Assembly: GCF_039555535.1 (NCBI RefSeq)
Contig: NZ_CP154630.1
Span: 4,167,001-4,231,000, forward strand
DNA: 64,000 bases
Source of the DNA: Stenotrophomonas maltophilia
Lineage (GTDB): Bacteria > Pseudomonadota > Gammaproteobacteria > Xanthomonadales > Xanthomonadaceae
Direction: 5' to 3'
Below, in pieces: positions 1 through 64,000 of the stretch. Numbering within the stretch: position 1 is the stretch's first letter; each line of letters starts with the position of its first letter. A model generated the notes under the pieces. The model did no database searches. It was not told where the DNA came from and saw only the letters and a list, made by a program, of their open reading frames with translations. A program made the position numbers and the translations under genes.

Positions 1-311
1 GCCGCATCCAAGTCCGTGCCTGTGTGGAACACGAGAGTGACGTTGGAGTAGCCCGCATAGGAGTAGCTCTGCGAGGTGAAGTACTGCAGGCCATCAATGC
101 CAACCAGCTTCGTCTCGATGATCTGGGTCACCGTTTCCTCGATGGTGCGCGCGGAAGCCCCGGGATGGATGGCGGTCAACGTAATCGTGGGAGGCGCAAC
201 GTCGGGGTACATCTCCACCGGCAGCTTGAACAGGGCCAGGCCGCCGGCGAGCATGATGATGATGGCGATGACCCATGCAAAGATGGGTCGATCGATGAAA
301 AAGCGTGCCAT
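1..311 (-). CDS. RND efflux pump inner-membrane subunit, N-terminal part (second system, cut by window edge)
   Basis: This is the first ~103 residues of an RND-family proton/drug antiporter; the rest lies beyond the window start. It begins [18 protein letters not shown], the usual cytoplasmic edge and first membrane helix of AcrB/MexB-type pumps, and then enters the porter domain. The first ~31 codons match smeE exactly at the DNA level. After KLPV the protein diverges to roughly half identity: SmeE has [11 protein letters not shown] where this protein has [14 protein letters not shown]. It is therefore a different pump carrying an SmeE-like 5' end. It follows the fusion-protein gene at 324-1520 by 12 bp, the same spacing as smeD-smeE. 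The family and partnership are clear; the substrate and any outer-membrane partner cannot be read here. Confidence 0.85.
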
Positions 312-1381
312 GGGGTTCTCCGCTTACTTCGCGCCGCCGGCCGGGGCCGCAGGCTGGGCGGCCGCCGCCGGCTTGGCCGGCGCAGCGCCCTTCTCGGTGG
401 CTTTGACCGGCATGCCGGGGCCGATCTTCTGCAGGCCTTCGACGATGACCTTGTCGCCGGCCTTCAGACCGTCCTCGACCAGCCACTTGTCACCGACCGT
501 GCGGCTGACCTTGACCGGGCGCACCTCAACCTTGTTGTCCTTGCCGACCACCATCGCGGTGGTGTCGCCCTTCGGATCGCGGGCGATGCCCTGCATCGGC
601 ACCAGCACTGCATCGCTGCGCACGCCGCCGCCGATCACTGCGCGCACATAGGTGCCCGGCATCAGCAGGCCGTCCGGGTTGTCCACCTTCACGCGCAGGC
701 CGAAGCTGCCGGTAGCCGGATCGACGCTGACTTCGGAGAACTCCAGCGTGCCCTTGTGCTCGAAGGTGCTGCCGTCTTCCATCAGGATGCTGACCGGCAG
801 CGACTGATTGTCCTGCAGGCGGCCGGCGGCCAGTTCGCGGCGCAGCTGCAGCAGCTCGGCCGAGGACTGGGTCAGGTCGACGTAGATCGGGTCCAGCTGC
901 TGCACGGTGGCCAGTGCATTGGCCTGGCCGGCGCTGACCAGCGCACCCTGGGTGACGCTGGACTTGCCGATGCGACCGCTGATCGGCGCGACGATGCGGG
1001 CATAGCCCAGGGTGACGTTGGCCGCATCCAGCGACGCCTTGGCGGCACCGACATCAGCCTCGGCCTGCTTCTGCGCAGCCACGGCGTTTTCCAGATCCTG
1101 CTGGCTGACCGCGTCGACCTTGGCCAGCTCGGTGATGCGCTTGGCGCTGAGGCGGGCAGCGTTGGCGGTGGCTTCGGCACGGGCCAGCTGGGCGCGGGCG
1201 CTGTTGGCCTGGGCGCGGTAGCTGGCGTCCTCGATCTGGTACAGCGGCTCGCCGGCCTTGACCATGCCGCCCTCGGTGAACAGGCGCTTGGCGACGATGC
1301 CGTTCACCTGCGGGCGCACTTCGGCGACCAGGAAGGCATTGGTACGGCCCGGCAGTTCGCGGGTCAGGCCCACGGTCTCGG
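217..1381. repeat. 1165-bp direct repeat, copy A (MFP body plus start of second RND gene)
   Basis: This stretch matches 6302-7466 in the same orientation at an offset of 6085 bp. I found no mismatch by comparing the DNA at both ends and the translations of all frames between. The left edge is sharp: three mismatches at 214-216, then partial similarity. The right edge is a single mismatch at 1382, then 14 matching bases, then divergence. Confidence 0.92.
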
Positions 1382-1520
1382 GCTTCAGCGTGACCATCTG
1401 CACTGCCATCGGTCCGGGATCGTGGCCCATCGCGGAAGGCTGGCAGGCAACCAGCAGGATGCTGCTGACGAAAATCAGCCAGCGGCGGGAACTGCACAAC
1501 AGGGAATGGGACAAGCACAT
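324..1520 (-). CDS. RND efflux periplasmic membrane-fusion lipoprotein, second copy (SmeD body on a different signal peptide)
   Basis: A 398-residue HlyD/AcrA-type adaptor linking an RND pump to an outer-membrane channel. The start at 1520 has a GGAG motif upstream and gives a lipoprotein signal with lipobox LLVA-C26. Residues 1-46 (MCLSHSLLCSSRRW...) are unlike SmeD apart from a few positions next to the junction, but residues 48-398 equal SmeD residues 44-394 with no difference seen. The only substitution at the junction is Pro47 versus Ser43 in SmeD. The order of parts is signal, lipoyl/barrel-sandwich half-motif, alpha-hairpin coiled coil (about 95-160), beta-barrel and an Ala/Pro-rich tail. 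The gene lies 270 bp after smeF and is separated from it by two hairpins, so it probably has its own promoter. The chimeric structure points to recent recombination or gene conversion with smeD. Confidence 0.9.
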   Translation of the reverse strand: MCLSHSLLCSSRRWLIFVSSILLVACQPSAMGHDPGPMAVQMVTLKPETVGLTRELPGRTNAFLVAEVRPQVNGIVAKRLFTEGGMVKAGEPLYQIEDASYRAQANSARAQLARAEATANAARLSAKRITELAKVDAVSQQDLENAVAAQKQAEADVGAAKASLDAANVTLGYARIVAPISGRIGKSSVTQGALVSAGQANALATVQQLDPIYVDLTQSSAELLQLRRELAAGRLQDNQSLPVSILMEDGSTFEHKGTLEFSEVSVDPATGSFGLRVKVDNPDGLLMPGTYVRAVIGGGVRSDAVLVPMQGIARDPKGDTTAMVVGKDNKVEVRPVKVSRTVGDKWLVEDGLKAGDKVIVEGLQKIGPGMPVKATEKGAAPAKPAAAAQPAAPAGGAK

Positions 1521-1664
1521 CGCTCCACGCGTCAGGTGCGGAGCCCCCGTCGCCTCCCGTGGCGATCGATGCAGCGTTCCGCCACGCGATGAGACGGCGA
1601 GACAGCTGCAATAGGTATGAGGAAAGTTGTATCTAGCCCTGAAAGCAAGCCAGGCCTTCAGCCG

Positions 1665-1680
1665 CAGGAAAGCTTTCCTG
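1665..1680. repeat. 16-bp perfect palindrome upstream of the second MFP gene
   Basis: CAGGAAAGCTTTCCTG is a perfect palindrome 145 bp upstream of the start codon at 1520. It could be an operator for the second efflux pair. No regulator gene for that pair is present in the window, so this is only a suggestion. Confidence 0.35.
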
Positions 1681-1722
1681 CTGGAACGTGATCGACAGGG
1701 GATGAGATCCCCTCGAAACGGA

Positions 1723-1747
1723 CAATGCCGGCCAGTGGCCGGCATTG
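1723..1747. repeat. GC-rich hairpin (CAATGCCGGCC / GGCCGGCATTG)
   Basis: A perfect short inverted repeat between smeF and the second MFP gene, just beyond the SMAG element at 1763. The two hairpins together probably stop or process the smeDEF transcript. Confidence 0.5.
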
Positions 1748-1762
1748 CCGTCGATCACCCAG

Positions 1763-1789
1763 GTAGAGCCGGCCGTTGGCCGGCTCTAC
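1763..1789. repeat. SMAG-type palindrome after smeF
   Basis: GTAGAGCCGGCC, a short loop, then GGCCGGCTCTAC. The GTAG start and CTAC end are the signature of the S. maltophilia SMAG repeat family. It begins immediately after the smeF stop codon (reading on the minus strand). Confidence 0.85.
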
Positions 1790-1790
1790 C

Positions 1791-3176
1791 TCAGCTGCGC
1801 TCGTGCCAGCCGCCGCCCAGTACCTTGTACAGGGTGATGCGGTTGGACTGCTGGGCCAGTTCGGCCTGCAGGCGGGTCTGCTGCGCGGTATAGGCGGTGC
1901 GCCGTGCATCGAGCAGGGTGACGAAGCTGTCCAGGCCGGCGTCGTAGCGTGCCTGCGACAGGCGATTGGCCTGTTCGGCGGCTTCCACCAGGCGCTGCTG
2001 CGCGCTCACCTGCTCATCCAGGCTGACATTCAGCGCGAGTGCGTCCGCGGTTTCGCGGAAACCCACCTGGATCGACTTCTCGTACTGCGCCAGCGCGATA
2101 TCGCGATCCGCATTGGCGATGGAAAGGTTCGCGCGCAGCTTGCCACCCTGGAAGATCGGCAGGGTGATCTTCGGCAGGAAGCTCCACACGCGGGTGCCGC
2201 TGTCGAACAGGTTGGACAGTTCATTCGAGCCACTGCCGATGCTGCCGGTCAGCGAGATGCTCGGGAAGAACGCTGCACGTGCCGCACCGATGTTGGCGTT
2301 GGCGGCCAGCAGCTGGTGTTCTGCAGCCATGATGTCCGGGCGCTGCAGCAGCACGTCGCTGGGCAGGTCGGCCGGCGGCGGGGCCAACGCCAGCAGCTGC
2401 GGTTCGATGCTGTCCGGCAGCAGCGCCGGATCCAGCTGGCCTCCGGCCAGCAGCGCCAGCGCGTTGCGGTCCTGGGCCAGCTGGCCGCGCAGACGTGCGG
2501 CATCCGTGCGCGCGGTTTCCACCAGCGTACGGGTCTGGGTCAGTTCCAGCGCCGAACTACCGCCACGTTCATGGCGGGCTTCGGCCAGACGCAGCGAATC
2601 CTCGTAGGTCTTCAGCGTCGCTTCGGCGATCTTCAGCCGCTGCGCGTCGGCCCCGTAGGTCAGCCACGCGGTGGCGGTCTCGGCCACCAGGCTCAGCTGC
2701 GCGTTGCGGCGGTTGGCGGCCACGGCGAAGTACTGTTGCAGTGCCGCTTCGCTGAGGTTGCGCACGCGGCCGAACAGGTCCAGCTCGAACTCGGCCACGC
2801 CGACGCCGGCAGTGAACTGCTCCGTGACGCCGGCATCGGTACCGCGACGCTCCATCTGGCCGGTGACGGCCACGCCGGGCACGCGATCGGCGCGCTGCAC
2901 GCGGTACTGGCCGCGCGCGCGTTCAACATTGAGCACGGCCACGCGCAGGTCGCGGTTGTTCTGCAGCGACTGCTCGATAACCTGCTGCAGGCGTGGATCG
3001 GTGAAGAAGTCCCGCCAGCCGACGGCGGCGACATCGGCCACCTGGCCCTGTGCAGCTTCGGCCGGCCACTGCGCTGGGATGGCAGGTGCAACGGCGGTGT
3101 TTTTAGGCGCCAGGGTGGAGCAACCGGCCAGCGCAAGCGCGGCGGCCAGGGATACAGCAAGAGAAGAGAATTTCAT
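1791..3176 (-). CDS. smeF: Outer-membrane channel lipoprotein of the SmeDEF multidrug pump
   Basis: A 461-residue TolC/OprM-type factor that forms the outer-membrane exit duct for the SmeD-SmeE pump. The start MKFSSLAVSLAAALALAGC gives a lipoprotein signal (lipobox LALAG-C), with AAGGTG upstream. Two outer-membrane-efflux repeats follow, with the long Ala/Gln/Arg-rich helices expected of the periplasmic tunnel (for example ARHERGGSSALELTQTRT and ARYDAGLDSFVTLLDARR). It is the third gene after smeD and smeE and is separated from smeE by a 97-bp gap holding a SMAG double hairpin, so its expression may be uncoupled from smeDE. Length and position fit the known S. maltophilia smeF. Confidence 0.95.
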   Translation of the reverse strand: MKFSSLAVSLAAALALAGCSTLAPKNTAVAPAIPAQWPAEAAQGQVADVAAVGWRDFFTDPRLQQVIEQSLQNNRDLRVAVLNVERARGQYRVQRADRVPGVAVTGQMERRGTDAGVTEQFTAGVGVAEFELDLFGRVRNLSEAALQQYFAVAANRRNAQLSLVAETATAWLTYGADAQRLKIAEATLKTYEDSLRLAEARHERGGSSALELTQTRTLVETARTDAARLRGQLAQDRNALALLAGGQLDPALLPDSIEPQLLALAPPPADLPSDVLLQRPDIMAAEHQLLAANANIGAARAAFFPSISLTGSIGSGSNELSNLFDSGTRVWSFLPKITLPIFQGGKLRANLSIANADRDIALAQYEKSIQVGFRETADALALNVSLDEQVSAQQRLVEAAEQANRLSQARYDAGLDSFVTLLDARRTAYTAQQTRLQAELAQQSNRITLYKVLGGGWHERS

Positions 3177-3200
3177 GGCGACACCTTGGGGGTCACGGTG

Positions 3201-3264
3201 GTAGCGCCGGGCCATGCCCGGCGGCTACGCGGTGAGGCATCCGCCGGGCACGGCCCGGCGCTAC
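3201..3264. repeat. SMAG-type double palindrome between smeE and smeF
   Basis: GTAGCGCCGGGCCATGCCCGGCGGCTAC-like arm followed by an inverted second arm ending CGGCGCTAC. It lies in the transcribed gap between smeE and smeF and can fold into a strong RNA hairpin inside the operon message. Confidence 0.85.
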
Positions 3265-3273
3265 CGGATTTCA

Positions 3274-6200
3274 TCACGTCGTGGATTTGCGCTTGAACAC
3301 GCGCTGCACCACCACGAAGAACAGCGGCACGAAGAACACGCCCAGTACCGTGCCGACGATCATGCCGCCGAGCACGCCGGTGCCGATCGCCTGCTTGGCG
3401 CCTGAGCCGGCACCGGTGGAGATCGCCAGCGGTACCACGCCCATGCCGAAGGCCAGCGACGTCATCACGATCGGGCGCAAGCGGTCGCGCACCGCGTGCA
3501 TGATCGACTCGATCAGGCCTGCGCCCTTCTCCAGGTTCTCCTTGGCGAACTCCACGATCAGGATCGCGTTCTTGCTGGTCAGGCCCACCGTGGTCAGCAT
3601 CGCCACTTGGAAGTAGATGTCGCGTTCCAGGCCCTTGAAGGTGTTGGCCAGCACCGCGCCGAGAATACCCAGCGGGGCCGCCAGCAGCACCGCCGTCGGC
3701 ACGCTCCAGCTCTCATACATCGCGGCCAGGCACAGGAACACGATCATCAGCGACAGCGTGTACAGCAGCGGCGTCTGCGAGCCGGCCTGACGCTCCTGGT
3801 AGGACATCGCCGTCCACTCGATGCCGAAGCCCGCCGGCAGCTGCTTGGCCAGCTGCTCGATCTCGGCCATGGCATCACCGGAGGCGACACCCGGGGCCGG
3901 TTCGCCCTGGATTTCCATCGCCGACACACCGTTGTAGCGCTCCAGGCGCGGCGAACCGTAATCCCAGTGCTTGGTGGCGAACGCACTGAACGGCACCATC
4001 TCACCCTTGTCGTTCTTCACGGACCAGAGGTCGAAGTCCTCCGGGACCATGCGGAACGGCTGGTCGGCCTGCACGAACACGCGCTTGACGCGGCCGCGAT
4101 CGACGAAGTCATCGATGTACGAGCTGCCCCATGCGGCAGCCAGGGTGCCGTTGATCTGGTCGATCGACAGCCCCAGCGAGGTCGCCTTGGCCGCGTCGAT
4201 GTCGATGCGGAACTGCGGCGTGTCCTCCTGGCCGTTCGGGCGCACGTTGGCCAGCTTCTTGCTGCCCGCAGCGAGGCCCAGCAGCTGGTTGCGTGCGGCC
4301 ACCAGTGCCTCGTGGCCCTGGCCGCTGTTGTCCTTCAGGAAGAAGGTGTAACCCGAAGCGGTACCCAGTTCCGGAATGGCCGGCGGCGGGAAGGCGAAGA
4401 TGAAGGCATCCTTGATCTGGCCCAGTGCCGCCATTGCGCGACCGGTGATCGGCATCACGCCATTGTTGGCGTCACGCTCGCTCCAGTCCTTCAGCTTGAC
4501 GAACGCCATGCCCGCGTTCTGGCCCATGCCGGCGAAGCTGAAGCCCTGCACCGAGAACACCGAGTCCACCGCATCCTTTTCGTTCTGCAGGAAGTGGTTT
4601 TCCAGCGCCGCGATCGATTCCAGCGTGCGTTCCTGGGTGGCACCCACCGGCGCCTGCACCAGCGCCATCAGCACGCCCTGGTCTTCGTTGGGCAGGAACG
4701 AGCTTGGCAGGCGCACGAACAGCACGCCCATCAGCACGAACAGCGCCGCAACGATGCCCATGAAGCGCCACGGACGATGGATGATGCCGCGCACGCCACG
4801 CTGGTAGCTTTCGCTGGTGCGGTCGAAACCGCGGTTGAAGCCGTTGAAGAAACGACCGGCCAGGCCGCGATGGGCAACATGGTGCTCGCCCTTCTTCAGC
4901 GGCTTGAGCATGGTCGCGCACAGCGCCGGGGTCAGCACGATCGCGACCAGCACCGACAATGCCATCGCCGAGACGATCGTGGCCGAGAACTGGCGGTAGA
5001 TCACGCCGGTGGAACCGCTCATGAAGGCCATCGGCACGAACACCGCCGACAGCACCAGGCCGATGCCCACCAGCGCGCCAGTGATCTGGCCCATCGACTT
5101 GCGGGTAGCCTCGAGCGGAGACAGCCCTTCCTCGGACATGATGCGTTCGACGTTCTCCACCACCACGATGGCATCGTCCACCAGCAGGCCGATCGCCAGC
5201 ACCATCGCGAACATGGTCAGCATGTTCACCGAGAAGCCCAGCATCGCCAGCACGCCGAAGGTACCCAGCAGCACCACCGGCACGGCGATGGTCGGGATCA
5301 GGGTGGCGCGGAAGTTCTGCAGGAACAGGTACATCACCACGAACACCAGCACGATCGCTTCGATCAGGGTCTGCACCACGCCCTTGATCGACACGCGCAC
5401 GAACGGGGTGGTGTCGTACGGGATCTCGGCCTTCAGCCCGGCCGGGAAGAAGCCCTTCATGTCTTCCAGCGCCGCATCCACGCCGGCGGCGGTATCCAGC
5501 GCGTTGGCGCCGGTGGCCAGGGTGACCGCCAGGCCGCTGGCCGGCTGGCCGTTGTAGCGGGTGACGAAGTCGTAGGACTCGGCACCCAGTTCGACGCGGG
5601 CGACATCGCCGAGGCGCAGTTCGGCACCGTCCTGCGCGCCGCGCACGATGATGTTGCGGAACTGCTCCGGGGTCTGCAGGCGCGACTGCGCGTTGATGGT
5701 GGCGTTGAGCTGCTGGCCCTTCACCGACGGCGCACCGCCGAGCTGGCCGATGGCCACCTGGGCATTCTGTGCCTTCACCGCCGCGGTCACTTCGGCAACC
5801 GACAGGCCGTAGGTGTGCAGCTTGTTCGGGTCCAGCCAGATGCGCATCGCGTACTTGCCGCCGAACACCTGGATGTTGCCCACGCCCGGCACGCGGCTCA
5901 GGCGATCAACGACATTCGAACCGACATAGTCGGCGATGTCGTTGGCGTCCATGCTGCCGTTCTCGGACACGAACGCGATGACGTTCAGGAAGCCCGAGCT
6001 GGACTTGGCCACGTTGATGCCCTGCCGCTGCACTTCCTGCGGCAGCAGCGGCATGGCCAGCTGCAACTTGTTCTGCACCTGCACCTGGGCGATGTCCGGG
6101 TTGGTGCCGCTCTCGAAGGTCAGGGTAATGGTGGCCTGGCCGTTGGACGAGCTGTTGGAGGAGAAGTAGATCAGGCCATCAAGGCCCTTCATGTTCTGCT

Positions 6201-6396
6201 CGATGATCTGCGTCACCGAGTCCTCGACCACCTTGGCCGATGCACCCGGGTAAGTTGCGCTGATTTCCACCGCCGGCGGCGCGACGTTGGGGTACATCGA
6301 GACCGGCAGCTTGAACAGGGCCAGGCCGCCGGCGAGCATGATGATGATGGCGATGACCCATGCAAAGATGGGTCGATCGATGAAAAAGCGTGCCAT
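3274..6396 (-). CDS. smeE: RND multidrug efflux pump inner-membrane subunit SmeE
   Basis: A 1040-residue hydrophobe/amphiphile RND antiporter that captures drugs in the periplasm and inner membrane and drives them out through SmeD-SmeF using the proton gradient. It has the full AcrB layout: helix 1 ([18 protein letters not shown]), a porter domain, helices 2-6 with the proton-relay pair in [18 protein letters not shown], a second porter half, and helices 8-12 with the conserved Lys in [16 protein letters not shown]. It starts 12 bp after the smeD stop. The first ~95 bp belong to the direct repeat shared with the RND gene at the window start. In S. maltophilia, SmeDEF overproduction is known to give resistance to quinolones, tetracyclines, chloramphenicol and other drugs. 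Confidence 0.97.
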
Positions 6397-7466
6397 GGGG
6401 TTCTCCGCTTACTTCGCGCCGCCGGCCGGGGCCGCAGGCTGGGCGGCCGCCGCCGGCTTGGCCGGCGCAGCGCCCTTCTCGGTGGCTTTGACCGGCATGC
6501 CGGGGCCGATCTTCTGCAGGCCTTCGACGATGACCTTGTCGCCGGCCTTCAGACCGTCCTCGACCAGCCACTTGTCACCGACCGTGCGGCTGACCTTGAC
6601 CGGGCGCACCTCAACCTTGTTGTCCTTGCCGACCACCATCGCGGTGGTGTCGCCCTTCGGATCGCGGGCGATGCCCTGCATCGGCACCAGCACTGCATCG
6701 CTGCGCACGCCGCCGCCGATCACTGCGCGCACATAGGTGCCCGGCATCAGCAGGCCGTCCGGGTTGTCCACCTTCACGCGCAGGCCGAAGCTGCCGGTAG
6801 CCGGATCGACGCTGACTTCGGAGAACTCCAGCGTGCCCTTGTGCTCGAAGGTGCTGCCGTCTTCCATCAGGATGCTGACCGGCAGCGACTGATTGTCCTG
6901 CAGGCGGCCGGCGGCCAGTTCGCGGCGCAGCTGCAGCAGCTCGGCCGAGGACTGGGTCAGGTCGACGTAGATCGGGTCCAGCTGCTGCACGGTGGCCAGT
7001 GCATTGGCCTGGCCGGCGCTGACCAGCGCACCCTGGGTGACGCTGGACTTGCCGATGCGACCGCTGATCGGCGCGACGATGCGGGCATAGCCCAGGGTGA
7101 CGTTGGCCGCATCCAGCGACGCCTTGGCGGCACCGACATCAGCCTCGGCCTGCTTCTGCGCAGCCACGGCGTTTTCCAGATCCTGCTGGCTGACCGCGTC
7201 GACCTTGGCCAGCTCGGTGATGCGCTTGGCGCTGAGGCGGGCAGCGTTGGCGGTGGCTTCGGCACGGGCCAGCTGGGCGCGGGCGCTGTTGGCCTGGGCG
7301 CGGTAGCTGGCGTCCTCGATCTGGTACAGCGGCTCGCCGGCCTTGACCATGCCGCCCTCGGTGAACAGGCGCTTGGCGACGATGCCGTTCACCTGCGGGC
7401 GCACTTCGGCGACCAGGAAGGCATTGGTACGGCCCGGCAGTTCGCGGGTCAGGCCCACGGTCTCGG
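6302..7466. repeat. 1165-bp direct repeat, copy B (smeD body plus start of smeE)
   Basis: This is the second copy of the repeat at 217-1381. It covers smeD codons 44-394, the 12-bp smeD-smeE gap and the first ~31 codons of smeE. Copies A and B bracket smeE and smeF. Confidence 0.92.
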
Positions 7467-7593
7467 ACTTCAGCGTGACCACAGTGACGTCACCCGGTCC
7501 CTGCTCGGGGGCCTGGGGTTGGCCGCCGCAGGCAGCCACGGTCGCGGCGATCGCCAGCGACAGTGCAAAGGGTCGGATTCGGCTCAGCAACAT
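6409..7593 (-). CDS. smeD: Membrane-fusion lipoprotein SmeD of the SmeDEF pump
   Basis: A 394-residue periplasmic adaptor. The start at 7593 gives MLLSRIRPFALSLAIAATVAAC, a lipoprotein signal with Cys22 as the lipidated residue. Biotinyl-lipoyl-like segments, an alpha-hairpin and a beta-barrel follow, and the tail is Ala/Pro-rich. It is the first gene of smeDEF, read divergently from smeT across a 222-bp gap that carries the SmeT operator. Codons 44-394 are duplicated without visible change at 324-1381. There is no strong Shine-Dalgarno next to this ATG, so a nearby alternative start is possible. Confidence 0.96.
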   Translation of the reverse strand: MLLSRIRPFALSLAIAATVAACGGQPQAPEQGPGDVTVVTLKSETVGLTRELPGRTNAFLVAEVRPQVNGIVAKRLFTEGGMVKAGEPLYQIEDASYRAQANSARAQLARAEATANAARLSAKRITELAKVDAVSQQDLENAVAAQKQAEADVGAAKASLDAANVTLGYARIVAPISGRIGKSSVTQGALVSAGQANALATVQQLDPIYVDLTQSSAELLQLRRELAAGRLQDNQSLPVSILMEDGSTFEHKGTLEFSEVSVDPATGSFGLRVKVDNPDGLLMPGTYVRAVIGGGVRSDAVLVPMQGIARDPKGDTTAMVVGKDNKVEVRPVKVSRTVGDKWLVEDGLKAGDKVIVEGLQKIGPGMPVKATEKGAAPAKPAAAAQPAAPAGGAK

Positions 7594-7742
7594 GACGGAA
7601 AGGCTCTTGGAGGAAGGAATCTCAGAAGACGCTGATACAACGGCTTTCCCCTGTTCCGGTGAAACCCCGCAGATCGCGCCCACCCGGGTGGCGCGGGAGC
7701 CGGACAGGCCTGCCACGCACACGACGGGAATGATGGGAACGA

Positions 7743-7773
7743 AATATACATACATGCTTGTTTGTTTGTAAAC
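7743..7773. promoter_or_regulatory. SmeT operator overlapping the smeDEF promoter
   Basis: A 28-bp imperfect palindrome at 7746-7773, with halves ATACATACATGC and a GTTTGTTTGTAAAC arm, matches my memory of the published SmeT binding site. On the minus strand, TTTACA (7767-7772) and TATATT (7743-7748), 18 bp apart, can serve as the smeD -35 and -10. A TACAAT at 7777-7782 could be the -10 for smeT. Repressor bound here would cover both promoters. Confidence 0.85.
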
Positions 7774-7815
7774 CGGTACAATTCAGCCACGTTTCACCCG
7801 CACTCGTACCCATCC

Positions 7816-8475
7816 ATGGCCCGCAAGACCAAAGAGGACACCCAGGCAACCCGGGAAGGCATCCTTGACGCCGCCGAAGCCTGCTTCCATGAACACGGCG
7901 TGGCCCGTACCACGCTGGAGATGATCGGTGCCCGCGCCGGCTACACCCGCGGCGCGGTCTACTGGCACTTCAAGAACAAGAGCGAGGTGCTGGCCGCGAT
8001 CGTCGAGCGCGTGCACCTGCCCTTCATGCAGGAACTGGAGCGCACCTCGACCGACCAGCGCGACACCCCGGTGCACGACCTGCGCGCGGTGATGATCCAC
8101 TCGTTCATCGAACTGTCCGAGGACGAGCGCCTGCGCAAGACCATGGAGATCATGCTGCGCAGCGATGCCTCGGCCGACACCAAGGTGCTGACCGAGCTGC
8201 AGCAGGCCGGCTTCCGCGACGGACTGGAACGGATGGAGCGCGCCCTGCGCCGCGCCCGCGATCTGGGCCAGCTGCGCGAAGGCGCCGATCCGAAGATCGC
8301 CGCACGCATGCTGCACGCCACCGTGCTGGGCGTGCTGCACGGCGCGATGGTCGAACCGGAACTGATGGACCTCAAGCGCGATGGCATGCTCGCACTGGAC
8401 ATGACCCTGGCCGCCTACGTGAAGGACGGCGTGTTCGTGCCCGGCACCGTGCCCGAGCCGCTGCCCGAAGCGTGA
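7816..8475 (+). CDS. smeT: TetR/AcrR-family repressor of smeDEF
   Basis: A 219-residue TetR repressor. The N-terminal helix-turn-helix is at about residues 10-56 (ATREGILDAAEACFHEHGVARTTLEMIGARAGYTRGAVYWHFKNK cut across helices 1-4). The ligand-binding C-terminal half follows and resembles TtgR/AcrR. It is transcribed divergently from smeD and should repress both itself and smeDEF; in S. maltophilia, loss-of-function changes in smeT derepress the pump. The start at 7816 was chosen because it begins at the conserved MARKTKED and leaves the operator outside the coding region. No frameshift or stop is present, so the repressor appears intact here. Confidence 0.96.
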   Translation: MARKTKEDTQATREGILDAAEACFHEHGVARTTLEMIGARAGYTRGAVYWHFKNKSEVLAAIVERVHLPFMQELERTSTDQRDTPVHDLRAVMIHSFIELSEDERLRKTMEIMLRSDASADTKVLTELQQAGFRDGLERMERALRRARDLGQLREGADPKIAARMLHATVLGVLHGAMVEPELMDLKRDGMLALDMTLAAYVKDGVFVPGTVPEPLPEA

Positions 8476-8520
8476 GCAGCGCTGCTGCCGCCACCGCCGC
8501 GCCCATCTGAGGACAGCCCC

Positions 8521-9513
8521 ATGATCCTGGACAACGTGGTGTGGGGCTTCGTCGGGTGCGGCAGCGTCACCGAGAAAAAGAGTGGCCCGGCCCTGGCCAG
8601 CACGCCGGGCTCACGGGTAGCGGCAGTGATGCGCCGCAATGCGGCACTGGCTGAAGACTACGCGCGACGCCACGGGGTTCCCCGCTGGTACGCGGATGCC
8701 GATGCGCTCATCGCCGATCCGGAAGTGAACGCGATCTACGTTGCAACGCCCCCCTCCACGCACATGCACTATGCGCTTCAGGCGATTGCAGTGAGCAAGC
8801 CGGTCTACATCGAAAAGCCGATGGCCATGGACCATGGCGAGTGCCAGCGCATCATCGCGGCCAGTGCCCGCAGCGGCGTGCCGGTGTTCGTGGCCTACTA
8901 CCGCCGTGCCCTGCCCCGCTTCGCGAAGGTGAAACAGCTGCTGGACAGCGGCGCGATCGGCACACCGCGCAGCGTGCGCGCCAGCCTGCACCGGCCACAC
9001 TCGATGCAGGCAGCGTCACCGGACTTCTGGCGGACCAATCCCGCGATCTCCGGTGGCGGCCTGTTCGTCGATCTGGGCTCGCACACGCTGGATCTGCTCG
9101 ACCATCTGCTGGGGCCTTTGATCGATGTCCATGGCCTGGCCAGTTCGCTGACCGGTGCCTACGCCGCCGAGGACAGTGTCTCGGTGTGCTTCCGTACCGG
9201 CAACGGCGCGCACGGCATCGCGCAATGGAGCTTCTGCGCCTTCCGCCGCCAGGATGAGGTGGAGATCACCGGCGACCGCGGGCAGCTGCGCTTTGCCACC
9301 TTCGAAGACGTTCCGGTCGTGCTGGACACCGATGCCGGCGTGCAGGCGTTCGATATCCCGAACCCGCCGTCGGTCCAGCAGCCTTTGATCGCTTCCATCG
9401 TGGACGAGCTGCGTGGCAACGGGCGCTCACCGTCGACCGGCATCAGCGCCGCGCGCACCAGCGCAGTGATCGATCAGGTGCTACAGGCCTACCGCGTCAG
9501 GCACCCGCACTGA
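8521..9513 (+). CDS. Gfo/Idh/MocA-family NAD(P)-dependent oxidoreductase
   Basis: A 330-residue sugar or cyclitol dehydrogenase-like enzyme. The N-terminal Rossmann fold begins WGFVGCGSVTEKKSGPAL. The conserved catalytic segment EKPMAMD occurs near residue 100, followed by the C-terminal alpha/beta substrate domain with GGGLFVDLGSHTLDLLDHLLG (family His-containing helix). A GAGGA motif precedes the ATG. It follows smeT by 45 bp on the same strand and may be co-transcribed, with a clear terminator after it. The family is certain; the sugar substrate cannot be told from sequence. Confidence 0.88.
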   Translation: MILDNVVWGFVGCGSVTEKKSGPALASTPGSRVAAVMRRNAALAEDYARRHGVPRWYADADALIADPEVNAIYVATPPSTHMHYALQAIAVSKPVYIEKPMAMDHGECQRIIAASARSGVPVFVAYYRRALPRFAKVKQLLDSGAIGTPRSVRASLHRPHSMQAASPDFWRTNPAISGGGLFVDLGSHTLDLLDHLLGPLIDVHGLASSLTGAYAAEDSVSVCFRTGNGAHGIAQWSFCAFRRQDEVEITGDRGQLRFATFEDVPVVLDTDAGVQAFDIPNPPSVQQPLIASIVDELRGNGRSPSTGISAARTSAVIDQVLQAYRVRHPH

Positions 9514-9522
9514 CCAACAACA

Positions 9523-9548
9523 AAAAGGCCGCCTTTCGGCGGCCTTTT
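9523..9548. terminator. Rho-independent terminator after the oxidoreductase gene
   Basis: AAAAGGCCGCC, loop TTTC, GGCGGCCTTTT: a symmetric stem that can terminate transcripts from either side. Confidence 0.85.
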
Positions 9549-9562
9549 CTGTTGCAGTGGGT

Positions 9563-9601
9563 GGGGTCGGAGCCCCTCGCAACGGAGAGGGATCCGACCC
9601 C
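9563..9601. repeat. GGGGTC...GACCCC palindromic repeat
   Basis: GGGGTCGGAGCCCCTC and GAGAGGGATCCGACCCC flank a short loop. This is the first of five members of a second palindrome family in the window (others at 17207, 17295, 23822 and 26584). It lies between convergent genes. Confidence 0.7.
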
Positions 9602-9609
9602 GTCGGACG

Positions 9610-10983
9610 TTACAGGATGTAGCGGCTCAGGTCCGGATCCTGCACCAGCTCACCCAGGTGCGCATCGACGTAGGCGCTGTCGATGGCCAGGGTCTCGCCG
9701 TCGCGGTCCGGTGCCTCGTAGCTGAGCGAATCCAACAGGCGTTCCAGCACGGTGTGAAGGCGACGGGCACCGATGTTCTCCTGGCGCTCGTTCACCTGGA
9801 AGGCGATCTCGGCCAGGCGCTCAATGGCGTCGGCGGTGAAGCTGACCTTGACACCTTCGGTAGCCAGCAGTGCTTCGTACTGCTTGGTCAACGCGGCCTT
9901 CGGCTCGGTCAGGATGCGCACGAAGTCACCCTTGCTCAGCGCGCCCAGCTCGACGCGGATCGGGAAGCGGCCCTGCAGCTCCGGAATCAGATCGCTGGGC
10001 TTGGCCAGGTGGAACGCACCGGAGGCGATGAACAGGATGTGGTCGGTCTTGATCGTGCCGTACTTGGTGGACACGTTGGAGCCTTCCACCAGCGGCAGCA
10101 GATCGCGCTGCACACCTTCGCGCGACACATCGCCACCACCCACGTTGTCACCACGCTTGGCAACCTTGTCGATCTCGTCGATGAACACGATGCCGTGCTG
10201 CTCGCAGGCCTCGATCGCCGCGGTGCGGATGTCGTCTTCGTTGACCAGCTTGCCGGCCTCTTCCTCGATCAGCAGCGGACGCGCGGCCTTGATGGTCAGC
10301 GTGCGCTTGTGCGCCTTGGCGCCACCGCCGAGGTTGGCGAACATCGACTTCAGCTGCTGGCCCATTTCCTCCATGCCCGGCGGGGTCATGATGTCCATGC
10401 TGACATTGGCGGTCAGGTCGAGTTCGATCTCGCGCTCGTCCAGCTCACCGTTGCGCAGCATCTTGCGGAACTTGATGCGGGTCTCGTTGTCCTGCGCCGA
10501 CGGTTCGTTGCGGGCGACTTCCGGATCGAAGCCGATGCCACCGCTGCGGCGCGGCAGCAGCGCATCGAGGATGCGGTCTTCGGCGCGTTCTTCGGCCTGG
10601 GTACGCACGCGCACCTTGGCCTGTTCGCGGTACAGCTTCACTGCGGTATCGGCCAGGTCACGGATGATCTGCTCGACATCCTTGCCGACGTAGCCGACTT
10701 CGGTGAAGCGGGTCGCTTCGACCTTCACGAACGGCGCGTTGGCCAGCGTGGCCAGGCGACGCGCGATCTCGGTCTTGCCGACGCCGGTGGGGCCGATCAT
10801 CAGGATGTTCTTCGGCATCACTTCATTGCGCAGCTCCGGCACCAGCTGCATGCGACGCCAGCGGTTGCGCAGGGCAATGGCCACCGCGCGCTTGGCGTCG
10901 TGCTGGCCCACGATGTGCCGGTCCAGTTCCTGCACGATCTCGCGCGGGGTCATGGTGGCGGAGGAAACTTCGATCTTCGGCAT
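9610..10983 (-). CDS. hslU: ATP-dependent protease ATPase subunit HslU
   Basis: A 457-residue AAA+ unfoldase that feeds substrates to the HslV peptidase in the cytoplasm. It shows [22 protein letters not shown] N-terminal helix, Walker [15 protein letters not shown], the pore motif GYVGKD, the inserted I domain (about 110-240), Walker B VFIDEIDK, and the C-terminal tail DPDLSRYIL that docks into HslV. It lies downstream of hslV with a 94-bp gap holding a SMAG hairpin. The chosen ATG at 10983 gives [16 protein letters not shown]; the internal ATG ten codons later is a possible alternative. Confidence 0.96.
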
Positions 10984-11009
10984 GGTTGTGCTCACGAATT
11001 CAGATGCAT

Positions 11010-11067
11010 GTAGAGCCGAGCCATGCTCGGCTGACGGGCAGCCCTGCCGAGCATGGCTCGGCACTAC
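11010..11067. repeat. SMAG-type palindrome between hslV and hslU
   Basis: GTAGAGCCGAGCCATGCTCGGCT, spacer, then AGCATGGCTCGGCACTAC. It sits inside the hslVU transcription unit, so it may lower or process the hslU portion of the message. Confidence 0.85.
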
Positions 11068-11077
11068 AGAAGAGCGG

Positions 11078-11629
11078 TCAAAGCTCCTCGACCACCACGT
11101 TGCGGTTGGTGTAGATGCAGATGTCACCGGCGATGCCGATCGCCTCGCTGGCGATGGTGCGTGCATCCAGCTCGGTGTGTGCCATCAGCGCACGCGCAGC
11201 CGAAAGGGCATACGAACCGCCGGAACCGATGGCGATGATGCCGTCCTCCGGCTCGATCACATCGCCGGTGCCGCTGATGATCAGCGAGGTTTCCTTGTCA
11301 GCCACTGCCAGCAGGGCTTCGAGCTTGCCCAGGCGGCGCTCGGTGCGCCAATCCTTGGCCAGCTCGACCGCTGCACGCTGCAGCTGGCCGTGCTTTTCCA
11401 GCTTGGCCTCGAACAGCTCGAACAGGGTGAAGGCGTCGGCGGCGGCACCGGCAAAGCCGGCCAGCACCTGGCCATCACGGCCGAGGCGGCGCACCTTGCG
11501 CGCATTGCCCTTCATCACGGTGTGGCCCAGCGTGACCTGGCCGTCGCCGGCAATGGCCACGTGCTCGCCGCGACGGACGCAGACGATGGTGGTGGCGTGG
11601 AAAACGTTGGGGTTCTGACTGGGGTCCAT
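11078..11629 (-). CDS. hslV: ATP-dependent protease peptidase subunit HslV
   Basis: A 183-residue proteasome-beta-like threonine peptidase that forms the proteolytic core with HslU. The mature N-terminus should be Thr13, in [25 protein letters not shown]. Unlike the E. coli protein, which begins M-TTIV, this one carries a 12-residue leader [12 protein letters not shown] that must be removed to expose the catalytic threonine. The GxxG-type segment [15 protein letters not shown] and C-terminal NVVVEEL are conserved. CCGGAGG lies just upstream of the ATG. It is the first gene of hslVU, 85 bp from xerC. Confidence 0.96.
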
Positions 11630-11714
11630 GATGCCTCCGGGGTGACAGAACCAGAGGTGGGGACTGCGCTGCGCCCTTCAAGCCACCCGCGACCGCCTGC
11701 CGCAGGGGCAACGT

Positions 11715-12611
11715 TCAGCTTTCTCCGCTGCCCTCGTTGCTGCGTCGACGCTTCGCGCGCGGATGCGCGGCGTCGTAGACCTTGGCCAGGTGCTGGAAGT
11801 CGAGGTGGGTATAGATCTGCGTGGTGGCGATGTCCGCATGGCCAAGCAGTTCCTGCACGCCACGCAGGTCACCGGACGATTCCAGGATATGGCTGGCGAA
11901 ACTGTGCCGCAGCATGTGCGGGTGCACGTGCTTGAACAGGCCCTGGCGTTGCGCCAGCTGGCGGATGCGGATCTGCACCGCGCGTTGGCTGATCGGCCCG
12001 TTGCGGCCGGGAAACACCGGCGAGGCCGGGCCACCACCACTCTCCGTGCGCCACGCCTGCAGCGCTTCGCGCGCCGGCCGGCCGAACGGCACGCGGCGTT
12101 GGCGATTGCCCTTGCCCAGCACGTTGACCAGGCCACTGGCGAAATCCAGGTCGCGCCAGGTCAGCGCGCAGACTTCGCTCAGGCGCAGGCCGGAGGAGTA
12201 GAACAGTTCCAGCAGCGCGCGGTCGCGGCGGCCGAGCTCGCCTTCCGGCTCCAGCTCGACCAGCTGCACGGCTTCGTCGGCGTCGAGGACCTGTGGCAAC
12301 CGGCGCGGTGCGCGCGGTGCCTTCAGCGTCGCCGCCGGGCTGACCTCGATGCGCCCGTGCTTGAGCAGCCAGGCATAGAAGCTCCGGCACGCCGACAACC
12401 GGCGCTGCAGGCTCTTCGCGGACAGGCCACGGCGATGCTCATCGGCAACAAACTGGCGCAGCGCGTCGGCATCGAGTGCCTCCACCGCCACGCCACGCGG
12501 CTCGGCCCAGACCGAGAGCGCATCCAGGTCGCGGCGGTAGGCGTCGAGCGTATGCGCCGACATCCGCCGCTCCACCTGCAGGTGCTGCAGGAAGGCCTGT
12601 ACCGCGCTCAT
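11715..12611 (-). CDS. xerC: Tyrosine recombinase XerC
   Basis: A 298-residue site-specific recombinase that, with XerD, resolves chromosome dimers at dif. The N-terminal SAM-like core-binding domain spans about 1-90 and the catalytic domain 105-290. The catalytic set is visible: Arg in [12 protein letters not shown], Lys in [13 protein letters not shown], His-Leu-Arg in [12 protein letters not shown], His in [10 protein letters not shown], and the nucleophile Tyr in [12 protein letters not shown]. It follows the DUF484 gene by 16 bp, the arrangement seen in many gamma-proteobacteria (dapF-DUF484-xerC), so it is probably part of the lptM-dapF operon. Confidence 0.95.
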
Positions 12612-12627
12612 CGTCGTGATGTCCTGC

Positions 12628-13302
12628 TCAGCCCGCGAAGCGCTTCAGGCCGGCGACCAGGGCATCGCCCATCATGCGCAGGAACAGCGTGCCCATGCCC
12701 GGATAGAAGCGGTTCGGATCGTGGCTGCCGACCGCAATCAGGCCCACGCCCGGCAGCGGCAGCAGCGCCGTGGTCTGCACTTCCTCGCTGCGCACGCCAT
12801 ACAGCACGGCATTCTTTTCCGGCTGCAGGCGCCCGCAGATCGGCTCGCCGTCCTTCAGGCAGTCGCGGAACGGGCCCAGCTGCGGATCATCGGCGGCGAT
12901 CACCTGCAGCCAGTCGGCCTGCTCCAGCCCGGCCACCGGCGTGTGCACCACCAGCCGTACCAGGTCCCCGGCGAAATCTTCCTGCAGCGAGGCGGCCATC
13001 GCACGCAGGGTATCGGCGGCGTTGTCCTGCTTCATCAGTGCCAGGGTCAGCTGATGCGTGCGCACTGCCAGGCGTTCATTGATCTGGGCGGTGGCGCCCA
13101 GATCGGCCAACCGTCGTGCCAGCTCGCGGTTCTTCTCGCGCAGCACTTCCAGCTGGTAGCTGGCCAGCGACGCGGTCGGACCGTCGTCACGCGGCACCAC
13201 CAGGGTCAGGGCCAGGTCCGGGAACTGCTTGAGGAAGCCCGGATGACGCCGCAACCAGGCAGCGACTTCATGGGCTCCGAGCTTGTCGACGGTTTCGGTC
13301 AT
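12628..13302 (-). CDS. DUF484-family cytoplasmic protein (YigA-like)
   Basis: A 224-residue member of the DUF484 family, whose biochemical role is not established. A predicted coiled segment ([28 protein letters not shown]) precedes a GAF-like domain (about 90-220) ending in [34 protein letters not shown]. Its start overlaps the dapF stop by four bases (ATGA), so the two are translationally coupled. The family is conserved between dapF and xerC in many genera, which suggests a link with cell-wall or chromosome processing, but this is inference. Confidence 0.9.
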
Positions 13303-14150
13303 GCGATCCACTCCCCTTCGAAGACGAATGCGGTCGGGCCGGCCATCACTACCGGCTGGCCATCGCCCGGCCACTGGATGCGCAGGTCACCACCGGGCAG
13401 GCTGATGCGCGCGTCACGCTGCAGGCGGCCACGCTGCATCAGGGTCACCGCAGCGGCACAGGCACCGCTGCCACAAGCCAGGGTTTCACCGACGCCGCGC
13501 TCATTCACACGCAGACGCGCATGCGCCGGGCCCATCACCTGGGCGAAACCCACGTTCACCGAGCGCGGGAACGATGCATGCTGCTGCAGCAGCGCACCGA
13601 CGCGCTCGACCGGCGCAGCATCGATCAGGCCCACTTCGATCACCGCATGCGGGTTGCCCATCGACACCGCGGCAAATCGCACGCTTTCCCCCTGCAACGG
13701 CAGCAGGTATTCCTCACGCGCGTGGGCGAAGCCCATCAGCGGCACGTTGGCCGGCTCGAAGGCAGGCACGCCCATGGTTACCGCGAACTGGCCCTCGCCC
13801 AGCACCTTCACTTCGTGGCTGGCCAACGGGCTGTCGATGACGAATGCATCGCCCTGCGCACTGCCCTCGCGCACCAGCCAGGCCGCGATGCAGCGCGCGC
13901 CGTTGCCGCACTGCTCGGAGTTGGAACCGTCGGCATTCCAGATGCGGTAGGACGCCACCGAGCCTTCCGCGCGCGGTGCTTCGATGGTCAGGATCTGATC
14001 GCAGCCGACGCCAGTGTGGCGGTCGGCCAGGCGCGCGGCCAGTTCAGGCGTGGGCGGCGCAGTGCCGCCACGCAGGTCGATCACTACGAAATCATTGCCC
14101 GCGCCATGCATCTTGCTGAAGCGCAGCGCCTTGGAACCGGCCTTACTCAT
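13299..14150 (-). CDS. dapF: Diaminopimelate epimerase
   Basis: A 283-residue PLP-independent racemase that converts LL- to meso-diaminopimelate for lysine and peptidoglycan synthesis. It starts [25 protein letters not shown]. Both catalytic cysteines are visible: in [18 protein letters not shown] (base 1) and in [17 protein letters not shown] (base 2). The two-fold symmetric epimerase domains are both present. It overlaps the upstream lptM by 8 bp and the downstream DUF484 gene by 4 bp, so it belongs to a tight operon. Confidence 0.97.
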
Positions 14151-14415
14151 TCCCGCCGCCCACCTTCTTCGCAGGCGCAGGCGCCGGTTGGGTGGTCGGT
14201 GCAGCCGGGTCCACGGTCGTGGCCGGCGTGCCGCTGCCCTGGGTCTCCGCCGGGGTCGCTTCGGTCGCGGGCTCGGCAACGGGTTCAACGGTCTCTTCCA
14301 CCGGCACCGGCTTCTGCGGCAGTACCAGCGGGCCCTTGTTGCCGCAGGCGGCGAGGAACAGCAGCGAGGCCGCTGCCAGCGGAATCAGGATGGCGTTTGG
14401 ATGGGGGATCTTCAT
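14143..14415 (-). CDS. lptM: Small lipoprotein LptM (LPS-assembly maturation factor, formerly YifL)
   Basis: A 90-residue lipoprotein. The signal [24 protein letters not shown] ends in lipobox LAA-C, directly followed by the family motif [12 protein letters not shown]. In E. coli this short N-terminal segment assists disulfide maturation of the LptD/E translocon. The remaining ~55 residues are a low-complexity Pro/Ala/Glu/Thr tail, longer than in E. coli. It is encoded just upstream of dapF, the usual place for this gene, and ends inside dapF. Confidence 0.85.
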
Positions 14416-14449
14416 GCCCCGAGTATAGCCATTGGCGGCTGAGCGGTAG

Positions 14450-14536
14450 GTAGAGTCGACTGTTAGTCGACTGCTCTTCGATCAGATAGCGAAAACCCCG
14501 CGCTGCGCGCGATAGTCGACTAACAGTCGACTCTAC
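14450..14536. repeat. SMAG-type double palindrome (GTAGAGTCGACTG type)
   Basis: GTAGAGTCGACTGTTAGTCGAC, a 40-bp spacer, then the inverted GTCGACTAACAGTCGACTCTAC. It closes the gap upstream of lptM and after the YbaN-like gene. Near copies occur at 49285 and 58017. Confidence 0.9.
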
Positions 14537-14574
14537 CCCTTGCCGCCCCCATGGGGGCCGCTGGCGGGCCATGT

Positions 14575-15000
14575 TCAGCCCTCCGACGGTGGCAACGGCC
14601 GGGTCCACAGCCAGATCGCCACCACGGTCATGCTGCCGATCGAGAACCACTTCACCCAGGCGATCGGCACGCACCACAGCATGATGCCGGCACATACCGC
14701 CATCGTGATCGTGGCCATCCACTTGCCGTAGCGGCTGACCGCCCCGTGCGCCTGCCAGTTGGCGATGGCCGGACCGAAGCGCGGATGCTGCAGCAGCCAA
14801 GTGTGCAGGCGCTCGGAGCCGCGCGAAGCGGCCCAGGCCGAAATCAGGATGAATACGGTGGTCGGCAGGCCCGGCACGAAGATGCCGACGATGCCGGTGC
14901 CAAGGCTGACGTAGGCCAGCAGCCACCACGCCCAGCGGAAACGCACCACGCGCGGTGGCGTGGTGGCGTCGCGTGGGGCGGAAGGATCTGGCGCGCTCAT
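14575..15000 (-). CDS. YbaN/DUF454-family inner-membrane protein
   Basis: A 141-residue small membrane protein of the DUF454 (YbaN) family, function unknown. It has three or four hydrophobic segments: WAWWLLAYVSLGTGIVGIFVPGLPTTVFILISAWAASRG (two helices around the conserved PGLPTT motif) and MATITMAVCAGIMLWCVPIAW with IGSMTVVAIWLWT near the end. The conserved sequence HPRFGPAIANWQAHGAVSRYGK lies between the helix pairs. It is a single gene between SMAG repeats and the S9 peptidase, read on the same strand as the peptidase. Confidence 0.85.
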   Translation of the reverse strand: MSAPDPSAPRDATTPPRVVRFRWAWWLLAYVSLGTGIVGIFVPGLPTTVFILISAWAASRGSERLHTWLLQHPRFGPAIANWQAHGAVSRYGKWMATITMAVCAGIMLWCVPIAWVKWFSIGSMTVVAIWLWTRPLPPSEG

Positions 15001-15054
15001 GGCCGCAAGGATACCGGTTCAGGGTGCCCGGCAGTGCCCGGCACCCTGTCGCGA

Positions 15055-17166
15055 TCACGGCTGGGCGATGCCCAGCTGCTGCAGCACGAACGCGTACGAC
15101 TCGGACAGCTCGCGGTAACGCTGGAAGCGCCCCGACTTGCCGCCGTGGCCGGCTTCCATGTTGGTGCGGAACAGGATCGGGTAATGGCCGGTGTTGTCGT
15201 CACGCAGCTTGGCCACCCACTTGGCCGGTTCCCAGTACTGCACCTGCGAATCCCACAGGCCGGTGCCCACGAACAGCGCCGGATAGGCCTGCTTCTTCAC
15301 GTTGTCGTAGGGCGAGTAGGACAGCATGTAGTCGTAGTACGGCTTCTGCTCCGGGTTGCCCCACTCGTCGTACTCGTTGGTGGTCAGCGGAATGGTCGGG
15401 TCGAGCATGGTGGTGACCACGTCGACGAACGGCACCTGCGCCACCATCACGCGGTAGTCCTGCGGCGCCTGGTTGGCTACCGCGCCCATCAGCAGGCCAC
15501 CGGCACTGCCTCCGGATGCCGCCACGCGATCCTTCGCCGCCCAGCCCTGCGCCACCAGGGCACGGGTGACGTCGATGAAGTCGTTGAAGGTGTTCTGCTT
15601 GTGCAGCAGCTTGCCGTTCTCGTACCAGTCGCGGCCCATTTCCTGGCCACCACGGATGTGGGCAATGGCATACACCACGCCACGGTCGAGCAGGCTCACC
15701 GCGGTCTGGTTGAAGTACGGGTCCATCGACATGCCGTAGCTGCCATAGGCGTACTGGAACAGCGCGCCCTTGCCGTCCTTCTTGTAGCCCTTGCGGTAGA
15801 CCAGCGACACCGGCACCTTCACGCCATCGCGCGCGGTGATCCAGACGCGGTCGGTTTCGTACTTCGACGCGTCATAGCCGATCACCGGCTGCACCTTCAG
15901 CTGGCGACGCTCACCGGTGGCGGTATTCAGTTCGAACACCGTGGTCGGGGTGGTCATCGAGGTGTAGATGTAACGCAGCCACGGCGTGTCGGCTTCGGTA
16001 TTGTCGCCCAGGCCCATCGAATACGCCGGCTCATCGGCCTTCACGTAGTCGCTGCGGCCGTCCTTGAAAAGCAGGCGGATGCGCTCCAGGCCTTCGGAAC
16101 GTTCGGCGATGGCGGTGTAGCTGTCGAACAGTTCGAAGCCCTCGATGAACACGGCATCGTCATGCGCGATCCAGTCCTTCCACTGCGCGCGCGAGGTGGC
16201 ATCGGTGGGTGCGGTGACCAGCTTGAAGTTCTTCGCACCGTCGTTGGTGCGGATCACCCAGCGGCCATCGTAGTGGTCGGCGTCGTACTCGACGTCGCGC
16301 TGGCGCGGCGCCAGCACGGTGAAGGTGGTCGGGTCGCTGGCGGGTGCATATCGCTCTTCCGAGGACACCGTGCTGTGCACGCCGATGGTGATGAAGCGAT
16401 CGTCGCGGGTGCGGCCGATGCCCATGTAGAAGCTGTCGTCCTTCTCCTCGTAGACGACGGTGTCGGCGCTGGCCGGGGTGCCCAGCACGTGCTTCTTCAC
16501 GCGCACGGTCAGCAACGTTTCCGGATCGTTCTCGACGTACAGCACGGTGCGGTTGTCGTCGGCCCAGACCAGGTCGCCGGAGCTGCCGGTGATCACGTCG
16601 GGCAGCACCTTGCCGGTGGCCAGGTCCTTGAAGCGGATCGTGTACTGGCGGCGACCGACGTCATCATCGGCCCAGGCCAGCAGCTGGTTGTCCTGACTCA
16701 CTTCCATCGAGCCGACGCTGAAGTAGCCCTTGCCGGCAGCCATCGCATTGACGTCCAGCAGGACTTCTTCGGCCGCGTCCATGCTGCCCTTGCGGCGCGC
16801 ATGGATCGGGTAGTCCTGGCCGGTCTCGAAGCGGCTGTAGTACCAGTAGCCGCGCTCACGCGCCGGCACGCTGGAATCGTCCTGCTTGATGCGGCCGACG
16901 ATCTCCTTGTACAGGGTGTCTTCCAGTGGCTTCAGCGGTGCCAGCAGCTGGTCGGCATAGGCATTCTCGGCCTGCAGGTAGGCCAGCATGTCCTTGTTCT
17001 CGCGCTTGTCGTCGCGCAGCCAGTAGTAGTCATCGCTGCGGGTCGCGCCGAACGGCGCCTTGACCACATGCGGGTGCTTGGCGGCATCCGGCGGAACAGG
17101 CAGGGGGGCGGCGTTGGCAGTGGTGGTCATCAGGCTGGCAAGCAACAGGCAGAGGGTAGGTTTCAT
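15055..17166 (-). CDS. Exported S9A peptidase, oligopeptidase B-like
   Basis: A 703-residue serine peptidase of the prolyl oligopeptidase clan, closest in layout to oligopeptidase B (cleavage after Arg/Lys). A signal peptide, MKPTLCLLLASLMTTTANAA, predicts a periplasmic protein, unlike the cytoplasmic E. coli PtrB. The seven-bladed propeller spans about 80-420 and the alpha/beta hydrolase domain 430-703. The catalytic triad is visible: Ser in AASGGSAGGLLMGAV, Asp in GLWDSQVQYWEP, and His in NMEAGHGGKSGRF. The start was placed at the ATG preceding the signal peptide. It may degrade peptides for nutrition or turn over basic peptides; this is inference. Confidence 0.9.
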   Translation of the reverse strand: MKPTLCLLLASLMTTTANAAPLPVPPDAAKHPHVVKAPFGATRSDDYYWLRDDKRENKDMLAYLQAENAYADQLLAPLKPLEDTLYKEIVGRIKQDDSSVPARERGYWYYSRFETGQDYPIHARRKGSMDAAEEVLLDVNAMAAGKGYFSVGSMEVSQDNQLLAWADDDVGRRQYTIRFKDLATGKVLPDVITGSSGDLVWADDNRTVLYVENDPETLLTVRVKKHVLGTPASADTVVYEEKDDSFYMGIGRTRDDRFITIGVHSTVSSEERYAPASDPTTFTVLAPRQRDVEYDADHYDGRWVIRTNDGAKNFKLVTAPTDATSRAQWKDWIAHDDAVFIEGFELFDSYTAIAERSEGLERIRLLFKDGRSDYVKADEPAYSMGLGDNTEADTPWLRYIYTSMTTPTTVFELNTATGERRQLKVQPVIGYDASKYETDRVWITARDGVKVPVSLVYRKGYKKDGKGALFQYAYGSYGMSMDPYFNQTAVSLLDRGVVYAIAHIRGGQEMGRDWYENGKLLHKQNTFNDFIDVTRALVAQGWAAKDRVAASGGSAGGLLMGAVANQAPQDYRVMVAQVPFVDVVTTMLDPTIPLTTNEYDEWGNPEQKPYYDYMLSYSPYDNVKKQAYPALFVGTGLWDSQVQYWEPAKWVAKLRDDNTGHYPILFRTNMEAGHGGKSGRFQRYRELSESYAFVLQQLGIAQP

Positions 17167-17206
17167 GAAATAAGGCTCCAGGCGCATCAATGCAATGGTC
17201 TTCGAC

Positions 17207-17244
17207 GGGGTCAGATCCCTTTTCCCGAAAAGGGATCTGACCCC
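17207..17244. repeat. GGGGTC...GACCCC palindromic repeat
   Basis: GGGGTCAGATCCCTTTTC, short loop, GAAAAGGGATCTGACCCC: a perfect hairpin just upstream of the S9 peptidase gene. Confidence 0.75.
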
Positions 17245-17294
17245 AATCGCGGCGATGCGGCAACCCTGCGGATCGTCATGGTGCGGCTCCTGCT

Positions 17295-17334
17295 GGGGTC
17301 AGAGCCCTTTTGCGTGCAAAAGGGATCCGACCCC
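17295..17334. repeat. GGGGTC...GACCCC palindromic repeat
   Basis: GGGGTCAGAGCCCTTTTG and CAAAAGGGATCCGACCCC around a short loop. It is the second copy in the 190-bp gap between the divergent peptidase and aminotransferase genes, ending 23 bp before the aminotransferase start. Confidence 0.75.
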
Positions 17335-17357
17335 AGCGCGCGGCGTACCATGGGCGC

Positions 17358-18542
17358 ATGAGCACCCTGCCCCACACGCCGGGCTACAGCCGGCGCAGCC
17401 ATGAAATCGCCCCGTTCCACGTGATGTCCCTGCTGGCCCGCGCCCAGGCGCTGGAACAGGCGGGCCACGATGTGATCCACCTGGAGATCGGCGAACCGGA
17501 CTTCACCACCGCCGAACCGATCGTGCGTGCCGGACAGGCCGCACTGGCCGCCGGCCATACACGCTACACCGCCGCACGTGGCCTGCCGGCCCTGCGCCAG
17601 GCAATCAGCGGCTTCTATCGCAGCCACTACGGGCTGGACATCGACCCCGAGCGCATCCTGGTCACCCCTGGCGGCTCCGGGGCGCTGCTGCTGGCCAGCA
17701 GCCTGCTGGTCGACCCCGGCCGCCACTGGCTGCTGGCCGACCCCGGCTATCCGTGCAACCGCCACTTCCTGCGCCTGGTGGAAGGCGGCGCGCAGCTGGT
17801 GCCGGTCGGGCCGGAGACCGCCTATCAACTCACTCCGTCGCTGGTCGAACAGCACTGGAATGCCGACAGCGTCGGCGCGCTGGTCGCCTCGCCGGCCAAC
17901 CCCACCGGCACCGTGCTCTCCGCCGACGAACTGGCAGCCCTGTCGCAGACCCTGCACGCGCGCGGCGGCCACCTGGTGGTGGACGAGATCTACCACGGCC
18001 TGACCTACGGCCTGGATGCACCCAGCGTGCTGCAGGTGGACGACAGCGCATTCGTACTGAACAGTTTTTCCAAGTACTTCGGCATGACCGGCTGGCGGCT
18101 GGGCTGGCTGGTGGCACCGCCGGCGGCGGTGCCGGACCTGGAGAAGCTGGCGCAGAACCTGTACATCAGCGCCTCGAGCATCGCCCAGCATGCCGCACTG
18201 GCGTGTTTCAGCGAGGAAGCGATGGCGATCTTCGAGCAGCGTCGCGAAGCCTTCCGCCAGCGCCGCGATTTCCTCCTGCCGGCATTGCGTGAACTGGGCT
18301 TCCGCATCGAAGTCGAGCCGCAGGGTGCGTTCTACCTGTACGCCGATGTCAGCGCATTCACCGGTGACGCGCAGGCGTTCTGCGCCCATTTCCTGGAAAC
18401 CGAGCACGTGGCATTCACGCCGGGGCTGGATTTCGGCTTCCACCGTGCGAACCAGCACGTGCGGTTGGCCTACACGCAGGAAGTGCCGCGGTTGCAGGAG
18501 GCGGTGGAGCGGATCGCGCGCGGGTTGAAGCATTTCCGGTAG
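17358..18542 (+). CDS. Class I/II PLP-dependent aminotransferase
   Basis: A 394-residue fold-type I aminotransferase of the aspartate/aromatic group. Visible features are the N-terminal MSLLARAQALEQAGHDVIHLEIGEPDF, SPANPTGTVLS, the Asp of VDEIYHGLTYG, and the PLP-binding Lys in NSFSKYFGMTGWRLGWLVAP. The C-terminal substrate-binding Arg lies in NQHVRLAYTQ. The start MSTLPHTPGYSRRS is the first ATG after the palindrome. It stands alone between two S9 peptidase genes. The stop codon TAG is part of the following SMAG repeat. The substrate cannot be assigned; an alanine/aspartate-type role is most likely. Confidence 0.88.
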   Translation: MSTLPHTPGYSRRSHEIAPFHVMSLLARAQALEQAGHDVIHLEIGEPDFTTAEPIVRAGQAALAAGHTRYTAARGLPALRQAISGFYRSHYGLDIDPERILVTPGGSGALLLASSLLVDPGRHWLLADPGYPCNRHFLRLVEGGAQLVPVGPETAYQLTPSLVEQHWNADSVGALVASPANPTGTVLSADELAALSQTLHARGGHLVVDEIYHGLTYGLDAPSVLQVDDSAFVLNSFSKYFGMTGWRLGWLVAPPAAVPDLEKLAQNLYISASSIAQHAALACFSEEAMAIFEQRREAFRQRRDFLLPALRELGFRIEVEPQGAFYLYADVSAFTGDAQAFCAHFLETEHVAFTPGLDFGFHRANQHVRLAYTQEVPRLQEAVERIARGLKHFR

Positions 18543-18606
18543 CGCCGGGCCATGCCCGGCGGCATCCTGCCGCGCTACGCGCGCGCCGGGCATGGCCCGG
18601 CGCTAC
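18539..18606. repeat. SMAG-type double palindrome supplying the aminotransferase stop codon
   Basis: GTAGCGCCGGGCCATGCCCGGC and the inverted GCCGGGCATGGCCCGGCGCTAC. The GTAG of the left arm contains the TAG stop of the aminotransferase gene (18540-18542). Confidence 0.88.
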
Positions 18607-18611
18607 CCGAT

Positions 18612-18647
18612 AACGGAAAACGCCGCCCTGGGGCGGCGTTTTCCGTT
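18612..18647. terminator. Bidirectional terminator between convergent genes
   Basis: AACGGAAAACGCCGCC, loop CTGG, GGCGGCGTTTTCCGTT. It serves both the aminotransferase (+) and the prolyl oligopeptidase (-). Confidence 0.88.
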
Positions 18648-18651
18648 CTGC

Positions 18652-20748
18652 TTACTTACCGCCGAGGCGTTCCCACAGGAAGCTGTAGGCCAGCGCCGAC
18701 ATGTGTGCGGCCTGCGCGTTGTTGGCTGCGCCGCCGTGGCCACCTTCGATGTTCTCGTAGTAGGTCACGTCCTTGCCGGCGTCGATCATCTTCGCCGCCA
18801 TCTTGCGGGCATGGCCCGGGTGCACGCGGTCATCGCGGGTGGAGGTGGTGAACAGCACCGGCGGGTAGTTCTTCTTCGCGTCGAACAGGTGGTACGGCGA
18901 GAAGGTCTTGATGAACTCCCAGTCGCTGGTATCCGGGTTGCCGTACTCGGCCATCCACGACGCACCGGCCAGCAGGTGGCTGTAGCGCTTCATGTCCAGC
19001 AGCGGCACCTGCACCACCACCGCACCGAACAGCTCCGGGTACTGGGTCAGCATGTTCCCGGTCAGCAGGCCACCATTGCTGCCGCCCTGCACACCCAGGT
19101 GCTTGGCGGTGGTGATCTTGCGCTTGACCAGATCGCGTGCCACGGCGGCCATGTCTTCATAGGCCTTGTGGCGGTTCTGCTTCAGCGCCGCCTGGTGCCA
19201 GCGCGGGCCGTACTCGCCGCCGCCACGGATGTTGGCAACCACGTACACGCCGCCCTTCTCCAGCCAGGCGCGGCCCATGCCACCGGAGTAGCCCGGGGTC
19301 AGCGAGATTTCGAAACCACCGTAGCCATACAGCAGGGTCGGGTTGGAGCCGTCCAGCTTCATCGCCTTGTCGTGCACCACGAAGTACGGCACGCGGGTTC
19401 CGTCCTTGCTGGTGGCGAAGTGTTGCTCGATCACCTTGCCCTTGGCATCGAAGAAGGCCGGCATGGTCTTCAGCGTTTCCGGGGCCTGTCCGATCTCGGC
19501 CAGCGCCAGGGTGGTCGGGGTCAGGTAGTCGGTGGCGGTCAGCCACACCGCGTCGCTGTCGTTGCTGTCGACCGCGGACACGCCCAGCGTGCCGAAGGCC
19601 GGCGCGCCGACGAAGCGGCTGGTCTGCCAGCCATTGGCGCCCGGGGTCAGCACCGACAGGCGGTTCTTGACGTCATCCAGCACGTTCAGCACCAGATGGC
19701 TCTTGGTCCAGGTGGCGCCGGCCAGCGAGGTGGTCGCAGTCGGGGTGAACAACACGTCGAACTCGCGCTTGCCGGCCAGGAAGTCATCCAGCCTGGTCGC
19801 CAGCAGCGAACCGGACGCATAGGTCTTGCCACCCACGGTCCACGGATCACGCAGCTCCAGGGTCAGCCACTGCTTGTGCAGGCCCTTCTCGGCCGAGTTC
19901 GGCGCGTCGATCTTGGTCAGCGTGCCATCGTCGCCGCGCAGGTAGATCTCGTTGTTGTAGAACGCCAGCGTGCGGCTGACCAGGTTGCGTTCGAAGCCCG
20001 GAGTGTCATCGTGCATCGCCGCGATGTACATGTCTTCCGGCTTGCCTTCATACACCACGCTGGCGGAGGCCATCGGCGTACCACGCTTCCACAGCTTGGC
20101 CACGCGCGGGTAGCCGGAGGTGGTCATCGAGCCGGCACCGAAGTCGGTGTAGACGAACACGGTGTCGCGATCGATCCAGTTCAGGCCACCCTTCGACTCG
20201 GGACGGAAGAAGCCGTCCTTGATCCAGCTCTTGCTGGATAGATCGAATTCGCGGGTGACGTCGGCATCGGCACCACCGCGCGACAGCGCGATCAGGCAGC
20301 GGCTGTAGTCCGGGCGCAGGCAGTCGGCGCCGTGCCAGACCCAGTTCTCGCCCTCGGCCTTGTTCAGCGCATCCAGGTCGAGCACGGTTTCCCACTGCGG
20401 CGAGGCCTTGCGGTACTCGGCCAGCGTGGTGCGCCGCCACAGGCCGCGCTCGTGCTGCTGGTCCTTCCAGAAGTTGTAGTAGTAGTCGCCGATCTTCTGC
20501 ACGGCGGGAATCTTGGCGTCGGAGTCGAGCACCTCGCGGATGCTGGTCTCCATCTGCTTGAAAGCCGGGGTCTGCGCCAGGCGCGCTTCGGACTTGGCGT
20601 TCTGTTCCTTGACCCAGGACAGCGGCTTGTCGCCGGTGACGTCCTCCAGCCAGGCGTAGCGATCGGTGTCTTCAGCGGCCACGGCGGTCCCCACCGAGGC
20701 AGCGGTCATCATGCCGGCCAACAGGCAGGCGGAAGCGAGTCGAGACAT
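18652..20748 (-). CDS. Exported prolyl oligopeptidase (S9A)
   Basis: A 698-residue serine peptidase that cleaves short peptides after proline. The signal peptide MSRLASACLLAGMMTAASVGTAVAA predicts export. The family N-terminal motif DRYAWLEDVTGDKPLSWV is followed by the propeller and the C-terminal hydrolase domain. The triad is Ser in VQGGSNGGLLTGNML, Asp in TRDDRVHPGHARKM, and His in IEGGHGGAANNAQ. GYGGFEISLTPGYSG forms the oxyanion-side loop. It is the second S9 enzyme within 6 kb and is convergent with the aminotransferase. Extracytoplasmic POPs of this kind are common in Xanthomonadaceae. Confidence 0.93.
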   Translation of the reverse strand: MSRLASACLLAGMMTAASVGTAVAAEDTDRYAWLEDVTGDKPLSWVKEQNAKSEARLAQTPAFKQMETSIREVLDSDAKIPAVQKIGDYYYNFWKDQQHERGLWRRTTLAEYRKASPQWETVLDLDALNKAEGENWVWHGADCLRPDYSRCLIALSRGGADADVTREFDLSSKSWIKDGFFRPESKGGLNWIDRDTVFVYTDFGAGSMTTSGYPRVAKLWKRGTPMASASVVYEGKPEDMYIAAMHDDTPGFERNLVSRTLAFYNNEIYLRGDDGTLTKIDAPNSAEKGLHKQWLTLELRDPWTVGGKTYASGSLLATRLDDFLAGKREFDVLFTPTATTSLAGATWTKSHLVLNVLDDVKNRLSVLTPGANGWQTSRFVGAPAFGTLGVSAVDSNDSDAVWLTATDYLTPTTLALAEIGQAPETLKTMPAFFDAKGKVIEQHFATSKDGTRVPYFVVHDKAMKLDGSNPTLLYGYGGFEISLTPGYSGGMGRAWLEKGGVYVVANIRGGGEYGPRWHQAALKQNRHKAYEDMAAVARDLVKRKITTAKHLGVQGGSNGGLLTGNMLTQYPELFGAVVVQVPLLDMKRYSHLLAGASWMAEYGNPDTSDWEFIKTFSPYHLFDAKKNYPPVLFTTSTRDDRVHPGHARKMAAKMIDAGKDVTYYENIEGGHGGAANNAQAAHMSALAYSFLWERLGGK

Positions 20749-20817
20749 TGCAGCTCCAGGCAGTCATAAGCCGTGGAACGCTAGCATGGATCGCTGCAGC
20801 CGCCCCCGTGTCGAAGG

Positions 20818-21147
20818 TCAGGCCGCGGCGGTCGAGCTACGGCGGCCACCACGGACGGCGCCACGGCCGCGGCGTCGCGCCTGTCCACCGGTGCGACGGG
20901 CCAGCCGCAACCACGACAGGCGCGGCGCAGGGAAGCGCAGCAGCGCCCACCAGGCCACCAGCGGCATGCCCACCAGCCACATCGGCAGCCAGCCCAGCCA
21001 GGCGTTGCTGCCACGCGCGGCTGGCCAGACCAGTACCAGCGCCAGGCCGGCCAGAGCGACCTGACGCACGCTGCGCAGCAGGCGCGGATGGGCGCGTTCA
21101 ATGATGACGCGTTCAGTTGCAGGGCGACGAACGGAACGAGCGTTCAT
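20818..21147 (-). CDS. Small two-helix membrane protein, function unknown
   Basis: A 109-residue protein that I do not recognise. It starts MNARSVRRPATERVIIERAHPRLL, with GGAGAA upstream. Two hydrophobic segments follow: VRQVALAGLALVLVWPAA and WLGWLPMWLVGMPLVAWWALLRF. The C-terminal third is very Arg/Gly-rich (RRTGGQARRRGRGAVRGGRR), likely cytoplasmic and basic. It lies divergent to the lipocalin gene across 127 bp. The coding case rests on the ribosome-binding site and membrane-protein composition. Confidence 0.6.
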   Translation of the reverse strand: MNARSVRRPATERVIIERAHPRLLRSVRQVALAGLALVLVWPAARGSNAWLGWLPMWLVGMPLVAWWALLRFPAPRLSWLRLARRTGGQARRRGRGAVRGGRRSSTAAA

Positions 21148-21274
21148 GGGGCTTCTCCGGTGGACAATGCAACACAGCTTGGGCAAGGCCCTTCTCACAG
21201 GTTGCGACACCATTGACGGATCGCGTGCACACAGTCGACCATGCGCGTGCAAGCCCACTGGAGCCCGCTCCCGC

Positions 21275-21877
21275 ATGACTTCGATCCGCCCGCTCTGCGC
21301 CGCGCTGCTGGCCCTTTCCCTGGCCGGCCCCGCCGTGGCCGCCAGTGAGCCGCCGTCGCCCCGTACCAGCGCCTCTGGTGCGGCTGCCCTGGACGCACCG
21401 ATCGACCTGAAGCGCTTCATGGGCACCTGGTACGTGATCGGCCGCGTGCCGAACTTCATCGAACGTGGCCATGTCGCCAGCGTCAACGAGTACGAACTGC
21501 GCGACGCACACAAGGTCGGCATCACCTACCGCTACCGTGATGGCTTCGGCGAACCGCTGCAGGAAGTGCGTGCCCGCGCCAGCGTCGACCCGGACAGCGG
21601 CAACCACGGCTGGCGTACCTGGTTCTACCGCGTCGTGCCGACCCATTCGCGGGTGCTGGAAGTGGCACCGGATTATTCCTGGGCGCTGATCGGCTACCCC
21701 GGCCGTGAGATGGCCTGGATCTTCTCGCGCACCCCGGACATGGACAAAGGCCTCTACAAGGAGCTGGCCGAGCGCCTGCGCGACGAGTACGGCGTGAACA
21801 CCGACAAGCTCAAGCGCGTGCCGCAGCACCCCGAGCAGGTCGGCAAGCTGGGCTACGAAGTGCCGAACGTGCGTTGA
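21275..21877 (+). CDS. Lipocalin family protein (Blc-like)
   Basis: A 200-residue bacterial lipocalin that binds lipids or other hydrophobic ligands in the envelope. It has a cleavable signal MTSIRPLCAALLALSLAGPAVAA and no lipobox cysteine, so it is periplasmic rather than lipid-anchored like E. coli Blc. The lipocalin signature is FMGTWYVIGRVPNFIERGHVASVNEYEL (Gly-x-Trp), followed by eight short strands and the motif YSWALIGYPGREMAWIFSRTP. The C-terminal helix is KELAERLRDEYGVNTDKL. It stands alone and is followed by a SMAG palindrome. Confidence 0.87.
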   Translation: MTSIRPLCAALLALSLAGPAVAASEPPSPRTSASGAAALDAPIDLKRFMGTWYVIGRVPNFIERGHVASVNEYELRDAHKVGITYRYRDGFGEPLQEVRARASVDPDSGNHGWRTWFYRVVPTHSRVLEVAPDYSWALIGYPGREMAWIFSRTPDMDKGLYKELAERLRDEYGVNTDKLKRVPQHPEQVGKLGYEVPNVR

Positions 21878-21883
21878 CCGCAT

Positions 21884-21954
21884 GTGGAATAGCCGGCCAG
21901 CGGCCGGCACTACCGTTTCCAGACAATGGGTTAGAGCCGGCCGCTGGCCGGCTG
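21884..21954. repeat. SMAG-type palindrome (degenerate left end)
   Basis: ATAGCCGGCCAGCGGCCGGCACTAC followed by TTAGAGCCGGCCGCTGGCCGGCT. Two hairpin units lie between the convergent lipocalin and metI genes; the usual GTAG is altered. Confidence 0.65.
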
Positions 21955-21997
21955 CCGCGATGCACCGGGCGACGCCGGGGCAGCACGGGGCGCCGCG

Positions 21998-22687
21998 TCA
22001 TTTGCGGCTGTAATGCGCGACCAGGCGGTCGCCGAGCATCTGCAGCAGCTGCACCAGGATCAGCAGCAGGACCACCGTGACCAGGGCCACGTCGGTGTGC
22101 GAGCGCTGGTAGCCATCGCGGAACGCCAGGTCGCCGAGGCCACCGGAACCGATCGCGCCGCCCATCGCCGTGAAACCAATCAGCGCCACGGTGGTGACCG
22201 TCGCACCGGCAATCAGGCCGGGGCGCGCTTCGGGCAGCAGCACGCGGGTGACCAGCTGCCAGGTGGTGGCGCCCATCGCCTGGGTCGCCTCGATCACGCC
22301 CCGGTCGACTTCACGCAGCGCGGTCTCGACCAAGCGCGCATAGAATGGTGCCGCGCCGATCACCAGCGGCACGATCGCACCGCGCACGCCCAGCGAGGTT
22401 CCCATCAGGAGCAGGGTGACCGGGATCAGCACGATCATCAGGATGATGAAGGGCACCGAACGCAGCAGGTTCACCACCAGCGCCAGCACGCCATAGGCGA
22501 ACGGCCGGCGCTTCATCTGCGGTGCGCCGAACAGGTACAGCAGCACACCCAGCGGCAGGCCGATGGCCAGGGTCAGCGGCAGCGAACCGAGCAGCATCAG
22601 CAACGTGTCGATGGTGGCCTGGCCGATGTCGGCCCACTTGCCCGCATCCAGGTGGCGGAAGAAGCCGCCGGCAGTAGCGATGATCAT
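21998..22687 (-). CDS. metI: Methionine ABC transporter permease MetI
   Basis: A 229-residue inner-membrane permease of the methionine uptake transporter family. Five hydrophobic helices are visible, starting [30 protein letters not shown]. The EAA coupling loop reads [35 protein letters not shown], the MetN contact site. The ATG overlaps the metN stop by four bases, so the pair is translationally coupled. The usual third gene, metQ (substrate-binding lipoprotein), does not follow: the next element is a SMAG repeat and then a convergent gene. Confidence 0.93.
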
Positions 22688-23691
22688 CGACGCAGCTCCT
22701 CAACATGCACGCCGGCGGCCACGAACGCGGCCTGCGCGGCGGACTGGTCGCCGCCCACCAGGGCGACCACCAGCTGGCCATACGGGGTGTCCTTGATCCG
22801 GTCGATACGGCCGGACAGGATGTTGTAGTCGACCCCGGTCTGCCGCGCGACGCTGCCGAGCAGGGGTTCGTAGGTGTCGCCGCCGAGGAAGGTCAGGCGC
22901 ACGATGCGGCCCCCGACCACGTCGAAATCGCGGTGCAGCGCGCCCTCGTCCACATGCTCCGATTCGCTGACGAACCGGCGCGTGGTCGGGTGCTGCGGGT
23001 GCAGGAACACGCGGGTGACCGGCCCGGTCTCGACCATCTGGCCGGCGTCGAGCACGGCCACGCGGTCGCAGACGCGGCGGATCACATCCATCTCATGGGT
23101 GATCAGCACGATGGTCAGGCCCAGCTCGCGATTGATCTTCGACAGCAGCGACAGCACAGACGCGGTGGTCTGCGGGTCAAGCGCACTGGTCGCCTCGTCG
23201 CACAGCAGGATCTGCGGACGGGTCGCCAGCGCACGCGCAATGCCCACGCGCTGCTTCTGTCCGCCGGACAGCTGTGCCGGGTACTTCTGCGCATGCGCTT
23301 CCAGGCCAACGGTCTGCAGCAGCTCGGCCACACGCGCGTCGATTTCCGCTTTCGGCGTGCCGGCCAGCTCCAGCGGGAAGGCCACATTGCCGGCCACGGT
23401 GCGCGAGGACAGCAGGTTGAAGTGCTGGAAGATCATGCCGATGCGCCGGCGCAGCGCGCGCAGGCCGTCCGCGTCCAGCGCGGTGACATCCTCGCCGCCG
23501 ATCAGCAGACGGCCACCGCTGGGCTCTTCCAGGCGGTTGATCATGCGGATCAACGTCGACTTGCCGGCGCCGGAATGGCCGATGATGCCGAATACCTCAC
23601 CAGCTTCGATGGTCAGGTCCAGCGGTTGCAGCGCGCTGACTTCGCGGCCGGCAACGGCATAGGATTTGTGCAGGCGCTGGAACTCGATCAC
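22684..23691 (-). CDS. metN: Methionine ABC transporter ATP-binding protein MetN
   Basis: A 335-residue ATPase driving D/L-methionine import. It starts with GTG at 23691 ([21 protein letters not shown]). Walker A is [13 protein letters not shown], the signature [15 protein letters not shown], and Walker [17 protein letters not shown], followed by the H-loop [16 protein letters not shown]. The last ~90 residues form the NIL regulatory domain, which binds methionine and causes trans-inhibition in E. coli MetN. It is the first gene of metNI. A possible regulatory palindrome lies about 90 bp upstream. Confidence 0.95.
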
Positions 23692-23777
23692 GGGCGTGGC
23701 TCACCGGCTGGGTGACGGAAGGGGGCGTGCAGCCTACCAGCGCCGGCGCTCGCGCGCCCGCGCCATGGGCCAGAATG

Positions 23778-23796
23778 TTATTCCTTTTGGTTCTAA
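23778..23796. promoter_or_regulatory. Operator-like inverted repeat upstream of metN
   Basis: TTATTCCTTTTGGTTCTAA is an imperfect dyad (TTAxxCC...GGxxxTAA) in an AT-rich island within very GC-rich DNA, about 90 bp before the metN start. It resembles LysR-type sites of sulfur-metabolism genes, but the regulator is not identifiable from this window. Confidence 0.4.
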
Positions 23797-23821
23797 GGCG
23801 CCCGTGACGGTGATTGAGCCG

Positions 23822-23882
23822 AGGTCAGAGCCCCTGCGGGGATCCGGCCCCGGGGTCGGATCCCCGCAGGGGCTCTGACCCC
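23822..23882. repeat. Extended GGGGTC-family palindrome (61 bp)
   Basis: AGGTCAGAGCCCCTGCGGGG and the inverted CCCCGCAGGGGCTCTGACC enclose GATCCGGCCCCGGGGTCGGAT. It looks like two members of the GGGGTC family fused head-to-head, and it is almost perfectly self-complementary. It lies between metN and the EamA gene. Confidence 0.8.
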
Positions 23883-23901
23883 ATTCCCCGGCCGACCCAG
23901 C

Positions 23902-24798
23902 TCAGGGATGATCAAGCGGCTTCGGCGGTTCCTGCCGGTTCACCCGCTCGCGGTGCAGCAGGTACAGCCCGGACGCCACGATGATCGCCGCACCCACCCA
24001 GGTATAGCCGTCCGGCAGCTGGCCCCAGAAGGCCAGGTCCCAACCGATCACCCAGACCAGGCCGCTGTACTCCAACGGCGCGATCATCGACGCCTCGCCC
24101 AGCTGGAAGGCCTTGGTCAGGGCGATCTGGCCCAGTGCCCCGGCCAGGCCCATGCCGGCGATGAGCGGCGCATGTGCCAGCTGCAGCGGTACCCAGCCGG
24201 GAAGGGCCAGCAGGCCCGCGCCGATCGCCATGATCACCAGGAACCAGACCACCATCGACTGCGAAGTATCGGTGCGGGTCAGCAGGCTGACCGTGATCGC
24301 AGCCACGGCATAGGCGGTGGCCGCGGCGAGCACCATCAGCCCCGGCACCGAGATGAAGCCATCCACGCCCGGCCGCAGCACCACCAGCACGCCAACCAGG
24401 CCGATGCCGATGGCCACCCAGCGCCGCGGCCCGACCCGTTCACCGAGCAGCGGTACCGAGAGTGCAGCGATCAGCAGCGGCGCAACGAAATAGATGGTGT
24501 AGGCGGTGGACAGCGGCAGGTCGCGCAGGGCGAACACGAAGCACCCGATCATCGCCATGCCCAGCGCGCCACGCAGCAGGTGCAGGCCCCAGCGCCGCGG
24601 CACCAGCGAGCGCGGGCCGGCACTGACCAGCACCCACACCAGCACGAACGGCAACGAGGCCGCGCCGCGCAGGAAGGTCACTTCCAGGGTGGGGTAGCTG
24701 GCCGACAGCTGCTTCATGCCAGCGTCCATCAGCGAAAAACAGGCGACCGCAGCGACCATCCAGGCCACCGCACGCGAGGGGGAGCGTTGCACGTTCAT
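23902..24798 (-). CDS. EamA/DMT-family transporter
   Basis: A 298-residue inner-membrane permease of the drug/metabolite transporter superfamily. It is built of two EamA repeats of about five helices each. The first runs from AVAWMVAAVACFSLMDAGMKQLS to WVAIGIGLVGVLVVLRPG and the second from GLMVLAAATAYAVAAITVSLL to WVGAAIIVASGLYLLHRERV. The N-terminal part matches RhaT-like or riboflavin-type exporters only at family level. The substrate is unknown; efflux of an amino acid or metabolite is the usual role. It is divergent from yajQ. Confidence 0.85.
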   Translation of the reverse strand: MNVQRSPSRAVAWMVAAVACFSLMDAGMKQLSASYPTLEVTFLRGAASLPFVLVWVLVSAGPRSLVPRRWGLHLLRGALGMAMIGCFVFALRDLPLSTAYTIYFVAPLLIAALSVPLLGERVGPRRWVAIGIGLVGVLVVLRPGVDGFISVPGLMVLAAATAYAVAAITVSLLTRTDTSQSMVVWFLVIMAIGAGLLALPGWVPLQLAHAPLIAGMGLAGALGQIALTKAFQLGEASMIAPLEYSGLVWVIGWDLAFWGQLPDGYTWVGAAIIVASGLYLLHRERVNRQEPPKPLDHP

Positions 24799-24889
24799 GC
24801 CCCATTATCGCCGACCGCGCGCCCCGCCGGGCGCCGGGCATGGGCGCCGCGATAGAATGGCCGCCACTGAATTCCGCGGAGCCACGCCC

Positions 24890-25372
24890 ATGCCTTCCTT
24901 CGACGTCGTGTCCGAAGTCGACACCCACGAGCTGACCAACGCCATCGACCAAGCCAACCGCGAACTGGCCACCCGCTTCGACTTCAAGGGCGTGGATGCC
25001 AAGTTCGAACGCGATGGCGACGTGATCAATCAGTTCGCGCCGACCGAATTCCAGCTCAAGCAGATGAACGACATCCTGCGTGCACGCCTGGCCGCGCGCG
25101 GCATCGATGTGCTCAGCCTGGAGTTCGGCGACATCGAGACCAACCTGGCCCAGGCCCGGCAGAAGATCACCGTCAAGCAGGGCATCGAGCAGAAGATCGC
25201 CAAGAAGATCGCCGCCGCGCTGAAGGAAGCGAAGCTGAAGGTGGAGAGCCAGATCAACGGCGACAAGCTGCGCGTGCAGGGCAAGAAGCGCGATGACCTG
25301 CAGGATGCCATCGCCGTGCTCAAGGCCGGCAAGTTCGAGCTGCCGCTGCAGTTCAACAATTTCCGCGATTGA
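24890..25372 (+). CDS. yajQ: YajQ-family nucleotide-binding protein
   Basis: A 160-residue cytoplasmic protein with two ferredoxin-like domains. It starts MPSFDVVSEVDTHELTNAIDQANRELATRFDFKGVDAKFE and ends VLKAGKFELPLQFNNFRD, both hallmark YajQ segments. In Xanthomonas campestris the orthologue has been described as a cyclic-di-GMP-binding effector that affects virulence gene transcription, and S. maltophilia YajQ is reported to act similarly; this rests on memory of the literature. The ATG is preceded by GCGGAG. A TAGAAT -10-like box lies at 24853-24858. Confidence 0.93.
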   Translation: MPSFDVVSEVDTHELTNAIDQANRELATRFDFKGVDAKFERDGDVINQFAPTEFQLKQMNDILRARLAARGIDVLSLEFGDIETNLAQARQKITVKQGIEQKIAKKIAAALKEAKLKVESQINGDKLRVQGKKRDDLQDAIAVLKAGKFELPLQFNNFRD

Positions 25373-25377
25373 TCTGC

Positions 25378-25398
25378 CCGCCGGGCATGGCCCGGCGG
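25378..25398. repeat. Short hairpin between convergent genes
   Basis: CCGCCGGGC, ATG loop, GCCCGGCGG. It is a SMAG core without the GTAG/CTAC ends, placed after yajQ. Confidence 0.5.
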
Positions 25399-25407
25399 AC
25401 TGCAACG

Positions 25408-26505
25408 TCAACCGCGCAGCAGCTTGTACAGCGTGGTGCGCGAGATACCCAGCTGGCGCGCGGCCAGGCTCAGATTGCCATCCGCCGCCTGCGCGGCACG
25501 GCGCGCCGCTTCACGCTGCTGATCACGCAACAGCGGTGCATCCATCGTCGCCGCTGAAGGCCGTTGCGCGCTGCGGCCAGCGACCTTGCGCGGCGCCTGC
25601 AGGTGCTGCAGGTAAACCGCACTGCCCTCGCCCACCCGCACCCGATGCGGCGCCCCGGGTTGCAGCAGGCGCCGCCGCTGCGCGGCACTGGCGCCGGCAA
25701 ACACGCTTTCCAGGTTCAACAACGGCAACGGTCCCCGACGCGGCAGGCCCAGCAGGCGCCGCGCAACACGGTTGGCCGCGCGCAGCTGGCCATCCTCCTG
25801 CACCGCCAGCAACCCCTGCAATGGTGACGCCAACCAGCGCGGATCGTGCTGCAGCGCCAACAGATGCACGTCGGCAAGCGCGTGGAACAGCCGGTTCTCG
25901 CTGGCCAGCGCGGCCTGCCGAAAATAGCCCTGCAACAACGATGGATCACGCTCACCCAGGCCGGTGATGTCGATCACCCCGCATACCTGCCCATCGAGAT
26001 CGTGCAGTGGCTCGCTGAGGCAGAACACCGGGGCGAAGCGCTGCAGGTAGTGTTCATTGCCCCGTACCAGCGCAGGCAGGTCGTCGGCCAGGCTGACCGC
26101 CGGCGCCGTGGTGCCGATCTCGCCCTCGCCCAGCCTCCGCCCAACCTGGATCGGACGCAGCAGCGGTGCATCTTCCAGGCCATGGGCCTGCTGCGCGATC
26201 ACCATGCCCTCACGGTTGGCACAGAACATCGTCCAGCCACGCCCGCCAAAGGCAGCCCACAGCTGTTCCAGCTCCGGCCGCACGCAGCGCGCGAGCCGAC
26301 GGTCGCCGGAATCGGAAAGATGCCGGCCGTCACCCAGCAACGGACGATAGTCCGGCTCCTGCCCGGGCAGCAGGCCCGCCGCGCGCGAACGCAGCCATGA
26401 CTGCTGCAGCGGCAGCGGCAACACGCCCAATGAACGCGCATCGCCCTCGGCGAAGGCGGCGCGTGCCGCCACCAACTGCTGTTGCCCGACTGTCGTGGCC
26501 ATCAT
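25408..26505 (-). CDS. AcoR-like regulator with GAF and Fis-type HTH but no AAA+ domain
   Basis: A 365-residue regulator related to the N- and C-terminal parts of AcoR-type activators of alcohol and acetoin use. The N-terminal region (about 15-60, LPLPLQQSWLRSRAAGL) is the family's signature helix, a GAF sensor follows (about 75-220), then a PAS-like segment (LQGLLAVQEDGQLRAANRVARRLLGL). The C-terminus is a Fis HTH (DGNLSLAARQLGISRTTLYKLLRG). The central sigma-54 ATPase with Walker A and GAFTGA is absent, so it cannot open sigma-54 promoters by itself. It lies convergently oriented to nothing and upstream of the aryl-alcohol and aldehyde dehydrogenase genes, on the same strand, which it may control. 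The first of two adjacent ATGs was chosen. Confidence 0.82.
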   Translation of the reverse strand: MMATTVGQQQLVAARAAFAEGDARSLGVLPLPLQQSWLRSRAAGLLPGQEPDYRPLLGDGRHLSDSGDRRLARCVRPELEQLWAAFGGRGWTMFCANREGMVIAQQAHGLEDAPLLRPIQVGRRLGEGEIGTTAPAVSLADDLPALVRGNEHYLQRFAPVFCLSEPLHDLDGQVCGVIDITGLGERDPSLLQGYFRQAALASENRLFHALADVHLLALQHDPRWLASPLQGLLAVQEDGQLRAANRVARRLLGLPRRGPLPLLNLESVFAGASAAQRRRLLQPGAPHRVRVGEGSAVYLQHLQAPRKVAGRSAQRPSAATMDAPLLRDQQREAARRAAQAADGNLSLAARQLGISRTTLYKLLRG

Positions 26506-26583
26506 GAAGGCAGCGTACACCCGTCGGCGGCAACGCCACGTTACGTTCCGACAACGGAATGTTTCCGCCAGCGGGTCAAACAA

Positions 26584-26624
26584 GGGGTCAGAGCCGTTTT
26601 CCTTTGGAAAACGGATCCGACCCC
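26584..26624. repeat. GGGGTC...GACCCC palindromic repeat
   Basis: GGGGTCAGAGCCGTTTTCC and GGAAAACGGATCCGACCCC form a hairpin between the regulator gene and the alcohol dehydrogenase. The remaining sequence up to 26841 shows no gene. Confidence 0.75.
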
Positions 26625-26841
26625 GTGCCGACCAACAGCAGCGGGAACCTGTCGAAGGCGGGGTGGGCCCGGTTGCGGGGCGTGAGCGCCATGGATGGCG
26701 CGACCGAGCTTACATGGACGTACTTGCAGCGCCCCCCGCAACCGGAGCCACCCCGCCATCCCACGGAATGCCCGCTTTTGCCATTGCCGTGGACGTTGCT
26801 TCGGCGGGTGCAGGGCGCAGCCCTGCAACCCCACCCTCTGC

Positions 26842-27969
26842 TCAGGCCGCGATGCGCAGGATCGGCTTGAGCGTGATTCCCTTCGTACTGTCCTCCGCCG
26901 CCTGGTTGATCTGTTCCAGCGGGTAGAACCTCACAAGCTTGTCGAACGGGAAGCGGCCCTGCTGGAACAGCGTCACCAGCTGTGGAATGAACACCTGCGG
27001 CACGCTGTCGCCTTCCACGATGCCGCGGATGCTGCGGCCACCGAGCAGCAGGTTGTTCACATCGAAGCTGGCGGTGGTACCCAGCTTCGGTGCCCCCACC
27101 ACGCCCATCATCCCCAAGCCACCCAGTGCCTCGATACCGGCCGACAGCACTTCCGGGCGACCGGTCGATTCCAGTGCGAAATCAGCACCACCGCCAGTGA
27201 TCGCGCGCACGGCCTCGACCACATCGGTCTCGCGGCTGTTGACCACGTGGGTGGCACCCAGTTCCAGCGCCAGCTCAAGACGCGAGGGCACCACGTCGAT
27301 GGCGATGATGGTGGTGGCGCCGGCCACCTTGGCCGCCATCACCGCGCTCAGGCCCACAGCACCGGCGCCGTAGCTGGCGAAGCTGCTGCCCGAACGCACC
27401 TGCAGCGAATTGAGGACCGCACCGGCACCGGTCTGGATGCCGCAGCCCAGCGGGCCCAGCAGTTCCAGCGGCGCGTCGTCGGGCACCTTGATCGCGTTGA
27501 TCTCGCGCGCGATGGCGAAGGTGGCAAACGAAGACTGCGCGAAGAAATGGTCGTGCAGCGGCTGGCCCTGCGCATCGGTGATCGCGGTATGGCCGTGGCC
27601 ATCATCGCCACCGAAGTTCAGCGCAAAGAAGTCCTTGCAGTAGGCACCATGACCGCCCCGGCACGGGTTGCAGTGGCCGCAGGCGCCGTAGGTCAGCACC
27701 ACGTGGTCGCCCACCTTGAGGTCGCGCACGTTGGGGCCAACCGCTTCCACGATGCCGGCACCTTCGTGGCCGAGCACCGCAGGCAAAGGCACCGGGTAGT
27801 ACTGATCGCGCACGATCAGATCGGTGTGGCACAGGCCGGTCGCCACCACCTTCACCAATACCTCGTCGTCCTGCGGGCCGCGCAGCCGGGCCTGCTCGAT
27901 GACGAAGGGCTGTTCCTTGCCGCGTACCACGGCCGCAGTTATCTCGCGTGTTGTCGTGTTGCTGCTCAT
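26842..27969 (-). CDS. Zinc-dependent aryl-alcohol dehydrogenase (XylB-like)
   Basis: A 375-residue medium-chain dehydrogenase/reductase most like benzyl-alcohol dehydrogenases. The catalytic zinc ligands are in ATGLCHTDL and LGHEGAG with a later Cys (GPLGCGIQTG). The structural zinc lobe has four cysteines, CGHCNPCRGGHGAYC. The Rossmann motif is GAGAVGLSAV, and the acidic residue in IIAIDVVPSRL indicates NAD+ preference. It follows the aldehyde dehydrogenase gene by 16 bp, a two-step alcohol to aldehyde to acid pathway resembling xylB-xylC. Aromatic alcohol specificity is inferred from family likeness. Confidence 0.88.
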   Translation of the reverse strand: MSSNTTTREITAAVVRGKEQPFVIEQARLRGPQDDEVLVKVVATGLCHTDLIVRDQYYPVPLPAVLGHEGAGIVEAVGPNVRDLKVGDHVVLTYGACGHCNPCRGGHGAYCKDFFALNFGGDDGHGHTAITDAQGQPLHDHFFAQSSFATFAIAREINAIKVPDDAPLELLGPLGCGIQTGAGAVLNSLQVRSGSSFASYGAGAVGLSAVMAAKVAGATTIIAIDVVPSRLELALELGATHVVNSRETDVVEAVRAITGGGADFALESTGRPEVLSAGIEALGGLGMMGVVGAPKLGTTASFDVNNLLLGGRSIRGIVEGDSVPQVFIPQLVTLFQQGRFPFDKLVRFYPLEQINQAAEDSTKGITLKPILRIAA

Positions 27970-27985
27970 CGCAATGCTCCTTCGA

Positions 27986-29452
27986 TCAGATCGGGTAGGC
28001 GGGCGCTTCGCCCTTGACGGTCAACCACTGCCACTGGGTGAACTCTTCTCCGTTGGCGGGGCCACCGATACTGGTGCCGTTGCCGGATGCACCGACGCCG
28101 CCGAAGGGATTGATCACGTCGTCGTTCACGGTCTGGTCGTTGATATGCAGCAGGCCGGTGCGCAGGCGCTCGCCGAGCTTCAACGCGCGCCCGACGTTGC
28201 TGGAGACGATGGCCATCGACAGGCCGTACTCGCTGTCGTTGGCCAGGCGCACGGCATCGTCGTCATCGTCGAACGGCACCACCACCGCCACTGGCGCGAA
28301 GATCTCTTCGTTGAAGGCTGGATTGTCGGCAGAGACGTTGCCAAGCACGGTCGGCGCGAAGAACAGATCGCGGTGCGTACCGCCGGCCTCCAGCGAGGCA
28401 CCGGCCTGCAGCGCCTGCTCGACCACGCGCGCGGCGTGATCACGCTGGCCAGCATTGATCAGCGGACCGATGGCCACCTCTTCGCGTGCCGGATCTCCCA
28501 CCTTCAGCGAATTGGCCTTGGCCACCAGCTTCTGCAGGAACGCATCATGGATCTTCCGATGCACCAGCACGCGGCCGGTCGCCATGCAGATCTGTCCCTG
28601 ATGCAGGTAGACGCCCCACGCGGTGTTGGCCACCGCCAGGTCGAGGTCGGCATCATCGAGAATGATCAGCGAGTTCTTGCCGCCCAGCTCCAGCGACACC
28701 TTTTTCAGGTGCCTGCCCGCCGCTTCACCGACCTTGCGCCCGGCAGCGGTGGAACCGGTGAACTGGATCATCGCCACGTGCGGATCGCTGGTCAGCGCGG
28801 CACCGGCCGCGCCATCACCGGGCAGCATGTGCAGCACACCTGCCGGCAGCCCGGCCTGCTCGAACAGGCGTGCGATCACCGCGCCGCCGCACACCGCCGT
28901 GCGCGGGTCCGGCTTGAGCACCACCGCGTTGCCCAGCGCGATGGCCGGCGCCACCGCGCGCATGGCCAGGTACAGCGGGAAATTGAAGGGTGAGATGACG
29001 CCGACCACGCCCAGTGGCCGACGCCGCGCCAGGTTCAGCCGGCCCGGCTCGGACGGCAGGATCTCGCCGACGCTACGCGAAGGCAGCGCCGCGGCTTCGT
29101 GCAATGCTTTGATAGTGACCTTCGCCTCAAAGCCGGCCTTCAGGCGAGTGGAGCCGCTTTCGCGCACCAGCCACTCGACCAGGGTGTCAATGTTCTCTTC
29201 GGCCAGGCGTGCCGCTTTGCGCATGACCTCAGCGCGCTGCTCGTAAGGCGCTGACGCCCACGCCTGTTGCGCCTGGGCAGCGGCTGCCGCCGAGCGCGCC
29301 ACCTGCGCCGGGTCGGCCAGGCCGATCTCGCCGAGGGTGTTGCCGGTGGCCGGCTCGATCACCAGCTGCCGTTGCTCGGCCGCCTGCCAGCGACCATCGA
29401 AGAAGGCGCCGGCCCAAAGGGCATCCGGCAGCCACGGGGAAGATGCAGTCAT
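27986..29452 (-). CDS. Aldehyde dehydrogenase, benzaldehyde dehydrogenase-like (XylC family)
   Basis: A 488-residue NAD(P)-dependent aldehyde dehydrogenase. It shows the cofactor segment VGVISPFNFPLYLAMRAVAPAIALGNAVVLKPD, the FTGSTAAGRKVGEAAG loop, the catalytic Glu in LELGGKN and catalytic Cys in YLHQGQICMATGR. The C-terminal PFGGVGASGNGTSIGGPANGEEFTQWQWLT closes the family. AGGAGG precedes the ATG at 29452. It is the first gene of the pair with the aryl-alcohol dehydrogenase. Vanillin or benzaldehyde-type substrates are likely from the xylC resemblance; this is not proven by the sequence. Confidence 0.9.
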   Translation of the reverse strand: MTASSPWLPDALWAGAFFDGRWQAAEQRQLVIEPATGNTLGEIGLADPAQVARSAAAAAQAQQAWASAPYEQRAEVMRKAARLAEENIDTLVEWLVRESGSTRLKAGFEAKVTIKALHEAAALPSRSVGEILPSEPGRLNLARRRPLGVVGVISPFNFPLYLAMRAVAPAIALGNAVVLKPDPRTAVCGGAVIARLFEQAGLPAGVLHMLPGDGAAGAALTSDPHVAMIQFTGSTAAGRKVGEAAGRHLKKVSLELGGKNSLIILDDADLDLAVANTAWGVYLHQGQICMATGRVLVHRKIHDAFLQKLVAKANSLKVGDPAREEVAIGPLINAGQRDHAARVVEQALQAGASLEAGGTHRDLFFAPTVLGNVSADNPAFNEEIFAPVAVVVPFDDDDDAVRLANDSEYGLSMAIVSSNVGRALKLGERLRTGLLHINDQTVNDDVINPFGGVGASGNGTSIGGPANGEEFTQWQWLTVKGEAPAYPI

Positions 29453-29645
29453 GGGTGTCCTCCTGTGTCGTGCGCCCATTCCACGCCCGCCGTCCGCGGC
29501 AGGCAATCGGCCATCCAGCGGCCGCCCGCAAGGGCTTGAACCGGCGGGGATTTCCAGCATGACGACTGTCCAGTTCCTGCACAGTGAACAGCGCGGCGGC
29601 GGCACACTGCCTACAATGTCCGCCCCGCCAGCCGACGTGCCCGCC

Positions 29646-30212
29646 ATGACCGACACCCACCTGCCCACCGATGACCCGATCGCCGCCACCCGCCTGTGGC
29701 TGGAGCGCATCGTCATCGGCCTGAACCTGTGCCCGTTCGCCAAGGCGGTATACGTGAAGGACCAGGTCCGTTTCGTGCTCAGCGATGCGACCACGCCGGA
29801 AGCGCTGGTCGAACAGCTGGCCGAGGAGCTGGTGCTGCTGCGCGATACGCCGGCCGAGCAGATCGATACCACGCTGATCGTGCATCCGCAGGTGCTGACC
29901 GACTTCCTCGACTACAACGACTTCCTCGACAACGCCGACGCCGCGATCGAGGCACTGGACCTGCAGGGCATCCTGCAGGTAGCCAGCTTCCATCCGGATT
30001 ACCAGTTCGAGGGCGTGGCCGCCGACGACGCCAGCAACTACACCAACCGTGCGCCCTTCCCCACCCTGCACCTGCTGCGCGAGGACAGCGTGGCGCGCGC
30101 GGTGGACGTCTATCCGGACCCGGACGTGATCGTCGAGCGCAACATCCAGACCCTGGACCGCATCGGCGTGGACGGCTGGCATCGCCGCCTGCGTGGCGAC
30201 GACCTGTCATGA
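29646..30212 (+). CDS. DUF1415-family protein
   Basis: A 188-residue protein of the DUF1415 family, function unknown. Its core is RLWLERIVIGLNLCPFAKAVYVKDQVRFVLSDATTPEAL, including the near-invariant GLNLCPFA, and the C-terminal region contains ASFHPDYQFEGVAADDASNYTNRAPFPTLHLLRE. The conserved Cys in NLCPFA could be redox-active or metal-binding; this is inference. The ATG at 29646 gives MTDTHLPTDDPIAATR; an in-frame ATG at 29616 is an alternative. It overlaps the next gene by four bases (ATGA). Confidence 0.86.
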   Translation: MTDTHLPTDDPIAATRLWLERIVIGLNLCPFAKAVYVKDQVRFVLSDATTPEALVEQLAEELVLLRDTPAEQIDTTLIVHPQVLTDFLDYNDFLDNADAAIEALDLQGILQVASFHPDYQFEGVAADDASNYTNRAPFPTLHLLREDSVARAVDVYPDPDVIVERNIQTLDRIGVDGWHRRLRGDDLS

Positions 30213-31012
30213 GCCGCGTTCCGCCGATTGCCGCATGGCCGGCCGCGCCGCTGTCGGGCAAGGTGGTGCTGATCACCGGGGGTGCCAACGGCATCGGCCG
30301 CGGCATCGCCCAGGCCGTGCTCGGTGCCGGTGGCCGCGTGCTGATCGGCGACCTGGACGTGGAGGCCGGCGAAGCGTGTCTGGTGGAATGGCAGCGCGGT
30401 GATGACGCTGCGTTCCAGCGCCTGGACATCACCGACGAAGGCAGCGTGCGCGCGTTCGTCGCCGAGGCGCTGCGTCGCTTCGGACACATCGACGGGTTGG
30501 TCAACAATGCCGGCATCGCGGGGCCGCACGGCACGCGGCTGCAGGACATGGAGTGGGACGAATGGCAACGCCGCCTATCGTCGCTGCATGGCGCCTTCCT
30601 GTGCAGCAAGCACGCGCTGTCGGCGCTGTCGGCCAGCGCTGCCGGGGCAATCATCAACATCGCCTCAACCCGCGCCTGGCAATCCGAGGCGCACAGTGAG
30701 GCCTATGCGGCCGCCAAGGGTGGGTTGGTCGCCTTCACCCATGCGCTGGCGATCAGCGCCGGCCCGGCGGTGCGGGTGAACAGCATCAGCCCCGGCTGGA
30801 TCGGCACCACGGCCTGGCAGGCGCCCTCGCGCCGCCACGAGCCCGACTACTCGGCCATCGACCACGCCCAGCATCCGGTCGGCCGGGTCGGCCGCCCTGA
30901 AGATATCGGTGCACTGGCGGTGTATCTGCTGTCCTCGCTGTCCGGCTTCAGCACCGGACAGGACTTCGTCGTCGACGGCGGCATGACCCGGAAGATGATC
31001 TACGCCGAATGA
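30209..31012 (+). CDS. Short-chain dehydrogenase/reductase
   Basis: A 267-residue SDR. The cofactor motif TGGANGIGRGIA begins near residue 24 and the NNAGIAG strand follows. The catalytic Ser lies in INIASTRAW, with the Tyr-x-x-x-Lys pair in EAYAAAKGG. The C-terminal PGWIGTTAWQAP and FSTGQDFVVDGGMTRKM are standard SDR segments. The ATGA overlap with the DUF1415 gene suggests translational coupling, so the two probably share a function. The substrate is not predictable. A SMAG palindrome follows the stop codon. Confidence 0.9.
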   Translation: MSRVPPIAAWPAAPLSGKVVLITGGANGIGRGIAQAVLGAGGRVLIGDLDVEAGEACLVEWQRGDDAAFQRLDITDEGSVRAFVAEALRRFGHIDGLVNNAGIAGPHGTRLQDMEWDEWQRRLSSLHGAFLCSKHALSALSASAAGAIINIASTRAWQSEAHSEAYAAAKGGLVAFTHALAISAGPAVRVNSISPGWIGTTAWQAPSRRHEPDYSAIDHAQHPVGRVGRPEDIGALAVYLLSSLSGFSTGQDFVVDGGMTRKMIYAE

Positions 31013-31020
31013 CCCGCCTC

Positions 31021-31079
31021 ATCCACGCATGGCGTGGATCTACTGAAGATCATTGGTAGATCCACGCCATGCGTGGATG
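31021..31079. repeat. SMAG-type palindrome (GTAGATCCACGCCATGCGTGG type)
   Basis: ATCCACGCATGGCGTGGATCTAC and the inverted GTAGATCCACGCCATGCGTGGAT. It lies between the convergent SDR and prlC genes. Confidence 0.85.
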
Positions 31080-31088
31080 GCGGTGAAG

Positions 31089-31112
31089 TGCCAACCAGGG
31101 TTGGCACCTACC
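31089..31112. repeat. Short SMAG-like hairpin
   Basis: GTGCCAACCAGGGTTGGCACCTAC. It lies 9 bp from the prlC stop codon (prlC ends at 31121 on the minus strand). Confidence 0.65.
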
Positions 31113-31120
31113 AGAGCGGC

Positions 31121-33151
31121 TTACGCCATGCCCGAATGGCGCAGCAGCGCGTCGATCTGCGGTGCGCGGCCGCGGAAGGCCTTGAAGTTCTCCGCCGCCG
31201 GGCGGCTGCCACCCCGCGACAGGATCTCATCGCGGAAGCGTGCACCGGTTTCCGCCAGCGCCTGCGGCGCTTCCTCGAACGCGGCGTAGGCATCGGCACT
31301 CAGCACCTCGGCCCACTTGTAGCTGTAGTAGCCCGCCGCATAGCCACCGGCGAAGATATGGTTGAACTGGTGCGGGAAGCGGTTCCAGACCGGCGGATGG
31401 TTCACCGCCACTTCCGCGCGCACGCGATCCAGCAATGCCAGCACGCTGTCCTGCGCCGGTTCGAACTGGCTGTGCAGCAGCATGTCGAACAGGCCAAATT
31501 CCAGCTGGCGCACGGTGGCCATGCCGCTGTGGAAGTTGCGCGCGGCCAGCATGCGCTCGTACAGCGCGCGCGGCAGCGGCTCGCCACTGTCCACGTGCGC
31601 GGTCATCGCCTGCAGGTGATCCCACTCCCAGCAGAAGTTCTCCATGAACTGGCTGGGCAGCTCCACTGCATCCCATTCCACGCCATTGATACCGGCCACG
31701 CCCAGTTCGCCGATGCGGGTCAGCAGCTGGTGCAACCCATGGCCCATCTCATGGAACAGCGTGGTCACTTCGTTGTGGCTGAAGGTAGCCGGCTTGCCAT
31801 TGGCACCACGGCCGAAGTTGCACACCAGGTAGACCAGCGGCGTCTGCACGCTGCCATCGGCGCGCACGCGGCGGTTGCGGCAATCATCCATCCACGCACC
31901 ACCGCGCTTGCCCTCGCGCGCATAAAGATCCAGATAGAACTGGCCGACCAGCGCGCCCTGCGCATCGACCAGGCGGAAGAAGCGCACGTCCTCGTGCCAC
32001 ACCGGGGCGCTGTCCTCCTGCACACGCAGGCCGTACAGCTGCTCGATCACCGAGAACAGGCCGCCCAGTACCTTCGGTTCGGTGAAGTACTGCTTCACGT
32101 CCTGCTCGGAATAGCTGTAGCGCGCCTGCTTCAGGCGATCGGCGGCGAAGGCCAGGTCCCAGGCCTGCAACGGCTCGATGCCCAGCTGCTCGCGCGCGAA
32201 CTGCTCCAGCTCGGCGCGATCCTTGGCCGCGAACGGCTTGGCACGTGCAGCGAGGTCACGCAGGAAGCCGAGTACTTCGGCCGGGTCCTGCGCCATCTTG
32301 GTCGCCACCGAATACTCGCCGTATGAACCGAAGCCGAGCAGCGCCGCCAGTTCCGCGCGCAGGGCGAGAATGCGGTCGATATTGCCGCTGTTGTCCAGCG
32401 CGTCGTCGCCGAATTCGGAGGCGCGCTGCGCACTGGCGCGATACAGGATCTCGCGCAGGTCACGGTCCTCGCCCCAGGTCTGCACCGGCAGGTAGCACGG
32501 CATCTGCAGGGTCAGTTTCCAACCTGCTTTCCCCTCCTTTTCTGCCGCAGCGTGCGCGGCGGCCTTCACGTCATCGGGCAGGCCGGCCAGGCGCGCTTCG
32601 TCCTCGATGATCAGCGACCACGCATCGGTAGCGTCCAGCACGTTCTGCGAGAACTTCGCCGACAGCGCCGACAGTTCCTCCTTGATCGCGGCGAAGCGCT
32701 GCTGGGCCTCCGGCGCCAGTTCGGCGCCCCCCAGGCGGAAATCGCGCAGGGTGTTGTCCAGCACCTTGTGCTGGGCCTCATCGAAGGTCGCCGCCTCGGG
32801 GCTGCCGGCCAGCGCCTGGTACTGGCGATACAGCGCCAGGTTCTGGCCCAGTGCACTGGCAAAGCGGGTCACCCGCGGCAGGTTGCTGTTGTAGGCCTCG
32901 CGCAGTTCCGGCGTGTTGACCACGCCCTGCAGGTGGCCGACCAGGCCCCAGGCACGCCACAGACGCTCGGTGGCATCGTCCAGCGGGGCCACGAAGGTCT
33001 GCCAGGTGACCGGCTGCACCTGCTCGGCGACGCCGACAGCGGCTTCCGCCTCGGCCAGCAGCACGTCCAGCGCCGGCGCCACGTGCTCCGGACGGACCGC
33101 CTCGAAACGCGGCAGGCCGGAAAAATCGAGCAGGGGGTTGGCAACGGTCAC
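31121..33151 (-). CDS. prlC: Oligopeptidase A (M3 zinc metallopeptidase)
   Basis: A 676-residue cytoplasmic thimet-type oligopeptidase that degrades short peptides, including cleaved signal peptides. The zinc site is TTLFHEMGHGLHQLL (HExxH), with the third ligand Glu in the helix WDAVELPSQFMENFCWE. It starts with GTG at 33151 (MTVANPLLDFSGLPRF), which has GGAG at a good distance; more upstream starts lack a ribosome-binding site. The N-terminal half is all helical, as in the family. It is convergent with the SDR gene and divergent to the gene at 33322. Confidence 0.93.
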   Translation of the reverse strand: MTVANPLLDFSGLPRFEAVRPEHVAPALDVLLAEAEAAVGVAEQVQPVTWQTFVAPLDDATERLWRAWGLVGHLQGVVNTPELREAYNSNLPRVTRFASALGQNLALYRQYQALAGSPEAATFDEAQHKVLDNTLRDFRLGGAELAPEAQQRFAAIKEELSALSAKFSQNVLDATDAWSLIIEDEARLAGLPDDVKAAAHAAAEKEGKAGWKLTLQMPCYLPVQTWGEDRDLREILYRASAQRASEFGDDALDNSGNIDRILALRAELAALLGFGSYGEYSVATKMAQDPAEVLGFLRDLAARAKPFAAKDRAELEQFAREQLGIEPLQAWDLAFAADRLKQARYSYSEQDVKQYFTEPKVLGGLFSVIEQLYGLRVQEDSAPVWHEDVRFFRLVDAQGALVGQFYLDLYAREGKRGGAWMDDCRNRRVRADGSVQTPLVYLVCNFGRGANGKPATFSHNEVTTLFHEMGHGLHQLLTRIGELGVAGINGVEWDAVELPSQFMENFCWEWDHLQAMTAHVDSGEPLPRALYERMLAARNFHSGMATVRQLEFGLFDMLLHSQFEPAQDSVLALLDRVRAEVAVNHPPVWNRFPHQFNHIFAGGYAAGYYSYKWAEVLSADAYAAFEEAPQALAETGARFRDEILSRGGSRPAAENFKAFRGRAPQIDALLRHSGMA

Positions 33152-33321
33152 GGCAGGTCTCCAGGGTACGGGCCCGGCGGGCGGGCAGTTCTGTAGATAT
33201 GGCGCTGGCAGGCGTGGCTGACAAGGGGGCACGGCCCGGCATTCACATCGGCCTTACGGCCACGCACCGAAGCTCTGAGTGCGGGGGAGTCCGCAGCGGT
33301 ACGCACCGAACGAGGCCCCAC

Positions 33322-33726
33322 ATGGAAGGTCTGGCTGCAGTTGCATCCGCCTCACCGGCCCGGTCACTGGCATTGTCCGCCAGCCCGGCCGAACTGACCT
33401 GGATCGCCGCATTGTGCGATGCCGGCGACGACGCCCCGCGCCACCTGCAGCAATTGCAGACGGTGCTGCAGCAGGGCGGCACGTTCAGCGATGCCCAGGA
33501 GTGGTACCCGTTCGAAGTGATCGAACGCGGCGCCAGCCAGCTGCGGCTGGGCCATGAGCGCGAGTTCGTGATCTGCGTGCTGCTGTGGCTGCAGGCGTTG
33601 GCGCAGGGCCGCGCCAGCACGCTGGACCCGAGCCTGCATCTTGATGACCGCGCGATGGACATCGAGGCGCTGCCCGATGCCCTGCGTGATGCGGTGCTGG
33701 ATGCGTTCACCGCAGCGGGGTATTGA
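33322..33726 (+). CDS. Hypothetical cytoplasmic protein
   Basis: A 134-residue protein I do not recognise. It has no signal peptide or membrane segment. The sequence is helical and acidic, with AELTWIAALCDAGDDAPRHLQQLQTVLQQGGTFSDAQEWYPFEVIERGASQLRLGHEREFVICVLLWLQAL as its most structured portion. The ATG at 33322 was chosen because GAGG lies upstream; the frame is open further 5' but begins with non-coding-looking residues. It probably forms its own transcript. Coding potential is supported by length and composition only. Confidence 0.6.
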   Translation: MEGLAAVASASPARSLALSASPAELTWIAALCDAGDDAPRHLQQLQTVLQQGGTFSDAQEWYPFEVIERGASQLRLGHEREFVICVLLWLQALAQGRASTLDPSLHLDDRAMDIEALPDALRDAVLDAFTAAGY

Positions 33727-33774
33727 GACGCCATCGTGATCGCCGGGCGTGGCCCGGCGACAACATCGACCGTC

Positions 33775-34887
33775 CTACAGCGCTTCCAGGCTGCACCACG
33801 GCAACGCCGGCAGTCCCTGCCCGGCCACCGCCGCCGCCAGCTGCGCGTCGGCGCCGTCGACATCGATGCCCTGGCGCGCGTACCACGACGGGTCGTAATA
33901 GCTCTGCGCGTAGCGCTCGCCGCTGTCGCACAGGATGCTGACGATACTGCCCTGATGGCCCGCCTCGCGCATCCATTGTGCGGCCTGCAGCACGCCGATG
34001 AAGTTGGTGCCGGTGGAGCCACCGACGCGGCGGCCCAGCTGGCGGCTGACATGGCGCATCGCGGCCAGGCTCAGCGCATCGGGCACCTTCACCATCGCAT
34101 CGACGCTGGTCGGGATGAAGCTCGGCTCCACCCGCGGCCGGCCAATGCCTTCCACGCGCGAGCCACCGCTGCAGGTCAGGCCACGCCAATCCTGCTCACC
34201 GGCCACGGCGGCCTGGTAACCGTCGAAGAACACCGACACTTCCGGGTCCGCGCACAGGATGCGGGTGTCATGCCGGCGGTAGCTGACATAGCGGCCCAGC
34301 GTGGCGGCGGTACCGCCGGTGCCGGGGCTGCACACGATCCATTCCGGAACCGGGCTGGGCTCTTCGGCCATCTGCTTGAAGATGGATTCGGCAATGTTGT
34401 TGTTGGCGCGCCAGTCGGTCGCACGTTCGGCGTAGGTGAACTGGTCCATGAAGTGGCCGCCGGTTTCACGGGCCAGCTTTTCCGAATCGCAGTTGAGATC
34501 GCAGGCACGCTCGACCAGATGGCAGCGGCCACCGTGGAATTCGATTGCCGCGATCTTCTCCGGCGAGGTCGTGGCCGGGATCACCGCAATGAACGGCAAA
34601 CCAAGCAGGCGCGCGAAATAGGCCTCGGAGACCGCGGTCGAGCCGCTGGATGCTTCGATCACCGGGCGCCCTTCGCGTAACCAGCCATTGGTCAACGCAT
34701 ACAGGAACAGCGAGCGCGCCAGCCGGTGCTTCAGGCTGCCGGTGGGATGGCTCGATTCATCCTTCAGGTACAGGTCGATGCCCTCGAACCCGGGCAGCGC
34801 CAACGGGATCAGGTGGGTATCGGCGGAACGGTTGAAATCGGCTTCGATCTTGCGGATGGCGGCGGCCACCCATTCACGCTGCGACAT
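33775..34887 (-). CDS. PLP-dependent L-cysteine desulfhydrase, Cds1-like
   Basis: A 370-residue fold-type II PLP enzyme of the cysteine synthase superfamily. The PLP lysine lies in [23 protein letters not shown] context ([19 protein letters not shown]), and the substrate loop in [22 protein letters not shown]. The phosphate-binding loop is [17 protein letters not shown]. It closely resembles, by memory, mycobacterial Cds1 (Rv3684), which releases pyruvate, ammonia and H2S from cysteine. It differs from CysK in its extra N-terminal helix ([23 protein letters not shown]). It stands alone, divergent to gloA. The desulfhydrase role is inferred from that relationship. Confidence 0.82.
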
Positions 34888-35012
34888 GGCGGGCAATCGT
34901 TGTCAGGACGGAACGGTGCGATCCGGCCATTGTACGTCGCAGTGCCGTCAGGTGCTGGCCGGTAGAATGGCCCCATCCGGCCGGCAACGGCCCTGCCTGA
35001 AGGACCTCCCCC

Positions 35013-35531
35013 ATGACCATTCCCGCCCTGCGCGATGTTCCCGGCGTCGCCGCCCAGGCCCCGGCCGAAACCACCGGCTTCGTGTTCAACCACACCATGC
35101 TGCGGGTGAAGGACATTACCGCCTCGCTGGACTTCTACACCCGCGTGCTCGGCTACCAGCTGATCGACAAGCGCGACTTCCCGGAGGCCCAGTTCAGCCT
35201 GTACTTCCTGGCCTACGTGCCCGCCGGCGTCATGGTGCCGGAAGATGACAACGCCCGCCGCCTGTGGATGGCCGGCCTGCCGGGCGTGCTGGAACTGACC
35301 CACAACCACGGCACTGAGAGCCAGGACGGCGCGGTCTACCACGACGGCAACAGCGACCCGCGCGGCTTCGGCCACATCTGCGTGTCGGTGCCGGACATCG
35401 AGGCCGCCTGCCAGCGCTTCGAGGATCTGGGCGTGACCTTCCAGAAGCGCCTGACCGACGGCCGCATGAAGAACCTGGCCTTCATCAAGGACCCGGACGG
35501 CTACTGGGTCGAGATCATCGCCAACGCCTGA
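35013..35531 (+). CDS. gloA: Lactoylglutathione lyase (glyoxalase I)
   Basis: A 172-residue glyoxalase I that converts the hemithioacetal of methylglyoxal and glutathione to S-lactoylglutathione. Metal ligands are suggested by VFNHTMLRVKDI (His/Gln position), LELTHNHGTE, GFGHICVSVPDI and DGYWVEIIAN (final Glu). It is longer than the ~135-residue Ni2+ enzymes of E. coli and has the N-terminal extension and insertion (about 60-85) seen in the Zn2+-type, so zinc is likely. AGGACC precedes the ATG, and a TAGAAT box lies upstream. It is followed by another VOC gene. Confidence 0.92.
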   Translation: MTIPALRDVPGVAAQAPAETTGFVFNHTMLRVKDITASLDFYTRVLGYQLIDKRDFPEAQFSLYFLAYVPAGVMVPEDDNARRLWMAGLPGVLELTHNHGTESQDGAVYHDGNSDPRGFGHICVSVPDIEAACQRFEDLGVTFQKRLTDGRMKNLAFIKDPDGYWVEIIANA

Positions 35532-35552
35532 CCCGGAAAGGGGCACAATTCC

Positions 35553-35580
35553 GGTAGCGCCAGGCCATGCCCGGCGCTAC
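35553..35580. repeat. Short SMAG-type hairpin between two VOC genes
   Basis: GTAGCGCCAGGCCATGCCCGGCGCTAC: one imperfect SMAG unit just after gloA. Confidence 0.75.
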
Positions 35581-35610
35581 CGACTCCGTCCCCTTTTTTG
35601 CGAGGTTCGT

Positions 35611-36039
35611 ATGGAAACGATGGAACTTCACCGTGGCCGCCTGATCGACCACATCCAGCTGGTAGTGCGCGACCTGGCGGCCAGCCGCCGCTTCTACCAG
35701 GCGGTGTTCGACACCATCGGCATCCCGGTGGCCGGTGAAGGCGAGGACTACTTCTGGGCCGACGAGCTGTTCGTTTCCAGCGCCAGCAGCGAGGCCGCCG
35801 CTGGCCAGCTGACCGGACGCCACCACCTGGCATTCCAGGCCCGCGACACCGCCACTGTCGATGCCTTCCACAGCGCCGCCATTGCCGCCGGCGGTACCGA
35901 CAACGGCGCGCCCGGCGAACGCCCCTACCACCCGGGCTATTACGGTGCGTTCGTGCTCGATCCCGATGGCAACAACATTGAAGTGGTCTACCACGGCCCG
36001 GCCAACTACAGCGCCGACTCGGTGAAGGTCACTTTCTGA
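35611..36039 (+). CDS. VOC-superfamily (glyoxalase/bleomycin-resistance-like) protein
   Basis: A 142-residue vicinal-oxygen-chelate protein with two beta-alpha-beta-beta-beta halves. The start is IDHIQLVVRDLAASRRFYQAVFDTIGIPV; a metal-type His is in RHHLAFQARD, and the last strand is GAFVLDPDGNNIEVVYHGP with the family Glu. The reaction cannot be told: such proteins may be dioxygenases, isomerases or antibiotic-binding proteins. It lies 79 bp downstream of gloA on the same strand with a hairpin between. A terminator follows. Confidence 0.82.
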   Translation: METMELHRGRLIDHIQLVVRDLAASRRFYQAVFDTIGIPVAGEGEDYFWADELFVSSASSEAAAGQLTGRHHLAFQARDTATVDAFHSAAIAAGGTDNGAPGERPYHPGYYGAFVLDPDGNNIEVVYHGPANYSADSVKVTF

Positions 36040-36061
36040 TTTCACCGATGCCGTAAACGAA

Positions 36062-36087
36062 GAAGCCGGGCAATGCCCGGCTTCTCT
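36062..36087. terminator. Terminator between convergent genes
   Basis: AGAAGCCGGGC, AAT loop, GCCCGGCTTCT, placed between the VOC gene (+) and the CBS-domain gene (-). Confidence 0.8.
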
Positions 36088-36106
36088 GCTTCCGACGGTG
36101 TGGCCC

Positions 36107-36538
36107 TCAGTGGGCGGCCATGTAGATGTCCTGCAGCACGGCCTTTTCAAGCTCCAGCTCGCCCAGCAGGTTCTTCACGATGTCGCCCAGGCTGAGGATG
36201 CCAACCAGGCGGGTGCCTTCGGTGACCATCAGATGACGGCGCCGCGAGTACGTCATCAACGACATGGCCTGCTTCAGGGTGGCCTCCGGGGCGATGCCTT
36301 CCAGGCCGGTGGACGGCAGGCTGGAAATCACCCGGCGGCCGGCCTGCGGGCCGTCGTCGGCCAGGGTGCGCACGATGTCCTTTTCGGAAATGATGCCGAC
36401 CGGGGCATCGTCCTTCATCACCACCAGCGCAGCGATCCTGTTCGCGCTCATCTTGTGGGCGGCGGCACCGATGGTGTCTTCGGCGTCGATGGTGATGACA
36501 GCTTCTTTCTTGGATTGCAGGAGTTCGCGGACGTTCAT
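36107..36538 (-). CDS. CBS-domain protein
   Basis: A 143-residue stand-alone protein made of a CBS pair, a fold that binds adenine nucleotides and senses energy state. Repeat 1 is AVITIDAEDTIGAAAHKMSANRIAALVVMKDDAPVGIISEKDIVRTL (about 13-58). Repeat 2 is GIAPEATLKQAMSLMTYSRRRHLMVTEGTRLVGILSLGDIVKNLL (about 82-126). No enzymatic domain is attached. Such proteins often regulate partner enzymes or transporters; the partner is not evident. The ATG at 36538 has only a weak upstream purine run. Confidence 0.85.
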   Translation of the reverse strand: MNVRELLQSKKEAVITIDAEDTIGAAAHKMSANRIAALVVMKDDAPVGIISEKDIVRTLADDGPQAGRRVISSLPSTGLEGIAPEATLKQAMSLMTYSRRRHLMVTEGTRLVGILSLGDIVKNLLGELELEKAVLQDIYMAAH

Positions 36539-36927
36539 TCTTGTTTCCTGGTGCAGGTCACTGAAGTCAAAAAAGTGTGCTCTTCCGATACGCCCCCTCC
36601 CCGGGAACAGACCTTACAGCGCACGTCTGGCGCACCCGGCTGCCGGTGGAATGCATCGACAGGCGACGTGCTGCAACGCGAACGAGGCGGGTTCAACAGC
36701 ACAGCCCGTATCTCGGTCAAATCGATTCTACGACTGCGTCCCTCGGTCACTATCGGCATCGATGGGACAGTTCGTCGTGGGAACCAACCGACGATCCAGA
36801 GAATGGCACCGTGGCTGAAACCGCCGCTGAATACTGGCGATGCCGCGCGTTAAAGATTGATTGATGGCTGCCGACGGCGGACAGAACACCCTGAGGCTGT
36901 CCCACTTCGCACGGACGCCGGCACAAA
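36539..36927. other. About 390 bp with no gene recognised
   Basis: This gap lies between the CBS gene and the terminator below glmS. I see no start-plus-ribosome-binding-site combination, no tRNA fold and no SMAG palindrome. It is less GC-rich than its neighbours and holds the CBS-gene upstream region. A small untranslated RNA cannot be excluded. Confidence 0.5.
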
Positions 36928-36954
36928 CGAAAGGGGCCACTGGGGCCCCTTTCG
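36928..36954. terminator. Terminator downstream of glmS
   Basis: CGAAAGGGGCC, short loop, GGCCCCTTTCG about 30 bp past the glmS stop codon (minus strand), followed by T-rich sequence on that strand. Confidence 0.85.
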
Positions 36955-36982
36955 CTTGCAGCATCCAACCGAGCCGACGGGT

Positions 36983-38821
36983 TTACTCCACTGTCACGCT
37001 CTTGGCCAGGTTGCGCGGCTTGTCCACGTCGGTGCCACGTGCCAGCGCGGTGTGGTACGCCAGCAACTGCACCGGAATGGTATGCACGATCGGGCTGAGC
37101 ACGCCGGCATGGCGCGGCGTACGAATCACGTGCACGCCTTCGGACGCGTTGAAGTTGCTGTCCTGGTCGGCGAACACGAACAGTTCACCGCCACGCGCAC
37201 GCACTTCCTGCATGTTCGACTTCACCTTTTCCAGCAGGCTGTCGTTCGGCGCGATCACCACCACCGGCATGTCCTCGTCCACCAGCGCCAGCGGACCATG
37301 CTTCAGCTCGCCCGCCGGGTAGGCCTCGGCGTGGATGTAGGAGATTTCCTTGAGCTTGAGCGCGCCTTCCAGCGCGATCGGGTAGTGCAGGCCGCGGCCC
37401 AGGAACAGCGCGCTGCTCTTGCGCGCGAAGCGCTCGGCCCACGCAGCAATCTGCGGCTCCATGTTCAACGCGTGCTGCACGCTGCCCGGCAGGAAGCGCA
37501 GCTGCTCCAGGTAGTCCGCTTCCTGTGCCGCGTCGATGCGGCCATGCAGCTTGCCCAGCACCACGGTCAGCTGGAACAGTGCCGCCAGCTGGGTGGTGAA
37601 GGCCTTGGTCGATGCCACGCCGATCTCGGCACCGGCACGGGTGTAACAGACCAGTTCGCTGGCACGCGGGATCGCGCTTTCCGGCACGTTGCAGATCGAC
37701 AGCGTGTGCTTGTGGCCCAGCGACTTGGCGTACTTCAGCGCTTCCATCGTATCCAGCGTTTCGCCGGACTGGGAAATGGTCACGATCAGGTGCTTCGGAT
37801 TCGCGTAGGCGGCGCGGTAGCGGTACTCGCTGGCGATCTCCACGCTGCACGGCAGGCCGGCGATGGCCTCGACCCAGTAGCGTGCAGTCAGGCCGGCGTA
37901 GTAGCTGGTACCGCAGGCGATGATCTGCACGCCCTCGATGCCCGACAACACGGCTTCGGCGTTCTTGCCGAACAGCTCGGCCGGGAAACCACCGGCATCG
38001 ATCGCCGCCTCGATGGTGTCGCCCAGGGCGCGCGGCTGCTCGTGGATTTCCTTCTGCATGAAGTGGCGGTACGGGCCCAGCTCCAGCGATGCCAGCGATA
38101 CGTCGGACAGATGCACGTCGCGCTCGACCGGCTGGTCGTGCTCGTCGAAGATGCGCACGCCATCGCGGCGGATTTCGGCGGTATCGCCTTCCTCCAGGAA
38201 AATCACCTTGCGGGTGGCCGAGATCACCGCCGAGACATCCGAAGCGACGAAGTTCTCGCCCTCGCCCAGGCCGATCAGCAGCGGGCAGCCCATGCGCGCA
38301 CAGACGAAGCGCTCCGGCTCGGCGCGGCTGACCACGGCCAGCGCGTAGGCACCGGTCAGTTCCTTCACCGTGTGCTGCAGCGCCACCAGCAGGTCGTCGC
38401 CGCTCTTCAGGTGATGGTGGATCAGGTGCGCGATGACTTCGGTATCGGTCTGCGACTCGAACGTGTAGCCCAGGGCGCGCAGCTTCTCGCGTTGCTCTTC
38501 ATGGTTCTCGATGATGCCGTTGTGCACCAGCGCCACGCCCTGGCTGATGTGCGGATGCGCATTGGCCTCGGTGACACCGCCGTGGGTGGCCCAGCGGGTG
38601 TGACCGATGCCCAGCACCGCGTTGAAGCCCTCGGCCTCGGCCGCGGTGGCCATTTCCGACACGCGACCGGTACGACGCACGCGACGCACCTCCGACCGCT
38701 CGGCATGGTCGATCACCGCGATACCCGAGGAATCGTAACCACGGTACTCAAGGCGCTTCAGACCCTCGATCAGCACCGGCACTACGTCGCGATCAGCGAT
38801 CGCACCCACGATTCCACACAT
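36983..38821 (-). CDS. glmS: Glutamine-fructose-6-phosphate aminotransferase (isomerizing)
   Basis: A 612-residue enzyme that makes glucosamine-6-phosphate from glutamine and fructose-6-phosphate, the first step to UDP-GlcNAc for peptidoglycan and LPS. The start [36 protein letters not shown] exposes Cys2, the glutaminase nucleophile after Met removal. The glutaminase domain covers 1-240 and two SIS isomerase domains follow ([23 protein letters not shown], and [19 protein letters not shown]). It ends [11 protein letters not shown], the canonical tail. It is divergent from the sigma-54 exporter operon. No glmS ribozyme is expected or seen in the leader. Confidence 0.97.
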
Positions 38822-38863
38822 GTCACGCGTTTCCTTGAAGACGATCGTCGCATTCTAGCCTGC

Positions 38864-38934
38864 GTGTCCGGCTTCCCCCTCCTGTCCGCTTAATGAAAGT
38901 GTCCGGAAAGGTGTCCGCGGACACCCGGACACTT
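38864..38934. promoter_or_regulatory. Cluster of TGTCCG half-sites, candidate upstream activating sequence
   Basis: Direct TGTCCG half-sites start at 38865, 38883, 38900 and 38912, and inverted GGACAC sites at 38919 and 38927. The centre is a perfect 14-bp palindrome GTGTCCGCGGACAC (38911-38924), framed by AAGTGTCCGG and CCGGACACTT. It lies 40-115 bp upstream of the -24/-12 promoter, the normal place for a bacterial enhancer-binding protein. The likely binder is the response regulator at 44128, which is encoded in the same operon. Confidence 0.7.
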
Positions 38935-38974
38935 CAGACACCCACCCAACTCATTGATGGAGAAGGAAATAAAG

Positions 38975-38992
38975 TTGGCACGCTACGTGCTT
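38975..38992 (+). promoter_or_regulatory. Sigma-54 (-24/-12) promoter of the exporter operon
   Basis: TTGGCACGCTACGTGCTT matches the TGGCACG-N4-TTGCW consensus at all but one of the fixed positions, and the GG (38977-38978) and GC (38989-38990) are correctly spaced. The predicted transcript start near 39002 is 23 bp before the ATG at 39025, which also decides that start codon over an earlier in-frame ATG at 38893. Confidence 0.8.
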
Positions 38993-39024
38993 GGTACTGG
39001 CTACCACCGTCAGGCACGCACCCG

Positions 39025-40302
39025 ATGATCCGCGACACTTCCGCCCAGGACCAGATCGTTTCCTCCGCCCCGGCCAGCGCCCCGCGCGCCAACTGGCACC
39101 GTTACCGTTGGCCGGCGCTGGGCACGATCGCCCTGCTCGCCGGCATCGGCTGGGCCGTGCACGCCTGGTCCAACGCCAGCCGCTCCTTCGACAGCAGCCG
39201 CGTGCGCATCGCCGAAGTGAAACGTGGCGACCTGGTGCGCGACATCGCCGCCGACGGCCGCGTGATCGCCGCCAACAGCCCGATCCTGTATGCCATCTCG
39301 GCCGGCACCGTGGACCTGAAGGTGGTCGCCGGCGATGTGGTGAAGAAGGGGCAGGAGCTGGCGATCATCGACAGCCCCGAACTGCGCAGCAAGCTGGCCC
39401 AGGAACAGGCCACCCTGGCCGGCCTGGAAGCCGAGGCCAGCCGTGCCGCGCTGGACGCCACCCTGGCCCGCGCCAAGTCGCGCAAGGAAACCGACCAGGC
39501 CACCATCGAACGGCAGGCCGCCGACCGCGACCTGCAGCGCTACCAGCGCGGCTACGACGGCGGTGCGGTGCCGCAGATCGACCTGGCCAAGGCCAAGGAC
39601 TCGCTGAAGAAGGCCGACATCACCCTGGCCAACGCCACCACCGATGCACGCCTGCAGAGCCAGGGCGCCGACCTGGATGCCCGCAACAAGCGTCTGCTGG
39701 CCGATCGCCAGAAGGCGGTGGTGGCCGAAGTGCAGCGCCAGGTCGACGCGCTGACGCTGCGTGCCCCCTTCGATGGCCAGGTCGGCCAGGTGCAGGCGGT
39801 GCAGTCCACCAACCTGGCCGCCAACGCACCGGTGCTGGGCGTGGTCGACCTGTCCAAGTTCGAAGTCGAGATCAAGGTGCCGGAGAGTTTCGCCCGCGAC
39901 CTGGCGATCGGCATGCCGGCGCAGCTGACCGGTGGCAACGGCCAGCCGTTCCCGGGCGAAATCAGCGCAGTGTCGCCGGAAGTGGTCAACGGTGAGGTAA
40001 ACGCCCGCGTGCGCTTTGCCAGCGCGCAGCCGGAAGGCCTGCGCCAGAGCCAGCGGATGTCGGTGCGCGTGCTGCTCGATACCCGCAGGAACGTGCTGAA
40101 GGTCGAGCGCGGCCCGTTCGTCGAACAGGGCAATGGCATGGCCTACGTGATGGATGGCCGCACCGCCGTGCGCCGTCCGGTGGAACTGGGCGTCAGCAGC
40201 CTGGGCGAAGTGGAAATCAAGTCGGGTGTGCAACCGGGCGACCGCATCGTGGTCTCCGGCAGCGACCTGTTCAAGGACGCCGAGCGCGTCTCCGTCAACT
40301 GA
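39025..40302 (+). CDS. Periplasmic adaptor (HlyD/MacA-like) of an ABC exporter
   Basis: A 425-residue membrane-fusion protein for a MacB-type transporter. A short cytoplasmic N-terminus is followed by one helix (WPALGTIALLAGIGWAVHAW), and the rest is periplasmic. The lipoyl half-motif is ISAGTVDLKVVAGDVVKKGQELAIIDSPELRSKLAQE, and an alpha-helical hairpin (about 105-235) is rich in Ala, Lys, Arg and Gln. The barrel and membrane-proximal domains follow. There is no lipobox. It is the first gene of a seven-gene set (spacings 2-120 bp) ending at 46823 and follows the sigma-54 promoter directly. Outer-membrane partner not encoded here. Confidence 0.9.
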   Translation: MIRDTSAQDQIVSSAPASAPRANWHRYRWPALGTIALLAGIGWAVHAWSNASRSFDSSRVRIAEVKRGDLVRDIAADGRVIAANSPILYAISAGTVDLKVVAGDVVKKGQELAIIDSPELRSKLAQEQATLAGLEAEASRAALDATLARAKSRKETDQATIERQAADRDLQRYQRGYDGGAVPQIDLAKAKDSLKKADITLANATTDARLQSQGADLDARNKRLLADRQKAVVAEVQRQVDALTLRAPFDGQVGQVQAVQSTNLAANAPVLGVVDLSKFEVEIKVPESFARDLAIGMPAQLTGGNGQPFPGEISAVSPEVVNGEVNARVRFASAQPEGLRQSQRMSVRVLLDTRRNVLKVERGPFVEQGNGMAYVMDGRTAVRRPVELGVSSLGEVEIKSGVQPGDRIVVSGSDLFKDAERVSVN

Positions 40303-40337
40303 TACCTGATACCTGAATCCTGGAGAGAGGACACCCC

Positions 40338-41063
40338 ATGTACATGCTCGAAATGCGCTCGGTCGCCAAGGTCTTCCGCACCGAACAGGTGGAAACCCAC
40401 GCACTGCGCTCGCTGGAACTGCAGGTCAAGGAAGGCGAATTCGTTGCCGTCACCGGCCCGTCCGGTTCCGGCAAGACCACCTTCCTCAACATCGCCGGCC
40501 TGCTGGAAACCTTCACCAGTGGCACCTACATGCTGGACGGCCAGGACGTGAGCACGCTGGGTGATGATGCGCGCAGCCGCCTGCGCAACCAGAAGATCGG
40601 CTTCATCTTCCAGGGCTTCAACCTGATCCCGGACCTCAACCTGTTCGACAACGTCGACGTGCCGCTGCGCTATCGCAAGATGAGCGCCAACGAGCGCCGC
40701 GAACGCATCGAGAAGGCGCTGACCCAGGTCGGCCTCGGCTCGCGCATGAAGCACTACCCGAACGAGCTGTCCGGCGGCCAGCAGCAGCGCGCGGCGATCG
40801 CACGTGCCCTGGCCGGCAGCCCGCGCCTGCTGCTGGCCGACGAACCGACCGGCAACCTGGATACGCAGATGGCCCGTGGCGTGATGGAACTGCTGGAAGA
40901 GATCAATGCCGCCGGCACCACCATCGTGATGGTCACCCACGACCCGGAACTGGCCGCACGCGCGCAGCGCAACGTGCACATCGTCGATGGCCAGGTGACC
41001 GACCTGGTGCGTGAGCCGGTGCTGGCCACGCCGGTGCGCCACATCGTCGCCGTCAACGAGTGA
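40338..41063 (+). CDS. ABC transporter ATPase (MacB/LolD type)
   Basis: A 241-residue ATPase of the macrolide/lipoprotein export subgroup. Walker A is GPSGSGKTTFLNIAG, the Q-loop FIFQGFNLIPDLNLFDNVDVPL, the signature LSGGQQQRAAIARAL, Walker B LLLADEPTGNLD and H-loop VMVTHDPELA. It energises the two permeases encoded next. GGAGAGAGG lies upstream of the ATG at 40338; an ATG two codons later is a possible alternative. The ATPase is a separate polypeptide, unlike MacB where it is fused to the permease. Confidence 0.93.
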   Translation: MYMLEMRSVAKVFRTEQVETHALRSLELQVKEGEFVAVTGPSGSGKTTFLNIAGLLETFTSGTYMLDGQDVSTLGDDARSRLRNQKIGFIFQGFNLIPDLNLFDNVDVPLRYRKMSANERRERIEKALTQVGLGSRMKHYPNELSGGQQQRAAIARALAGSPRLLLADEPTGNLDTQMARGVMELLEEINAAGTTIVMVTHDPELAARAQRNVHIVDGQVTDLVREPVLATPVRHIVAVNE

Positions 41064-41073
41064 GGGCCCGACC

Positions 41074-42372
41074 ATGTTCGCCTACTACGCCCGATTGGCG
41101 GCGCGCAGCTTCCGCCGCAACAAGGTCCTGACCGCGCTGATGGTGGTTGCCATCGCGCTCGGCATCGGCGCCTCGATGACCACGTTGACCGTGTTCCACG
41201 TGTTGTCCGGCGACCCGATCCCCGGCAAGAGCGACCGCCTGTTCTACGTGCAGCTCGATGCCGCGACCGGCGCCTATGTCGCCGGCGAAGAGCCGGAAAC
41301 CCAACTCACCCGCTTCGACGGTGAAGCGCTGCTGCGCGAAGCCAAGGGTGAACGCCAGGCGCTGATGAGCGGCGGTGGCGGCACCATCGAACCGGACAAC
41401 AGCACCCTCAAACCCTTCAGCATCGACACCCGCTGGACCTCGGCCGACTTCTTCCCGATGTTCGAGGTGCCCATGCAGTACGGCCGGCCCTGGACGCGCG
41501 AGGACGATGAAGGCCGCGCACGCGTGGTGGTCATCTCCAAGGCGCTCAACGACAAGCTGTACCAGGGTGCCAACAGCGTGGGCCGCGACCTGCGCATGGA
41601 AGGACAGAGTTACCGCATCGTCGGCGTGATGAAGGAATGGAGCCCGGAGCCGCACTTCTACGACCTGACCACCGGCAGCTACGGCAAGAACGAAGACCTG
41701 CTGCTGCCGATCTCCACCTCGTTCGACCTGAAGCTCGGCAACAACGGCAACATGAACTGCTTCGGCGAAAACCCCGACGGCAACAGCTACTCGCTCAATG
41801 CACCGTGCGCATGGCTGCAGTACTGGGTGGAGATGGATCCGGCCAAGGCCGGCGACTACCGCCGCTACCTGGAGAACTATTCGACCCAGCAGCGCGAGGC
41901 CGGCCGCTTCAAGCATCCGCCGAACGTGCGCCTGCGCACCGTGATGGAATGGCTGGACTTCAATGGTGCAGTCCCCAGCGACGTGCGCCTGCAGCTGTGG
42001 CTGGCGCTGGGCTTCCTCGGTGTCTGCCTGGTCAACACGGTAGGCCTGCTGCTGGCCAAGTTCCTGCGCCGCAGCGGTGAGATCGGCGTGCGCCGTGCAC
42101 TCGGTGCCAGCCGCGGCCAGATCTTCCTGCAGTGCCTGGTGGAAGCCGGCGCGGTCGGCGTGGTCGGTGGCGTGCTGGGCATCGGTCTGGCCCTGCTCGG
42201 TCTGTTCGCGGTGCGCCAGCAACCGGTGGAGTACGCCAAGCTGGCCCACCTTGACGGCAACATGCTGCTGCTCGCACTGGGCCTGACCCTGTTCGCCAGC
42301 CTCGCCGCCGGTTTCCTGCCCGCCTGGCGCGCCATGCAGGTCACCCCGGCCATCCAGCTCAAGTCGCAGTAA
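41074..42372 (+). CDS. MacB-like ABC permease (first of two)
   Basis: A 432-residue inner-membrane subunit. Helix 1 is FRRNKVLTALMVVAIALGIGASMTTLTVFHVLS; a large periplasmic domain (about 40-310) follows with the conserved GRDLRMEGQSYRIVGVMKEW. Three C-terminal helices (LWLALGFLGVCLVNTVGLLLAKFL, AGAVGVVGGVLGIGLALLGLF and NMLLLALGLTLFASLAAGFLPAWRAMQVTPAIQLKSQ) form the FtsX-type domain. It lies 10 bp after the ATPase gene. It is paired with a second, different permease, so the transporter is probably a heterodimer. Confidence 0.9.
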   Translation: MFAYYARLAARSFRRNKVLTALMVVAIALGIGASMTTLTVFHVLSGDPIPGKSDRLFYVQLDAATGAYVAGEEPETQLTRFDGEALLREAKGERQALMSGGGGTIEPDNSTLKPFSIDTRWTSADFFPMFEVPMQYGRPWTREDDEGRARVVVISKALNDKLYQGANSVGRDLRMEGQSYRIVGVMKEWSPEPHFYDLTTGSYGKNEDLLLPISTSFDLKLGNNGNMNCFGENPDGNSYSLNAPCAWLQYWVEMDPAKAGDYRRYLENYSTQQREAGRFKHPPNVRLRTVMEWLDFNGAVPSDVRLQLWLALGFLGVCLVNTVGLLLAKFLRRSGEIGVRRALGASRGQIFLQCLVEAGAVGVVGGVLGIGLALLGLFAVRQQPVEYAKLAHLDGNMLLLALGLTLFASLAAGFLPAWRAMQVTPAIQLKSQ

Positions 42373-42392
42373 GCACCCGAACGAGGACTCCC

Positions 42393-43610
42393 ATGGACAT
42401 CCGCCCCATCCTCAGCACGCTGCGCCGGCACAAGACCGCCGCTGCCCTGATCGTGCTGGAAGTCGCACTGACCTGCGCCATCGTCTGCAACGCGCTGTTC
42501 CTGGTCAGCCAGCGCGTGGAAAAGATCAGCATGCCCAGCGGCATCGCCGAGAGCGAACTGGTAATGCTGCGCGTCAGTGGCATCGGCAAGCAGACCGACG
42601 CCATGGCCCGCACCCGCGAGGACCTGGCATCGCTGCGTGCGATTCCCGGCGTCAGCAACGTCACGATCATCAACCAGATCCCCTTCCGCAACGGTTCCTC
42701 CAGCAGCAGCATCTCGCGCGTGATCGACCAGGAACGGCCGACCACCAACGCCTCGATGTACACCCTGTCCGAGAACGGGCTGGCGACGATGGGCATCAAT
42801 CTGATCGCCGGCCGCGATTTCCTGCCCGACGAGTACCAGAACTTCGAAGACGTCAGCAAGGGCGGCGCCAAGGAAAAGGCCATCCCGGTCATCCTCACCC
42901 AGGCCACCGCCGCCAAGATGGAGCCCAATGGCAGTGCGCTGGGCAAGACCTATTACATGGGCAAGCAGTCGCTGCACGTGGTCGGCATCGTCGACACGCT
43001 CAGCACGCCCAATGGCTGGAATGACAACTGGACCAACTCGATGCTGCTGCCGATCCGCCGCACCTTCGACGACGGTGGCACCTACATCCTGCGCACCTCG
43101 CCCGAACGCCGCCAGGACGTGCTCGACGCCGGTGCCGCCGCGCTGGAACGCAACGACCCGAACCGGCTGATGCGCGACAAGCTGACCTATGAAGACCAGC
43201 GCAAGGACTTCTTCAAGAACGACCGCGCGATGGTCGGCCTGCTGATCACCGTCAGCATCTCGCTGCTGGTGGTCACCGCGCTGGGCATCATCGGCCTGGC
43301 CAGCTTCTGGGTGCAGCAGCGCAGCAAGCAGATCGGCATCCGCCGTGCGCTGGGCGCCACTCGCGGGCAGATCCTGCGCTACTTCCAGACCGAGAACTTC
43401 CTGCTGGCCACGCTGGGCATCGTGCTGGGCATGCTGGCGGCGTACGCGATCAACCTGGCGTTGATGAACCTGTACGAGCTGCCGCGCATGCCGCTGTACT
43501 ACCTGCCGCTGGGTGCGCTGCTGCTGTGGGTGCTGGGCCAGATCGCGGTGTTCGGTCCGGCCCGGCGTGCGGCGGCGGTACCGCCTGCGGTCGCCACGCG
43601 GGGCGCGTGA
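42393..43610 (+). CDS. MacB-like ABC permease (second of two)
   Basis: A 405-residue permease with the same plan as its upstream neighbour but distinct in sequence. Helix 1 is TAAALIVLEVALTCAIVCNALFLV; the periplasmic domain contains MLPIRRTFDDGGTYILR; and the FtsX domain has MVGLLITVSISLLVVTALGIIGLASF and QQRSKQIGIRRALGATRGQILRYFQTENFLLATLGIVLGMLAAY. The MacB coupling motif RRALGATRGQI is clear in both permeases. ACGAGGACT precedes the ATG. The PDZ-protein gene begins one base after its stop codon. Confidence 0.9.
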   Translation: MDIRPILSTLRRHKTAAALIVLEVALTCAIVCNALFLVSQRVEKISMPSGIAESELVMLRVSGIGKQTDAMARTREDLASLRAIPGVSNVTIINQIPFRNGSSSSSISRVIDQERPTTNASMYTLSENGLATMGINLIAGRDFLPDEYQNFEDVSKGGAKEKAIPVILTQATAAKMEPNGSALGKTYYMGKQSLHVVGIVDTLSTPNGWNDNWTNSMLLPIRRTFDDGGTYILRTSPERRQDVLDAGAAALERNDPNRLMRDKLTYEDQRKDFFKNDRAMVGLLITVSISLLVVTALGIIGLASFWVQQRSKQIGIRRALGATRGQILRYFQTENFLLATLGIVLGMLAAYAINLALMNLYELPRMPLYYLPLGALLLWVLGQIAVFGPARRAAAVPPAVATRGA

Positions 43611-43611
43611 G

Positions 43612-44004
43612 ATGCGTGCCTGCGCGATGTGCCTGATCCTGCTTCTGCCACTGCCGGCGCTGGCCGGTGGTGGCAGCGCACAGACGCTGGAATGGCGCCA
43701 GGATGGAGCGCGGCTGTCGCTGCGCTCGACCGAAGGGCAAGTGCATGTGGAGGCCGCCAGCCCGGAAGCACGCTTCGGCGTGCGCAGCGGTGATCGCATC
43801 CTCCGCGTGGACGACACGGCGGTGCGCCGGGTCGAACACCTTGCCGTGGCCCTGCGCCATTCCAACGCAGCCACCGCCTACCTGTTGCTGCGCCGCGACA
43901 GACGCGAACTGACGGTGGCGGTCGACGCGGCGGCCTGGCGCCAGGCGCTGGACGCGCCACCGCCACCAGCGCCGCCAGCGCCCCCGGCCCGGCCCCAGCG
44001 CTGA
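43612..44004 (+). CDS. Exported PDZ-domain protein of the exporter operon
   Basis: A 130-residue protein with a signal peptide (MRACAMCLILLLPLPALAGGGSAQ) and a compact PDZ-like domain, about 25-110: ARFGVRSGDRILRVDDTAVRRVEHLAVALRHSNAATAYLLLRRD. A proline-rich tail (PPPPAPPAPPARPQR) follows. There is no protease domain. It starts one base after the second permease stop, so it is translationally linked with the transporter. A role in handling peptides or proteins in the periplasm, or in sensing for the kinase, is possible. I know of no standard MacAB operon that carries such a gene. Confidence 0.82.
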   Translation: MRACAMCLILLLPLPALAGGGSAQTLEWRQDGARLSLRSTEGQVHVEAASPEARFGVRSGDRILRVDDTAVRRVEHLAVALRHSNAATAYLLLRRDRRELTVAVDAAAWRQALDAPPPPAPPAPPARPQR

Positions 44005-44127
44005 GCGAGGGTCGCTCCTGCACAGCCACGGGTTTGGCTATGCTTGATGGGTGGCGCCGGGCTCTCCCGGTGCGTGGACACGAACGGCTCCATCGGCGCC
44101 GCCCATCCCTTTCTGCAGAACCGCTTG

Positions 44128-45474
44128 ATGCCCGCGATCCTGATCATCGACGACAACGCCAGCGTGGGCACCGCGCTGGACGTGCTGTTCTCCCTGCACG
44201 ACATCGACACCCTGCAGGCGCAGACGCCCGCAGACGGGTTGGCTCTGCTCGAATCACAGCCGGTCGACCTGGTCATCCAGGACATGAATTTCAGCGAGGA
44301 CACCACTTCCGGTGAGGAGGGCGAGGCCCTGTTCGCACAGATCCGTGCGCGCCACCCTGACCTGCCGGTGATCCTGCTGACCGCCTGGACCCACCTGAGC
44401 AGTGCGGTGGACCTGGTCAAGGCCGGTGCCGCCGACTACCTGGCCAAGCCCTGGGACGACCGCAAGCTGATGACCACGGTCAACAACCTGCTGGAACTGT
44501 CCGAGGCACGCCGCGAGCTGGACCGCCGGCGCACGCGTGAACTGCGCCAGCGCAATGCGCTGGAAGCGAAGTACGACCTGTGCGGTGCAGTGGTCGCCGA
44601 TCCGGCCAGCGAGCGTGTGGTCACCCTGGCCTGTCAGGTTGCACGCTCGGAACTGCCGGTGCTGATCACCGGCCCCAACGGCGCCGGCAAGGAAAAGATC
44701 GCGCAGATCATCCAGGCCAATTCACTGGTGGCCAAGGGTCCGTTCGTGGCGGTCAACTGCGGCGCGCTGCCCTCGGAACTGATCGAAGCCGAGCTGTTCG
44801 GTGCCGAAGCCGGTGCATATACCGGCGCCAACAAGGCACGCGAAGGCAAATTCGAAGCCGCCGATGGTGGCACCCTCTTCCTGGATGAGATCGGAAACCT
44901 GTCGCTGGGCGGGCAGATGAAACTGCTGCGTGTGCTGGAAACCGGCCGCTTCGAGCGCCTGGGCTCCAACCGCGAACGCCAGGTCAAGGTCCGCGTGGTC
45001 AGCGCGACCAATGCCGACCTGCCGGCGATGATCCGCGACGGCACCTTCCGCGAAGACCTCTATTACCGCCTCAATACGGTGGAACTGGTGCTGCCGCCGC
45101 TGGCCGAACGACCGGGCGACATCGTGCCGCTGGCCGAGCGCTTCCTGGCCGCCGGCAAACCGCTGTCCAGCGCGGCCACCGCAGCGCTGCAGCGGCATCC
45201 GTGGCCGGGCAACGTGCGCGAACTGCGCAACGTGATCCAGCGTGCCGAACTGCTGGCCACCGGCAACCGTATCGAAGTGGGCGATCTCAACCTGCCGCGC
45301 GCAGCCGTCGCACCGCGACCCGCACCCAGCGCAGGCAATGATCCCGACCGCGCACGCATCGAGGATGTACTGGCGCGCAACCATGGCGTCATCGCCCAGG
45401 CCGCCGCCGAGCTTGGCCTGAGCCGCCAGGCGCTGTACCGGCGCATGGACCGCCACGGTATTCCACGCGAATGA
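44128..45474 (+). CDS. NtrC-family sigma-54-activating response regulator
   Basis: A 448-residue enhancer-binding response regulator. The receiver (1-120) has acidic D8/D9, phospho-acceptor D52 in VIQDMNFSED, Thr in LLTAWT and Lys in YLAKPWDD. The AAA+ domain has Walker A GPNGAGKEKIAQII, the sigma-54 contact loop GAYTGA, and Walker B GGTLFLDEIGN, with RELRN and sensor II helices. The C-terminal Fis-type HTH is AQAAAELGLSRQALYRRMDRHGIPRE. It overlaps the kinase gene by four bases. The ATG at 44128 begins exactly at the receiver (MPAILIIDDN). It probably activates the sigma-54 promoter of its own operon. Confidence 0.95.
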   Translation: MPAILIIDDNASVGTALDVLFSLHDIDTLQAQTPADGLALLESQPVDLVIQDMNFSEDTTSGEEGEALFAQIRARHPDLPVILLTAWTHLSSAVDLVKAGAADYLAKPWDDRKLMTTVNNLLELSEARRELDRRRTRELRQRNALEAKYDLCGAVVADPASERVVTLACQVARSELPVLITGPNGAGKEKIAQIIQANSLVAKGPFVAVNCGALPSELIEAELFGAEAGAYTGANKAREGKFEAADGGTLFLDEIGNLSLGGQMKLLRVLETGRFERLGSNRERQVKVRVVSATNADLPAMIRDGTFREDLYYRLNTVELVLPPLAERPGDIVPLAERFLAAGKPLSSAATAALQRHPWPGNVRELRNVIQRAELLATGNRIEVGDLNLPRAAVAPRPAPSAGNDPDRARIEDVLARNHGVIAQAAAELGLSRQALYRRMDRHGIPRE

Positions 45475-46823
45475 AACGACGCTCGTTCACTTTCCGCCTG
45501 TTCCTGCGCCTGCTGCCGGTGTTGGCACTGGCGGCGGCACTGCCGTGGCTGCTGGCCTACTGGATGGACCATGGTTGGGTGGTGACCACGGTATCGGCGC
45601 TGATCCTGCTGTCGCTGATGTGGTGGACCCTGCGCCGCGCGACGGCGCCGGTACGCTCGCTGATGCGTGCGCTGGCGGGTACCACCAGCAGTTATCGCGA
45701 CGGCGAATACAACTTCGGCGTGCACTGGCCTGGGAACGACGAGCTGGGCGATCTGGTGCAGGCCCACCGCGAGCTGGGCGACGTACTGCGCGCGCAGCGA
45801 CAGGGACTGGTGCAACGCGAGCTGCTGCTGGACACCATGGTGCAGAACACACCGGTGGCGATGCTGCTGATCGCCTCCGGCGGTGATGGCGTGGCCCGCG
45901 TGGTGTTCTCAAACCTGGCGGCGCGCAAGCTGCTGCACGGCGGCTGGAAGCTGGAAGGCCAGCGCCTGGAAGACGTTCTGGAACAGGTGCCGGTGGAACT
46001 GCGCGATGCCATCGCCCGTGGCGGTGACAGCCTGTTCGCGGTACATGCCGATGGCGAAGACGGCGACGAGGACGATGAGCAGGTCTACCACCTCTCGCGC
46101 CGCGCGTTCCAGCTCAACGGCCGCCCGCACGACCTGTTGCTGGTGCGGCTGCTGACGGCTGAACTGCGCCGCCAGGAAGTGCAGACCTGGAAGAAGGTGA
46201 TCCGGGTGATCAGCCACGAGCTCAACAACTCCCTTGCGCCGATCGCTTCGCTCGCCCATTCCGGCGGCGTGCTGGTGCAGCGCGAGCGCTTCGACCGGCT
46301 GCCCGAGATCTTCACCACCATCGAGGACCGCGCGCGCCATCTGGAAGGCTTCATCCGCGGCTATGCACGCTTTGCCAAGCTGCCGCAGCCGCAGCTGCAG
46401 ACCGTGCACTGGGCACCGTTCCTGTCCAGCCTGCGCCAGCAGATTCCGTTCGGCATGGATCGCGAGCCGGACGAGGCGCTGAGCAGCCGCATCGACATCG
46501 CGCAGTTCGGGCAGGCGTTGTTGAACCTGCTCAAGAACGCACATGAAGCGTGCGCCGAAGCCGATCCACCCAACGATGACGTGCAGGTGCAGCTGACGCG
46601 GCTGCCGCAGTGGCTGCGCCTGGACGTGCTGGATCGTGGCAAAGGCATGAACGAACAGGTGCTGCAGAACGCACTGATGCCGTTCTATTCGACCAAGCGC
46701 AACGGCACCGGGCTGGGGCTGGCGCTGACGCGCGAGATCGTGGAGGCACACGGCGGGCGCGTGTCACTGCAGAATCGCGGCGATGGTGGATTGTGCGTGT
46801 CGATCCTGCTGCCGGTGGGTTGA
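45471..46823 (+). CDS. Sensor histidine kinase partner of the sigma-54 regulator
   Basis: A 450-residue membrane kinase. Two helices (LFLRLLPVLALAAALPWLLAYW and VVTTVSALILLSLMWWTL) enclose only a very short periplasmic loop (MDHGW), so it may sense membrane state or a partner protein rather than a free ligand. A HAMP-like region follows, then a PAS domain (about 120-230) and the phospho-acceptor His249 in RVISHELNNSLAPI. The ATPase has N-box FGQALLNLLKNAHEA, G1 DRGKGMNE and G2 GTGLGLALTREIVEAHGG. It starts at the ATGA overlapping the regulator stop and ends the operon. Confidence 0.93.
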   Translation: MKRRSFTFRLFLRLLPVLALAAALPWLLAYWMDHGWVVTTVSALILLSLMWWTLRRATAPVRSLMRALAGTTSSYRDGEYNFGVHWPGNDELGDLVQAHRELGDVLRAQRQGLVQRELLLDTMVQNTPVAMLLIASGGDGVARVVFSNLAARKLLHGGWKLEGQRLEDVLEQVPVELRDAIARGGDSLFAVHADGEDGDEDDEQVYHLSRRAFQLNGRPHDLLLVRLLTAELRRQEVQTWKKVIRVISHELNNSLAPIASLAHSGGVLVQRERFDRLPEIFTTIEDRARHLEGFIRGYARFAKLPQPQLQTVHWAPFLSSLRQQIPFGMDREPDEALSSRIDIAQFGQALLNLLKNAHEACAEADPPNDDVQVQLTRLPQWLRLDVLDRGKGMNEQVLQNALMPFYSTKRNGTGLGLALTREIVEAHGGRVSLQNRGDGGLCVSILLPVG

Positions 46824-46871
46824 GCGGGTCGATCGGGGCTGCCGGTAGTCGCCCCCTGGTCGGCCAGTCAG

Positions 46872-46917
46872 TAGATCCACGCCATGCGTGGATATGTCGA
46901 CCAAGGTCGGCAGCTAC
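46872..46917. repeat. SMAG-type palindrome after the kinase gene
   Basis: GTAGATCCACGCCATGCGTGGAT followed by a GTCGACC / GGTCGGC-type arm ending in CTAC. It overlaps the first bases of the GNAT stop region at 46914 and probably closes the operon. Confidence 0.75.
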
Positions 46918-47447
46918 CAGGCGCGCCGCATCGCGACCCGCAGATGCATCGGAAACCCGAGCGCGGCCTCTTCGGCCATCACCGACTGCAGTCCGGCTCC
47001 CCACTCCGCCTCCGGCACGGCGGCGAACCCTTCGCTGGCATAGAAGCCCGCATTCCACGGCACGTCGGACAACGTGGACAGCACCGCCGAGCGATAGCCT
47101 TCCACCCGGGCCTGCACCAATGCGTGGCGCAACAACGCGCGCCCAAGACCTTGCCGCGCATGCGCAGGATCCACATCCATCTGCAACACGTGGAACTCAC
47201 CCGCCAGTTCGCCGGCAAGCAGATAGCCGGCGATGCCACCGTCAGCCGCGTCCACCACCCACAGCTGCCGGCGCTCGAGGCCCTCCTGTAATGTCGCCAG
47301 GTCCAGGCCATGCCCGGCGAACACCGGATAGGCCTCATGGCCCTTCAACAGCTCGCCGGCGCGCTGCTCGATGCTGGGCAGCACACCGAGTTCTTCGGCG
47401 CGAGGAAGGCGGGGCTCAGGACTTCTTGAGCGGGCGCTTCCAGCCAT
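46914..47447 (-). CDS. GNAT-family N-acetyltransferase
   Basis: A 177-residue acetyl-CoA-dependent acyltransferase. The acetyl-CoA motif A is [33 protein letters not shown] (Q/RxxGxG), and motif B follows in [20 protein letters not shown]. The ATG at 47447 lies inside the 3' end of glmU, so the two genes overlap by 32 bp and are probably co-transcribed from the glmU side. The acceptor (amine or protein N-terminus) cannot be told. A GTG further upstream would add 7 residues and overlap glmU more deeply. Confidence 0.85.
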
Positions 47448-48783
47448 CGATGGTTTCCTGTCGTGCACGCGCCAGTGTCAGCTTGCCATCCGGCGCGTTG
47501 CGGGTGATGACCGAACCGGCGGCAATGGTCGCCCCGTCGCCAATGGTCACCGGCGCTACCAGCGAACTGTTGGAGCCGATGAACGCGTTGTCGCCGATGG
47601 TGGTGGTCGACTTGTTCACGCCATCGTAGTTGCAGGTGATGGTGCCGGCGCCGATGTTCACCTTGCTGCCGATCACCGCATCGCCCAGGTAGGTGAGGTG
47701 ATTGGCCTTGCTGCCCACACCCAGCGTGACCTTCTTGGTCTCGACGAAGTTGCCGACGTGCACGCCATCGGCCAGCACGGTGCCCGGGCGCAGCCGCGCG
47801 AACGGGCCGATCTGCGCAGCGCCTTCGGTGACCACGCCTTCCAGATCGCAATGCGCGCGCACCTCGGTGCCCGGCCCGAGGTTGACGTCCTTCAGGCGGT
47901 TGAACGGGCCGACGGTGACGCCGTCACCGAGCACGATGTTGCCTTCCAGCACCACGTCGACATCGATCAGCACGTCGCTGCCGACGGTGACGGTGCCGCG
48001 GATGTCCAGCCGTGCCGGGTCGCGCACGCGCGCGCCCTGCGCGCACAGCGCACGCACCGCGCGACGCTGCCAGGCACGCTCCAGCTGCGACAGCTGCCAG
48101 GGGTCGTTTGCACCTTCGGCCTCCTGCGCATCGGCCACCAGCGCCATTTCGGCCGGTGTGTACTCGTGCGCGGCAAAAGCAAAGAGATCGGTGAGGTAGT
48201 ACTCGCCCTGTGCGTTGCTGTTCGACAGCTGCGACAGCCAGCGGCGCAGCGCGGTCGATTCCGCGGCGATGATGCCGGTGTTGATCGTACGCACGCGCAG
48301 CTGGTCATCGGTGGCGTCCTTCTGCTCGATGATCGCGCCGACCTTACCCTCGGCATCGCGCAGCACGCGGCCATAGCCGGTCGGGTCATCCACCTCGGCC
48401 ACAAGTACCGCCAGCCGGCCCGGCTGCGCCAGAAGGTCGCGCAGGGTCTGCGCACGGATCAGCGGCACATCGCCGTACAGGACCAGCACCTGCGCCAGGT
48501 CGGGAACCTGGGGCATCGCCTGCGCCACCGCGTGGCCGGTGCCGAGCTGTTGCGCCTGCTCGGCCCATTGCAGGTCGGGCTGTCCGGCGAAGTACTGACG
48601 CACCGCCTCACCGCCATGGCCATGGACCACGTGTATCGCCGTCGGCTGGAGCTCACGGGCCGCATCGATCACGTGCGCCAGCATCGGCTTGCCCGCGATC
48701 GGCTGCAGCACCTTCGGCAGCACCGACTTCATGCGCTTGCCAGCGCCGGCGGCGAGGATGATGACGTGCAGGGGTTGGGTCAT
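47416..48783 (-). CDS. glmU: Bifunctional GlcNAc-1-phosphate uridylyltransferase / glucosamine-1-phosphate acetyltransferase
   Basis: A 455-residue bifunctional enzyme that makes UDP-GlcNAc. The N-terminal pyrophosphorylase (1-228) starts [31 protein letters not shown], with the active-site consensus LAAGxGxRMxS and LYGDVPLI. The C-terminal left-handed beta-helix (about 250-455) shows hexapeptide repeats such as [27 protein letters not shown] and ends with the acetyl-CoA site. It is downstream of the atp operon in the opposite gene context typical of many bacteria (atpC then glmU). It supplies UDP-GlcNAc together with GlmS. Confidence 0.97.
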
Positions 48784-48860
48784 GGGAACGGCAGTCCGTG
48801 GTTCGTTGCCGATGATTCTAGAGCGTGCGCCGTTAACATGGGCATCCCTCCCCCTTCGCC

Positions 48861-49250
48861 ATGCCGATGAGCCTCATCCGCCAGGGAAGCGCCTACCTCG
48901 TCATCGGGCTCGTGCAGCTGCTGCTCGACTGGCTCGTGTTCGTGGCCGCCACCGCGCTGGGCATGCCAGTGGCGCCGGCCAACGTCGCCGGGCGCCTGGC
49001 CGGCATGCTGCTGGGCTTCTGGCTCAACGGCCGCTACACCTTCGCCGAGGCGGGCGCACACAGGCTGGGCTGGAAGCGCTTTGCCCGCTTCTTCGGGCTG
49101 TGGCTGCTGATGACCGCGGCAAGCACGCTGCTGGTGAGCCTGGTCGATCACGCGCTCGGCCTGCAGTACACCTGGCTGGCCAAGCCGCTGGTGGAAGGTG
49201 CGCTGGCCTTCGTGTCGTTCCTGCTGATGCGCTACGTGGTGTATCGCTGA
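48861..49250 (+). CDS. GtrA/DPMS-family membrane protein
   Basis: A 129-residue protein with four predicted helices: [68 protein letters not shown] and [19 protein letters not shown]. The conserved WLNGRYTF and LRYVVYR-type ends are GtrA-family signs. In other bacteria GtrA-like proteins flip lipid-linked glucose for O-antigen modification, usually next to GtrB-type glycosyltransferases. Here no such gene is next to it: glmU is divergent and the atp operon converges. The role is therefore unassigned. Confidence 0.85.
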
Positions 49251-49284
49251 GACCGCGCCAGGATCTGGAAGCGGAACCGGAACG

Positions 49285-49371
49285 GTAGAGTCGACTGTTG
49301 GTCGACTGCTCTTCCGTGAGGTCGCGAAAGTCCCGCGCTGCGCGCGGTAGTCGACTGACAGTCGACTCTAC
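49285..49371. repeat. SMAG-type double palindrome
   Basis: GTAGAGTCGACTGTTGGTCGAC and the inverted GTCGACTGACAGTCGACTCTAC with a spacer. It is almost the same as the elements at 14450 and 58017 and lies between convergent GtrA and atpC. Confidence 0.9.
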
Positions 49372-49385
49372 CCGGCAACCCAAAC

Positions 49386-49414
49386 AAAAACGCCGGCACA
49401 AGGCCGGCGTTTTC
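49386..49414. terminator. Terminator of the atp operon
   Basis: AAAAACGCCGGC, loop ACAAG, GCCGGCGTTTT, about 20 bp downstream of atpC on the minus strand. It could also act on the GtrA side. Confidence 0.85.
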
Positions 49415-49434
49415 GTGGATGCAGCGCGTGAACC

Positions 49435-49857
49435 TCAGTGCTTGAGCGTCTTGCGCAGGCGTTCCAGGGCCTGCAGCTGGACAACGGCTTCGGCCAGCTT
49501 CTGCTGGGCTTCGGCCACTTCCATGGCTTCACCGCGGTTGGCCAGGATGCGCTCGGCTTCTTCCTTGGCCTTGCGGACCGAGGCTTCGTCGATGTCCTGC
49601 GCGCGGATCGCGGTGTCGGCCAGCACGGTCACCACCTGCGGCTGAACTTCCAGGATGCCGCCGGAAATGGCGAAATCCAGCTGCTCGCCGTTCGGCGTGG
49701 TCACCACCACCTTGCCCGGCTTCAGGCGGGTGATCAGCGGCGCGTGCTTGGGCGCGATGCCCAGTTCGCCCAGCTCACCGGTGGCCACGACCAGGGTCGC
49801 TTCGCCACGGAAGATTTCCTGCTCGGCGCTGACGATGTCGCAACGGATCGTGCTCAT
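49435..49857 (-). CDS. atpC: F1 ATP synthase epsilon subunit
   Basis: A 140-residue central-stalk subunit that couples rotor to catalysis and inhibits ATP hydrolysis. The N-terminal beta-sandwich (1-85) starts [50 protein letters not shown]. The C-terminal helical hairpin (90-140) is [40 protein letters not shown]. It is the last gene of the operon, 113 bp after atpD, and is followed by a terminator. Confidence 0.97.
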
Positions 49858-49970
49858 GCAAATCTCTTCGCTGTTCGCGGCGGCGCAATGCCACCGTGGG
49901 AGTCCACCGGCGCGGGCGGTTGCCCGGCGCCGGCGTCAGGTCGGGCAGGATCGCTCCCGCCCGCCCCGGA

Positions 49971-52279
<2,309 letters not shown>

Positions 52280-52296
52280 CTCTTGTTTCCCGTGGC

Positions 52297-52314
52297 GCGG
52301 GGCTGATGCCCCGC
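52297..52314. repeat. Hairpin in the atpA-atpG gap
   Basis: GCGGGGC, TGAT loop, GCCCCGC, in transcribed sequence between atpA and atpG. Confidence 0.5.
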
Positions 52315-52341
52315 GTTGTTCAACCGTTTGTCATCTGGTCC

Positions 52342-52366
52342 AGCGGAGCCAGCGGCTCCGCTCTAC
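52342..52366. repeat. Half SMAG-like hairpin in the atpA-atpG gap
   Basis: AGCGGAGCC, AGC loop, GGCTCCGCTCTAC: only the CTAC end of a SMAG unit remains. It adds a second RNA hairpin between atpA and atpG. Confidence 0.5.
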
Positions 52367-52376
52367 AGGACCGCGA

Positions 52377-53924
<1,548 letters not shown>

Positions 53925-53968
53925 CGTCAAGTCCTAGTGCCGGCAGCGGGGCCGGACGTTAAATGAAT

Positions 53969-54496
53969 TCAGTTAGCGAGCGCGGTCTGCAGACGGGCCA
54001 GCTTGCCCTTCAGCGAACCATCGATGACCACGTCGCCGGCGTCGATCACGGCGCCGCCGATCAGCGAGGCATCGACCGCGGTGGTCACGTCGACCTCGCG
54101 GTTGAAGCGCTTGCGCAGCGCGACCTTGATCGCGTCCAGTTCACCGGCCGACAGTTCGGCGGCCGAGGTGACGGTGGCCTTGACCACGTGCTCGGCTTCG
54201 GCGCGCAGGGCGTCGAACATGCCGGAGATTTCCGGCAGCAGCGGCAGACGATGCGATTCGGCCAGAATGGCCAGGAAGCGCGAGTAGGTCTCGCCGTGCG
54301 ACACCGGCGCCAGCAGGGCGACGGCGTCGTCACGACCCAGCTCCGGGTTGGCGAGCAGGGCCGCCACGCGCGGGTCGGCGGCGACGTGGGCGGAGAACGC
54401 CAGGGCGTCCGACCACGGCGCGAACGCGCCTTCGTCGCGCGCGGTCGCGAACGCGGCGCGGGCGTACGGGCGGGCAAGCGTGAGGGCCTGGCTCAT
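53969..54496 (-). CDS. atpH: F1 ATP synthase delta subunit
   Basis: A 175-residue peripheral-stalk subunit that ties F1 alpha to the b dimer. It starts MSQALTLARPYARAAFATARDEGAFAPWSDAL, the usual helical N-terminal domain, and ends VDASLIGGAVIDAGDVVIDGSLKGKLARLQTALAN, the family C-terminal motif. Its start lies 2 bp after the atpF stop, so translation is probably coupled. Confidence 0.97.
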   Translation of the reverse strand: MSQALTLARPYARAAFATARDEGAFAPWSDALAFSAHVAADPRVAALLANPELGRDDAVALLAPVSHGETYSRFLAILAESHRLPLLPEISGMFDALRAEAEHVVKATVTSAAELSAGELDAIKVALRKRFNREVDVTTAVDASLIGGAVIDAGDVVIDGSLKGKLARLQTALAN

Positions 54497-54498
54497 CC

Positions 54499-54969
54499 TT
54501 AGATCTCCGAGGCCAGCTCGTCGAGCAGCGCCTTGTGGGCGTTGGCGTCGATTTCGCGCTTGAGCAGCTTTTCGGCACCGGTCACGGCCAGCGCTGACAC
54601 CTGCTTGCGCAGATCTTCACGGGCACGGTTGGCGGCGGCGTCGATTTCAGCCTGGGCCAGTTCCTTCTGACGGGTGGCTTCGGTGATCGCTTCGTTGCGG
54701 GCAGCATCGACGATCTGGTTGGCACGTGCGTGGGCCTGATCGATGATCTCGTTGGCCTTGGTGCGTGCTTCCTTCAGCGCTTCGTTGACCTTCTCCTGCG
54801 CCTGGGCCAGATCTTTCTGGCTGCGGTCGGCAGCAGCGAGGCCTTCAGCAATCTTCTGCTGGCGCTCTTCGATCGCGTTCATCAGCGGCGGCCAGATCTT
54901 GGTCGCGATGATCCAGATCAGACCAGCGAAGGCCAGCGCCTGCGCAAGAAGGGTGAAATTGATATTCAT
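54499..54969 (-). CDS. atpF: Fo ATP synthase b subunit
   Basis: A 156-residue stator stalk protein. One N-terminal membrane helix ([27 protein letters not shown]) is followed by a long charged coiled-coil, about 30-156, rich in Ala, Glu, Lys and Gln ([43 protein letters not shown]). The ATG at 54969 gives MNINFTLL, the typical start. It lies about 106 bp after atpE. Confidence 0.97.
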
Positions 54970-55075
54970 GGTTAGCTCGATCGCTGGTTTCGGGGTGGAC
55001 GCGCCGCCGTAGCGGCGCATCCGGCCTTCATCCGAAACCGGGTGCATCAGCACCCGGTCGTCTCAAACCGCTGTA

Positions 55076-55405
<330 letters not shown>

Positions 55406-55454
55406 CTAAGGGTGATGAAACGGATGAAGGTTGAAACGCGTTGAAGCTTGAAAC

Positions 55455-56255
55455 TCAGTGAGCGTCTTCCGACAGGCTCAGGTACACGATCGACAGCATC
55501 ATGAAGATGAAGGCCTGCAGCGGGATTACCAGCAGGTGGAACAGCATCCAGCCGAGGCCGAACACACCACCGGCAATGGCACCGAAGAAACCGGCACCAC
55601 CCAGCACCCAGATCAGCAGGAACACGATTTCGCCGCCGAACATGTTGCCGAACAGTCGCATCGCCAGCGAGATCGGCTTGCTCAGCCACTCGACGATGTT
55701 GAGGATCAGGTTGAACGGCATCATCCACTTGCCGAACGGCGCCGTCAGGAATTCCTTGATGAAGCCGCCAAGGCCCTTCGACTTCAGTGCGAAGAACAGC
55801 ATCAGGAAGAACACGCTGATGGCCATGCCCAGGGTGGCATTGACGTCAGCGGTCGGGACCGGCTTCCAGTAGTGCACGCCCACCCATTCCAGCGGCTTGG
55901 CGATGAAATCGGCCGGGATCATCTTCAGCAGATTCATCAGCAGAATCCAGAAGAAGATGGTGATGGCGATCGGCGTGACCAGCTTGCTCTTGCCGTGGTA
56001 GGTGTCCTTGGCCTGGCGGTCGACGAACTCCAGGCAGATTTCCACGAAGGCCTGCCACTTGCCCGGCACACCGGCGGTGGCCTTGCGGGTGCCCAGCCAG
56101 AACGCGACAACGATCACCAGGCCCATCAGGACCGCGGTGAGGAAGGTATCGACGTGGATATGCCAGAACATACCCTCACCCTTGCCGACCGGCGCGGTCA
56201 GGTTGTGCAGGTGATGCTGGATGTAGCTGGTAGGGGTTAGAGCCTCGCCCGCCAT
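55455..56255 (-). CDS. atpB: Fo ATP synthase a subunit
   Basis: A 266-residue stator channel protein with five or six membrane helices. The essential Arg lies in PISLAMRLFGNMFGGEIVFLLIWVLGG, and QAFIFMMLSIVYLSLSEDAH forms the last helix. It carries the two proton half-channels facing the c-ring. It lies 31 bp after atpI. Confidence 0.97.
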   Translation of the reverse strand: MAGEALTPTSYIQHHLHNLTAPVGKGEGMFWHIHVDTFLTAVLMGLVIVVAFWLGTRKATAGVPGKWQAFVEICLEFVDRQAKDTYHGKSKLVTPIAITIFFWILLMNLLKMIPADFIAKPLEWVGVHYWKPVPTADVNATLGMAISVFFLMLFFALKSKGLGGFIKEFLTAPFGKWMMPFNLILNIVEWLSKPISLAMRLFGNMFGGEIVFLLIWVLGGAGFFGAIAGGVFGLGWMLFHLLVIPLQAFIFMMLSIVYLSLSEDAH

Positions 56256-56286
56256 GTGTCCGGAACCTTCAGTTAATTGAATTCTG

Positions 56287-56652
56287 TCAACGCCTGGCCA
56301 TCGCCAGGACCTGGAACATCAAGCCGACGGCGATACCGGCCAACAGCGCCAATGCAGGCAGCTTGAAGACCAGGAACCCCACCAGCAGGACGCCGAAAAC
56401 CACGACCCACTTGGCTACGATCGCAATGATCAGGCGAGCCATCGCCGATCCTGCTGCCACCGCTCCCCCGCCCAGTGCCATCCGCGCCGCCACCCAGCCA
56501 CCGGCCGAAATGGCCACACCGGACGCCAGCGCGCCGAGGGCGTATTTCGGACCCACCAGCAGGAAGGCCAGGGCCAGGACAGCGACCGCGGCCAGCGGGT
56601 AGACCGCGGCGCGCAGCATCAGTCGCCGACCCGCATCAACGGAGTTCAGCAC
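56287..56652 (-). CDS. atpI: ATP synthase subunit I (assembly factor)
   Basis: A 121-residue membrane protein with four hydrophobic segments, from LRAAVYPLAAVAVLALAFLLVGPKY to LPALALLAGIAVGLMFQVLAMARR. It is thought to help c-ring assembly or Mg2+ supply. It is the first gene of atpIBEFHAGDC. I chose the GTG at 56652 (MLNSVDAGRRLMLRA); the internal ATG at 56619 is the alternative. Sequence conservation of this subunit is low, so the call rests mainly on position and hydrophobicity. Confidence 0.85.
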   Translation of the reverse strand: MLNSVDAGRRLMLRAAVYPLAAVAVLALAFLLVGPKYALGALASGVAISAGGWVAARMALGGGAVAAGSAMARLIIAIVAKWVVVFGVLLVGFLVFKLPALALLAGIAVGLMFQVLAMARR

Positions 56653-56722
56653 AGGACGTCCCGCGTGGTTGCAAGTGGAGGGCTGAGGCGGCTACAGCAG
56701 GGGGGCCTCATCGAGCCGCCAA

Positions 56723-56752
56723 ATTATAGCAATGGGACAATTTGCGAGACAA
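56723..56752 (-). promoter_or_regulatory. Sigma-70 promoter of the atp operon
   Basis: On the minus strand a perfect TATAAT (56723-56728) lies 18 bp after TTGTCT (56747-56752), about 70 bp before the atpI start. It is the best sigma-70-like promoter in the window. Confidence 0.75.
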
Positions 56753-56829
56753 CCGCTGCCTGTTCATCCCGGGAAGCCGCAAGTTGCGGTAACGGTTACA
56801 TTTTTGCGTGCCACCCGGGGGACAATGAC

Positions 56830-56993
56830 GTCCGTATGATGCTGCGGCGCAATATTGAACTTTGGTCGCATCCGGCGGAACTTTCGCCCAACGCACCGGT
56901 CCGAACTTTCGACCTGCCTGCAGCAACCTCGTCGACGCTCCGCCCCGCAGGTCCCACGATGGCCCCGAAGCCCGGCTCCGGGGCCATCTTTTT
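56830..56993 (+). ncRNA. Possible small RNA ending in a strong terminator
   Basis: This 335-bp gap between the atp promoter and the outer membrane protein gene contains a plus-strand terminator at 56958-56993 with no gene ahead of it. A transcript beginning near the TATGAT at 56835-56840 would be ~150 nt, with C-rich unpaired stretches (CTCCGCCCC, CGAAGCCCGG). No convincing -35 was found, so this is only a candidate. Confidence 0.35.
56958..56993 (+). terminator. Orphan rho-independent terminator
   Basis: GATGGCCCC, loop GAAGCCCGGCTCC, GGGGCCATC, then TTTTT. It ends 119 bp before the outer membrane protein gene, with no recognised gene directly upstream. Confidence 0.8.
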
Positions 56994-57111
56994 GCATCGT
57001 GGCGACAGCGCTGAACCATGCACATCGCGTGGACCATACGTTCACGGATGGTGGACGCGCCTGTCCGGCACAGTGGATTTCATTCTGATGAACCACTGCA
57101 AGGACTCTTCG

Positions 57112-57930
57112 ATGCGCTCCGTTCCCACCCTGCTCGCCCTCTCCCTGCTTGCCGCCGGCGCTTCGTTCGCCACTGCCGCCCACGCCGCCGAAGGCGATGA
57201 TCGCTTCGCCCTGCGCCTGGGTGCGATGAACATCGACTCGGACAACACCCTGCGTGGCAAGACCAACGTCGCCGGCCAGGACATCGGCTTCTCGGAGGAC
57301 TTCAAGCTGGGGGGCAAGGAATGGGAGCCGCGCATCGACGGCATGTTCCGCATCAGCAACCGCCAGCGCCTGCTGTTCAACTACTTCAAGTACGACAAGG
57401 ACCGTCGCGAGACCCTCGGCCAGGACATTTCCTTCGGTGACGTCAACGTGCCGTCCGGCAGCTTCGTCAAGGGCGAGCTGAAGTACCAGGTGGCCAGCCT
57501 GGTCTATGACTACTCGGTGGTGGACACCGACACCTTCGATCTCGGCCTGCAGCTGGGTGCCGAGTACGCCAAGGTCAGCACCAAGGCATACGCGGATCTG
57601 GGCACCGTCTACGAAGGCCAGTTCCTCAACGAAAAGACCGACGGCGTAGCACCGGTGGTCGGCGCACGACTGAGCTTCACTCCGTCGGAGAAGTGGATGA
57701 TCACGCTGCAGGGCCAGTACCTCAACACGCGCTGGGGCAGCTTCGACGACTACAAGGGCGACCTGAGTCGCGCCAACGCCATCGTCGACTACCGCTTCAC
57801 TAAGAACTTCGGCGTGTTCGCCGGCTACGACTGGTTCAAGCTCGATGCGGACAAGAAGGGCAGCGACGGCACCATCGGCCTGAAGCAGGAATTCAAGGGC
57901 CCGGTGGCAGGCGTCAGCTTCGTGTTCTGA
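57112..57930 (+). CDS. Exported beta-barrel outer membrane protein, function unknown
   Basis: A 272-residue protein with a signal peptide (MRSVPTLLALSLLAAGASFATAAHAAE). The mature part has alternating hydrophobic/aromatic strands and ends in VAGVSFVF with a terminal Phe, the Bam recognition signal. About 12 strands can be drawn, for example FALRLGAMNIDSD, RLLFNYFKYDKD, YQVASLVYDYSVV and VFAGYDWFKLD. I do not assign a substrate. AAGGACT lies upstream of the ATG at 57112; an in-frame ATG at 57088 is possible. A strong terminator follows. Confidence 0.85.
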   Translation: MRSVPTLLALSLLAAGASFATAAHAAEGDDRFALRLGAMNIDSDNTLRGKTNVAGQDIGFSEDFKLGGKEWEPRIDGMFRISNRQRLLFNYFKYDKDRRETLGQDISFGDVNVPSGSFVKGELKYQVASLVYDYSVVDTDTFDLGLQLGAEYAKVSTKAYADLGTVYEGQFLNEKTDGVAPVVGARLSFTPSEKWMITLQGQYLNTRWGSFDDYKGDLSRANAIVDYRFTKNFGVFAGYDWFKLDADKKGSDGTIGLKQEFKGPVAGVSFVF

Positions 57931-57960
57931 TCCCCCGCTCCTTCCACACGCTCTCTCCTG

Positions 57961-57995
57961 GCGCGGCCTCCTGAACATCGGGGCCGCGCTTTTTT
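57961..57995 (+). terminator. Terminator after the outer membrane protein gene
   Basis: GCGCGGCC, loop, GGCCGCGC followed by TTTTTT. Confidence 0.9.
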
Positions 57996-58016
57996 GTTTG
58001 CGACGCGGAGCTATGG

Positions 58017-58103
58017 GTAGAGTCGACTGTTAGTCGACTGCTTTCAGTCGTGATGCGGAAGAACCCGCGCTGCGCGCGCAAGTCGACTAACAGTCGACTC
58101 TAC
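58017..58103. repeat. SMAG-type double palindrome
   Basis: GTAGAGTCGACTGTTAGTCGAC and the inverted GTCGACTAACAGTCGACTCTAC with a ~45-bp spacer. It is a near copy of the element at 14450. Confidence 0.9.
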
Positions 58104-58164
58104 CGAAGCTGGGCATCACGGCGGCTGTTGCAGTGGCTCTGCGGCTAGACCGTCCGCAAGCCGA

Positions 58165-58270
58165 GCCGCTGCGCGGGTGGCAGGCGTTTGGACAAAGTAA
58201 AGGAGGAGGCGACCGCCGCAGGCGGGCGACGGGGGACATTTGTCGAAATGCCTGCCACCCGCGCAGTGGC
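58165..58270. repeat. 106-bp long-stem inverted repeat
   Basis: Arms 58165-58196 and 58239-58270 (32 bp) pair with about three mismatches; the core is GCGCGGGTGGCAGGC and GCCTGCCACCCGCGC. The 42-bp loop contains AAAGGAGGAGGCGACCGC. It has no GTAG ends and so differs from SMAG. It lies between the SMAG element and the lpdA terminator. Confidence 0.8.
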
Positions 58271-58316
58271 CCGGACCCTCGCGATGACAACAGCCGAAGA
58301 TATTCCTGCAGCCAAC

Positions 58317-58348
58317 AAAAAAACCCCGGCAGGAACCGGGGCTTTTCG
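58317..58348. terminator. Terminator of the aceF-lpdA transcript
   Basis: AAAAAAACCCCGG, loop CAGGAA, CCGGGGCTTTT, about 25 bp past the lpdA stop (minus strand). Confidence 0.85.
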
Positions 58349-58368
58349 TTTGGAACGGCGCGGGCGCC

Positions 58369-60177
58369 CTACTTCTTCTTCGGCATGTACAGATCGGTGA
58401 TCGTGCCGTCGTAGATTTCCGAGGCCATCGCCACCGATTCGCTCAGCGTCGGGTGCGCGTGGATGGTGTGGCCGATGTCTTCGGCTTCCGCACCCATCTC
58501 GATGGCCAGGCCGATCTCGGCCAGCAGGTCGCCGGCATGCACGCCAACGATCGCGCCACCGATGATGCGGTGGGTCTCTTCGTCGAAGATCAGCTTGGTG
58601 AAGCCTTCGGTACGGCCGATGCCGATCGCGCGGCCGCTGGCGGCCCACGGGAACTTGGCCACGCCCACCTTCAGGCCCTTGGCCTTGGCTTCGGTCTCGG
58701 TCACGCCGACCCAGGCGATTTCCGGGTTGGTATAGGCCACCGACGGAATCACGCGCGCCACCCACTCCTTCTTGTGGCCGGCAGCCACTTCAGCGGCCAG
58801 CTTGCCCTCGTGCGTGGCCTTGTGCGCCAGCATCGGGTTGCCGACGATGTCGCCGATGGCAAAGATGTGCGGCACGTTGGTGCGCATCTGACGGTCAACC
58901 GGAATGAAGCCACGGTCGGTGACCTGCACGCCGGCCTTCTCGGCATCGATCTTCTTGCCGTTCGGCGAGCGGCCCACGGCCACCAGCACACGGTCGAAGG
59001 TGCCCTGCGCCAACGCAGGCGCCTGGCCTTCCTCGGCGGCTTCGAAGGTGACGGTGATGCCCTTGGCATCGGCGGTGACGCCCGAGGCCTTGGTCTTCAG
59101 GTGCACGTCGATGCCCTGCTTCTTCAGGCGGTCGGCCAGCGGCTTGACCAGGTCCTTGTCGGCGCCCGGCATCAGCTGGTCCATGAACTCGACCACGGTG
59201 ACCTTGCTGCCCAGCGCGCCATACACGGTGGCCATTTCCAGGCCGATGATGCCGCCGCCGACGACCAGCAGCGAGGCCGGCACGTCGGCCAGCTCCAGCG
59301 CGTCGGTGGAATCCATCACGCGCTTGTCGTCCCACGGGAAGTTCGGCAGCTTCACCGCCTGCGAACCGGCGGCGATGATGCACTTCTGGAAGCGCAGCAG
59401 CTGGGTGCTGCCGTCAGCGGCGGTGATTTCCAGCTCGTTGGCGGAAACGAACCTGCCGACGCCCTGCACACTGCGGACCTTGCGCTGCTTGGCCATGCCG
59501 GCCAGGCCCTTGGTCAGCTGGTTGACGACCTTTTCCTTGTACTGGCGCAGCTTGTCCAGGGTGATGGTCGGCTTGCCGAACTCGACGCCGAAATCACCGG
59601 CGTGGGCGACTTCGTCGATCACCGCGGCGGCATGCAGCAGCGCCTTTGACGGGATGCAGCCGACATTGAGGCAGACGCCGCCGAGGCTGGCGTAGCGCTC
59701 GACGAGCACCGTATCCAGGCCGACGTCGGCGGCGCGGAAGGCGGCGGTGTAGCCGCCCGGGCCCGAGCCCAGCACGACCATTTCGCATTCGATGTCGGCC
59801 GGCTTGCCGCTGGACAGCGCCGGCTTCGGTGCCGCCGGCTCGGCCGGGGCGCGGTGCGACGGAGTCACCGGCGGCTTGCTGGCCGGGGCGGCTGCAGCCG
59901 GGGCCGGCGCGGCGGCCTTGGCCGGGGCTTCGGCGGCGCCTTCGGCATCCAGCAGCACGACCACGGCGCCTTCGGACAGGGTGTCGCCCAGCTTGACCTT
60001 GATTTCCTTGACCACGCCGGCGGCCGAGGACGGCACTTCCAGGGTGGCCTTGTCCGACTCCAGGGTCACCAGGCCCTGGTCCTTCTTCACCGTGTCGCCG
60101 ACGGCGACCAACACTTCAATCACCGGCACATCGCTGTAATCGCCGATGTCGGGAACCTTGACTTCAATCGTGGCCAT
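58369..60177 (-). CDS. lpdA: Dihydrolipoyl dehydrogenase with N-terminal lipoyl domain
   Basis: A 602-residue E3 that reoxidises dihydrolipoamide in the pyruvate dehydrogenase complex. It carries its own lipoyl domain (1-80, lipoyl Lys43 in ESDKATLEVPSS), an Ala/Pro linker (85-125), then FAD motif VVLGSGPGGYTAAFRAADVGL and the redox disulfide GGVCLNVGCIPSKALL. The NAD motif is LVVGGGIIGLEMATVYGALGSKV, and the C-terminal dimer domain has the His-Pro in IHAHPTLSESV. It is 107 bp downstream of aceF on the same strand. A lipoyl-E3 fusion is known from Neisseria and Xanthomonadaceae. Confidence 0.97.
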   Translation of the reverse strand: MATIEVKVPDIGDYSDVPVIEVLVAVGDTVKKDQGLVTLESDKATLEVPSSAAGVVKEIKVKLGDTLSEGAVVVLLDAEGAAEAPAKAAAPAPAAAAPASKPPVTPSHRAPAEPAAPKPALSSGKPADIECEMVVLGSGPGGYTAAFRAADVGLDTVLVERYASLGGVCLNVGCIPSKALLHAAAVIDEVAHAGDFGVEFGKPTITLDKLRQYKEKVVNQLTKGLAGMAKQRKVRSVQGVGRFVSANELEITAADGSTQLLRFQKCIIAAGSQAVKLPNFPWDDKRVMDSTDALELADVPASLLVVGGGIIGLEMATVYGALGSKVTVVEFMDQLMPGADKDLVKPLADRLKKQGIDVHLKTKASGVTADAKGITVTFEAAEEGQAPALAQGTFDRVLVAVGRSPNGKKIDAEKAGVQVTDRGFIPVDRQMRTNVPHIFAIGDIVGNPMLAHKATHEGKLAAEVAAGHKKEWVARVIPSVAYTNPEIAWVGVTETEAKAKGLKVGVAKFPWAASGRAIGIGRTEGFTKLIFDEETHRIIGGAIVGVHAGDLLAEIGLAIEMGAEAEDIGHTIHAHPTLSESVAMASEIYDGTITDLYMPKKK

Positions 60178-60284
60178 GGTGGGTTTTCCTCGTGCCCGGC
60201 CGGCATGGCCGGCGGGCTGTCACTGCATCTGTTCACGCGGCCGCGCCAGGGGCAGCGGCCGCACGGTGGGGGCGAAGCGGTGCC

Positions 60285-61997
60285 TTACAGCAGCACGCGG
60301 CGCATGTCGGCCAGTACCTGCGACAGGTACGTGGTGAAGCGTGCGGCCAGGGCGCCGTCGATGACGCGGTGGTCGTAGCTCAGCGACAGCGGCAGCATCA
60401 GCTTCGGTGCGAATTCCTTGCCGTTCCAGACCGGCTGGATGGACGACTTGGAGACGCCGAGGATGGCCACTTCCGGTGCATTGACGATCGGGGTGAACGC
60501 GGTGCCACCGATGCCACCCAGCGAGCTGATCGAGAAGCAGCCGCCGCTCATGTCGGCCGGGCCAAGCTTGCCATCGCGCGCCTTCTTGGCCAGTTCGCCG
60601 GTTTCCTGCGCGATCTGCACCACGCCCTTCTTGTCCACGTCGCGGATGACCGGCACGACCAGGCCGTTCGGCGTATCGGCGGCGAAGCCGATGTGGAAGT
60701 ACTTCTTCAGGGTCAGGTTTTCACCGCTGGCATCGAGCGAGGCGTTGAATTCCGGGAACTTCTTCAGCGCAGCGGCGCTGGCCTTGATCAGGAAGGCAAG
60801 CATGGTCAGCTTGATGCCGGCCTTCTCGTTTTCCTTGTTCAGCGCCACGCGCAGGCCTTCCAGATCGGTGATGTCGGCCTGTTCGAACTGGGTGACGTGC
60901 GGGATCATCGCCCAGTTGCGGGCCAGGTTGGCGCCCGAGATCTTCTTGATGCGCGACAGCGGCTGCACTTCGGTCTCGCCGAACTTGCTGAAGTCGACCT
61001 TCGGCCACGGCAGCAGGTTCAGGCCACCACCACCAGCAACGGCGCCACCGGCAGCCGCCGGCACGCCACCGCTGAGGGCGGCCTTGACGAACTTCTGCAC
61101 GTCACCCTTGGTGATGCGGCCGCCCTTCTCGGTGCCGCTGATCTGCAGCAGGTCCACGCCCAGCTCGCGGGCGAACACGCGCACGGCCGGGGTGGCGTAC
61201 GGCACCTTTGCCGGCAGCACGCCATCGGCGTTGAACTGCACCGGCGGGCTGGACGGAGCACCGGCCGAGGCGATCTCGCGGGCGGCCAGCTTGTCCGGCT
61301 GGGCCGGAACGGCGACCGGCTCAACCTTGGTAGCAGTCTCGGCAGCGGCCGGAGCGGCGGCCGCAGCGGCCTTGCTCGGGGCCGGCGCGGCAGCGCCTTC
61401 GGCTTCGATGATGGCGACCACATTGCCCTGCGACAGAGTGTCGCCAACCTTGACCTTGATCTCCTTGACCACACCGGCCACCGAAGACGGCACTTCCATG
61501 GTGGCCTTGTCGCTTTCCAGGGTGACCAGGCCCTGGTCCTTCTTGACCGTGTCGCCCACGGCCACCAGCACTTCGATGACCGGAATGCCGGAGTAATCGC
61601 CGATATCCGGCACCAGCGCTTCCACCGCACCGCCGCTGGCGGCCGGAGCGGCCGGCGCAGCTGCGGCCGGGGCCGGCGCACTCTGGGTAGCAGCAGCCGG
61701 GGCAGCGGCCTTGGCCGGTGCCGGCGCAGCCGCCGCCGGCTTGGCGGCTTCGCCTTCGGCCACTTCGATCAGGGCCACGACCTTGCCTTCGGACAGGCTG
61801 TCGCCGACCTTGACCTTCAGTTCCTTGACCACGCCGGCCACCGAGGACGGCACTTCCATGGTCGCCTTGTCGCTTTCCAGCGTCACCAGGCCCTGGTCCT
61901 TCTTGACCGTGTCGCCGACGGCGACAAGCACCTCGATTACCGGGATATCGCTGTAGTCACCGATATCGGGGACAAGTGCTTCCTTGATTTCGGCCAT
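60285..61997 (-). CDS. aceF: Pyruvate dehydrogenase E2, dihydrolipoyl acetyltransferase
   Basis: A 570-residue E2 core subunit that transfers the acetyl group to CoA. Two lipoyl domains (about 1-80 and 120-195; first lipoyl Lys44 in ESDKATMEVPSS) are joined by Ala/Pro linkers. The peripheral-subunit-binding domain follows (YATPAVRVFARELGVDLLQISGTEKGGRITKGDVQKF), then the catalytic domain, with the active-site His-Asp in LSLSYDHRVIDGALAARF near the end. The start is at 61997 (MAEIKEALVPDIGDY). The usual E1 gene, aceE, is not next to it on either side. Confidence 0.96.
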   Translation of the reverse strand: MAEIKEALVPDIGDYSDIPVIEVLVAVGDTVKKDQGLVTLESDKATMEVPSSVAGVVKELKVKVGDSLSEGKVVALIEVAEGEAAKPAAAAPAPAKAAAPAAATQSAPAPAAAAPAAPAASGGAVEALVPDIGDYSGIPVIEVLVAVGDTVKKDQGLVTLESDKATMEVPSSVAGVVKEIKVKVGDTLSQGNVVAIIEAEGAAAPAPSKAAAAAAPAAAETATKVEPVAVPAQPDKLAAREIASAGAPSSPPVQFNADGVLPAKVPYATPAVRVFARELGVDLLQISGTEKGGRITKGDVQKFVKAALSGGVPAAAGGAVAGGGGLNLLPWPKVDFSKFGETEVQPLSRIKKISGANLARNWAMIPHVTQFEQADITDLEGLRVALNKENEKAGIKLTMLAFLIKASAAALKKFPEFNASLDASGENLTLKKYFHIGFAADTPNGLVVPVIRDVDKKGVVQIAQETGELAKKARDGKLGPADMSGGCFSISSLGGIGGTAFTPIVNAPEVAILGVSKSSIQPVWNGKEFAPKLMLPLSLSYDHRVIDGALAARFTTYLSQVLADMRRVLL

Positions 61998-62164
61998 GGG
62001 GATAACTCCGGCAATCTGGTGTAGGGAAACGTCTATTGTGCGGCCAGCGGGGGCCAGCGCCAACCGTTACAGGTGTTTTCAGTACGCACGCAGCCGGGAC
62101 AGGCTGTTGCCCATGGGGTGCGGCCACGACCAGTCGGTAGCGTATTGTCCGGACGATGTCCGCT

Positions 62165-62680
62165 TCATGTCGCCAGTGCGTCGGCCACCGGCTGCCAGGC
62201 CACACGCAGGCGCGGCAACGACCAGGCCGCATTGGCCGGGCTGGTGGAAGGCAGCGCCAGCAGCCGGGGCGGGGCCTCCAGCCGTGGCAGCACCCAGCGC
62301 TGGAACGCCAGCATCGATGCACCGCCGTTGCAACCGATCAGCTCCAGCTCAGGAAGGGAGGCGATCAATGCCGGCAGCGCATTGGGCACTTCCGTGCCGC
62401 GCACGATGTGCGCATCCAGGCTGCCGCGACGTTCGCATTGGCCGATGACATCCCACAGGCCGACACCTGCCGCCTGCACTGCCTGCAACCGCTGCGCATA
62501 CGGCAGGCCCGCATCAAACCCGCAGATATCAGCCATCAGCGACCAGAAACGATTGCGTGGATGGGCGTAGTAGCGCTGCTCCTGCAATGACGCCGCGCCC
62601 GGCATCGAGCCCAGCAACAGCACCCGGCACTCCACGTTCACCTGCGCTTGCAGGCCGATGCACAACGTTGCTTCGCTCAC
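62165..62680 (-). CDS. Hypoxanthine-DNA glycosylase-like protein (uracil-DNA glycosylase superfamily)
   Basis: A 171-residue DNA repair enzyme of the hypoxanthine-DNA-glycosylase (HDG, UDG family 6) or Mug-like type. The motif 1 region is RVLLLGSMPGAASLQEQRYYAHPRNRFWSLMADICG, with the conserved YYAHPRNxFW, and the C-terminal motif is LLALPSTSPANAAWS (SPAN). The start is the GTG at 62680, since GGAGAAG lies just upstream; upstream ATGs lack a ribosome-binding site. It lies divergent to the OmpW-like gene and downstream, convergent-free, of the aceF promoter. Substrate (uracil or hypoxanthine) inferred from the family. Confidence 0.85.
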   Translation of the reverse strand: MSEATLCIGLQAQVNVECRVLLLGSMPGAASLQEQRYYAHPRNRFWSLMADICGFDAGLPYAQRLQAVQAAGVGLWDVIGQCERRGSLDAHIVRGTEVPNALPALIASLPELELIGCNGGASMLAFQRWVLPRLEAPPRLLALPSTSPANAAWSLPRLRVAWQPVADALAT

Positions 62681-62866
62681 ATCTTCTCCAACTGCATGAA
62701 TGTCGGCGCGCGCGGAAAACCCCATGGAAACAGGCTTTTCGCACTGATCGCTGAACAAGGAAAACTATTTTTTAACGCGCGTCGGATTCGATTCATGTTG
62801 AGGCGACTACGGTGTGCTCGCCCCGCAACCGGGGGCCCAAAACAAGAAACACTAGGAGATACCCCC

Positions 62867-63502
62867 ATGCGCTCCATCCGTATCCTGAGTCTCGCCCTGC
62901 TGACCTCCGCCGCCTTCGCGCCGGCCGCTTTCGCCCAGGACAGCAGCTCCACCGATACCGCTTCGGGCAAGCATTTTGCCGTGGTTGGCGGCGTCGCGCT
63001 GCTGCAGCCGAAGAATGATCCGATCGACGGCATCAAGAAGGTCGATGGCGGTCCGGCGCCGACCGTCAGCTTCAGCTACTACATCAACGACAACTGGGCC
63101 GTTGAACTGTGGGGCGCCGCCGACAAGTTCGACCACAAGGTGAAGGGCCCGAACAATGCCCGTCTGGGCAACGTCGAGCAGCAGCCGGTCGCGCTGAGCG
63201 GCCAGTACCACTTCGGCCAGGCTGACAACGTGTTCCGTCCGTTCGTGGGCGTGGGCTACTACCAGTCCAGCTTCAGCAATGAAACGCTGGCTGACGGCAG
63301 CAGCTCCGACATCCGCCTCAAGGATGCCAAGGGTGTGATCGGCACCGTCGGCGTGGACATGAACATCAACTCCACCTGGTTCGCCCGTGCCGATGCCCGC
63401 TACATGCGTTCGCGTCCGGACGTGAAGGTCGGCGGCGAGAAGATCGGCGAAGCGAAGATGGATCCGTGGACCGTCGGCTTCGGCATCGGCGCCCGCTTCT
63501 GA
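62867..63502 (+). CDS. OmpW-family outer membrane protein
   Basis: A 211-residue eight-stranded barrel of the OmpW/AlkL family. The signal peptide is MRSIRILSLALLTSAAFAPAAFAQ. The strands include FAVVGGVALLQPK, PTVSFSYYINDNWAVELWGAADKFDHKV and VFRPFVGVGYYQSSF, and the family C-terminus is WTVGFGIGARF with terminal Phe. OmpW proteins pass small hydrophobic molecules across the outer membrane. TAGGAGA precedes the ATG at 62867. A terminator and a SMAG repeat follow. Confidence 0.93.
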   Translation: MRSIRILSLALLTSAAFAPAAFAQDSSSTDTASGKHFAVVGGVALLQPKNDPIDGIKKVDGGPAPTVSFSYYINDNWAVELWGAADKFDHKVKGPNNARLGNVEQQPVALSGQYHFGQADNVFRPFVGVGYYQSSFSNETLADGSSSDIRLKDAKGVIGTVGVDMNINSTWFARADARYMRSRPDVKVGGEKIGEAKMDPWTVGFGIGARF

Positions 63503-63533
63503 TCCAGGCAGTACCGGCTTCATTGATGTAACG

Positions 63534-63560
63534 CGACGGGCCCTGCGGGGCCCGTCGTCG
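63534..63560 (+). terminator. Terminator after the OmpW-like gene
   Basis: CGACGGGCCC, TGC loop, GGGGCCCGTCG followed by TCGTTT. Confidence 0.8.
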
Positions 63561-63583
63561 TTTCCGTCACCTGCGTTCCGCCT

Positions 63584-63672
63584 GTAGAGCCGAGCCCATG
63601 CTCGGCTGCTTTTTTGTAGAGTCGAGCTTGCCCGGCCACCCAGAAAGCAGCCGAGCATGGGCTCGGCTCTAC
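63584..63672. repeat. SMAG-type double palindrome upstream of glpD
   Basis: GTAGAGCCGAGCCCATGCTCGGCT, a spacer containing TTTTTT and a second GTAGAG, then AGCCGAGCATGGGCTCGGCT-CTAC. It ends 22 bp before the glpD start codon, so it may shape the leader of that message. Confidence 0.88.
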
Positions 63673-63694
63673 ATGAACAGGACACGGAGGCACG

Positions 63695-64000
63695 ATGCAC
63701 GAAGTCGACCTGCTGGTGATCGGTGGCGGCATCAACGGCGCTGGCATCGCCCGTGATGCGGCCGGCCGCGGCCTGCGGGTGCTGTTGTGCGAGCAGGATG
63801 ACCTGGCCGCGCACACCTCCAGCGCCAGCAGCAAGCTGATCCACGGCGGCCTGCGCTACCTGGAACAGGGCGAGTTCGGACTGGTGCGCAAGGCACTGGG
63901 TGAACGCGAAGTGGTACGCCGGCAGGCCCCTCATCTGGTCCGTCCGTTGCGCTTCGTACTGCCATGGGAACCCCACCTGCGACCGCGCTGGATGCTGCGC
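63695..64000 (+). CDS. glpD: Aerobic glycerol-3-phosphate dehydrogenase, N-terminal part (cut by window edge)
   Basis: The first 102 residues of a membrane-associated flavoenzyme that oxidises glycerol-3-phosphate to dihydroxyacetone phosphate and passes electrons to ubiquinone. The FAD-binding start is MHEVDLLVIGGGINGAGIARDAAGRGLRVLLCEQDDLAAHTSSASSKLIHGGLRYLEQGEF, the classic GlpD opening. CGGAGG lies 5 bp upstream of the ATG. A glpF/glpK/glpR neighbour, if present, is outside the window. Confidence 0.95.
   Translation, partial: MHEVDLLVIGGGINGAGIARDAAGRGLRVLLCEQDDLAAHTSSASSKLIHGGLRYLEQGEFGLVRKALGEREVVRRQAPHLVRPLRFVLPWEPHLRPRWMLR

Follow-up and report, generated by a model that had tools for sequence, protein, structure and literature searches.

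SmeDEF of Stenotrophomonas maltophilia is a tripartite HAE-1 RND efflux pump with a TetR repressor, SmeT. Both gene conversion between paralogues and the acquisition of RND pumps are known phenomena. Parts have been swapped between RND pumps in laboratory chimeras of AcrB/AcrD, AcrB/MexB and MexB/MexY, which indicate that specificity resides mainly in the periplasmic part (PMC10924465). In Neisseria gonorrhoeae, recombination yields mosaic RND pump genes in the form of the mosaic mtr alleles (PMC6083905). Bipartite RND operons are known, and accessory RND pumps, some of them horizontally acquired, occur in the S. maltophilia complex, EbyCAB and bipartite pumps being examples (PMC4607518).

Here we describe a second RND pump that lies directly behind smeDEF in one S. 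maltophilia genome and that matches this operon closely in some of its parts. The window, by which we mean the whole 64-kb stretch of DNA analysed, covers G000:C1:4167001-4231000 of a 4,830,894-bp single-contig genome. It carries smeT on the plus strand, followed on the minus strand by smeD, smeE, smeF, a second adaptor and a second permease (Table 1). The sme names are assigned from gene order and from family matches; both adaptors, smeE and smeF reach the cut-offs of the curated models TIGR01730, TIGR00915 and TIGR01845, which are general for RND adaptors, permeases and channels. The second permease aligns with AcrB chains over its full length (residues 1-1036), as an HAE-1 RND permease should, an adaptor is encoded directly upstream, as in HAE-1 tripartite systems, and all five proton-relay residues (D407/D408/K940/R971/T978) are kept. 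Domain limits were taken from alignment to AcrB, whose numbering is used for the relay, domain, transmembrane and pocket residues. No outer-membrane channel of its own was found for the second pump, either within the insertion that carries it or, besides smeF, at the locus, and the insertion holds no regulator or mobile-element gene.

Table 1. Features of the smeDEF locus and of the adjoining second pump, in window coordinates unless another system is given
Feature	Position	Strand	Basis or remark
Second permease, N-terminal part	1..311	-	best PDB matches are AcrB chains
Second permease, whole gene (1037 codons)	to G000:C1:4164198; L009:8199-11312	-	most lies outside the window; L009 position = window position + 11001
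Tract 1, recipient copy	217..1381	-	exact repeat of 6302-7466
Second adaptor (398 aa), with SmeD body behind a lipoprotein signal and linker of its own	324..1520	-	open reading frame; TIGR01730 326 bits, cut-off 94.9
Insertion, right part of 4561 bp (G000:C1:4164160-4168720)	1..1720		empty-site comparison with G024
Two strong GC-rich hairpins in the gap between smeF and insertion, no T-run terminator found	1721..1790
smeF, outer-membrane channel	1791..3215	-	reaches curated channel-model cut-off
smeE, resident RND permease	3274..6396	-	reaches curated permease-model cut-off
Tract 3, donor side (102 nt, 96.1%)	3556..3657	-	operon alignment, segment scoring
Tract 2, donor side, AcrB-equivalent TM2-TM7 block	4706..5393	-	99.1% to second-permease codons 336-565 (L009:9619-10306)
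Tract 1, donor copy	6302..7466	-	smeD body and smeE codons 1-32
smeD, resident adaptor	6409..7593	-	reaches curated adaptor-model cut-off
TetR-type repressor at smeT position, divergent from smeD	7816..8475	+	TetR-type matches below curated cut-offs; kept in 19/19 relatives

Compared with SmeDEF, the resident operon here and the probable donor of the matching tracts, the second pump lacks a channel gene, has a signal peptide and upstream DNA of its own, and contains porter domains that are apparently foreign. It resembles the laboratory chimeras in that parts are swapped between RND pumps, yet it is of natural origin, includes the adaptor and is present in two species. The mtr mosaics draw on alleles from other species, whereas here the exchange appears to involve paralogues within one genome and only the adaptor and membrane domain. 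EbyCAB, in contrast, is encoded on a genomic island together with a channel and a regulator of its own, and the part of its description that we consulted mentions no smeDE conversion (PMC4607518).

An earlier note on this DNA had reported a mismatch-free 1165-bp repeat with its copies 6085 bp apart. Base-by-base comparison bears this out: the two copies of tract 1 are identical at every position, and they constitute the sole exact direct repeat of at least 40 bp found within the 64-kb window. The recipient copy begins at codon 47 of the second adaptor, continues past its stop and ends with codon 32 of the second permease. Both edges are sharp, the bases adjoining the repeat differing on either side, and ungapped identity beyond it falls to 58% across the left-hand 200 bp and 47% across the right-hand 120 bp. 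We do not regard chance as a candidate source, since the length of the repeat together with its dissimilar flanks would rule it out. The same note described the mature second adaptor as identical to SmeD behind another lipoprotein signal, which is accurate as to the signal and the SmeD body but overlooks residues 27-47, which follow the lipobox Cys26 and lie outside the tract; some 20 mature residues are thus unconverted.

The flanks had likewise been called clearly different, and this is true of the immediate flanks only, since the rest of the second permease contains two more tracts that match smeE. By segment scoring, its codons 1-32 are 100% identical to smeE, codons 336-565 (tract 2) 99.1% over 688 nt, and codons 914-947 (tract 3) 96.1% over 102 nt. 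Mapped onto AcrB, TM1 is 100% and TM2-TM7 are 99% identical in nucleotides, with the same codons used for 99-100% of identical residues, whereas the porter and docking parts reach only 57-68% in nucleotides and 40-55% in same codons among identical residues, their periplasmic domains standing at 45-60% protein identity to SmeE. In the alignment of the two operons the high-identity blocks have abrupt edges of the kind that mark gene conversion.

Could this likeness of adaptor and transmembrane parts reflect functional constraint and codon bias, with no conversion at all? Transmembrane blocks are conserved between RND paralogues and their GC3 is high. However, same-codon use per 40-codon bin is 97-100% in tract 2 as against 30-76% in the porter bins, the tract edges are abrupt, and an unconverted pair of pumps in another Stenotrophomonas species, G065, shows 79% nucleotide identity and 71% same codons in the same TM2-7 block. 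Because that pair is so much lower there, constraint alone does not explain the tracts, and we find this reading scarcely credible.

The second pump resides in a two-gene cassette of adaptor and permease, inserted as 4561 bp (4.56 kb) directly downstream of smeDEF. When the junction is read against G024, the insertion takes the place of 12 bp present there, and no target-site duplication is seen in this comparison. The insert consists of the two pump genes plus approximately 250 bp, with no integrase or transposase, and is accordingly not classed as an ICE or transposon. Of 20 locus regions compared, one turned out to be the second pump of G065, leaving 19 smeDEF loci from as many other Stenotrophomonas species. 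The second pump is absent behind smeDEF in all 19; there smeF is followed by a ubiE-type gene within 1.9-2.9 kb and then by a peptidase gene, and the order smeT-smeDEF is kept throughout. Diverged second adaptors at this site in many genomes, which the earlier note had named as a finding that would undo its proposal, were looked for and occur at none of these 19 loci. Simple tandem duplication is out: the flanks differ, the porters share only about 50% protein identity, and all 19 relatives checked have an unoccupied site.

The direction of the exchange is indicated by composition and orthology. GC3 in the porter parts of the second permease is 0.72 and 0.77, against 0.91 and 0.88 in the same segments of smeE, while the transmembrane core stands at 0.93 in both. 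Accessory porter parts in another species, G008, give 0.76 and 0.75 (versus 0.92 and 0.91), and those of G065, less low, 0.86 and 0.78 (versus 0.91 and 0.92). The resident smeDE is orthologous over its full length to smeDE of other species, save for the interrupted smeE of G024, and at 7 of the 10 positions where the tract 2 copies differ, none of the other smeE compared shares the base of the second pump. On these three grounds (low porter GC3, orthology of smeDE and private differences) we take smeDE to be the donor, which would have overwritten parts of a foreign pump.

Conversion of this kind does not appear to be a general habit of RND genes in this genome. For three control RND permeases from it (L003, L004 and L006), the resident smeE ranks 5, 32 and 6 of 47 over the TM2-6 block, with values within 2% of the best and, for L003 and L006, within 1%; none is nearest to its own smeE, and a general homogenisation of all RND paralogues is therefore not seen for these three. 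A fourth candidate, L005, was left out of this control because its 1478-aa frame and 39% identity mark it as a wrong reading frame. Across the genus, RND paralogues share roughly 77-83% of nucleotides in their transmembrane cores, the best-conserved part of RND pairs, so that conversion there may follow homology alone. The adaptor of the unconverted G065 pump reaches only about 64% nucleotide identity at best to any smeD. With homology lower than in the transmembrane parts, adaptor replacement in both species is harder to explain in this way; either the tract began at TM1 or there was selection for a fitting adaptor.

How widespread is such a pump? A protein search at E <= 1e-95, a threshold that would miss more distant pumps, with one genome per species, found two SmeE-like permeases in 4 of 91 genus genomes: that of the window (G000), G008, G046 and G065. 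With three of these grouped by the porter tree, we reject the idea that the second pump is common to the genus. In that tree, built from 27 of 57 permeases of our choosing, the porters of the window, G008 and G065 accessory pumps group outside SmeE with SH-aLRT 100, on long branches (0.59-0.9); the second pump's porter thus falls not within the SmeE clade but with G008b and G065b. Plain identity backs the grouping weakly: accessory pairs share 59-61%, the PC2 segment of G065 is 61% identical to the window's pump versus 60% to SmeE, and the closest nucleotide match of the G065 porter is an SmeE (65.3%). Pocket positions equivalent to AcrB 176, 279, 573, 617, 666 and 673 differ from SmeE and are mostly alike in the three accessory pumps, which supports the grouping. 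G073, G066 and G010 have two-gene pumps of related appearance, yet placing these in one group with the three is disfavoured (p-AU 0.017). The two SmeE-like permeases of G046 share 72-98% per full 40-residue bin without a sharp mosaic, with one 222-nt stretch at 91.9%.

No donor of the porters was found. The best porter match is 54% in the family sample (297 genomes), 51% beyond the family in a class sample (369 genomes) and 49% on plasmids; a single-sequence porter search of genome contigs gave no match, and a three-sequence porter alignment searched against the same contigs found, best among the matches listed, a Lysobacter permease at 58%. Twin tracts as close as those of the window did not appear in 375 family genomes, a weak negative with two candidates scored per genome; G198, G220 and G752 gave two matches each of 78-86%.

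G008 provides a similar case at a different place. Its second pump lies at 1.50 Mb and its smeDEF at 4.46 Mb of one 4.49-Mb contig, a distance of some 3 Mb (or 1.5 Mb the short way, if circular), and the neighbours of the two, judged from reading frames, differ. The second permease matches its own smeE at codons 1-41 (100%), 349-486 (95.4%) and 877-991 (98.3%), so that TM1 and parts of both membrane blocks are covered, the TM2-7 block being converted in part (83% nt). The second adaptor matches its own smeD at 96-100% per bin with 21 differences, and the tract starts, as in the window, past the signal peptide and linker and at about the same position. The second permease of G008 has its breakpoints at other codons than that of the window's genome, and the events therefore look separate, although the adaptor tracts nearly coincide in their start. 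Over tract 1, the segment compared is 96.0% identical to G008's own smeD versus 95.7% to the smeD of G007; given this near tie, that conversion may predate the species and its donor may be a G008 ancestor. The second pump of G065, by contrast, has no near-identical tract, its best stretch being 219 nt at 90.9% in the transmembrane core, and its adaptor shares 54% identity with SmeD of the window.

These two genomes bear on the reverse direction, in which foreign DNA later supplanted the promoter, signal peptide and porter segments of a duplicated smeDE. Such an origin might be read from the position of the cassette beside smeDEF in the window's genome and from accessory porters that are barely more alike mutually than to SmeE. 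Yet the G008 pump is remote from smeDEF and has different neighbours, the G065 pump belongs to the same porter group but lacks near-identical tracts and has a 54% adaptor, and in the window the signal peptide, linker and permease end of the second pump are unlike smeDE as well. We judge this direction quite improbable.

Alternatively, the conversion might have taken place elsewhere, with the smeDE of another strain or close species, and the finished chimera then moved whole to the present site. Three of the 10 tract 2 differences are bases present in the smeE of other species, 11 of the 21 adaptor differences in G008 are common to the smeD of one of five relatives, and the C-terminal block (codons 880-1010) is 84.7% identical to its own smeE versus 85.8% to G090 and G033, G090 being nearest. 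Against this stand tracts 1 and 2, which, unlike the C-terminal block, are closest to the paralogue of their own genome. Tract 1 is 100% identical to the smeDE of its own genome and at most 96% to other Stenotrophomonas species; over tract 2 the segment compared is 98.7% identical to its own smeE and 97.5% to the next best. In trees drawn from 35 of the 57-58 rows extracted, again chosen by us, the second copy of tract 1 is identical to smeD/E of its own genome and that of tract 2 is sister to its own smeE (SH-aLRT 86). We regard the transfer of a ready-made chimera as unlikely, and conversion in the C-terminal block as older or partial.

The perfect identity of tract 1 also calls to mind an assembly in which two similar operons were collapsed or mis-joined. 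However, the genome is a single contig, no reading frame is broken, the empty site is clean, tracts 2 and 3 show mismatches to smeE, and G008 has both loci on one contig and the same pattern with 21 adaptor differences. The most that a collapse could have done is remove a few differences from tract 1, and an artefact seems very improbable indeed.

Taken together, our findings favor a model, which we consider probable, in which an acquired cassette was inserted behind smeDEF and then overwritten in part by the resident smeDE through gene conversion, with its porters left foreign. The two-gene RND cassette belongs to an accessory type that we group in 3 of the 91 Stenotrophomonas species sampled, and would have inserted directly downstream of smeDEF. 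Gene conversion, presumably RecA-type, would then have replaced pieces of it with resident sequence: the adaptor body together with TM1, TM2-TM7 as a complete block, and a short stretch of the C-terminal transmembrane block. The porter and docking domains, which serve substrate binding and docking, would have stayed foreign. The product would be a natural chimera with a SmeD-type adaptor, a SmeE-type proton motor, a different binding pocket and no channel of its own. At the level of sequence, we have documented the insertion, the tracts, their domain limits, the direction given by composition and the similar case in G008. The earlier note had preferred gene conversion or recombination between related operons to tandem duplication, and the clean insertion absent in 19 of 19 relatives, the three-tract mosaic, the trees and the G008 case uphold that preference. 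They also support its refinement: conversion includes membrane parts of the permease and runs from smeDE to the other pump.

The chimera may be expected, judging from its parts, to run on the SmeE motor, to dock through its SmeD-type adaptor body to SmeF (or TolC), and to export a different set of substrates, this last because laboratory chimeras put specificity in the periplasmic part. All three accessory pumps retain the proton-relay residues. Neither a sigma-70-like promoter nor a T-run terminator was found in window 1380-1900, and the second pump could possibly be co-transcribed with smeDEF by read-through. A hairpin similar to the two behind smeF sits between smeE and smeF. The two strong hairpins between smeF and the second adaptor count against read-through.

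Our search of the literature, open-access with few subscription papers covered, returned among the matches listed no domain-limited conversion between RND paralogues, and the consulted part of a paper on RND paralogues (PMC5663151) does not mention 'gene conversion'. What is new here, in that it was not seen in the literature searched, is a conversion pattern whose limits match the domains of the pump, present at different places in two species. It is tempting to speculate, tentatively, that Stenotrophomonas repeatedly re-chassis a travelling RND cassette: in every recipient genome the resident smeDE would overwrite adaptor and motor, selected for fit with SmeF and native assembly, and the porters would be kept as an exchangeable recognition module.

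In practical terms, smeD-directed PCR, short-read assembly and expression assays can confuse the two operons. For the biology of these pumps, the locus offers a natural test of which RND parts are exchangeable (adaptor and motor) and which are retained (porter), the counterpart of the classic laboratory domain swap, and it shows how a channel-less acquired pump might be fitted to a resident one.

Throughout the genus, the transmembrane (TM) core of the RND permeases is similar at the DNA level even between different pumps, the identity between the SmeE block of TM2-TM7 and its paralogues lying at roughly 77-83%. Whether this likeness stems from constraint alone or from repeated exchange was tested on three paralogues, all from the genome to which the window belongs. 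Outside the genus, three genomes from another genus of the same family (G198, G220 and G752) each contain two matches to the TM block of smeE, at 78-86% identity.

Coordinates of the features discussed
Feature	Sequence	Position
smeE TM core (TM2-TM7 block)	window	4706-5393
smeE/smeF intergenic hairpin	window	3199-3268
smeE of G024	L061	10898-13231

Two SmeE-like permeases were found in G046 (L112 and L113), with identities of 87% and 84%, respectively, to the SmeE of the window; when compared with one another end to end, they were similar throughout and a sharp mosaic was absent. Only one of the 91 genus genomes (G085) gave no match, across the whole genome and at the search thresholds, to either the SmeE porter or the SmeD tract. 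The smeE of G024 has an open frame that starts only at about codon 267, leaving 777 aa, which may reflect a gene break near that codon or else a sequence error.

Between smeE and smeF lies a long hairpin that is a copy of a dispersed palindromic repeat, one that resembles the SMAG elements. Of the 66 sequence matches recorded, 43 lie within this hairpin, a figure in which several places are counted twice, once on each strand.

Finally, a different two-gene RND pump, with 57-60% identity to SmeE, is present in G073, G066 and G010 (L128, L129 and L131), and the pumps of these three species constitute a group of their own.
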